Below are positions 1 to 34,695 of a stretch of 34,695 bases of DNA, piece by piece (position 1 is the stretch's first letter; every line of letters begins with the position of its first letter). The notes beneath the pieces were generated by a model. The model was not told where the DNA came from and searched no databases. It saw only the letters and a program-made list of their open reading frames with translations. A program made the position numbers and the translations under genes. Source of the stretch: an uncultured Bacilli bacterium (GTDB lineage: Bacteria > Bacillota_I > Bacilli_A > RFN20 > CAG-826); the NCBI GenBank assembly GCA_944358895.1, contig CALVSB010000015.1:1-34695 (forward strand). The letters run 5' to 3'.

Positions 1-219
1 TGGTTCGGAATAGTGTAGTGCTGGCGGTCTATCTATTGTTTTCGGTTGCTTGCTTCTTTACCGTACATGAGCATTTGCTTATGAGGCCCAAGTCAAAGGC
101 TGAAGTCTGATTGAAGGAACATCGAAAAAACTCTGATTGACATCCTAGCCCCCCTTTTAGATTGTTAATGACGAGCCTATGCCGCGCTGCCTATCGAGCC
201 AAACGAGGAGGTTTTAACC
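1..219. other. AT-richer non-coding edge of the window
   Basis: No coding frame with a credible start is seen here and the base composition is visibly more AT-rich than the rest. A perfect -35 hexamer TTGACA lies at 137-142 on the + strand, but the matching -10 (ATTGTT or TTGTTA at 161-167, spacing 18-19) is poor, so it is only a possible promoter for the lipoprotein gene at 220. The stretch may be the tail of whatever precedes the window; nothing identifies it. Confidence 0.4.
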
Positions 220-477
220 ATGAAGCGCACTCTCTTAACATCCGAAGCGATCCTCGCCTTCCTTTTGATGTCTTGTAGCCAAGGGAGCGGCGAAGAAAAA
301 ACGGACCTTCTTTTCGAGGAAAGCCCGTCTTCCTACGCCGAAGACCCCTACGGCCCGCTCCGGCCGCTTTTCCAGAAGGCCTTGATCGAGGGCTCCAGCC
401 CGGAAAACGACCTTTATTCCTATTACCGGGCCGCGGACATCTTCCCGGGCCTCTCCGCCCTGATGAGAAAGGAATGA
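220..477 (+). CDS. Small lipoprotein, internally shortened relative of the lipoprotein at 9681-10844
   Basis: An 85-residue protein with a strong Shine-Dalgarno (GAGGAGG, 8 nt before ATG) and a lipoprotein signal: basic start MKR, hydrophobic stretch, lipobox LMSC with the lipidated Cys at 19. A Glu at residue 9 inside the hydrophobic part is unusual. After the Cys comes an acidic linker, then residues 42-85 (DPYGPLRPLF..., ending ALMRKE). These align with the C-terminal tail of the 387-residue lipoprotein at 9681-10844 (DPFGDALRPLF..., ending EARREH). The first 35 residues also resemble that protein's N-terminus (TDLLFEES against DEILWAFEEE), so about 290 residues of the middle are missing. 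It may be a functional short paralogue or a decaying, in-frame deleted copy. Function is unknown; the expected location is the outer face of the membrane. It converges on groEL and shares its terminator. Confidence 0.65.
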   Translation: MKRTLLTSEAILAFLLMSCSQGSGEEKTDLLFEESPSSYAEDPYGPLRPLFQKALIEGSSPENDLYSYYRAADIFPGLSALMRKE

Positions 478-512
478 CCAAGAGACAACCCCAATAGACA
501 GCCATCAAAAGG

Positions 513-541
513 AAAAGGCCCGCCGCGAGGACGGGCCTTTT
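513..541. terminator. Bidirectional intrinsic terminator between lipoprotein and groEL
   Basis: The inverted repeat AAAAGGCCCG (513-522) pairs with CGGGCCTTTT (532-541) around a 9-nt loop. It ends in U-rich tracts on both strands, so it can terminate the + strand lipoprotein gene and the - strand groESL operon. Confidence 0.85.
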
Positions 542-556
542 GAGGCTTGGAGGGAA

Positions 557-2179
<1,623 letters not shown>

Positions 2180-2218
2180 TTAGCTTCCTTTCTTGACTCG
2201 ATATAAATGGATGAATGC

Positions 2219-2500
2219 TCAGTCGGTCACGACGCCGAGGATGTCCTCACTCTTGATGAGGAGATAGTTGTGGTCCCCGTCTTCGTAGTCGGTTCCGGCG
2301 TATTCCCGGTAAATGACCTTGTCCCCGACCTTGAGTCCTTCGACCGGGGAAAGCTTTCCGTCTTCTTTCTTGCCCGGGCCGATGGCAATGACATTGGCGA
2401 GGTTGCCGGTCTTCTTCTCGGTGGTGAGAATGATGGAGCCGACTTTCTTCTCGGCCTTCACCTTCTCGAGGACGACGTAATCATTCAATGGTTTGATCAT
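2219..2500 (-). CDS. groES: Co-chaperonin GroES (Hsp10)
   Basis: The 93-residue lid of the GroEL cage, which forms a heptamer. It starts MIKPLNDYVV, has the mobile loop at about residues 16-26 with the hydrophobic IIL tripeptide that contacts GroEL, and ends with the usual LIKSEDILGVV strand. The ribosome site is GGAGG, 9 nt before the ATG. It is the first gene of the groESL operon. The upstream region carries a near-consensus sigma-A promoter with a CIRCE-type inverted repeat, so heat-shock control by HrcA is expected; no hrcA lies in the window. Confidence 0.98.
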   Translation of the reverse strand: MIKPLNDYVVLEKVKAEKKVGSIILTTEKKTGNLANVIAIGPGKKEDGKLSPVEGLKVGDKVIYREYAGTDYEDGDHNYLLIKSEDILGVVTD

Positions 2501-2531
2501 TCCTTTGTGCCTCCTATTGGCTACGCAAAGA

Positions 2532-2559
2532 ATATTAGTCGCTAATTTGGCACTGTCAA
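2532..2559 (-). promoter_or_regulatory. groESL promoter
   Basis: On the - strand, a perfect -35 TTGACA (2554-2559) is followed after 16 bp by -10 TAATAT (2532-2537). Transcription would start about 25 bp before the groES ribosome site. The -35 lies inside the CIRCE-like operator. Confidence 0.8.
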
Positions 2560-2573
2560 TAGGCGACTGCTAG
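2547..2573. promoter_or_regulatory. Degenerate CIRCE operator (HrcA site)
   Basis: TTGGCACTG (2547-2555), nine bases, then GACTGCTAG (2565-2573). The CIRCE consensus is TTAGCACTC-N9-GAGTGCTAA. Each arm matches 7 of 9 positions and the spacer is exactly nine. It overlaps the groESL -35 box, where bound HrcA would block RNA polymerase. Confidence 0.75.
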
Positions 2574-2659
2574 CAAAATGCGCATGGGAGTGCTTCCCTC
2601 CATGTAGCCCGCGGCCAAAGCCAGCGAGCAGCCCCTTGAAAGGTCGGCCGGAAGCATGA

Positions 2660-2684
2660 AAAAAGGACCCAACCGGTCCTTTCA
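2660..2684 (-). terminator. Terminator of the LacI-family gene
   Basis: The stem AAAGGACC (2662-2669) with GGTCCTTT (2675-2682) has a 5-nt loop. On the - strand it ends in TTTTTT, 15 nt after the regulator's stop codon. Confidence 0.85.
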
Positions 2685-2697
2685 TCATGGTCTACGA

Positions 2698-3702
2698 TCA
2701 GTCGCGCTTGGTCGAATCGCGGGAGACGAGGACCGCGTCGAAGCGGTAGCTCTTCTCGATGAGGTCGTGGTTGAGAAGGTCAATCAGCATGTACATGCTC
2801 CGCCGTCCCACCTCGGCCATGTCGATCTGGAGGGAGGTGAGGGTCGGGCGGACGATGTTGGCGTACTTCGTCCCGACGAGGGAGAGGACCTCGATGTCTT
2901 CCGGGACCTTGAGGCCGCTATCGGTGGCCGCGTTCTCGATAGCCGCGGCGATCGAGTCGCGGTAGCAGATGAAGTAGCCTTTGCCTTCCTTCTTGATGAC
3001 GTCCTTGAAGTCGTGGTAGGTCCTGGTGTAGCTGTCGTCGCAATTGAGGATGTGATACGGCCGCCCGAGGGACTCGTGGGTATCGACGAAGGCCTTCTCG
3101 CAGTGCTGGAGGAGGCGGCCGCCGTCATGGACGTGGAGGAAGGTCATCTCCTTCTCCCCGCCCTGCTCGTAGTAATTCTTGATGAGCTTGACGAGCTGGT
3201 CCTTGTAGGAGAAGAGGACGCAGCCGACCTGCTCGCCCACGATCTGGTTGTTGACGACGATCGTCGGGACCGAGTAGCTATTGATCTTCATGATGTCCTC
3301 GGCGTCGAGCTCGTCGTCGAAGATGATGGCCCCGTCGACGTGGGTCGTGATGACCCGCTCGATCATGGTAAGGGCTTCCTCGTGGCTATGGGAGGTCGTG
3401 AAGAGGGTGAGTACGAAGCCTTTTTCCTTGGCGACCTCGCTGATGCCGTTCAGCATGTTGGCGATGTAGACGTAGTTGGCCGAAGGAATGATGACGCCGA
3501 TGTTGGTCGTCTTGTTGGTCGCGAGGGCCTGGGCGAGGCCGCTGGGCTTGTAGCCGAGCCGGCGGATCGTTTCCTCGACCCGCGCCTTGGTATCGGGCTT
3601 GACGTTGCCTTTGTTGTTGATGACCCGCGAGACGGTCGCGAGCGAAACGCCGCTCGCCTTGGCGACTTGGTAAATGGTTACTCTTTCCTTGATGTTCTTC
3701 AT
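2698..3702 (-). CDS. LacI-family transcriptional regulator, CcpA-like
   Basis: A 334-residue DNA-binding regulator. An N-terminal LacI helix-turn-helix lies at residues 9-30 (YQVAKASGVSLATVSRVIN), a hinge helix follows at about 54-61 (SGLAQALA), and a periplasmic-binding-protein-type sensor fold fills the rest. Residues 1-65 resemble B. subtilis CcpA closely (ATVSRV, NVKP, RLGYKP) and the sensor domain keeps the CcpA-like VRPTLTSLQ segment near 290. Catabolite control is therefore a reasonable reading, but another sugar regulator of the LacI family is possible because the effector is not visible. It is a single gene with its own terminator. A perfect palindrome at 3750-3764 upstream could be an autoregulatory operator. 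A cre-like site before glgC at 17179 is a plausible remote target. Confidence 0.85.
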   Translation of the reverse strand: MKNIKERVTIYQVAKASGVSLATVSRVINNKGNVKPDTKARVEETIRRLGYKPSGLAQALATNKTTNIGVIIPSANYVYIANMLNGISEVAKEKGFVLTLFTTSHSHEEALTMIERVITTHVDGAIIFDDELDAEDIMKINSYSVPTIVVNNQIVGEQVGCVLFSYKDQLVKLIKNYYEQGGEKEMTFLHVHDGGRLLQHCEKAFVDTHESLGRPYHILNCDDSYTRTYHDFKDVIKKEGKGYFICYRDSIAAAIENAATDSGLKVPEDIEVLSLVGTKYANIVRPTLTSLQIDMAEVGRRSMYMLIDLLNHDLIEKSYRFDAVLVSRDSTKRD

Positions 3703-3941
3703 AATCTTCTACCCTAAGTGAATAATGCTACGATTAACCGGAAGATACAATGAAAAGTTTTCATCAATTCTTTTTACCGATATAGCCAAATTAGCCTTTT
3801 GCTCGATGGAGTCGCTTCTTTTTCCTATTGGCATCTCATGTAACAACTGAAAACCGATACAATCGATACATTGTTGCCAATATGGGCGACGGCCGCGGGC
3901 TTTTTCCGCTCGTTACCCTGCCGCGCCTATTCATCGATGAA
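3703..3941. other. Non-coding region upstream of the LacI-family gene
   Basis: This gap holds the regulator's leader, a candidate operator at 3750-3764 and a weak candidate promoter on the - strand: TTGTAT, 17 bp, CATTAT, just downstream of the palindrome. A 65-codon + strand frame starting at 3828 runs through the NAPRTase terminator, has no ribosome site and resembles nothing, so no gene is called. Confidence 0.5.
3750..3764. promoter_or_regulatory. Perfect palindrome, candidate LacI-family operator
   Basis: ATGAAAA-G-TTTTCAT is a 15-bp perfect palindrome 48 bp before the regulator's start codon. Its half-site TGAAAA resembles cre halves, but its single central base differs from the central CG of classical cre. 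Autoregulation is inferred from position. Confidence 0.45.
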
Positions 3942-3976
3942 GAAAAAGCCACCCCCGCCGGGCAGGAGTGGCTCTT
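3942..3976 (-). terminator. Terminator of the coaX-NAPRTase operon
   Basis: On the - strand AGCCACTCC (3965-3973) pairs with the GGGGGTGGCT arm (3947-3956) and is followed by TTTTCTTC, shortly after the NAPRTase stop. Confidence 0.8.
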
Positions 3977-3986
3977 CATCAAAGCC

Positions 3987-5090
3987 TCAATAAATGGGAT
4001 AGGGAACCTTCTTCAGGCGGGTTGAAGGAACCTCGCCCCGGCCTTCCTTGGCCTCGGGGCGGCCGTCGAGCTCGACGAGGTCGCCGGTATAGCCGACGGT
4101 CGAGTTCTCGACGAGGGAGGTCCCGACGCCGTAGGTATCGACCGGAACCCCTTCCTTCGTCCATTCGTCGATCTTCTTCCAGGTGAAGCCCGAGGAGACG
4201 GTGATCTTCACGAAGGGGAAGCCGTTATCGTCGAGGGCCTTCCGGAGGGCGTAGATGAGTTCCTTGCAGACGCCATGGGGATCGAAGCCCGAGGTATCCT
4301 TGCCGTCGAAGTAATGGTCGACGAGGGATTTGGAGGTATCGACCCGGACCCCGCGGAGGCGCTTCCCGAGCGCTTTGGCGAGCATCACCGAGTCGTGGAC
4401 GACGTTGTTATGGTAGTCGATGAGGGCCGTGACCCCGTTTTCCGGGAAGGAGGCCTCGTAGTATTCGGCCGCCTTCACGATGTCGCCGCCGCAGATCTCG
4501 ATGAGGGCGTGGGGCATCGTCCCCATCCCCTTGACCCCGACCCAAGCCCCTTGGGCGTCGGTCGAGAACTTCTTGATGCCGGCGACGTAGGTCGCATAGC
4601 CATCGCCCGTCTGGGTGAGGTAGTCGTCCTGGCGGTCGGCCATCGAGAAGCAATCGGTTCCCCGGAGGGCTTTCACGACCTGGTAGGTGTTGGTCGCGAC
4701 GGCCGAGCGGCGGGTCAAGATGCCGTCGATGATGCTTTCGAGGAAGCCGAAGTCCTCGTACTTGCCTTTGACTTTGAGGACCGGTTCCCCCGCTTGCACG
4801 AGATCGCCATCGTCGAGGGCGTAGATCTCGAGATTTTCGGGATGGCGGGCGAATTTGTGGAGGATGGCGATGGCCTCGTCGAGCCCGCAGGCCATGACAT
4901 CGTCTTTCCGCTGGAACCACTGCTCGAGGACGACGTGCCCCGGGAGGTGCTTCTCGACGATTTCCCGGCTCTTGAGGAAGTAATTGGCCGAGAAATAGCC
5001 TTCGCCGATCCGCTCGTCGAGATGGAAGGTCCTATCGGTAAGGCGGGCGATTTTTCCCGCTTCCTTGAGTTTGATTTCGCGCTCTTCCAT
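3987..5090 (-). CDS. pncB: Nicotinate phosphoribosyltransferase (short type)
   Basis: A cytosolic enzyme that joins nicotinate and PRPP, with ATP, to give nicotinate mononucleotide for NAD salvage. The protein has 367 residues, matching the short NAPRTase subfamily and not the roughly 490-residue Bacillus type. Visible features are the RRSAVATNTY segment near 125, the phosphate-binding KITVSSGFTW near 300 and the closing VDTYGVGTSLV motif near 325. The ATG at 5090 is chosen because AAAGGAA precedes it and it follows the ytpR stop by 4 nt. The open frame extends 35 codons further upstream but only as a shadow inside ytpR. It is the last gene of the coaX operon. Quinolinate phosphoribosyltransferase shares the fold but is shorter and lacks this C-terminal pattern. 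Confidence 0.88.
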   Translation of the reverse strand: MEEREIKLKEAGKIARLTDRTFHLDERIGEGYFSANYFLKSREIVEKHLPGHVVLEQWFQRKDDVMACGLDEAIAILHKFARHPENLEIYALDDGDLVQAGEPVLKVKGKYEDFGFLESIIDGILTRRSAVATNTYQVVKALRGTDCFSMADRQDDYLTQTGDGYATYVAGIKKFSTDAQGAWVGVKGMGTMPHALIEICGGDIVKAAEYYEASFPENGVTALIDYHNNVVHDSVMLAKALGKRLRGVRVDTSKSLVDHYFDGKDTSGFDPHGVCKELIYALRKALDDNGFPFVKITVSSGFTWKKIDEWTKEGVPVDTYGVGTSLVENSTVGYTGDLVELDGRPEAKEGRGEVPSTRLKKVPYPIY

Positions 5091-5094
5091 GGTC

Positions 5095-5700
5095 CTAGTT
5101 CCTTTCTTTGAAGAAGTCGGTTCCGACTTCGAGGCCATTAGCGTCATAGGCTTCCTTCGCCCCGTCGCTATCCCCGAGTTCCCACTTCGAGGCAATGAGG
5201 CACTCGAGGGGGATGTTCTTCTCGAGGTGGGAGACGAACTTGCTCCCGTCCCGGGCGATCCGACCGCTTTCGAGATAGACGCAGGTCGAGCCGACTTGAA
5301 GGCCCGAAAGGCTCGAGACCGTCTCGAGGCGCTTCCCGCCCCGGCCTTCGAGGGCGTAGATATAGGTTCCTTCGTAAAGGGGGTGTTCCTCCTTCGAGAG
5401 GACCTTCCCGACGAAATAGCCGGAATCCGGTTCGAAGGGAGGAAGGGGGAAGCCCGCGCCTTCGATTTCCTTTTTCACGATGGAGATGACCTCGTCCGGC
5501 GGGAAATAGAGGATCCCGTTGGCCTTGACCTTGCATTTCCGCTTGAAGGAAAAGAGGTTGTAGCCGATGGCCTCTCCCTCGGCGTCGAGAATCATCGTGA
5601 CATCGTTTGCGGATTTGCTGCTAGCGGCCTTCTTCTCGGGGTCGACGAGGACCAGGAGGACGTCGCCTAAGGACTGGTAAGGATAGAAAAGTCGTGCCAT
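5095..5700 (-). CDS. ytpR: YtpR-family tRNA-binding-domain protein
   Basis: A 201-residue protein of the YtpR family common in Firmicutes. The N-terminal half (about 1-90) is the DUF4479-like domain that precedes the OB-fold. The C-terminal half (about 90-195) is the EMAP/Trbp111-type tRNA-binding domain also found in the PheRS beta subunit, with the SGLQVGSTCVYL strand near 140. RNA binding is expected; the physiological role of the family is not settled. The ATG at 5700 follows the trmB stop by one nucleotide and AAAGG lies 7 nt upstream, so it is translated with trmB. It sits in the coaX-to-NAPRTase operon, where trmB-ytpR is a natural tRNA-related pair. Confidence 0.88.
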   Translation of the reverse strand: MARLFYPYQSLGDVLLVLVDPEKKAASSKSANDVTMILDAEGEAIGYNLFSFKRKCKVKANGILYFPPDEVISIVKKEIEGAGFPLPPFEPDSGYFVGKVLSKEEHPLYEGTYIYALEGRGGKRLETVSSLSGLQVGSTCVYLESGRIARDGSKFVSHLEKNIPLECLIASKWELGDSDGAKEAYDANGLEVGTDFFKERN

Positions 5701-5701
5701 G

Positions 5702-6304
5702 TTACATCCTTTCTAGATATGCCCGGTGGATGGCCATCCCTTCCGAGCGGAAACGCTCCTCGTACTCGCTCATCGCCTCCTCGGAGGGATAGGGCTCTTC
5801 GACGAGCCTTCCCCCGGCCAGCGGATAGCTTTCGAGGAAGTAGGCATAGAGGTCGTCGTTGTCGGTCCGGAACTCGAGGCGCCCGCCCGGGGCGAGGAGC
5901 GAGAGGATCTTCTTCAGGCGCTCGGGGTAGACGAGCCGCCTCTTCGCGTGCCGCCTTTTGGGCCACGGATCGGGAAAATGGACGTGGATTTCCTCGAAAG
6001 ATAAGTTCTCTAGAGCCTCGTAAGCCTCGTCGAAATCGAGATTGGAGATCCGAATATTGGGCAGTTCGGCCTCCACCGCCTTCTTGACGGCCGAGCCGCA
6101 GCTCGAGACGTCGCGCTCGAGCCCGAGGAAGTGGATCTCGGGATGGAGGGCGGCCGTCTTCACGAGGAAGCCGCCCTTCCCGCTTCCGATCTCGAGGACG
6201 AGCCGTCCCTCATAGAAGGGGTCGGAGGGGTCGATGGAACGCGGGGAGAAGGAAGGGTGGGCGTCGATGTAGGAAGGCGTCCAGCCCTTGTAGCGGCCTC
6301 TCAC
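5702..6304 (-). CDS. trmB: tRNA (guanine-N7-)-methyltransferase TrmB
   Basis: Methylates N7 of guanine 46 in the variable loop of tRNA using S-adenosylmethionine. The 200 residues begin with the family signature MRGRYKGW...AHP and show the SAM-binding EIGSGKGGF at 38-46, the acidic GLERD at 61-65 and the catalytic/tRNA-binding FPDPWPKRRHAKRRL at 110-124. The start is GTG at 6304, overlapping the pepV stop in a GTGA tetranucleotide (6301-6304), so translational coupling is likely. It is the fourth gene of the coaX operon. Confidence 0.97.
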   Translation of the reverse strand: MRGRYKGWTPSYIDAHPSFSPRSIDPSDPFYEGRLVLEIGSGKGGFLVKTAALHPEIHFLGLERDVSSCGSAVKKAVEAELPNIRISNLDFDEAYEALENLSFEEIHVHFPDPWPKRRHAKRRLVYPERLKKILSLLAPGGRLEFRTDNDDLYAYFLESYPLAGGRLVEEPYPSEEAMSEYEERFRSEGMAIHRAYLERM

Positions 6305-7668
6305 TTGGAGCGGGCCGCCTTTCCGAGGGCGTCGATCGCGTGGGCGTAGATGGCGATGTCCTTATGGAAGTCGTCCATGTAGATGTATTCGTCCGGCGCG
6401 TGCATCCTGCCGTCGTGGCCCGGGAAGGCCGCCCCGAAGGCGACGCAGTTCTTGACGTGCTTGGCGTAGGTGTTGCCCCCGATGGCAAGCGGCTTAGCGA
6501 AGAGCTTCCAGGTCTCGGCCCGGTAGACCTTCATAAGAGTCTTGACGAGGAGGCCGTCCTTCGGGGAGAGGAGGACGGGCGAGCGGGAAAGGAGGGTGAT
6601 CTCGGCCCCGGTCGCCGCCTTGAGCTTCTCTTCGGTCTTTTCGTAGTCGCAGTCTTCGCCATAGCGGAAGTCGACCGTGAACTTGAGGGTCTTCCCGTCG
6701 TAGGAGAAGAGGCCGTAGTTGAAGGTCGAGGGCCCGAGTTCCCTAGCGACGTGGCCGCCGCCGAAGGAGGAGCCGAGCGGATGGCGGAGGGCTTCGTAGA
6801 TCTTGCCGAGTTCCTCGTTATGGTAGAACTCGGAAAGGGCCTTGAGGGCGGCGATGGCGGCGTTGCTCCCCTTCTCCGGCTCGGCCCCGTGGGCCGCGCG
6901 GCCCTTGAAGGTCACCATGAGGAGGACGTCGCTTTTGGCGATGTCGCAATCGACTTTCTTTTCTTGGAGATAGGAAACGAACTTCTCGTCGGGAGCAAGG
7001 GTCACGAGGCAGGAGTCGCAGACGGCGTTGACGGCCGTGCCGCCCGAGAGGGCGATGACCGGCGAAAGATCGATTTCGCGGCTGAGCGAGAGCTGGTCGA
7101 TCCCCTTCTCGGCGTAGATGAGCGGGTAGTCGGCATCGGGTGTGAAAGCGAGGGAGGGCTCTTCACCGTGGGCTTCGTGGAAATAGTGCTCGAGGCAAGA
7201 GGAGCCGCGCTCTTCATCGCCCCCGACGACGAGCTTGACCCGGTAGCCGCTGACCATCCCGTGGTCCTTGAGGAGCTTGAGGCCGAAAAGGGCAGCCATG
7301 AGCGGCCCTTTGTCGTCGCTCGTTCCCCTGCCGATCATCTTCCCTTCCGCGTCGATGGCCGGCTTGAAGGGCGGGATCGTCCACTTGCCGCTCGCCGGGA
7401 CGACGTCGGCGTGGGCATAGATCCCGACGAGGGGTCCGCTATGCCCATAGGAGATCTCGACCGCCCGGCCGAGAACCTTCCGCCCTTCGAAGCCGTATTC
7501 CTTGGCGAGCTTCAAAAGATAGTCGAAGGCCTTATCGACCCCAGCTCCGTAAGGGCGTTCCTTGCTGATCGAGCTTTCGTCGTAATGGGAATCGATGCTC
7601 ACGAGTTTCTGGAGGGCCATCGTGGCCGTCTTGTAATAAGGCTTCGCGAGGCGGGTGAATTTGCTCAT
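6301..7668 (-). CDS. pepV: Dipeptidase PepV (M20 family)
   Basis: A cytosolic zinc dipeptidase releasing amino acids from imported dipeptides. At 455 residues it has the usual PepV length. Metal ligands and the catalytic pair are visible: H86 and D88 (YAHADVVP), D118/D119 (GRGTSDDKG), E152/E153 (GGDEERGSS) and a late His in GHDGRMHAPDEY near 425. The insert between the two halves of the catalytic domain is present, as in Lactobacillus PepV. AAGGAAAGAG precedes the ATG at 7668, 21 nt after the ECF gene. Amino-acid salvage fits a lineage with few biosynthetic genes in view. Confidence 0.95.
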   Translation of the reverse strand: MSKFTRLAKPYYKTATMALQKLVSIDSHYDESSISKERPYGAGVDKAFDYLLKLAKEYGFEGRKVLGRAVEISYGHSGPLVGIYAHADVVPASGKWTIPPFKPAIDAEGKMIGRGTSDDKGPLMAALFGLKLLKDHGMVSGYRVKLVVGGDEERGSSCLEHYFHEAHGEEPSLAFTPDADYPLIYAEKGIDQLSLSREIDLSPVIALSGGTAVNAVCDSCLVTLAPDEKFVSYLQEKKVDCDIAKSDVLLMVTFKGRAAHGAEPEKGSNAAIAALKALSEFYHNEELGKIYEALRHPLGSSFGGGHVARELGPSTFNYGLFSYDGKTLKFTVDFRYGEDCDYEKTEEKLKAATGAEITLLSRSPVLLSPKDGLLVKTLMKVYRAETWKLFAKPLAIGGNTYAKHVKNCVAFGAAFPGHDGRMHAPDEYIYMDDFHKDIAIYAHAIDALGKAARSK

Positions 7669-7689
7669 TTCTCTTTCCTTCTTTCTTGC

Positions 7690-8373
7690 TTACTTCTGGC
7701 GCGCGCTTTCCATTTTCCGGAGGGGCCGGTCGATGAGCGGCACCATCACCGCGGCCAAGGTTGCCTCCCCGAGCGCCCCGAGGAGAACCGAGACGAGGAA
7801 GGTGATGGCCACGCCCTCCGCCACCGGGTCGCTGCTCGCGAAGTAGCCTCCGATCTCACCCGGGTAAAAGAGGTAGAGGGTGAGGAAGACGAGGCCGGTG
7901 TGGAGGATGGTGAGGAAGAAGGAAAGCACGCCCTTCCCCAAACCACCGGATAGTTTAGGACTTCTTTTCGTAAGAGAAAAGAAAAGCCCGGCGAGGAAGC
8001 CGAAGACGATCCGGGGTGGGAGGGCGATCCAGGGATAGACGAAGAAAGCGTTGAGGCCGGTCCCGTTCATCGCGGCCTGGGCCATCGAGGTGAGGCCGAA
8101 GACGAGGCCGTAGAGGGCCCCGCGCTTCGCCCCGCCGATGCTCGCGCCGACGAGAACCGGGATGTGGAGAAGGGTCAAGGCGAGCCACGGCAAGATGAAA
8201 AGATAGCCGACTTGGGGGATGAGGCCCATCACGAGGATGATGGCGATGATGATGGCGTCGAAGGCGATGTTCTTCGTCTTCCGCTCGGCTTTGAAGCTAG
8301 CTTGGTAGAAAGCGAGGATCCCGATGAGGAAAAGGGCGATGAGGATCCAAGTCAAAAGCGAATTCCAGTCCAT
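7690..8373 (-). CDS. ECF transporter S component, probably for pantothenate
   Basis: A 227-residue integral membrane protein with about six hydrophobic helices (near 7-22, 38-58, 60-80, 108-133, 146-168 and 190-214). It is the substrate-binding S subunit type of energy-coupling-factor vitamin transporters, which work with a shared EcfT-EcfA-EcfA' module not present here. The ATG at 8373 is 3 nt after the coaX stop and is preceded by AGGAGG at good spacing. Co-transcription with a pantothenate kinase suggests a PanT-type pantothenate transporter; this is inference from context. The downstream NAPRTase makes a niacin transporter the main alternative. Confidence 0.75.
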   Translation of the reverse strand: MDWNSLLTWILIALFLIGILAFYQASFKAERKTKNIAFDAIIIAIILVMGLIPQVGYLFILPWLALTLLHIPVLVGASIGGAKRGALYGLVFGLTSMAQAAMNGTGLNAFFVYPWIALPPRIVFGFLAGLFFSLTKRSPKLSGGLGKGVLSFFLTILHTGLVFLTLYLFYPGEIGGYFASSDPVAEGVAITFLVSVLLGALGEATLAAVMVPLIDRPLRKMESARQK

Positions 8374-8376
8374 GGT

Positions 8377-9144
8377 TCAGTCCTCCTGGTTCCGGGCATA
8401 GATGCGGCTAAGCCCCTTCATCAAGAGATCGGGCTCGTAGACGAAGGAAGGGAGGAGACTCTTCACGAAGCGGGCGTTCCCCCCGGTGAGATAAGGCGTG
8501 AGCGGCTCGCCGGCGATTTTTTCGAAGCCCCCGAGGAAGCCAAGGCATTCGTAGGCCGTCCCGTAAAGGAGCCCGGCGTTGAGGCTGTCGAAGGTGTTCT
8601 TTCCTAAAGGGGAAGGCGGGAGGGACAAGGAGGCCTCGGGGAGGGAAGAAGTCTTCTCACGAAGCAAAAGGGCCCCGCCCCGGATCCCAGGGGCGATGGC
8701 GACGCCGCGGAAGGCGCCGTCCTTATCGACGTAGATGAATTTGCTGGCCGTTCCGAGATCGGCGATGAAAGACGGGAGTTTTGCGAGGGAAACGGCCCCG
8801 GAAGCCGCGGCCACGAGGTCGCTTCCGACCTCCAAGGGGTGGTCGACCTTGAGGGCGATCCCCGTCCGCGCGTTTGCCCCGAGGAGCAAGGGTTTCCTTC
8901 CGCTCAGGCGTTCGAGGACCGAAAGGAAATTGGGCGTGAGGGAACTCACGACCGAGGAAAGGATTGCACCCTCAACGCCTTCTTCCTTGATGAGGCGTCC
9001 GAGAGGGCTATAGGCGATCCGGGCGAGATACTCGTCCGCGCTTTTCCCGCGTTCAGTCTCGAGGGAAAGACGGGCGACGACCTTCTCTTCATTGAGAAGG
9101 GCGATTTTGACGAAAGAGTTGCCGATGTCGACGGCAAGTAGCAT
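8377..9144 (-). CDS. coaX: Type III pantothenate kinase, divergent
   Basis: Phosphorylates pantothenate in the first step of coenzyme A synthesis. The 255 residues show the ASKHA phosphate-1 motif VDIGN at 5-9, the second phosphate motif ADLGTAS at 128-134 and the APGIRGGALLL segment at 151-161. The motif usually written GADR is GSDL here (107-110), so the Arg that contacts pantothenate in characterised CoaX enzymes is Leu. The protein may belong to a divergent clade or have changed activity. GGAGGT lies 8 nt before the ATG at 9144. It heads the operon coaX, ECF S component, pepV, trmB, ytpR, NAPRTase. A -10 TATACT at 9191-9196 (- strand) may start transcription. Confidence 0.85.
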   Translation of the reverse strand: MLLAVDIGNSFVKIALLNEEKVVARLSLETERGKSADEYLARIAYSPLGRLIKEEGVEGAILSSVVSSLTPNFLSVLERLSGRKPLLLGANARTGIALKVDHPLEVGSDLVAAASGAVSLAKLPSFIADLGTASKFIYVDKDGAFRGVAIAPGIRGGALLLREKTSSLPEASLSLPPSPLGKNTFDSLNAGLLYGTAYECLGFLGGFEKIAGEPLTPYLTGGNARFVKSLLPSFVYEPDLLMKGLSRIYARNQED

Positions 9145-9190
9145 AGATGTGACCTCCGCTCCAGTCCCAACCGGGTACCGGGCAAGCGGA

Positions 9191-9196
9191 AGTATA
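9191..9196 (-). promoter_or_regulatory. Candidate -10 box of the coaX operon
   Basis: TATACT on the - strand, 46 nt before coaX. No good -35 hexamer is visible at 16-18 bp, so this is weak. Confidence 0.35.
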
Positions 9197-9240
9197 GGAA
9201 AAGAAAGGCAGACAAGGAAGAGTTAAGCTAAACTAAGGCC

Positions 9241-9702
9241 ATGAAGCAAATCGATGTTTTCGGGGTCAGGCGCGCCATCCTCCTCTATGCCTTGGCCCTC
9301 GGCCTTTCCGTCGTCGGGATCGCGGCCTTCGCGGCCTTCTACCTCATCTTCGGACAAGATTGGCTCTTCTGGTGCATCTTCCTCATGGTGGTCGTCACCC
9401 TTTATATGGGGTACCTGCTCGTCTACGAGGCTTATTTCCGCTACGGGAAGGAAGTCGCCCTCAAAGGCCACTTCGTCGTGGCCGAGGTTTCCTGGCACGA
9501 CCCCTTCGGGCGGCCAAGGGAGAAAATATCCGCCATCTACGAAACAGAAAAAGGCCAATTGGTTGGCCTTTTGCTGGGGAATTTCAGCCTCTACCGCCAA
9601 AAGAAAGCCGAAGGAGAGAAGATTTACTGCTTCCTTCTCGACGATGGGCGGTTTTTGGCCGTCGACCCGCGCTCGAAGCTCTACAAGGACCCCGCGGACT
9701 GA
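9241..9702 (+). CDS. Unrecognised two-helix membrane protein
   Basis: A 153-residue protein I do not recognise. Two strongly hydrophobic helices lie at about 13-36 and 40-62. A hydrophilic C-terminal part of about 90 residues follows, probably cytosolic, with alternating strand-like hydrophobics (HFVVAEVSWHD, IYCFLLDDGRFLAVD). There is no normal ribosome site: AAGG sits only 2 nt before the ATG. A TAAACT at 9229-9234 lies at the distance expected for transcription to begin at the start codon, so the mRNA may be leaderless. It is divergent from coaX, 96 bp apart, and its last 22 bp overlap the end of the opposing lipoprotein gene. The pairing with that gene suggests an envelope role, nothing more. 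Confidence 0.65.
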   Translation: MKQIDVFGVRRAILLYALALGLSVVGIAAFAAFYLIFGQDWLFWCIFLMVVVTLYMGYLLVYEAYFRYGKEVALKGHFVVAEVSWHDPFGRPREKISAIYETEKGQLVGLLLGNFSLYRQKKAEGEKIYCFLLDDGRFLAVDPRSKLYKDPAD

Positions 9703-10844
9703 ATCGTCGAAAGATGCTCCCGCCTGGCCTCCCCGAGGGAGAGGCGGAGCTTCCCCCAGTCGAAATAGGCAAAATCGGTCCCTTCCTCGTCGAAGAGCCA
9801 GGCTTCCTTGAAGAGGGGCCGGAGGGCGTCGCCGAAGGGATCGACCTCGTCCGGGGAGGCGTCGGCGGGCAGGGCCTCCGCAAGGAGGTCTGTTCCATCC
9901 GCGTAACGCGTTTCCCTTAAGAGGGTCATTCCCTCGATTTCGTGAAGAGGGAGGAAGCGCCCTTCCCCTTTGAAGGGGGACGAGGCGCTGAGAAACGGGG
10001 CTTGAACGTAACTTCCCTCTTCCCCAAGCCCTCTCTGCCGGGAAAGGACGAGGCCTTCGTATTTTTCGAAGACCCTCCGTTCGGCCGCGTAGGCGCTGAC
10101 GGCCGCGGCTAGCTCGATATCGTCGCCCCGATCGAAGGAGGAAAGGGAAGACAGGGGATTCCCCTCCTCGTCGAGGATGAGGCGGGCAAGGAGGTAATGG
10201 CTTTCGCTTCGTTCCTCGGAAAGGGCGAGATCGTATTCGACTGCCGCTTCCCGCCGCTCGAAGAGGCCGACCAGCTCGTATTCCTCGTTCCCGAGGGGTA
10301 CAGCGGAAAGCTCGTCGAAGGCCATCATCTTGAGGAGGGAATCCTGCCCTTCGAGGCTGTTCATGTAGATGTAGCGGCCGTCGTAAAGGCCGACCTCCTC
10401 GGGGCCGAAGATGGAATGCCTTTCACTTTCGTAGAAGCTATGGAGCCCTTCTTCCAAAGCCGCGACCCGGGCCGACGGAAGGTAATAGGCGAGGTAGTCG
10501 GTTTTCTTCGAAAGGCGGGCTTCCACCGCCCCATAAGGATGCTCCGGGCTTCCAAGGTCGCGGTAAAAGTAGGGCTCGTCGTCGTTTATGTCGTCGTAGC
10601 CTTGATAGAAGACGAGGTTCGTCGTCGCGATTCGCTCGGTCCCGCCGAGGAGGCCGATCCGGTTTTCGTTCGGGTCGAGGTCAGGGACATAGGTCTCTTC
10701 CTCGAAGGCCCAAAGGATCTCATCCGCCGATTCAGCAGGGGAAGGCGAAGACGAGGAAGCCCCGCCCTCCTCGCAGGAAGCGAGGCCGAGGGAGGCGAGA
10801 GCAAGGGTCAAAAGTAACACGCGGCCCATCCTTTTTCCTTTCAT
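9681..10844 (-). CDS. Large lipoprotein of unknown function
   Basis: A 387-residue protein with a clear lipoprotein signal: MKGKRMGR, a hydrophobic core, then LASC with the Cys at 24. A Ser/Pro/Glu-rich linker follows (25-40), then an acidic extracellular domain rich in Glu, Asp, Tyr and Leu. No known domain was recognised. AAAGGAG precedes the ATG at 10844 by 7 nt. Its C-terminal section from about residue 335 (DPFGDALRPLF) is similar to that of the 85-residue lipoprotein at 220-477, so the window holds two members of one family, one with the middle removed. It stands alone after the leuS terminator. Its end overlaps the convergent gene at 9241-9702 by 22 bp. Confidence 0.8.
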   Translation of the reverse strand: MKGKRMGRVLLLTLALASLGLASCEEGGASSSSPSPAESADEILWAFEEETYVPDLDPNENRIGLLGGTERIATTNLVFYQGYDDINDDEPYFYRDLGSPEHPYGAVEARLSKKTDYLAYYLPSARVAALEEGLHSFYESERHSIFGPEEVGLYDGRYIYMNSLEGQDSLLKMMAFDELSAVPLGNEEYELVGLFERREAAVEYDLALSEERSESHYLLARLILDEEGNPLSSLSSFDRGDDIELAAAVSAYAAERRVFEKYEGLVLSRQRGLGEEGSYVQAPFLSASSPFKGEGRFLPLHEIEGMTLLRETRYADGTDLLAEALPADASPDEVDPFGDALRPLFKEAWLFDEEGTDFAYFDWGKLRLSLGEARREHLSTIQSAGSL

Positions 10845-10992
10845 CTTGAATCTCCTTTCTGCCTTTGGGACTAGGCGAATTCGTCAAAAGAAGCCGTTTT
10901 TGCCTTGGTTTTTTTCTTCTAGGCATTTTCACCATAGGGCAAATAAAAAAATTTCAAAGGAAAATTTTACGTTTTTGTTCTTTTCGTAACGG
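10845..10992. other. AT-rich upstream region of the large lipoprotein
   Basis: A non-coding leader with a run of A/T around 10945-10985. A weak - strand candidate promoter is TTTGAA, 16 bp, TATGGT. No gene is seen. Confidence 0.35.
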
Positions 10993-11023
10993 AAAGAAAA
11001 AGCGGCCCGCGAGAGCAGGCCGC
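10993..11023 (-). terminator. Terminator of the glgCDA-leuS operon
   Basis: On the - strand GCGGCC (11018-11023) pairs with GGCCGC (11002-11007) across a 10-nt loop and is followed by TTTTTCTTT, 17 nt after the leuS stop. Confidence 0.85.
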
Positions 11024-11039
11024 CATAGGAAGAGCTTAA

Positions 11040-13448
11040 TCAGATGACGACGACGTTCACGATCCGCCCGGGGACGTAGATGAACTTCTTGACCGTTTTC
11101 CCTTCGAGGAAGGGCCTGGCCTTCGCCGAGGCGAAAGCTGCCTTTTGGGCCGTCTCCTCGTCCGCGTCCTTGCTGAGGAGAAGGACGTCGCGGACCTTGC
11201 CGTTGACCGAGAGGGCCACCTTGACCGTCGCCTCGGCGAGCTTGCTCTCGTCGTAGGCCGGCCAGCTCTCGTAGTCGATGAAGCCCTGATGGCCGAGCTT
11301 TTCCCACATTTCCTCCCCGATGAAGGGGGCGATGCAGGAGAGGATCTTCACGAAGCCTTCGAGATAGGGCTTATAGAGGCTCGTCGCCTTGTAGCAGTCG
11401 TTGACGAAGACCATCATGGCGGCGATGGCCGTGTTGAAGGAGAGGCTCTCGAAGTCGGAGGTGCACTTCTTCACCATCGCGTTGTAGGAACGGTCGAGCG
11501 AGCCGTCGTTTTGTTCGCTGATCCGCGAGAGGTAAGGTTCCTCGTCGACGAGGCGGTAGACCCGTTCGAGGAAGCGCCGGGCCCCGGTGAGCCCGGTCGT
11601 CGACCACGGCTTCACTTCGTTTAAGGGGCCGGCGAACATCTCGAAGAGGCGGAGGCTATCGGCCCCGTAGTCGCGGACGATGTCGTCGGGATTGACGACG
11701 TTCCCGCGGCTCTTCGACATCTTCTCCCCATTTTCCCCGAGGATCATCCCTTGGTGGACGAGCTTCTTGAAGGGCTCGGTTCCGCTCACGACGCCGATGT
11801 CGTGGAGGAACTTGTACCAGAAGCGGGCGTAGAGAAGGTGGAGGACGGCATGTTCGGCCCCGCCGACGTAGAGGTCGACCGGCATCCAGTGGTCGGAGAG
11901 CTTCTTGTCGCAAAGGCACTTATCGTTATGGGGATCGATGTAGCGGAGATAGTACCAGGAGGAACCGGCCCACTGGGGCATCGTGTTGGTCTCCCGGACA
12001 TAGTCCTTCCCGCCTTTCTTCACGTGGAGCCAGCTTTCCGGGGCTCTCGAGAGCGGCGGCTTCCCGTCGCGGGTCGGAGTGAAGTCGTCGAGGGGCGGGA
12101 GGGTGAGCGGCAGCTCGTCTTCCGAAAGGGGGATTTCCTCCCCTTTCCCGTCGGAAAGCATTGGGATCGGCTCGCCCCAGTAGCGCTGGCGGGAGAAGAT
12201 CCAGTCGCGGAGCTTGTAGTTGATCTTTTCCTCGCCCCGCTTCATCTCCTCGAGCTTATGGAGGATGGCCTTCTTGGCCCCGGCGATGTCGAGTCCGTCG
12301 GCGAAGGCGCTATTGATGTGCTTCCCGTCGCCTTCGTAGGCATGCTCGGAGATGTCGCCCTCGATCACCTGGATCATCTCGAGCCCGTGGGCCTTGGCGA
12401 ACTGGTAGTCGCGCTCGTCGTGGGCCGGGACGGCCATCACGGCCCCGGAGCCGTAGCTGCCGAGGACGTAGTCGGCGACGTAGATCGGGATCTTCCGCCC
12501 GTTGATGGGATTCACGGCATAGGCGCCGGTGAAAACCCCCGTTTTCTCCTTTTCCGAGGCGGATATGCGGGCCAAATCGCTCTTGGAAGACGCTTCTTTG
12601 ACATAGCTTTCGACCGCTTCCTTGTTATCGGGATGAACGATCGAGCTAAGGAGCGGGTGCTCCGGGGCGAGACAGCAATAGGTGCAGCCGAAAAGGGTAT
12701 CGACCCGAGTGGTGAAGACCTTGAAATGGAGGTCGGTGAAAGCGACCCCGAAATCGATTTCGACCCCGGAGGAGCGGCCGATCCAGTTCTTTTGCATCTC
12801 GAGGGTCGACTTCGGCCAGTCGAGGCCTTCGAGCCCTTCCTCGAGCTTATCGGCATAGGCGGTTATCTTGAGGATCCACTGCCGCATCGGCATCCGGATG
12901 ACCGGGTAGCCGCCGCGCTCGCTTTTCCCGTCGATCACCTCTTCGTTGGCGAGGACGGTCCCGAGTTCCGGGCAATAGTTGACCGGGACGTCGGAAACGT
13001 AGGCGAGGTCGTGCTTGAAAAGCTCCACGAAAATCCATTGGGTCCACTTGTAGTATTCCGGGTCGATCGTCGCGATTTCCCGCGACCAGTCGTAGGAAAA
13101 GCCGAGCATCTTGAGCTGCTCGCGGAAGTGGTCGATGTTCTTCCTGGTGAAGGCTTCCGGGTGCTGATTGTTCTTGATGGCGAACTGCTCGGCCGGTAAG
13201 CCGAAGGCATCCCAGCCCATCGGATGGAGGACGTTGTAGCCCTGCATCCTTTTCATCCTGCTCACGATGTCGGTCGCCGTGTAGCCTTCCGGGTGCCCGA
13301 CGTGGAGCCCCTGCCCCGAGGGGAAGGGGAACATGTCGAGGGCATAGAATTTGGGTTTCGAAAAGTCCGAGGTATCGCAAGCGTAGGGCTTCTTTTCCTC
13401 GATTTGCTCGCGCCACCGCTTCTCGATGCGCTTGTGGTCGTAACTCAT
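11040..13448 (-). CDS. leuS: Leucyl-tRNA synthetase
   Basis: A class I aminoacyl-tRNA synthetase charging tRNA-Leu. It has 802 residues, the usual bacterial length. The HIGH motif appears as HVGH in [16 protein letters not shown] near residue 45 and KMSKS as KMSKSRGN near 575. The CP1 editing domain contains the Thr-rich TTRVDTLFG, and the C-terminal anticodon-binding and tRNA-elbow domains are complete. GGAGGT lies 5 nt before the ATG at 13448. It starts only 21 nt after the glgA stop with no terminator between, so it is probably read through from the glycogen genes, an uncommon partner for leuS. No T-box leader, often seen before leuS in Firmicutes, was found in front of it. Confidence 0.98.
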
Positions 13449-13469
13449 AAAAGACCTCCGTGTGGGGGC

Positions 13470-14894
13470 CTAGGCGATCGAACGGTAGAGGTCGCGGTAA
13501 CGGGCGGCCGATTTCTTCCACGAGCGGTCAAGGCCCATGGCCCAACGCGCCATCTCGTAATAGAGCCCCTGGTTGGAATAGGTTTCCTCCGCGAGGCCGA
13601 CGGCGTAGTCGAGGCCTTGCTCATTATAGTCGCGGAAGGCGAGCCCGTCAGGCTTACTCGAGCCAAGATCCCGGTATCCGTGGACGGTATCGGAGAGCCC
13701 GCCGGTGTAGCGGACGATCGGGAGGGTCCCGTAGCGCTGGGCGATCATCTGGGAAATCCCGCACGGCTCGAAGAGGCTCGGCATGAGGAAGAAGTCGCTC
13801 CCGGCGTAGATCTTGTGGGCCAGGGTGTTGTTGTAGCCGATGTAGATGCCCATCGTGCCCGAGTACTGGCGCCGGAGTTCCTCGAGTTCCTGCTCAAGTT
13901 CGTATTCGCCGCTTCCGACGACGAGGAAGTTGGCCCCGTGGGCCAAGGCCCGCCGCATCGAGTGGATGGCGAGGCCGATTCCCTTCTGGAAGGAAAGGCG
14001 GGAGACGAGCCCGTAGACCGGGCCGCCCATCCAGTTTACCCCGAAGGAGGCGAGGAGGTCGGCTTGGTTGAGGTGCTTTCCGTCCTCGAGATCCTTCCCC
14101 TTCCCGTAATTCTGGGCGATGTAGACGTCGGTCCTTGGATTCCACTCCTCGGTATCGATCCCGTTGAGGATCCCGACGAAGTCCTTTTCCCGGAGGCGGA
14201 GGACCCCGTCGAGCCCTTGGGAGAGGGCCGGGGTCAACAGTTCTTCCCGGTGGGTCGGGGAGACGGTCGTCACCTTGTCGGCGAAGACGATACCGGATTT
14301 GAGGGTCGAGACCATGCCTTCGAAGCGGACGGCCCCCGAATCGAAGAGAACGTCGCTCAGTCCGTAGAAGTCGTTGAGGAAGTACTTGTCGATCATCCCC
14401 TTGAAGGCCGGGTTATGGATGGTGAGCACCGTCTTCGTGTGGTCGTAATAAGGATCCTCCCGGTTCTTCAGGAGGCAGGGGATCATGGCGCTTTGCCAGT
14501 CGTGGACGTGGATGACGTCGGGGCAGAAGGAAGCGACTTTCAGGGCTTCGAGGGCCCCGAGGGCGAAGAAGGCGAAGCGCTCGCCGTCGTCGTTGTAGCC
14601 GTAGAGGGACTCCCGCGAAAAGTAGTAATCGTTCTGGATAAGGAGGAACTTCACGCCTTCGTGCTCGTAGGAGAAGACGGCCGCCCCCTGCTGCCGCCAG
14701 GACATCTGGACGAAAAAGCCACCGAGCTTCGTAAGCTTCAGGTGGCGATCGGCGATCGCTTGGTAAAAGGGCAGGACGATGACGACTTCGTCACCGGCCT
14801 TCACGAGGGCTTTGCTAAGGGAAAAGGCGACGTCGGCGAGGCCTCCCGTCTTGCAAAGGGGAAGGGCCTCGCTCGCGACCATGGCGATTTTCAT
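13470..14894 (-). CDS. glgA: Glycogen synthase (ADP-glucose type)
   Basis: A GT5-family glucosyltransferase that extends alpha-1,4-glucan chains from ADP-glucose. At 474 residues it has the typical bacterial length. The N-terminal MKIAMVASEA...CKTGGLADV carries the KxGGL nucleotide-binding motif near residue 15. The second GT-B domain has SLFEPCGISQMIAQRYGTLPI, with the catalytic Glu and PCG, and the RYTGGLSDTV loop. The ATG at 14894 is chosen because it gives this N-terminus and AAGGAG lies 7 nt upstream; it overlaps the glgD stop by ATGA (14891-14894). Longer upstream frames are shadows inside glgD. No branching enzyme or phosphorylase is in the window. Confidence 0.97.
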   Translation of the reverse strand: MKIAMVASEALPLCKTGGLADVAFSLSKALVKAGDEVVIVLPFYQAIADRHLKLTKLGGFFVQMSWRQQGAAVFSYEHEGVKFLLIQNDYYFSRESLYGYNDDGERFAFFALGALEALKVASFCPDVIHVHDWQSAMIPCLLKNREDPYYDHTKTVLTIHNPAFKGMIDKYFLNDFYGLSDVLFDSGAVRFEGMVSTLKSGIVFADKVTTVSPTHREELLTPALSQGLDGVLRLREKDFVGILNGIDTEEWNPRTDVYIAQNYGKGKDLEDGKHLNQADLLASFGVNWMGGPVYGLVSRLSFQKGIGLAIHSMRRALAHGANFLVVGSGEYELEQELEELRRQYSGTMGIYIGYNNTLAHKIYAGSDFFLMPSLFEPCGISQMIAQRYGTLPIVRYTGGLSDTVHGYRDLGSSKPDGLAFRDYNEQGLDYAVGLAEETYSNQGLYYEMARWAMGLDRSWKKSAARYRDLYRSIA

Positions 14895-16009
14895 AGGATG
14901 GCTCCTTGCTTGAGGTAGATCGGGGTCTTGCCGTCGCCCTCGATGGCGTGGCGGGCGGTGATGATCGAGTACTTGTCGATGACGCAGTTCTTGACCGTCG
15001 CCTTGTCGCCGATTGAGACGTTCGAGAAGACGATCGAATCCTCCACCACCGCGTCCTTGCCGACCTTGACGTCCCGGCAGATGATCGAGTGGCGGACCGT
15101 CCCCTCGACGATGCAGCCGTTGGAGACGAAGGAGTCGCTCACGTTCGCCTTCGACCCGTAGAGGGCCGGCGGGGTATCGTGGGTCAAGGTATAGATCGGG
15201 CGTTCCTTCACGAAGAGGGAGGCGGCGATATCGGGATTGAGCATCTCGAAGGAATAGTCGATGTAATGCTTGAAGGAATCGAAGCGCCTGGCGTAGCCGG
15301 TCCACGGGACGGCACGGACCTTGATCCTCTCGGCCTTGAGGAGATATTCCATCGTCTCCCGGAAGCCGAAGGACATGTCGACCCGTTCGTGGGCCTTGAG
15401 AATCTCGAAGAGGACGTCCCGCTTCATGATCCAGACCTCGAGGGAGACGTTGGCTTCCTTCTTCCGCCCGGCGTTCTTCGCCGTCTCGACGACATAGCCG
15501 TCCTTGTCGACCTTGAAGGCATAGGAGCCGATGAATTCTTTGTCGGCATCCTTGATCGGCTTATAGACGATCGTGAGGTCCTCCCCGCGGGCCATGTGCT
15601 CCTCGATGATGGGACGGAGGTCGATGTTGGCCACGATGTGGGGCGAGGCCACCACGATGGTCGAGGCTTGCGAATCGTAGAGGACCCAGTCGTTTTCCTT
15701 GACGTTGGCCACGTCGGTGTTGTAGGCCGGGTTGAGGATCCCCCGCTCGTTGTAGAAGATGACCTCGCGGCCGATCTTCGTGTTGTTGGTCCAGCTCGAA
15801 AGGTTGCCCATGTGCTTGAGCATCGAGCGCTGATGGTCCTTGATGAGGACCCCGATGGCGTCGATCCCGGCGTTGCAGAAGTTGCTCAGGGCGAAATCGC
15901 AGAAAGCAAAGCGCCCGAGGAAGGAGGTCGAGGCCAGGGGGCGGGAGGAGGTAAGGCCCCCGAGCTCCGGGGAATTGTGGCAATTGAGAAGTCCGATGAT
16001 CTGGCTCAT
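14891..16009 (-). CDS. glgD: GlgD, non-catalytic-type ADP-glucose pyrophosphorylase subunit
   Basis: A homologue of GlgC found with it in Firmicutes; the two form a heterotetrameric ADP-glucose pyrophosphorylase. The 372 residues show the nucleotidyltransferase fold at 1-240 and a left-handed beta-helix built from hexapeptide repeats at about 270-365 (VSDSF, VEGTV, VKVGKDAVVEDS). The glycine-rich LAGGKGTRL of active GlgC is replaced by LLNCHNSPELGGLT, consistent with a regulatory, non-catalytic subunit as known for the family. It overlaps glgC and glgA by 4-bp ATGA junctions on both sides, so stoichiometric co-translation is likely. Confidence 0.95.
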   Translation of the reverse strand: MSQIIGLLNCHNSPELGGLTSSRPLASTSFLGRFAFCDFALSNFCNAGIDAIGVLIKDHQRSMLKHMGNLSSWTNNTKIGREVIFYNERGILNPAYNTDVANVKENDWVLYDSQASTIVVASPHIVANIDLRPIIEEHMARGEDLTIVYKPIKDADKEFIGSYAFKVDKDGYVVETAKNAGRKKEANVSLEVWIMKRDVLFEILKAHERVDMSFGFRETMEYLLKAERIKVRAVPWTGYARRFDSFKHYIDYSFEMLNPDIAASLFVKERPIYTLTHDTPPALYGSKANVSDSFVSNGCIVEGTVRHSIICRDVKVGKDAVVEDSIVFSNVSIGDKATVKNCVIDKYSIITARHAIEGDGKTPIYLKQGAIL

Positions 16010-17142
16010 AGTCTGGCCGCCTTTCCGTTGACGACGAGGACGATCCCATCGCGCTCGCCGTTCACCTTTTCGTTGTAGTCGACAAGGGTGTCGGGCCCGA
16101 CGATGGCATCGTAGACGCTGGCTCCCTTCCTGATGACGGCCCCGTTCATGACGACCGAGTTGACGACCGAGGCGCCTTCCTCGACGAGGGTGTCGCCCGA
16201 AATGACCGAGTGGCGGACCTTCCCGAGGATCTGGGCCCCTTGGTTGATGAGGGAATCGCTCACCGACGCGTTGGCGCCGATGTACTGCGGGGTCGAGTGG
16301 GCGTCTTCGCTGTAGATCCGGTTGTCGCCCTGGACGGTATAGAGATTGGTCGTCCCGGCGCTCATGAGAAGGTCCATGTTGGCTTGGTGGAGGCTCGCCA
16401 CGGTGCCGACGTCCTTCCAATAGCCTTCGTAGAGATAGACCGAGAGCTTCCGCTTCTCGGAAAGCATCGTCGGGATGATGTCTTTACCGAAGTCGTGGGA
16501 GGAATCTTCTTTCTTGTGGTCGGCTAGTAGCGCCGCCCGGAGGACTTTGTAGGTGAAGATGTAGATGCCCATCGAGGCGAGGTTGGAGATCGGCTTCTTC
16601 GGCTTCTCGACGAACTGGACGATCTCGTCTTTCTCGTTGGCGACGAGGATCCCGAAGCGGGACGCTTCCTCGATCGGGACCCGGTAGACGCTGATCGTGC
16701 AGTCGCTCCCGGTCTGGATGTGCTTCTTGAGCATCGGCTCGTAGGAGCAGCTGTAGATGTGGTCGCCCGAGAGGATGAGGACGTACTCGGGGTCGACCCG
16801 GTCAAGCCAATCGATGTTCTGGTAGATGGCGTCGGCCGTCCCTAAATACCAGTTGCTCCCTTCTTCCGTCTCCTTCGGGGTGAGGACCGAAGTAAGGGAG
16901 CGGACGCCGTTGAGCCCCCACTTCTCGCCGTTGCCGATGTAGGTGTTCAGCTCGCTGCTCTCGTACTGGGTGAGAACCCCGACCGAGGTGATGCCGCTAT
17001 TGGCGCAATTCGATAGCGGAAAGTCGATGATCCGATACTTCCCGCCGTAGCTCACGGCGGGCTTCGCCACTTTCTTGGTGAGCGACTGAAGCCTCGTGCC
17101 CTTGCCGCCTGCCAAGATCATGGCCGCTAGTCTGGTACCCAT
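16006..17142 (-). CDS. glgC: Glucose-1-phosphate adenylyltransferase
   Basis: Makes ADP-glucose from glucose-1-phosphate and ATP, the committed step of glycogen synthesis. The 378 residues show LAGGKGTRLQ at 10-19, FPLSNCANSGI near 41-51, YLGTADAIYQN near 98, LSGDHIY near 123 and the sugar-binding FVEKPKKP near 177. A C-terminal beta-helix is built from hexapeptide repeats (about 290-360). AAGGA lies 6 nt before the ATG at 17142. It is the first gene of glgC-glgD-glgA-leuS. A cre-like sequence 37 bp upstream (17179-17192) suggests carbon catabolite control. Confidence 0.97.
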   Translation of the reverse strand: MGTRLAAMILAGGKGTRLQSLTKKVAKPAVSYGGKYRIIDFPLSNCANSGITSVGVLTQYESSELNTYIGNGEKWGLNGVRSLTSVLTPKETEEGSNWYLGTADAIYQNIDWLDRVDPEYVLILSGDHIYSCSYEPMLKKHIQTGSDCTISVYRVPIEEASRFGILVANEKDEIVQFVEKPKKPISNLASMGIYIFTYKVLRAALLADHKKEDSSHDFGKDIIPTMLSEKRKLSVYLYEGYWKDVGTVASLHQANMDLLMSAGTTNLYTVQGDNRIYSEDAHSTPQYIGANASVSDSLINQGAQILGKVRHSVISGDTLVEEGASVVNSVVMNGAVIRKGASVYDAIVGPDTLVDYNEKVNGERDGIVLVVNGKAARL

Positions 17143-17503
17143 GTCTTTTCCTTGTTTGCCTCCATGTGTTCGACTTCATGATACCGCTTTCACTCGGCCT
17201 TTTAGATATAAAAAACAAGGAATGTTGAGGAAAAAGAGGGTCTCCCCTCGGCCCCGTGCGAAAGGAAAGAGAAAGCCTCGGGCTTTCCTTCGCGCTTTCC
17301 TAAAAAGGGAAAACGGTTCCTCTTTCGCCGACTTCGGACAAAGGGAAGCCTTTTTGCGGAGATTTTCCCCGCGGTCCCGCCTTTCATGAAAGCAAAAAGG
17401 CCAAATCGTCCTCCCCGGAGCCAAAAGAAGCGCCCGAAGACCTAAGGAGCGATTCATATAAGCCCGCCCCCTCCCCCTTCGGGGACGGGCGCGAAATTTA
17501 CCT
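17143..17503. other. Non-coding divergent region between glgC and rpmB
   Basis: This 360-bp stretch holds the glgC leader and cre-like site on the left and ends at the rpmB promoter. A GC-rich hairpin at 17462-17490 (GCCCGCCCC against GGGGACGGGC) has no U-tract on the + strand and lies upstream of the rpmB promoter; on the - strand it runs into TTATATG. Open frames here (for example 17176-17532, - strand) are basic, low-complexity and lack ribosome sites, so no gene is called. Confidence 0.5.
17179..17192 (-). promoter_or_regulatory. cre-like catabolite site upstream of glgC
   Basis: On the - strand TGAAAGCGGTATCA matches TGNAANCGNWNNCA at every specified position. It lies 37 bp before the glgC start. 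One such match would be expected by chance roughly once in two windows of this size, but its position before a glycogen operon supports a real site. Confidence 0.5.
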
Positions 17504-17532
17504 TTGCTTGCCTTTCCCCCGCGTGCTAACAT
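17504..17532 (+). promoter_or_regulatory. Candidate rpmB promoter
   Basis: -35 TTGCTT (17504-17509), 17 bp, -10 TAACAT (17527-17532), leaving a leader of about 31 nt before the rpmB ATG. Confidence 0.5.
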
Positions 17533-17569
17533 TAGCCCCGCGCAATTAGCGTGTTAGAGAGGTGAAAGC

Positions 17570-17764
17570 ATGTCAAGAGTCTGCCCGATTACCGGAAAAG
17601 GTCCCCTCAGCGGCAACAACCGCAGCCACAGCGTCCGTGCGACCCGCCGCGTCTGGAATGCCAATCTCCAGAAGTACCGCATCAACATCAACGGCAAGAT
17701 GGTCCAGGTTCGCATGAGCGCCCGCGCCTATCGTTCGCTCACCAAGTCGACCAAAGGCGAATAA
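17570..17764 (+). CDS. rpmB: 50S ribosomal protein L28
   Basis: A 64-residue large-subunit ribosomal protein. The N-terminus SRVCPITGKGPLSGNNRSHS is the L28 signature, followed by the basic TRRVWNANLQK and the conserved VRMSARAYRSL near 47-57. Only one of the Cys positions of the zinc-binding form is kept. The ribosome site AGAGAGGTGA precedes the ATG. It is a single gene with its own promoter and terminator, and is the outer end of the conserved Bacillus-type block gmk...rpe...rpmB. Unlike most of the block it reads on the + strand and converges on the rpe operon. Confidence 0.97.
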   Translation: MSRVCPITGKGPLSGNNRSHSVRATRRVWNANLQKYRININGKMVQVRMSARAYRSLTKSTKGE

Positions 17765-17784
17765 GGTTCCTAGGCAATGAAAAC

Positions 17785-17810
17785 GGCGGCCAGCGGCCGC
17801 CTTTTCTTTT
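17785..17810 (+). terminator. rpmB terminator
   Basis: GGCGGCC (17785-17791) pairs with GGCCGCC (17795-17801) over a 3-nt loop, followed by TTTTCTTTT. On the - strand the stem is followed by GTTTTC, so it may also serve the opposing operon. Confidence 0.85.
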
Positions 17811-17825
17811 GCCTTTTTTCCTCTT

Positions 17826-18548
17826 TTATAGGGTCGGGACCGTATAGGCGAGGATGAGGGCACCGATCGAAAGGGCAAGACTCGACAGGAGCCGGACGGC
17901 CACCACCGCCCATTCCCCGTAAGCCAAGGCATTATGGTGGGGCCGGACATAGAGATCGATGCCGCTCGGATCCTCGATCTTCTCGACCTTGAGCCCTTTC
18001 GCAGCCTTGGGATTGAGCTCGGGGAGGATCGAGACGACGGCGAAGAGGAAGAGGATGACCGCCACGACCAGAACGCCGGTCAGGCGGGTCTGGGCCTCGG
18101 TGTAGAAACGGACGAGGAGAAGGCCGCCGATCACCGAGTAAAGGGCCGTCGCCCCCGAATGGAGGAGGGAGAAGGCGAGGTGCCTTTTCTCTTCGACGAG
18201 GTCGCCATGGGAGAAAAGGAGGCCTTCGAAAATCCCGGCGACGAGAACGAAGACGAGGCCGAGGATGGCAAGGACGAGGAGAGAGGTCGTCTCGCCAAGG
18301 AGCGTCATGATGACGAGGAAGGAAAGGACCGAGGCAGCGCTCGGCAGGAAGGAAACGACCCACTGGAGGCTTTCCTTGAGGGCGGGGCTAGCTCCCCGGT
18401 AGGTTCCCCCATAGAGCTCATAGGGGAAATGGGACAGGTAGGAAAAGCGCTCGGCCATCGCCCGGAAGTAGACTTTCGGGAGATAAACTCCGAGAAAAAG
18501 CTCGACGACGAGCGAAAGAAGGGCAAGCGAAAGCGCGGCTTCAGCCAT
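17826..18548 (-). CDS. Unrecognised polytopic membrane protein
   Basis: A 240-residue integral membrane protein I cannot assign. Hydrophobic helices lie at about 4-24, 65-83, 87-110, 125-147, 156-175 and 215-238. A hydrophilic loop (about 25-64) is rich in Tyr, and a charged segment near 178-210 is likely cytosolic (KAAKGLKVEKIED). The ATG at 18548 overlaps the last 8 bp of rpe, giving a tight coupling; the frame is open further upstream but without a start that fits. It occupies the place held in Bacillus by thiN and spoVM, between rpe and rpmB, but resembles neither. It is the last gene of the 23864-17826 operon. Confidence 0.75.
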   Translation of the reverse strand: MAEAALSLALLSLVVELFLGVYLPKVYFRAMAERFSYLSHFPYELYGGTYRGASPALKESLQWVVSFLPSAASVLSFLVIMTLLGETTSLLVLAILGLVFVLVAGIFEGLLFSHGDLVEEKRHLAFSLLHSGATALYSVIGGLLLVRFYTEAQTRLTGVLVVAVILFLFAVVSILPELNPKAAKGLKVEKIEDPSGIDLYVRPHHNALAYGEWAVVAVRLLSSLALSIGALILAYTVPTL

Positions 18549-19221
18549 GGATGAGCCCCCTGAGGCGCGACGCGAAGTCGCTATGTCCGTAGAGATAGGA
18601 ACCGGCCACCAAAATATCAACGCCGGAGGCGATGGCTTTCTTGGCCGTCATATCGTTGATCCCGCCATCGATCGAAAGGAGGATCTTGTGGCCGCCATCG
18701 ACGATCATCTTCTTGATGGCCCGGGCCCGCGGGAGGCTCTCCTCCATGAACTTCTGCCCGCCTTTCCCCGGCTCGACCGACATGAGAAGGATCAAATCGA
18801 CATAAGGCAGATAGGGGGAAAGACGTTCGACCGGGGTCCCTGGGCGAAGGGAAACGCCAATGAAAGGAGAAGGGATTAATTTCCTCAGATCTTTAGGGTC
18901 GATGCCCCGGGCTTCAAGGGCCTCGAGGTGCACGGTGATGGCGTCCGCCCCGAGGGCGGCGAAGTTGGCCCCGACCCCAATGGGGTCATCGACCATCAAA
19001 TGGACGTCAGAGAAAAGAGGGCAAGAGGGCAAAACGGCGTCAACTTCACCGTCAAAAAAGCTCGTGGCCGGCACGAAAGAGCCGTCCATCACGTCGAAAT
19101 GGATGATTTCGGCCCCGGCGGAAGCCGCCTTTTGAATCTCCGCGGCGAGGTGGTCCTGCTCGGCCGCGAGAAGCGACGGCGAGACGGCGGGAAGCTTGAG
19201 CGAGAAGAGATCCTTCATCAT
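18541..19221 (-). CDS. rpe: Ribulose-phosphate 3-epimerase
   Basis: Interconverts ribulose-5-phosphate and xylulose-5-phosphate in the pentose phosphate pathway. It is a TIM-barrel enzyme of 226 residues. Visible motifs are AVSPSLLAA near 11, the metal/catalytic HFDVMDGSFVP near 41, DVHLMVDDP near 72, SVEPGKGGQKF near 140 and the phosphate-binding SIDGGIN near 172. Two adjacent ATG codons (19221 and 19218) are possible; 19221 is taken because it forms an ATGA overlap with the prkC stop. No separate ribosome site is seen, so it depends on coupling. In Bacillus rsgA lies between prkC and rpe; here it is absent. Confidence 0.96.
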   Translation of the reverse strand: MMKDLFSLKLPAVSPSLLAAEQDHLAAEIQKAASAGAEIIHFDVMDGSFVPATSFFDGEVDAVLPSCPLFSDVHLMVDDPIGVGANFAALGADAITVHLEALEARGIDPKDLRKLIPSPFIGVSLRPGTPVERLSPYLPYVDLILLMSVEPGKGGQKFMEESLPRARAIKKMIVDGGHKILLSIDGGINDMTAKKAIASGVDILVAGSYLYGHSDFASRLRGLIHG

Positions 19222-20099
19222 TTGAACCCGAAAATCCGCGACAAAAGCCCTCTCTTCGTCTTGAAATTGTTCCCGTCCTTGAGGGTTTCGAGAATGGCTT
19301 CCTTCATCTGCTCGGCACTCCGGAACCGCTCCTCGGGGCGCTTCCGGCACGCCCGGACGACGATCCGGTCGATGGCTTTGCTCACGTCCGGCATCGTTTT
19401 GGAAGGCTCGGGGAAATGCTTCTTGATCTGCTCGACCGCCACCTCTTCCGGGGTCGGGGCGTCGAAAGGAACGCTCCCGGTGAGGAGCTCGTAGTAGACG
19501 ATGCCCATCGAATAGATGTCCGACTCGACCCGGGCTTTCTCCCCCATCAGGATCTCGGGGGCCGTGTAGTAGACCGTCCCGGCGATGGCGTCGCCGTTCG
19601 AGGAAGAATCGCCGATCGGGGTCGAGATGCCGAAATCGGCGATCTTGATCGACCCGTCGGGCAAATAGAAAAGATTGTCGGGCTTGATATCCCGGTGAAG
19701 GAGGCCGTGCTGGTGGATATAGCTCACGCCCGAGCAGAGCTGGACCATGATCTCGCTCGCCTCGAGGGGGCTGAGGAAATGGCCGGCCACGACGTTCAGC
19801 TTGTCGCGGAGGGTCCGTCCGTCCACGTATTCGTTGACCATGTAGGGGCGGCCGTCGACCGTTCCTTCGCCATAGACCTTCACGATGTTCGGGTCGTTGA
19901 GCGAGGCCGCGGCCACGCATTCCCGGTGGAAGCGCTCGATGTTCTTCTCGCTCCCCATCATGTCTTTCCGCATGATCTTGATGGCCACCGGCCGCTTGTA
20001 GACGATGTCGTATCCTTCGTAGACGTCGGCCATCCCGCCATGGGCGATCCGGCTCACCACCCGGTAGCGGCCGTCGATCTTGTCGCCGAGCTCAATCAT
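19218..20099 (-). CDS. prkC: Soluble PrkC-like Ser/Thr protein kinase
   Basis: A Hanks-type kinase of 293 residues, against about 650 for Bacillus PrkC. All catalytic elements are present: glycine loop IAHGGMADVYEG at 18-29, Lys41 in VAIKI, HRDIKPDN at 135-142, DFG at 155-157, an activation loop with Thr175 in GTVYYTAPE and the APE at 180-182. The sequence ends about 20 residues after the kinase domain with a basic tail. There is no juxtamembrane region, no transmembrane helix and no PASTA repeat. It therefore cannot sense muropeptides the way PrkC does and should be cytosolic. It starts inside the end of stp (8-bp overlap), so kinase and phosphatase are co-translated. Confidence 0.93.
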   Translation of the reverse strand: MIELGDKIDGRYRVVSRIAHGGMADVYEGYDIVYKRPVAIKIMRKDMMGSEKNIERFHRECVAAASLNDPNIVKVYGEGTVDGRPYMVNEYVDGRTLRDKLNVVAGHFLSPLEASEIMVQLCSGVSYIHQHGLLHRDIKPDNLFYLPDGSIKIADFGISTPIGDSSSNGDAIAGTVYYTAPEILMGEKARVESDIYSMGIVYYELLTGSVPFDAPTPEEVAVEQIKKHFPEPSKTMPDVSKAIDRIVVRACRKRPEERFRSAEQMKEAILETLKDGNNFKTKRGLLSRIFGFK

Positions 20100-20850
20100 T
20101 GCCGAGGGCCTCCCAATAGGCTACCGCGATGTTGTCGCTCCCGCCGGTGCCGTTGGCCTCGTAGACGTAGGCAAGGGCCTTCTGGTCGGCCCGCTCGTCG
20201 GTCGAGGCAATGGCGACGATCGAGGAAAGGGGCAACTGGTTGTAGAGTCCGTCGGAGCATAGGAGCAGGCTTTCGCCCTCGTAACGGTAGCTATAGATGT
20301 CGAGGGCGAGAGAAGGATAGATCCCGAGGGCGTTCATAAGGACGTGGCGGTCGGGATGAGTCAAGGCTTCCTCGGGGCGGATCTTGCCGGCCCTGAGAAG
20401 GAAGTTCACATAGGTCTGGTCGACCGTGAGCTGGCGCCCCTCCCGGTCCTTGATGGCATAGGCCCTGGAGTCGCCGACATTGGCGACGAGGAGCCGCTTC
20501 CCCGAAAGGAGGGCGGCGACGAGAGTCGTCCCCATCCCCTTAGCCTCGGGATGGGCGTCCTGGTAGGCATAGATGGCCTTGTTGGCCTTCCGATAGGCCT
20601 TCTTCAGCCATTTCTTGTCGCCATGGGCCAAAACATGGGGCTTCTTGTTCCGGAAAAGGGCGGCGATGACGTCGATGGCCATCTTGGAGGCAACGTCGCC
20701 TTTGTTGGCCCCGCCCATCCCGTCGGCGACGACCAAAAGGACCTCCCCGGCCGCGTTCATGAGGACGAGGGAACGGTCTTCGTCGTCTTTCCTGACTTTG
20801 CCCCGGTCGGTCCGGTAGGCATATGTCCCGTGGATCGAATAGCGGTTCAT
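20092..20850 (-). CDS. stp: PP2C-family Ser/Thr phosphatase Stp/PrpC
   Basis: A metal-dependent phosphatase of 252 residues that reverses the partner kinase. Motifs are RGKVRKDDEDR at 16-26 (the usual Asn before ED is Asp), VADGMGGANKG at 41-51 with metal ligands D43 and G44, GMGTTLVAA near 105, NVGDSRAY near 124, LCSDGL near 197 and the closing SDNIAV near 238. The ATG at 20850 is one nucleotide after the rlmN stop and no strong ribosome site is seen. The order rlmN-stp-prkC is that of Bacillus rlmN-prpC-prkC. Confidence 0.96.
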   Translation of the reverse strand: MNRYSIHGTYAYRTDRGKVRKDDEDRSLVLMNAAGEVLLVVADGMGGANKGDVASKMAIDVIAALFRNKKPHVLAHGDKKWLKKAYRKANKAIYAYQDAHPEAKGMGTTLVAALLSGKRLLVANVGDSRAYAIKDREGRQLTVDQTYVNFLLRAGKIRPEEALTHPDRHVLMNALGIYPSLALDIYSYRYEGESLLLCSDGLYNQLPLSSIVAIASTDERADQKALAYVYEANGTGGSDNIAVAYWEALGND

Positions 20851-20851
20851 G

Positions 20852-21895
20852 TCACTTGGCTTTCTGGTACTTGGCCCGGAGCTGCCCGCAGGCGGCGTCG
20901 ATGTCGGTCCCGAATTCCTTGCGGACCGTGCAGTTGATCCCGCGGTTATTGAGGATCGTCATGAAGCGCCGGGCATTCTTCGAGCGCCTGAAGGGCTTTT
21001 CCTTTACCGGGTTGAGGGGGATGAGGTTGACGTAGCAAAGCATCCCCTTGAGCAGGGAGGCCAGCTCGTAGGCGTTTTCGTCTTTGTCGTTCAGACCGTC
21101 GATCAGGATGTATTCGAAGGTGAGGCGGCGGCCGCTACTTTCGATGTAGTCGCGGCAGGCGTCCATCAGCTCTTCCATCGTATAGCCGCGGGCAATCGGC
21201 ATGAGTTCGCGCCGCGTCTTCTCGTTGCTCGCATGGAGGGAGATGGCCAAATTGATCTGGAGCCCTTCCTTCCCGTAGCGGCGGATCTTGTCGAGGATCC
21301 CGCAGGTCGAGACGGTGATGTGCCTGGCCCCGATGCCCATGGCGTGGTCGTCGTTGATGATTCGGATGAAATCCATCACGTTGTCGTAGTTGTCGAACGG
21401 CTCGCCGGTCCCCATGACCACGACGTGGGAAAGGCGTTCCCCCGCTTCCTTGAGGAAATCGTCGATGAGAAGGCATTCGCTCACCATTTCCCCGGCGGTC
21501 AAGACCCGGGTTCTCTTAAGGAGGCCGGAAGCGCAGAAGGCACAGCCCATCGAGCAGCCGACTTCGCTGCTCACGCAGGCGACGTTCCCGTAGTCGTAGC
21601 GCATGAGGACGGCCTCGACGAGCGAGCCGTCGGCCATCCTCAAAAGGAACTTGACGGTCCCGTCGGAAGCTTCCTGCTTGGTCGCGACTTCCGGAAGGGC
21701 AAAGGAAAAAGCCGCCGCGAGGCGTTCGCGATAGCTTTTCGAGACATCGGTCATCATTTCGGGGTCATAGACCCTTTTCTTGTAGACCCACTCGAAAAGC
21801 TGCCTTGCGCGGTAAGGCTTTTCCCCTTCCTCGACGACGGCTTTTTCAAGCTTGGAGAGGGGGTAGTCGAAGAATAAGCGCTTCCCTCCGTCCAT
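20852..21895 (-). CDS. rlmN: Dual-specificity RNA methyltransferase RlmN
   Basis: A radical-SAM enzyme that methylates C2 of A2503 in 23S rRNA and A37 in some tRNAs. The 347 residues contain the iron-sulfur motif CSMGCAFC (CxxxCxxC) near 113-120, GTGEPFDNYDN near 161 and the SAM-binding SLHASNE near 220. A late Cys needed for catalysis is present in the AACGQLRAK region, with a further Cys in NCTVRKE. GGGAG precedes the ATG at 21895. It follows the rsmB-like gene by 12 bp, as in Bacillus. Confidence 0.97.
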   Translation of the reverse strand: MDGGKRLFFDYPLSKLEKAVVEEGEKPYRARQLFEWVYKKRVYDPEMMTDVSKSYRERLAAAFSFALPEVATKQEASDGTVKFLLRMADGSLVEAVLMRYDYGNVACVSSEVGCSMGCAFCASGLLKRTRVLTAGEMVSECLLIDDFLKEAGERLSHVVVMGTGEPFDNYDNVMDFIRIINDDHAMGIGARHITVSTCGILDKIRRYGKEGLQINLAISLHASNEKTRRELMPIARGYTMEELMDACRDYIESSGRRLTFEYILIDGLNDKDENAYELASLLKGMLCYVNLIPLNPVKEKPFRRSKNARRFMTILNNRGINCTVRKEFGTDIDAACGQLRAKYQKAK

Positions 21896-21907
21896 GGGAT
21901 TGCTCCC

Positions 21908-23293
21908 TTATTTGCCTTGGAGAGATGCCGGCATCGCCGGATCGACGTAGGCCGGGGTCGGCGGAACGGCGCTGACCGGGGTCTCTTCGACCTTGGTTTC
22001 CGGGGTTTCCGGATCGACGGCCAGTTCTTGCTTCGTCAGGACTGCGTAGTAGAGGGCGGTATCGAGATCCTCGAACGGGAAGATCTGCCGCTCGCTCTCG
22101 AGATGGAACTCGGGGTGGGCCATGATGAAGTTGTTGACGGTCCTATGCCCTTCGAGCATCGAAATCGTGTAGACCATGTAAACGAGCTTGCCGCCGGTGA
22201 CGACGAACTTGCTGACGGCTTCGAGGGTCGCCTTTTCCTCGGCGAGGACCTTTTCCATCTCCTCGTTCTTGAAGTGGAGGAGGAAGTCCGGGCTTTCGCG
22301 GATCTGATCGAAGCTCGAGGAGAGCGGAGCGCAGATCGCGAGGTCGACCGGCCGGGAGACGGCCGCCGTGAGAAGGGCGTCGCTAGCCTCGCCTTCGAAG
22401 AAGTTGACGGTCTTGAGGTCCTTGCTCTTGATGAGGCGGCTCACCGCGACATGGTGGTTCTTGGACTTGCAGCCGAGGTTGAGGGCCACGTTGCTATAGC
22501 GTTCCACCGCTTCGAGGAGAAGCGAGGAATCTTCGAGGCCGCTGTAGACGAGGGCTTCGGCCGGGGTCTCGAGCGGGAGCTGGTCGAGGACGAACTTGGT
22601 CGCCGGGCGCTCGAGCCAGATGGTCCCGTTCACATAGTCCGGGAGGCGGCGGAGCGGCGACTTGCCGGTGTAATAGGCGATTCCTTCGACGGTCGAAGGC
22701 TTGAAATCGGGGTTGGCTTCATAGAAGCTCGAGGGATCGATCGGGGCGCCGAGGCGAACCGAAATGGTGCCGGGGCGGGCGTTTTTGCGGAGGATTTTGC
22801 CCATCACGCCCTTGCCGTAGTGCGACCAGATCCGCATCGCCCATTCCGGGCAGTTGTAGCGGAGGGAAAGGTATTGGTCGGTCCAGCTTTGGCCGGCATC
22901 TTCCGGCATGAAGTCGTGGACCTCGGAAAGGGCCTTCTGGAAGAGCGGCTCGACGAGGGCGAACTTCTCGTCCCCGAGGCGGGCCTTGACGAGGGCGGCC
23001 ATCTCCTCGTAGCCGACGCGCTTGTAGTAATAGACATCGGCCAAGCCGAGGGCGACGAGCCTCTTCTCGTCTTCGTCGAGTCCCTCGATCTTCTTGAGGA
23101 GCGCGGTGAAAAGAAGATGGTGGCGCAGCTCGCAGCCGACGAGTCCGGCCACGAACGAGCGGTATTTCCTGAGCGGCTCGTTTTCCCGCGGCTGGAATTT
23201 CTTTCTCAGCGCTTCGTTGAACGGAACGTCGTCAACGACGATTTCCTTAAGGATTTGCTCCGCGAGGGAGATTTGAAGTTCGGTCTCTTCCAT
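21908..23293 (-). CDS. RsmB-family protein lacking methyltransferase active-site residues
   Basis: A 461-residue homologue of RsmB (Sun), the 16S rRNA m5C967 methyltransferase, in the exact RsmB locus before rlmN. The N-terminal NusB-like RNA-binding domain (about 5-135) is intact and the linker keeps YNCPEWAMRIWSHYG (146-160). The catalytic domain aligns along its length, but its key motifs are lost. The SAM-binding CAAPGGKT position reads YSGLEDSS (250-257). The motif IV position, normally DAPCSG, reads CAPLSS (321-326). The motif VI position, normally YSTCT, reads YMVYT (372-376). Both catalytic cysteines are gone, so methyl transfer by the known mechanism is not possible; an RNA-binding or assembly role is the likely remainder. 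A Pro/Glu/Thr-rich tail follows. The ATG at 23293 is chosen because GGAGGT lies 7 nt upstream. Confidence 0.85.
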   Translation of the reverse strand: MEETELQISLAEQILKEIVVDDVPFNEALRKKFQPRENEPLRKYRSFVAGLVGCELRHHLLFTALLKKIEGLDEDEKRLVALGLADVYYYKRVGYEEMAALVKARLGDEKFALVEPLFQKALSEVHDFMPEDAGQSWTDQYLSLRYNCPEWAMRIWSHYGKGVMGKILRKNARPGTISVRLGAPIDPSSFYEANPDFKPSTVEGIAYYTGKSPLRRLPDYVNGTIWLERPATKFVLDQLPLETPAEALVYSGLEDSSLLLEAVERYSNVALNLGCKSKNHHVAVSRLIKSKDLKTVNFFEGEASDALLTAAVSRPVDLAICAPLSSSFDQIRESPDFLLHFKNEEMEKVLAEEKATLEAVSKFVVTGGKLVYMVYTISMLEGHRTVNNFIMAHPEFHLESERQIFPFEDLDTALYYAVLTKQELAVDPETPETKVEETPVSAVPPTPAYVDPAMPASLQGK

Positions 23294-23314
23294 GGTTAGT
23301 ACCTCCGAAAACGC

Positions 23315-23334
23315 AAAAGGGCGGTCACTCGCCC
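23315..23334 (-). terminator. Possible attenuator between the hypothetical gene and rsmB-like gene
   Basis: On the - strand GGGCG (23330-23334) pairs with CGCCC (23319-23323) across a 6-nt loop, followed by TTTTGCGTTTT. It overlaps the stop codon of the upstream gene, so translation could affect its folding. The stem is short. Confidence 0.4.
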
Positions 23335-23864
23335 CCCTTGCCCTTGATATAAGCCTCCAGATCGGTGGCGGCTTTTTCCTCGAGGGCGTCCATCTTGCCC
23401 TCGAAGGCGTCGCCGAGATAGATGCCCTCAGCCTCGTCCGGATGTTCTTCCGAGGGCGAAGGGGCATCGAAGGCTTCCGCGGCAGCCTCGTCGGCGGCCA
23501 GTTCGGCTTCCTTGATGTTCTCGGCTTTGAGGAAGCGCGGATACGCGGGATTGTGCTGCCGGTATTCGTGCCCGTGGAAATACTCGAAGCGGAGTTCGAC
23601 GTTGACCGAGAAATCGGTCATCGTCTTCAGTAGGTATTGCGCTACCTTGTCTTCCACCGCCTGGTATTTCTCGTCGGCGTGCACGACGATCAGGCAATTC
23701 CACGAGATCTGCTCGACCCCGTCGTGGAAGAGCGTGCTGTTGGGCGAATAAAAGGAGATTTCGTCCTCGCTGATTTCGAAGAGGGAGGCGAGATTCTTCT
23801 CGTGTTCGCGGCTGTAATGGCCCGCCACGTACTGGTCGAGCCCTAGGATGTCGATGGTGATCAT
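23325..23864 (-). CDS. Conserved-looking hypothetical protein, first gene of the rlmN-stp-prkC operon
   Basis: A 179-residue soluble protein I cannot name. Residues 1-115 look like a compact alpha/beta domain (MITIDILGLDQYV, ISWNCLIVVHADEKY, VEDKVAQYLLKTM, VNVELRFEYFHGHEY); the layout recalls small tautomerase-like or DUF1904-type folds, but that is a guess. Residues 120-179 are acidic, Ala/Glu-rich and probably disordered. GGAAGAG precedes the ATG at 23864. It occupies the site of def and fmt in Bacillus and heads the operon, driven by an extended -10 promoter at 23881-23909. Confidence 0.7.
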   Translation of the reverse strand: MITIDILGLDQYVAGHYSREHEKNLASLFEISEDEISFYSPNSTLFHDGVEQISWNCLIVVHADEKYQAVEDKVAQYLLKTMTDFSVNVELRFEYFHGHEYRQHNPAYPRFLKAENIKEAELAADEAAAEAFDAPSPSEEHPDEAEGIYLGDAFEGKMDALEEKAATDLEAYIKGKGGE

Positions 23865-23880
23865 ACTCTTCCGTCGCAGG

Positions 23881-23909
23881 ATTATAGCACGCGAAGGGGG
23901 CAGGCTAAA
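23881..23909 (-). promoter_or_regulatory. Promoter of the hypothetical-rsmB-rlmN-stp-prkC-rpe operon
   Basis: On the - strand a perfect -10 TATAAT (23881-23886) carries the extended TGn element (TGCTATAAT). The -35 at 17 bp, TTTAGC (23904-23909), is weak, as is usual for extended -10 promoters. Confidence 0.6.
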
Positions 23910-24018
23910 GGTTTTTAGATGGCTTTGCGGCCCAAAAGTAACATTGTCCAGTGGGGTACTCCCCGTCCTTCTATGAAGGGCGAAACGCCCCTCTTTCGGC
24001 CTTTTGCTTTACAGTTGG

Positions 24019-26217
24019 CTAGTAGTCGAGGGGATCGACGTCGACGTCGATCCGGATTCCGGGGACGGCCCCGTGGCGGGCGATGAGCTCTTTGAGGGGC
24101 CCTTCCACCGCCTCCCGCTTCTTGAACTTGAGGACGACGACCCGCCGGAAATAGCCGTCTTTCCGAACGAAATAGGGAGTCAAGGGCCCGATGACTTTCG
24201 TCTTCTCGAGTTCCAAGGTCCTTAGCTCATTAGCAAAGGAGAGGGCTTCCTCTTGGGCTTTTTCCTCGTTCGCGGCGCCGAATTCGACGGCGATGAGGAG
24301 GACATAGGGCGGGAACTGGGCGATTTTCCTTTCCCGCATCTCCCGGAGGAAAAAGCCGGGATAGTCCTGCTTGGCCCCCATGACGATGGCGTAATGGTTG
24401 GGATTGTAGGTCTGGATGATGGCCTCGCCCGGGAGGGAGCTCCGCCCGGCCCGGCCCACCGCTTGGGCGATGAGCTCGAAGCTCCGCTCGGCCGAGCGGT
24501 AGCCCGGGAGGGCGAGACCGATGTCGGCATCGGTCACCGCGGCCAGGGTCAAAAAGGGGAAGTCGTGCCCCTTGGCGACGATCTGGGTCCCGACGAGGAT
24601 GTCGAATTCCTTTTCCCGGAAGGCGTGGACGAGCTTCTCGAGCTTGCTCGCCGAGCGGGCGGTGTCGCTGTCTAAGCGGGCGACCCGGGCCGTCGGGAAA
24701 AGGGTCGTCACTTCTTCTTCGAGCCGCTCGGTCCCGTAATTGACGCGCCTAAGCTCGTGTGAACCGCATTCCGGGCAGGCGTCCGGATAGAGCTCGACAT
24801 GGCCGCAGTGATGGCATTTGAGAAGGCGTTCCCGGAAATGGTAAACGAGGTTGCTCCCGCATTCCGGGCACTTGAAAAGATGGCCGCACCGGGGGCAATT
24901 GATGCCGCTCCAATATCCCCGGCGGTTGATGAGGAGGAGGCACTGCTCCTTCTTGGAGAGCTTTTCCCTGATCTTGGCGATGAGGTACTTCGAAAGCTTG
25001 TTCGATTCATTCCCCATTGTGCCGCGTTCCCTTAAATCGACGATGGTCGTGAGCGGAAGGGGCCGCTCGTTGACCCGATGGGGCATCGAAGCGTAGCCGT
25101 AGACCCCTTTGAGAGCCCGGGCTCTCGTCTCGAGCGACGGGGTGGCCGAGCCAAGGACGACCTTGGCCCCGGCTTTTCCCCGCATGATGGCGACTTCGCG
25201 GGCATGGTAATGGGGCGCGTTGTCCTGCTTGTAGCTATCGACGTGCTCCTCGTCGAGGATGATGAGGCCGATGTTCTCGAGCGGCGCGAAGACGGCGCTC
25301 CGGGCGCCGACGACGATGTCGGCCTCCCCGCGGGCGATCCGGCGGTATTCGTCGTAGCGTTCCCCCGGGGTGAGCTCGCTATGGAGGATGGCGATCTTGC
25401 TACCGAAGCGGCGGGCGAAATAGTCGACCATCGCCGGGGTGAGGTTGATTTCCGGGACGAGCATGAGGACTTTCTTCCCGCTTTCGAGGCAGTGCTCGCT
25501 GAGCCGAAGGTAGACTTCGGTCTTGCCCGAGCCGGTCACCCCTTCGAGGAGGATGACGGGCTTGTCGGAGGCAATGATCTTCTCGTAGGCCTCATGCTGC
25601 TCATAGGTCATTTCGTGGGGCACTTCCCGCTCGCGCTCGGGTATCTCGAGGCGCCGCCGCTCCTTTTTGAAGAAGCGGACCCGGCCCTTCTTGGCCAAGG
25701 CTTCGAGAATCGACGGGCTCCCGGCTTCCTTTTTCCGGAGAGGCGAGGACGAAAGGAGGAAGCGGAGGGTCTCGATTTGCTTGAGGGTCAATCCCTCTTC
25801 GTTCTTGCTTATCGCTTCGACATAGGTCTCGTAGGCGATCTTCGGGGCTTTGAGCGAGGAGGAACGCGGAGCTAGAGACGGCGGGAGCATGGCTTGGAGG
25901 ACGCTGATCAGGGGGGCCATGTAATAGGAAGCGACCTCCTTGGCGAGATCCATGAGGGAAGAAGTGAGAAGCGGTTCCTCGTCGACGATGTCCCCGTCAT
26001 GGATTTCGTTGACCCTATATCCGAGCTCGGTCGAAAGTTCCTCCGGGGTCCCTTGGTAATCCCTCGAAGAAACGACGAAGCCGATGAGGCTCTTCTTGTT
26101 GAAGGCGCAGCGGACGCGGAAACGGGGCCCGATGGGCTTTTCTCCCCGGTAGAAGTAGGAAAAAGGCCGGTCTAATGACCGGGCCGAGTATTCGACAAGG
26201 ACTTCGAGGAGCTTCAT
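24019..26217 (-). CDS. priA: Primosomal protein N' (replication restart helicase PriA)
   Basis: A 3'-to-5' DNA helicase that reloads the replisome at stalled forks. At 732 residues it has the normal length. The N-terminal 3'-binding domain (1-105) is followed by the superfamily 2 helicase core with Walker A GVTGSGKT (226-233) and Walker B DEEH (322-325). Eight zinc-binding Cys in four CxxC pairs follow (CPRC, CPEC, CHHC, CPEC, about 455-500), then helicase motifs through QAVGRAGR near 610. The ATG at 26217 is 10 nt after the gmk stop with only a weak GAGG. It is the second gene of gmk-priA; coaBC and rpoZ, which lie between them in Bacillus, are absent. Termination is unclear: two short hairpins without a good U-tract lie at 23950-23990. 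Confidence 0.98.
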   Translation of the reverse strand: MKLLEVLVEYSARSLDRPFSYFYRGEKPIGPRFRVRCAFNKKSLIGFVVSSRDYQGTPEELSTELGYRVNEIHDGDIVDEEPLLTSSLMDLAKEVASYYMAPLISVLQAMLPPSLAPRSSSLKAPKIAYETYVEAISKNEEGLTLKQIETLRFLLSSSPLRKKEAGSPSILEALAKKGRVRFFKKERRRLEIPEREREVPHEMTYEQHEAYEKIIASDKPVILLEGVTGSGKTEVYLRLSEHCLESGKKVLMLVPEINLTPAMVDYFARRFGSKIAILHSELTPGERYDEYRRIARGEADIVVGARSAVFAPLENIGLIILDEEHVDSYKQDNAPHYHAREVAIMRGKAGAKVVLGSATPSLETRARALKGVYGYASMPHRVNERPLPLTTIVDLRERGTMGNESNKLSKYLIAKIREKLSKKEQCLLLINRRGYWSGINCPRCGHLFKCPECGSNLVYHFRERLLKCHHCGHVELYPDACPECGSHELRRVNYGTERLEEEVTTLFPTARVARLDSDTARSASKLEKLVHAFREKEFDILVGTQIVAKGHDFPFLTLAAVTDADIGLALPGYRSAERSFELIAQAVGRAGRSSLPGEAIIQTYNPNHYAIVMGAKQDYPGFFLREMRERKIAQFPPYVLLIAVEFGAANEEKAQEEALSFANELRTLELEKTKVIGPLTPYFVRKDGYFRRVVVLKFKKREAVEGPLKELIARHGAVPGIRIDVDVDPLDY

Positions 26218-26227
26218 CGCCTCGATT

Positions 26228-26800
26228 TTACCCTAGGCGGGAGGAAATGATGGAGCGAATGGTGTCGACGGCTTTCGAAAGGTCGTCGTTAACGATCTGG
26301 AAATCATAGTCCTTGGCCATCGCGAGCTCGCGGGTCGCCTTTTCGAGGCGGGCCTTGATGACCTCCGGGTCCTCGGTGTCGCGCCCGACGAGGCGGGCCA
26401 AAAGGGTATCGCGGTCGGGCGGGAGGATGAAGATGGTAAGGAGATTCTCCTTGCCGCACTTCTTCATGATCTGGTGAGCCCCGTTGACCTCGATTTCGAG
26501 GATGACGTTATGGCCGGCTTCGAGGGCCTCGAAAACTTCTTTCTTCGGGGTACCGTAATTGTGGGAAACGAAGTTCGTGTGCTCGAGGAAACCGCCTTCG
26601 GCCACCATTTTCTTGAAGGTGGCGTCGTCGACGAAATGATAATCGACGCCGTCTTTTTCCCCGGGGCGCATTTCCCTAGTCGTATAGGAAACGGAATAAA
26701 CAAGGTCGAGTTTCTTGTCATCCATGAGGAGCTCGCGCACCGTCCCCTTGCCGACCCCGGAGGGTCCCGAAATAACGATAAGAAGTCCGCGCTTTGCCAT
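26228..26800 (-). CDS. gmk: Guanylate kinase
   Basis: Phosphorylates GMP to GDP. The protein has 190 residues, starting MAKRGLLIVISGPSGVGKGT with the P-loop at about 11-18. It continues with the GMP-binding SVSYTTREMRPGEKDGVDYHFV near 38-58 and the IEVNGAHQIMKK segment near 100. The ATG at 26800 is chosen to fit the family N-terminus; the open frame extends 30 codons further but through a hairpin. No Shine-Dalgarno is visible before this ATG. A candidate promoter (26813-26841) would give a leader of only about 5 nt, so gmk may be read from a near-leaderless mRNA. Confidence 0.97.
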   Translation of the reverse strand: MAKRGLLIVISGPSGVGKGTVRELLMDDKKLDLVYSVSYTTREMRPGEKDGVDYHFVDDATFKKMVAEGGFLEHTNFVSHNYGTPKKEVFEALEAGHNVILEIEVNGAHQIMKKCGKENLLTIFILPPDRDTLLARLVGRDTEDPEVIKARLEKATRELAMAKDYDFQIVNDDLSKAVDTIRSIISSRLG

Positions 26801-26812
26801 ATATAACTTTAG

Positions 26813-26841
26813 AGTATCGCAAATCAGCCTTTCAAAGGCAA
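26813..26841 (-). promoter_or_regulatory. Candidate gmk-priA promoter
   Basis: -35 TTGCCT (26836-26841), 17 bp, -10 GATACT (26813-26818) on the - strand. The predicted start is about 5 nt before the gmk ATG. Confidence 0.4.
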
Positions 26842-26844
26842 ACA

Positions 26845-26865
26845 AAAACCGCACATTTTGCGGAC
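26845..26865 (-). terminator. Orphan intrinsic terminator upstream of gmk
   Basis: On the - strand CCGCA-AAATG-TGCGG is followed by TTTTTGTTTG. It lies just upstream of the candidate gmk -35 box, with no coding gene on the - strand before it. Confidence 0.5.
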
Positions 26866-27249
26866 TTTTCGTCGTTTTTCCTCCTGACAATCATCTCGGG
26901 AGGAAGACACGAATCGCGAGTTGGCCGTCAGCGGGGAAAGGCCGTTTCCGCATAGTTGCCTTCAAAAAACGCTGCAAAACCCCTTTCTTTCCGGATCGAA
27001 AAGGGAAAAAGGCCTCTCGGGTTGGCTGTCGCTGGGCAAGGAGCTGCCTCAACGTCTGTCGCTGATCTCGCCTTCGGCAATCGGCTCGTCCAGCCGTGAA
27101 ATTTTCCGGCCGACGCCGGGCTTTTCGGGCCCATCATGCCCCTTTGACGAAGCGGGCCGAGCCTAAAGGGGCCGCCTTGGCCGAGCGCCCGGCCCGAAAA
27201 CCGCGTCTCTCCCGCCGATTGGGCCGCCGAGGGGGACGGGAAGCCTTTC
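26866..27249. other. Unexplained non-coding region between gmk and rqcH
   Basis: Nearly 400 bp between divergent genes without a credible coding frame. It is GC-rich with many short hairpins and two related segments, 26920-26941 and 27021-27042 (15 of 22 positions alike, GTTGGCYGTC core). With the - strand terminator at 26845-26865 it could encode a structured RNA on the - strand; no known RNA family (RNase P, SRP, tmRNA, 6S, T-box, tRNA) was recognised. No clear rqcH promoter is visible. Confidence 0.35.
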
Positions 27250-28668
27250 ATGCGCTATCCTATGGGCGTGAAAATCTCCGAGCTCAATCAATACCTTGCC
27301 TACCTCGAACCCCTGCTCAAGGGGCGTTACCTCTCCCGGGTGACTTCCTTTGCCCCTGGGGTCGTCTCCTTCCGGGTGTCGGGAGCTGACTTCCCGCGCC
27401 TTACTTTCGTCATCGAGGGAGGCGAGCCCCGCTTCTACCTCGCGAGAACCCTCTTAGAAGGGAAAAGCCTCGAGACGAGTTTCCTCGACGTTATCAAAAA
27501 GCATCTCTACCGGGCCCAGGTCCGGGGCCTCTCGCTACTAGGAGGCGACCGGATCCTCGACCTCCGGCTTCTCGCCTCGGAGGAAGCCCTTTTCCCCAAG
27601 GAACGCCACCTCGTCTTCGAGATGTTCCCCCGCCACGCCAACCTCGTCCTCCTCGACGAGGAGAAGAAGGTCATCACCGCCTACCGGACATCTTCGATTG
27701 AGGACAAACGGCCTCTTTTCAAAGGCCTTACCTATGCGCTTCCCCCGCAAAACGCCTTCCAAATGGAAGATATTCCGCTCGACTTGGACAAAACCCTCAA
27801 GCACTACGAGGACCTCGAAGCCGAGATTCTTTCCAGCCGCAAGAAGGAGCGGTTCGGGGAACTCGAGAAATACCTCCGCTCCAGGAAGAAAGCCCTCGAG
27901 AAGAAGGCCGCGGCCCTTTCCCGCGACCTCGCGGGAGCCTCTTCCCGCCTCGATGCCGGAAAGAAGGGGGAGCTCATCTATACCTACTTCGACGAGATTG
28001 ACCAAAGCGCCCCGAAGGTCGTCCTCGAAGGCGTCGAGATTGCCCTCGACCCCCGGAAGAGCCTCGCCCAGAACGCCGAGGCCTACTACCGCCAAGCCAA
28101 GAAGGCCAAGGAAACCGTGGATCTTGGGAACAAGCATCTCAAGGAGTGCCAGGAGGAACTTTCGGACGTCGAAAGCGCGATCGCCCAGTACGAAGCCAGC
28201 GACGAAGAAGGCCTCGAGCAGATGGCCAAGGAGCTTTCGATCCCGGAAAAGGGAAGGCCGAAGGCCGGCTGGAAGGGGCTTTCCCGTTCTTCCCTCCCCT
28301 ACGAATGCCATCTCGGGACGACGCGCCTCTTATACGGGAAATCGGCTCGGGAAAACGACTGTCTGAGCTTCCTTTTCGCCCGGGGCAAGAAGCTCCACTG
28401 GTTCCACATCATGGGCGATAGCGGCTCCCACCTCGTCCTCAAAAGCGAGGAGCCGACGAAAAAGGAAATCGAGCTCGCCGCCGAGATTGCCTGCCTCCTT
28501 TCTGGTAGGGAAGACGGCGACGTCATGCACGCCCTCCGGGGCGACGTGAGGAAGGGAAGCGTCTCGGGGCAGGCCATCGTCAAGAAATTCGAGACCATCC
28601 ACGTCCGCTCGGTGAGCGATGAGGCCCGCGCGGCCCTGAAGGCGGCCCACAAGGCCGAGAAGCCATGA
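27250..28668 (+). CDS. rqcH: RqcH/NFACT-family ribosome quality-control protein
   Basis: A homologue of Rqc2/RqcH, which binds stalled 50S subunits and adds alanine tails to the trapped chain. It has 472 residues against about 570 in Bacillus. The NFACT-N domain (1-175) keeps the Asp-Arg pair needed for tRNA-Ala binding (GGDRILDL, D100-R101) and MFPRHANLVLLD near 127. A coiled-coil (about 185-325, rich in Lys/Glu/Leu) follows, then the NFACT-R domain (about 345-460) with ARENDCLSFLF and WFHIMGDSGSHLVL. The shorter length comes from a compact N-terminus and no domain after NFACT-R. GGGAAG precedes the ATG at 27250; a second in-frame ATG lies at 27262. In Bacillus the homologue yloA sits upstream of gmk on the same strand; here it is divergent. 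Confidence 0.93.
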   Translation: MRYPMGVKISELNQYLAYLEPLLKGRYLSRVTSFAPGVVSFRVSGADFPRLTFVIEGGEPRFYLARTLLEGKSLETSFLDVIKKHLYRAQVRGLSLLGGDRILDLRLLASEEALFPKERHLVFEMFPRHANLVLLDEEKKVITAYRTSSIEDKRPLFKGLTYALPPQNAFQMEDIPLDLDKTLKHYEDLEAEILSSRKKERFGELEKYLRSRKKALEKKAAALSRDLAGASSRLDAGKKGELIYTYFDEIDQSAPKVVLEGVEIALDPRKSLAQNAEAYYRQAKKAKETVDLGNKHLKECQEELSDVESAIAQYEASDEEGLEQMAKELSIPEKGRPKAGWKGLSRSSLPYECHLGTTRLLYGKSARENDCLSFLFARGKKLHWFHIMGDSGSHLVLKSEEPTKKEIELAAEIACLLSGREDGDVMHALRGDVRKGSVSGQAIVKKFETIHVRSVSDEARAALKAAHKAEKP

Positions 28669-29495
28669 ACGAGCAGTTTAGGGAGTTCCTCTCCGCCCAA
28701 GGCGTCGACTGCGAGGACCTTCGCCCCTTGGGGGAAGGAACGAGCAACGACACATATCTACTAGGCAAGGCCCTCGTCTACCGAGAGAAAAAGCCCTCCG
28801 ACCCCTACTTCTACCAGCCTCTCCACGAGAAGCGGGCCATCATGGAAGGAGCCAAGAAAGGCATCGCCGTCCCGGCTCTCCTTTTCGACGAGAAGACGGG
28901 CGACATGGTGAGCCTCTACATCCCCGGGAACGAGCACTTTCCGACCTCCGGGGCTTCTAAGGAAGACATCGGGAAAGCCGTAAAGGCCATCAAGGCCTTC
29001 CACGAATGCGAAGTGTCGCTCCCCCCGTTCGACCCCTTGAGGCGGCTTTCCTATTACCAGGACGAAGCCGGGGCCCGGCTCCTTTTCGCCGGGGAAAGCG
29101 AGATCGTCTCCTCCTTCGAGCAGGCGATAAGCACCTCGAAGCTCGTTCCTTCCCACAACGACCTCGTCGGGAGCAACGTCCTATATCTCGCCGGGAAGGC
29201 CCTTCTCATCGACTTCGAGTTCGCCGGATACAACGACCCTTACTTCGACCTCGCTTCCCTTTTAAGTGAGAACAAGATCGAGGACGAAGAGCTCATTAGC
29301 GAGGCCCTCTACGACCTTTTCGGGATCGATAGTGACCCCGACCGCCTCGCTTTGTTTTTGGCCTTCGAAGACATCCTTTGGGGCTATTGGGCCCTCTACC
29401 GCTTCAAGATGAGCGGCAACCCGATCTTCCAGGAAATCTACCAAGACAAAAAGGCCGCCTATGCCCGGCGGCCCCTCTTCAAGACGATGGCCTAG
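28665..29495 (+). CDS. Choline/ethanolamine kinase-like phosphotransferase (LicA/APH family)
   Basis: A small-molecule kinase with the aminoglycoside/choline kinase fold, 276 residues. The N-lobe has RPLGEGTSNDTYLL near 20-33. The catalytic loop reads SHNDLVGSNVLY near 164-175 with the Brenner Asp and Asn, and the metal-binding LIDFEFAGYNDPYFDLAS lies near 180-197. These are typical of LicA-type choline kinases and related thiamine kinases; the substrate cannot be read from sequence, and no lic transport or transferase genes are nearby. The start overlaps the rqcH stop by ATGA (28665-28668). The stop codon shares CTAG with that of the convergent VanZ-family gene. Confidence 0.82.
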   Translation: MNEQFREFLSAQGVDCEDLRPLGEGTSNDTYLLGKALVYREKKPSDPYFYQPLHEKRAIMEGAKKGIAVPALLFDEKTGDMVSLYIPGNEHFPTSGASKEDIGKAVKAIKAFHECEVSLPPFDPLRRLSYYQDEAGARLLFAGESEIVSSFEQAISTSKLVPSHNDLVGSNVLYLAGKALLIDFEFAGYNDPYFDLASLLSENKIEDEELISEALYDLFGIDSDPDRLALFLAFEDILWGYWALYRFKMSGNPIFQEIYQDKKAAYARRPLFKTMA

Positions 29496-31264
29496 CCTTT
29501 CTTCCAAGGCTTGCGCTTGATTAAGAGAACGATTCCGTAAACGAGGAGAAAGATCAATAAGCCAATGAAGGCGCCCGCGAGGTTGATCCCGACGTCGACG
29601 AGGCTCGGGCCCCGCATCGGGGTGAGGATCTGGATGGCTTCGGTCATGAAGGCCAAGACGGCGGCGATCCCACCGGAGAAAGCCACGGCCAAATAAGTCC
29701 TATGAGGATCGGCGAAATAGAGGGCGAAGAAGAGGGCCCCGATGCCGCCGAGGAAAGCGAAAAGAGAGAGGTGGCCGATGTTTTTCCGGACGGAAATGGT
29801 GAAATCCTTGTCGCCGGGGTCGACGTTGACCGGCCCTTCGACCGTCGCGGAGAAAGTCATCTCCAAGTTCGGGTTGGCGACCGAGGAAACGGTGAAGGTC
29901 ACGCTTCCCCCCTTCTCGAAGGAGATGCGCGGAGAGAGGGAGGGCGAGCCGCTGACCGAGGCGACGCCCGGGTCGGAAGAGACGACGCTGATCGAGCGGT
30001 CGTAGACGTTTTGGCTCCCGCCGGAGCCGAGAAGGGACATGCTGACGGAGAGGGACGACCCGGCACTGGCCGCGAAGCTTCCCCCGTCGGAGAGGGTCGA
30101 GCTGCCGACCTTGAGGCTCTCGATGGAGACCGGGATGATTTCCTTCGAGGTGAACTCGATTTCCTTGCTGAAAAGAGGCTCGTCGGTCCCGTCTTTCAAG
30201 AGGGCGCTTTCCACTCTCACGACGAGCTTATCCTCCTCGGTGGCTTCCGCCCGGTAGCCTTTGATGTTGAAGGAAGTGCCGGAAGCGTCCACGGCCCGGG
30301 CCTTCATCTCGTCGAGGGAGACGAGGAAGAGGCTTTCTTCCGGAAGCGAAGTTCCGAGGTAGGAGGCGGAGAAATAGACGCCCGACTGCTCGTAGTCGTA
30401 GTCGTTCAGGGCCAGCTCGCCCTCGATTTCGCTTAGGGCGATGCCCTCGATTTGATAGCTCTCTCCGATGGGGCTCGTGACGTCGATCTCATAAGACTTC
30501 CCACCGATCGAGAAGGCGTGGGGGCCGGGCGTGACGCCCCGCTCGACGTAGATGGCCCCACGCGGGTCGACGTGGATGCCCTCGTCGGCCTCCACTTCAA
30601 GGGAGGAAACGTCGAAATAGCGACGGAGCTCATAGTCGCTCCGCTCGCCGATCGGGTCGGATAGGACGAGGTCGAACGAAGCGGCCGTCCCGGCCTGGAC
30701 CGAGGTCGGCGCGTTCTCGAGGCTGAACTCCCGGGGCGAAGGGCGCGGCACGATGTCGAAGGAAAAAGTCGTCATGACCCCTTCGTCCCCGTAGACGGCG
30801 ATTTCGCAGTCCTCGGCCGCCTCCCCGTTGGAGACGATCCTGACGACGAGGGAAGAAGGGTCGACGACCAGGGAATAGTTTTCCCCGCCTTTCACTTCTT
30901 CCGCCCGGAAGGAGGCATATTCATAGGTGTTTTCCTTCTTTTCCGGATACTCGAGATCGAAGGTCAGCATCGTCGTCGTCCCGAGGCAAATTTCGTTGGA
31001 CGAAGGGTCGTCCTCGAGGGCGTCGAGATAGCTCGAGCTCGAGAGGAGGCGGATGCCGGTCGGATGAACGGGGGTCGGCTCGGCGGCCGGGAAAAGATTG
31101 GCAAACCAGGCGAGGATGTTCCCGACGAAAGACGAATGACGCGAGCTGAGATCGCCCGGCAGGGCGCTTTCGACGACGGTGAAAACGCCGGCCACCGCAT
31201 AGATGGCCATGAAGAAATAGACCGTCCAGTGACGGCCCTTAAGGCTCGGGAAAAGCTTGCTCAT
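29492..31264 (-). CDS. VanZ-family membrane protein with a large Ig-like extracytoplasmic insertion
   Basis: A 590-residue protein with a split VanZ domain. The first helix (about 13-33) is followed by ALPGDLSSRHSSFV, the pattern that normally follows VanZ helix 1. The rest of the domain resumes only at residue 492 with VRKNIGHLSLFAFLG, three further helices and the signature MTEAIQ...GPSLVDVGINLAGA. Between them, about residues 60-485 form a Ser/Glu/Asp-rich, beta-rich region outside the membrane, including a bacterial Ig-like (Big_2-type) segment near 420-480 (VVSSDPGVASVSG). VanZ proteins are usually 150-220 residues; the biochemical role of the family is not established, although VanZ confers teicoplanin resistance. 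The ATG at 31264 lies 26 bp inside the end of ppa; AAAGG is only 1 nt upstream, so the start is uncertain. Confidence 0.85.
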   Translation of the reverse strand: MSKLFPSLKGRHWTVYFFMAIYAVAGVFTVVESALPGDLSSRHSSFVGNILAWFANLFPAAEPTPVHPTGIRLLSSSSYLDALEDDPSSNEICLGTTTMLTFDLEYPEKKENTYEYASFRAEEVKGGENYSLVVDPSSLVVRIVSNGEAAEDCEIAVYGDEGVMTTFSFDIVPRPSPREFSLENAPTSVQAGTAASFDLVLSDPIGERSDYELRRYFDVSSLEVEADEGIHVDPRGAIYVERGVTPGPHAFSIGGKSYEIDVTSPIGESYQIEGIALSEIEGELALNDYDYEQSGVYFSASYLGTSLPEESLFLVSLDEMKARAVDASGTSFNIKGYRAEATEEDKLVVRVESALLKDGTDEPLFSKEIEFTSKEIIPVSIESLKVGSSTLSDGGSFAASAGSSLSVSMSLLGSGGSQNVYDRSISVVSSDPGVASVSGSPSLSPRISFEKGGSVTFTVSSVANPNLEMTFSATVEGPVNVDPGDKDFTISVRKNIGHLSLFAFLGGIGALFFALYFADPHRTYLAVAFSGGIAAVLAFMTEAIQILTPMRGPSLVDVGINLAGAFIGLLIFLLVYGIVLLIKRKPWKKG

Positions 31265-31775
31265 ACCTTTCCATGGCCTCTTTGATGACCGATAGGGCCT
31301 TGTCGCGTCCCAAAATGGGCCCGACCTCGGTGCTCTTGCCGGCCTCGAGGCCTTTGTAGACGGCAAAGAAATGGGCGATTTCCGGCCCGAGATGGGGCGG
31401 AAGTTCTTCCAAAGTCCGGTAACCCCCGTAAATCGGGTCGTCGGGACAGACGGCGAGGATCTTTTCGTCGCCTCGTCCCGTGTCTTCCATCATGACGACC
31501 CCGAGGGGGATGGCCCGGGCCAAGGCCAAGGGCTGGATCGGCCGCGAGGCAATGAGAAGGACGTCGAGGGGATCCCCGTCGTCTCCGAGGGTCCGCGGGA
31601 TGAAGCCGTAATTGTGCGGGTAATGGGTGGCAGTCGAAAGGATGCGGTCGAGCCGGAGGGCCCCCGTCTCCTTGTCGAGCTCGTACTTGAGCGAGGAATC
31701 GGCGCTTATCTCGACGCAGCAAAGGAATTCGGTCGGCGTGATGCGCTCTTTTCTCACGGTATGCCAAAGGTTCAT
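31239..31775 (-). CDS. ppa: Inorganic pyrophosphatase, family I
   Basis: Cytosolic enzyme hydrolysing pyrophosphate to phosphate and driving biosynthesis forward. The 178 residues have the family I pattern: the substrate-binding KYELDKETGALRLDR (30-44), ATHYPHNYGFIP (49-60), the metal-binding GDDGDPLDVLL (64-74) and EDTGRGDEKILAV (97-109). Firmicutes of the Bacillus group usually carry the unrelated family II enzyme, so a family I enzyme is worth noting. GAGGT lies 6 nt before the ATG at 31775, and a - strand -10 TATAAT lies at 31794-31799. The last 26 bp overlap the VanZ-family gene, so the two are co-transcribed. Confidence 0.95.
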   Translation of the reverse strand: MNLWHTVRKERITPTEFLCCVEISADSSLKYELDKETGALRLDRILSTATHYPHNYGFIPRTLGDDGDPLDVLLIASRPIQPLALARAIPLGVVMMEDTGRGDEKILAVCPDDPIYGGYRTLEELPPHLGPEIAHFFAVYKGLEAGKSTEVGPILGRDKALSVIKEAMERYEQAFPEP

Positions 31776-31793
31776 CGTTCTACCTCAACGGCG

Positions 31794-31799
31794 ATTATA
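31794..31799 (-). promoter_or_regulatory. Candidate -10 box of ppa
   Basis: Perfect TATAAT on the - strand, 18 bp before the ppa start; no convincing -35 is seen. Confidence 0.45.
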
Positions 31800-31834
31800 A
31801 CCTATCGAGGGCCCAAGTCGCCCTTTTGCGAGTA

Positions 31835-31840
31835 TATATT
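31835..31840 (+). promoter_or_regulatory. Candidate -10 box placing transcription start at the lipoprotein ATG
   Basis: TATATT ends 6 nt before the ATG at 31847, so transcription would begin at or next to the start codon. No ribosome site or good -35 is visible. Confidence 0.35.
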
Positions 31841-31846
31841 TATGCG

Positions 31847-32647
31847 ATGAGAATATTTCGGTTCCTTTTCTTCACAATGTTACTCGCTCTTTCTTCCTGC
31901 TCGGGAAGCACAGCCCCTTACCGCTCCGACCTCCGGGGCGATATGGACGAAAGCGCCTCGACCTATTTCGAGGCGATGGTCCGCCGCGACGGGGAGAGCC
32001 TCGTCTCGGAACTCCAGGCCGGGGAAAGCGAGCTCGTCTTCTTCGGGAGCGCCGTCTGCCGCCATTGTGAGGAAATCGAGGAAGCCCTCTGCCGCGCCAT
32101 CGCCCGGACCGGCCTCTTCGTGAGCCTCGTCTACATCGAGAGCTCGCTCGACCTCAAGGACCCGAATAGCGACTACTCGATCGTCCGTTCCTACCTGCAG
32201 GAAACCTACGGAGAGGAAGACGTCGGCCGTTTCACCCCGTGGCTATATTACGTGGCCCCGGACGGTATAACGAGTATCCTATCGGGCACCGGGACCGACA
32301 CCAGTGAGGATTACTATTACCGCCTGCTCAAAAACAACTTCGGCTCGACCGATGTCACCCGCTTTGTAGAGCCCTCGCCAATCGACGACCGTGTTCTCTC
32401 GGTCCTGATCGATAGCAGCGACCAATCCGCCTATGCTTCTTATCTCGCGAGCATCAAAAAGGAGGCCGAAAGGACGGGGAAAGCCGTGTCGACCTACGAT
32501 TATGCGGCCCTGAAAGAAGAAAATCCGTCGGCTTTTTGCGAGGATTTCGAGCTGGAGGCATTAGAAAACGCCGTCCGGGTGGGCGGCGTTACCTATTCTT
32601 TTCCAAGCGACGGGGCGAGCGAAGCAATTGCAGCTTACTTCGCCTGA
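31847..32647 (+). CDS. Thioredoxin-like lipoprotein
   Basis: A 266-residue envelope protein. The signal peptide ends in LSSC with the lipidated Cys at 18. A thioredoxin-fold domain follows: strand ELVFFGSAV, active site CRHC (C71, C74), a helix, and the cis-Pro region RFTPWLYYV with P131. The C-terminal 110 residues show no known domain. Proteins of this type act as thiol-disulfide oxidoreductases outside the membrane; CRHC suggests redox activity but the direction is unknown and no CcdA or DsbB partner is present. The ATG at 31847 gives the signal peptide; a TTG at 31826 is the only upstream alternative. No ribosome site is seen. The last 13 bp overlap the convergent ATP-grasp gene. Confidence 0.8.
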   Translation: MRIFRFLFFTMLLALSSCSGSTAPYRSDLRGDMDESASTYFEAMVRRDGESLVSELQAGESELVFFGSAVCRHCEEIEEALCRAIARTGLFVSLVYIESSLDLKDPNSDYSIVRSYLQETYGEEDVGRFTPWLYYVAPDGITSILSGTGTDTSEDYYYRLLKNNFGSTDVTRFVEPSPIDDRVLSVLIDSSDQSAYASYLASIKKEAERTGKAVSTYDYAALKEENPSAFCEDFELEALENAVRVGGVTYSFPSDGASEAIAAYFA

Positions 32648-33864
32648 GCCTTTTCCCGGACGAATTTATCGAAGGTGAGGCCTTCCTCGACCGTCTTGAA
32701 CTTGGCGTAGTAGAACTGGTCGCCCATGACGGCGGCCATATGGGCCGGATAGCGCCCTTCCATGCAGAGCTTGTCCCAGTACTTGGCCTTGATCTCCTCG
32801 GGCGTATGGGCGTAGGCGAGGCGGTCGAGCCGATGGGAGGCGAAGGCATAGAACTTCTCGAGTCCCATGTTCTGGCGGTTTTCGTCGTAGGCGACGATGT
32901 CCGCGTAGATTTCGTAGCAGGAAAGCGAGCCCCCGAAATCGATGAGGTCGGGCGTATAGCCGCCCGGCGGTCGCATGTTGCACTCGAGGGCGACGAAATC
33001 GCCCTTCTTCGCAAGGCCCGGCTTGTCTTCCTTGAGGACGAAGAACTCGATGTGGAAGAAGCGCTTCTTGATGCCGAAGGCCTTGACGACACCCTGCCCC
33101 ACCTTCTTGAAGGCTTCGCGGTCGATGTCTCCCATCGGGAGCTCGAAGGGATTGTTGTAATAGTAATAGTCGAGGCCCTCGTTCACGATGTCGGCAATCG
33201 GCGTCGGGAAGTGGTCGCTGCTCATGAAGGCGACGTCTCCTTTGGAGTCGCAGATGCCGTCGAAGGAGACGATTTCCCCGTCGATGTATTCTTCGACGAT
33301 GTGGGTTTCCGAAAGCTTGTCTTTGAGGAAGGTCCGCACCGCGGCCTCGTCCTTCAGCTTGTAGGAGTCGCTAGCCCCGACCCCGACGTCGGGCTTGGCA
33401 AAGAGGGGGTAGCCGACCTCTTGGGCAAAGGCGAGGACTTTGTCCAAATCCTCGGGCCCGTCGGCCAAGACGTAGCGCATCGTCAGGGCCCCGCCTTTCT
33501 TGAAGCATTCCTTCATGGCGCTTTTGGCCTTGATGCGGCGCATTTCCTCGGGGTGGAAGCCGCTATTCACGCCGAAAGCCTCGCGGAGCCGGGCATCCAT
33601 CTCGAGCCACCACTCGTTGTCGCTTTCGATGTAGTCGATCTTGCCGTACTTCCGCTCGTAATAGGCGACGGCTTCCTTCATCTTCGGGAAGTCGCTGAGA
33701 TCGGGCAGGAAATAGTATTCGTTGAGCGAAGCCTTGAGACGCGGGTGGAGGTCGTAGGTCGGCGAGTCGCCGATGCCTAGGACCGTGATGCCCCTTTCGC
33801 GCAGGGCTTCGACCCATTTGTAGTAGCGCCGCGGGAAGTTGGGCGAGACAAAGACGAAATTCAT
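32635..33864 (-). CDS. ATP-grasp ligase-type protein
   Basis: A 409-residue protein with ATP-grasp architecture: a pre-ATP-grasp Rossmann-like domain (MNFVFVSPNFPRRYYKWVEAL..., about 1-105), the ATP-binding lobe (GYPLFAKPDVGVGASDSYKL near 151-170, HIVEEYIDGEIVSFDGI near 188) and the metal/ATP-binding HIEFFV...VALECNMRPPGGYTPDLIDF near 270-310. These are carboxylate-amine/thiol ligase features, joining a carboxylate to an amine through an acyl-phosphate. The substrate is unknown; the pattern is reminiscent of dipeptide or carnosine-synthase-like ATP-grasp enzymes. The ATG at 33864 is chosen because AGGAA lies upstream; an ATG at 33885 is also in frame. It follows atpC by 30 bp and has its own extended -10 candidate. 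Confidence 0.82.
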   Translation of the reverse strand: MNFVFVSPNFPRRYYKWVEALRERGITVLGIGDSPTYDLHPRLKASLNEYYFLPDLSDFPKMKEAVAYYERKYGKIDYIESDNEWWLEMDARLREAFGVNSGFHPEEMRRIKAKSAMKECFKKGGALTMRYVLADGPEDLDKVLAFAQEVGYPLFAKPDVGVGASDSYKLKDEAAVRTFLKDKLSETHIVEEYIDGEIVSFDGICDSKGDVAFMSSDHFPTPIADIVNEGLDYYYYNNPFELPMGDIDREAFKKVGQGVVKAFGIKKRFFHIEFFVLKEDKPGLAKKGDFVALECNMRPPGGYTPDLIDFGGSLSCYEIYADIVAYDENRQNMGLEKFYAFASHRLDRLAYAHTPEEIKAKYWDKLCMEGRYPAHMAAVMGDQFYYAKFKTVEEGLTFDKFVREKAQAK

Positions 33865-33883
33865 GGCTCGTTCCTCGTGCGAC

Positions 33884-33889
33884 ATTGTA
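33884..33889 (-). promoter_or_regulatory. Candidate extended -10 promoter of the ATP-grasp gene
   Basis: On the - strand TGCTACAAT gives a TGn-extended -10 (TACAAT). The -35 region is poor. It would separate the ATP-grasp gene from the atp operon in expression. Confidence 0.4.
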
Positions 33890-33894
33890 GCACC

Positions 33895-34695
<801 letters not shown>

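Follow-up and report, generated by a model that had tools for sequence, protein, structure and literature searches.

RNA m5C methyltransferases use the cysteine of motif VI as the nucleophile, and the cysteine of motif IV aids release of the product. Pseudoenzymes as such are already known. It is an old question what selection preserves in bacterial rRNA methyltransferases, the methyl mark or the handling of RNA during ribosome assembly, and the mild growth phenotypes of the mutants make this hard to settle by knock-outs. RsmB of Escherichia coli provides precedents for a role in assembly. When RsmB and RsmD are added together, binding of an h30 probe is reduced in a misfolded class, independently of SAM, a change in h30/h31 folding of nascent 16S rRNA (PMC13004024). 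Deletion of rsmB causes the 17S precursor to accumulate, and the authors proposed for RsmB a role in accelerating assembly or in guarding against misassembly (PMC7056703). Loss of RsmB is already known in Mollicutes (PMC4014445). No report of an RsmB that was inactivated anciently across a whole clade yet conserved was found in the literature searched.

Such a protein appears to be encoded in the window (the whole stretch of 34,695 nucleotides that was analysed, from an uncultured member of the Bacilli). The gene is called pseudo-rsmB here, and it and its neighbours are laid out as follows:

24019..26217, minus strand: priA, conserved upstream neighbour.
23325..23864, minus strand: up179, DUF1904-like gene of 179 aa directly upstream of pseudo-rsmB and after priA, candidate partner.
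23301..23306, minus strand: GGAGGT ribosome-binding site of pseudo-rsmB, 7 nt 5′ of the ATG.
21908..23293, minus strand: pseudo-rsmB, 461 aa, assigned as a catalytically dead RsmB orthologue from profile match, residue columns and gene order.
20852..21895, minus strand: rlmN, directly downstream, neighbour of active and dead rsmB alike.
20092..20850, minus strand: prpC (PP2C phosphatase), same operon as pseudo-rsmB.
19218..20099, minus strand: Ser/Thr kinase (PknB-like), same operon as pseudo-rsmB.

The gene for rpe (18541-19217) comes directly after the kinase gene, and in one relative (G139, locus L247) a gene that reads as RsgA-like lies between the two. A TATAAT sequence at 23881-23886 (minus strand) is located 16 nt ahead of the up179 start codon; it has no consensus -35 box nearby and a scan of the operon found no consensus promoter site, but it is possible that TATAAT marks an operon promoter, whose leader would then be very short.

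The first-pass annotation described an intact frame with a GGAGGT site, an alignment with RsmB from the NusB-like domain to the C-terminus and a retained place in the operon, all of which hold. The frame occupies exactly 21908-23293 on the minus strand, with the site at 23301-23306. On its own the protein scores poorly as a family member: 18.3 bits against PF01189 in a single-sequence Pfam search (cut-off 27), and 51 bits (E 7.9e-14) against the NCBIfam RsmB model PRK14902, whose cut-off of 319 is exceeded by an active orthologue from the same order (429 bits). PF01029 (NusB-like) gives no score any more for the proteins of families f1 and f3. When a profile of the pseudo-RsmB proteins of the genus was aligned by hhalign with a profile of active RsmB from the same order, however, the match extended over 406 columns, including the N-terminal domain (probability 99.9, E 1.3e-34). 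The gene order priA-(up179)-rsmB-rlmN-prpC is common to the dead loci and to most active loci of other families. The strength of the profile match together with the conserved gene order excludes a chance resemblance to RsmB and indicates that the gene is rsmB itself, not a paralogue that has moved in. Structure predictions from two shallow alignments reached pLDDT values of 42 and 38, too low for use.

The residues expected of an active enzyme were tabulated, in the numbering of the window protein, from an alignment of 83 homologues belonging to families f1, f3 and f5 (the clade) with 44 homologues from families elsewhere in the order and class (the active set). The relevant parts of the protein are:

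22904..23293, minus strand: N-terminal domain (residues 1-130), which aligns to the NusB-like domain in active RsmB; acidic.
22589..22903, minus strand: residues 131-235, the PxW region ahead of the methyltransferase core; basic, pI 9.3.
22025..22588, minus strand: degenerate methyltransferase (Rossmann) domain, residues 236-423.
22523..22546, minus strand: YSGLEDSS, residues 250-257, at the position of SAM motif I, CAAPGGK(T).
22319..22321, minus strand: Ser325, at the position of the motif IV cysteine.
22169..22171, minus strand: Tyr375, at the position of the motif VI catalytic cysteine.

Two of the three substitutions first proposed for the active site, YSGLEDSS at SAM motif I (where active orthologues have MCAAPGSK) and Tyr375 at the motif VI cysteine, were borne out by this alignment. 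The third, Leu324 in place of the motif IV cysteine, was displaced by one residue: when the alignment is run without gaps to the conserved RxxPD, Ser325 falls at the cysteine and Leu324 aligns with the proline just before it. At locus L039 in f3 the corresponding stretch is LLAPSSELGLIRRSPDI against LLDAPCSGLGVIRRKPDI. The motif VI cysteine is present in 44/44 proteins of the active set and in 0/83 of the clade, where the column holds Tyr, Pro, Asn, Phe and others, never Cys. The motif IV cysteine, likewise found throughout the active set (44/44), occurs in only two of the 83 clade proteins (L121 and L127, both of f1), and most of the others have Ser. Asp249 and Lys257 of motif I, Asp275 of motif II and Asp322 of motif IV are each found in at least 95% of the active set and in 0/83 of the clade, and the CAAPG signature of motif I is not retained. 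Most of the residues that are kept belong to the fold (Pro149, Trp151, Leu357, Gly368, Tyr372, Thr376, Glu381). Given the known roles of both cysteines and the loss of their columns, catalysis by the known mechanism is excluded by the sequences. An RsmB from a different order of the same class (L185 in genome G223) has both cysteines and an odd motif I, CCGLGTKS, which is possibly an early or a separate change of the SAM site.

The first-pass annotation recognized a pseudoenzyme in one genome; the pseudoenzyme stands, but its scope does not, as the loss is older and extends over three families and tens of genera. Among genomes of the same genus, 35/36 have the gene, without internal stops. The degenerate form was found in every sampled genus of f1, in four genera of f3 and in five genera of f5 that carry the gene, the copies of one f5 genus (g19) being extremely diverged. 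RsmB is intact in families f2, f6, f7 and f8 of the same order and in all class-level homologues examined, and is absent altogether from family f4. An independent RpoB tree unites all 19 genomes that have dead RsmB (87/91), with one change of state, and the RsmB tree also needs only one. The simplest history is a single inactivation in the common ancestor of f1, f3 and f5 followed by long vertical retention. Retention is not universal: in three genomes (G119, G139, G156; loci L245, L247, L250) pseudo-rsmB is gone from between up179 and rlmN while the locus is otherwise intact, and the deletion implies that the gene is dispensable there. All in all, the protein is almost certainly a maintained, catalytically dead orthologue of RsmB.

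The neighbouring gene up179, which the first-pass annotation did not point out, has much the same distribution as the dead RsmB. One screen with the up179 profile found it in 35/37 genomes of f1, 5/5 of f3 and 5/5 of f5, and gave a single weak match (E 7.7e-5) in f2, f4, f6, f7 and f8; a class-wide sample found it in 14/14 genomes of f1 and f3 and 0/106 others; a third screen found it in 74/76 genomes of the clade. Nine of 12 members of the up179 family match PF08921 (DUF1904), the best with E 3.9e-5, and the window protein itself falls under the cut-off (E 0.078). A search of the PDB with the up179 profile returned no match. The gene is directly upstream of pseudo-rsmB in f1, f3 and part of f5, and is unlinked in f5 genus g19. 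At locus L056, which encodes a protein 94% identical to that of the window, up179 and pseudo-rsmB are fused in frame in an ORF of 635 aa (L056:80-1984), a deletion of 49 nt relative to L057 having taken out the up179 stop codon together with the spacer and ribosome-binding site. The fusion may be taken as evidence that the two are linked physically or functionally, subject to the caution that a single metagenome contig calls for. Strict dependence of up179 on pseudo-RsmB was ruled out, as up179 survives in G119, G139 and G156, where pseudo-rsmB is gone. Because up179 and the inactivation each arose once, their association amounts to one phylogenetic data point, helped by the adjacency and the one fusion.

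The pseudo-RsmB of f1 and f3 also differs from active RsmB in charge. The N-terminal domain of active RsmB is basic (+4.3 per 100 aa, pI 9.1) and its block corresponding to residues 131-235 is mildly acidic (mean pI 6.1), whereas in the pseudo-RsmB of f1 and f3 the N-terminal domain is acidic and the 131-235 block strongly basic (+4.4 to +7.1, pI 9.2-9.8); the methyltransferase domain is acidic as well. The DUF1904-like proteins are acidic throughout. The reversal is absent in f5. Such reversed charges would be compatible with a change of interface or RNA contact, and the acidic N-terminal domain of f1 and f3 means that binding may now lie elsewhere or be gone.

The reading favored here, tentatively, is that pseudo-RsmB may be a methylation-independent 30S assembly factor that binds h31, perhaps with the DUF1904-like protein as partner; the role suggested in the first-pass annotation, a 16S rRNA-binding assembly factor or regulator, is plausible, E. 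coli RsmB being a published precedent. RsmB was inactivated once, in the ancestor of f1, f3 and f5, and would have been kept afterwards for a non-catalytic job. Pseudo-RsmB would still bind nascent 30S subunits at the h31 region, without SAM, and might act as a chaperone that prevents misfolding of h30/h31 in early assembly of the 3′ domain. The adjacent acidic DUF1904-like protein, which originated in the same clade, would probably assist, presumably by physical association.

A possible but more doubtful alternative is that the dead RsmB has been repurposed outside 16S assembly, as a scaffold or RNA-binding regulator acting on the DUF1904-like protein or on another RNA through the basic 131-235 block. 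This would suit the reversed charge pattern of the domains in f1 and f3, the clade-specific adjacent gene with its one in-frame fusion, and a former active site that is no longer conserved for catalysis; however, no alternative RNA or partner is known, the operon neighbours are those of active rsmB loci with the exception of up179, and up179 outlives the loss of pseudo-RsmB. It is also conceivable, though rather unlikely, that the two proteins form a methylation-independent 30S module, in which catalysis was given up when the DUF1904-like partner was gained and the pair became the h31 chaperone. If true, this module would be nature's own separation-of-function experiment and would reveal what selection requires of an rRNA-modifying enzyme.

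The RNA target is still there in most genomes. The position taken here to be E. coli 967, placed by its GCAACGCG context in the h31 loop, is C in 28/29 16S genes of the clade, and target loss was thereby ruled out as a general explanation. The exception is genome G078 (16S gene L258), where the h31 loop reads GATAC instead of the GCTAC of its relatives, so that C967 is A; this genome still keeps pseudo-RsmB (L119). Methylation of C967 therefore does not account for the retention of the protein. At the next position, A968 is U in most genomes with pseudo-RsmB (f1, f3, f5), though three f1 genomes retain A, which is also the base in the f2 and f4 genomes seen; the change to U is frequent within the clade without being strict.

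As the first-pass annotation proposed, the genome was searched for a second, intact rsmB; none was found in the source genome (1.46 Mb, 94.5% complete) or in genomes of the same genus. The sole other PF01189 protein of the genome (C1:139666-140253) has intact CAAPGGKS, APCSGS and STCS motifs, lacks the RsmB N-terminal domain and is matched by RsmF models over almost its full length, which makes it an RsmF-type enzyme. Nearly all relatives share this arrangement of an RsmF-type paralogue and pseudo-RsmB. The intact paralogue and the near-constant retention of C967 would allow the RsmF-type enzyme to make m5C967, with pseudo-RsmB as its non-catalytic subunit or as a recruiter to the pre-30S particle, but this is improbable: the paralogue accompanies active RsmB just as regularly in f2, f6, f7 and f8, C967 is under functional constraint regardless, and the two genes are unlinked. 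A role for pseudo-RsmB as a substitute for NusB was ruled out by the presence of stand-alone NusB in 60/61 genomes.

The gene had been described as maintained rather than decayed, and its clade-wide conservation, purifying selection and place in the operon agree with this. A dN/dS comparison, which had been put forward as a check, revealed no relaxed selection: pairs of close relatives gave 0.03-0.28 for pseudo-rsmB, comparable with its neighbours in the same genomes (0.01-0.21 for rlmN, 0.07-0.26 for prpC), and pairs of active RsmB gave 0.18-0.25. Slow decay of a useless remnant retained merely through its operon position, to which the deletions in a few lineages and the strong divergence of the g19 copies might point, is thus very improbable, as dN/dS is far below 1 for all close pairs, frames have stayed open in tens of genera despite long divergence, and the clean deletions indicate that the operon tolerates removal of the gene. 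Least credible of all, to the point of being scarcely worth entertaining, is a methyltransferase that works through other residues, since Ser325 in place of the motif IV cysteine in most proteins and the cysteine of L121 and L127 have to be set against the absence of the motif VI cysteine from all 83 sequences, the loss of Asp249, Asp275, Asp322 and Lys257 throughout, and the disappearance of the CAAPG signature.

With respect to what rRNA methyltransferases are kept for, evolution has made the separation itself: RsmB catalysis was lost once and the protein was retained across three families, which suggests that, in ribosome assembly, holding RNA can count for more than its methylation. If the assembly role of pseudo-RsmB is confirmed, it will be direct evidence of selection on a non-catalytic function alone. 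There is also a practical consequence, in that annotation by homology may label pseudo-RsmB as the m5C967 methyltransferase and lead to false predictions of the rRNA mark.

Among the closest described systems, active RsmB (Fmu/Sun, the 16S rRNA m5C967 methyltransferase; PRK14902/TIGR00563; E. coli structures 1SQF and 1SQG) aligns with pseudo-RsmB at profile level over the full length (N-terminal domain, PxW region, Rossmann core), and the operon neighbours priA, rlmN and prpC are the same. Unlike it, pseudo-RsmB lacks a SAM motif and a catalytic cysteine, is missing conserved Asp residues, falls far under the family cut-offs, has two domains of reversed charge and is preceded by the DUF1904-like gene. 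Mitochondrial NSUN4-MTERF4 pairs a protein of the RsmB superfamily with a partner, and its assembly role is separable from methylation (PMC3916286), but NSUN4 is active and acts on the mitoribosome, and MTERF4 is unrelated to DUF1904. For NOP2/NSUN1, rRNA processing can be rescued by a mutant that lacks catalytic activity (PMC9561284), although the natural protein is active and belongs to a eukaryotic snoRNP context. A further likeness is to E. coli RsmB with RsmD, where the same protein has a SAM-independent effect at the same proposed RNA site (PMC13004024); E. coli RsmB is also an active enzyme and was tested jointly with RsmD, whereas pseudo-RsmB could retain only the non-catalytic part of what it does.
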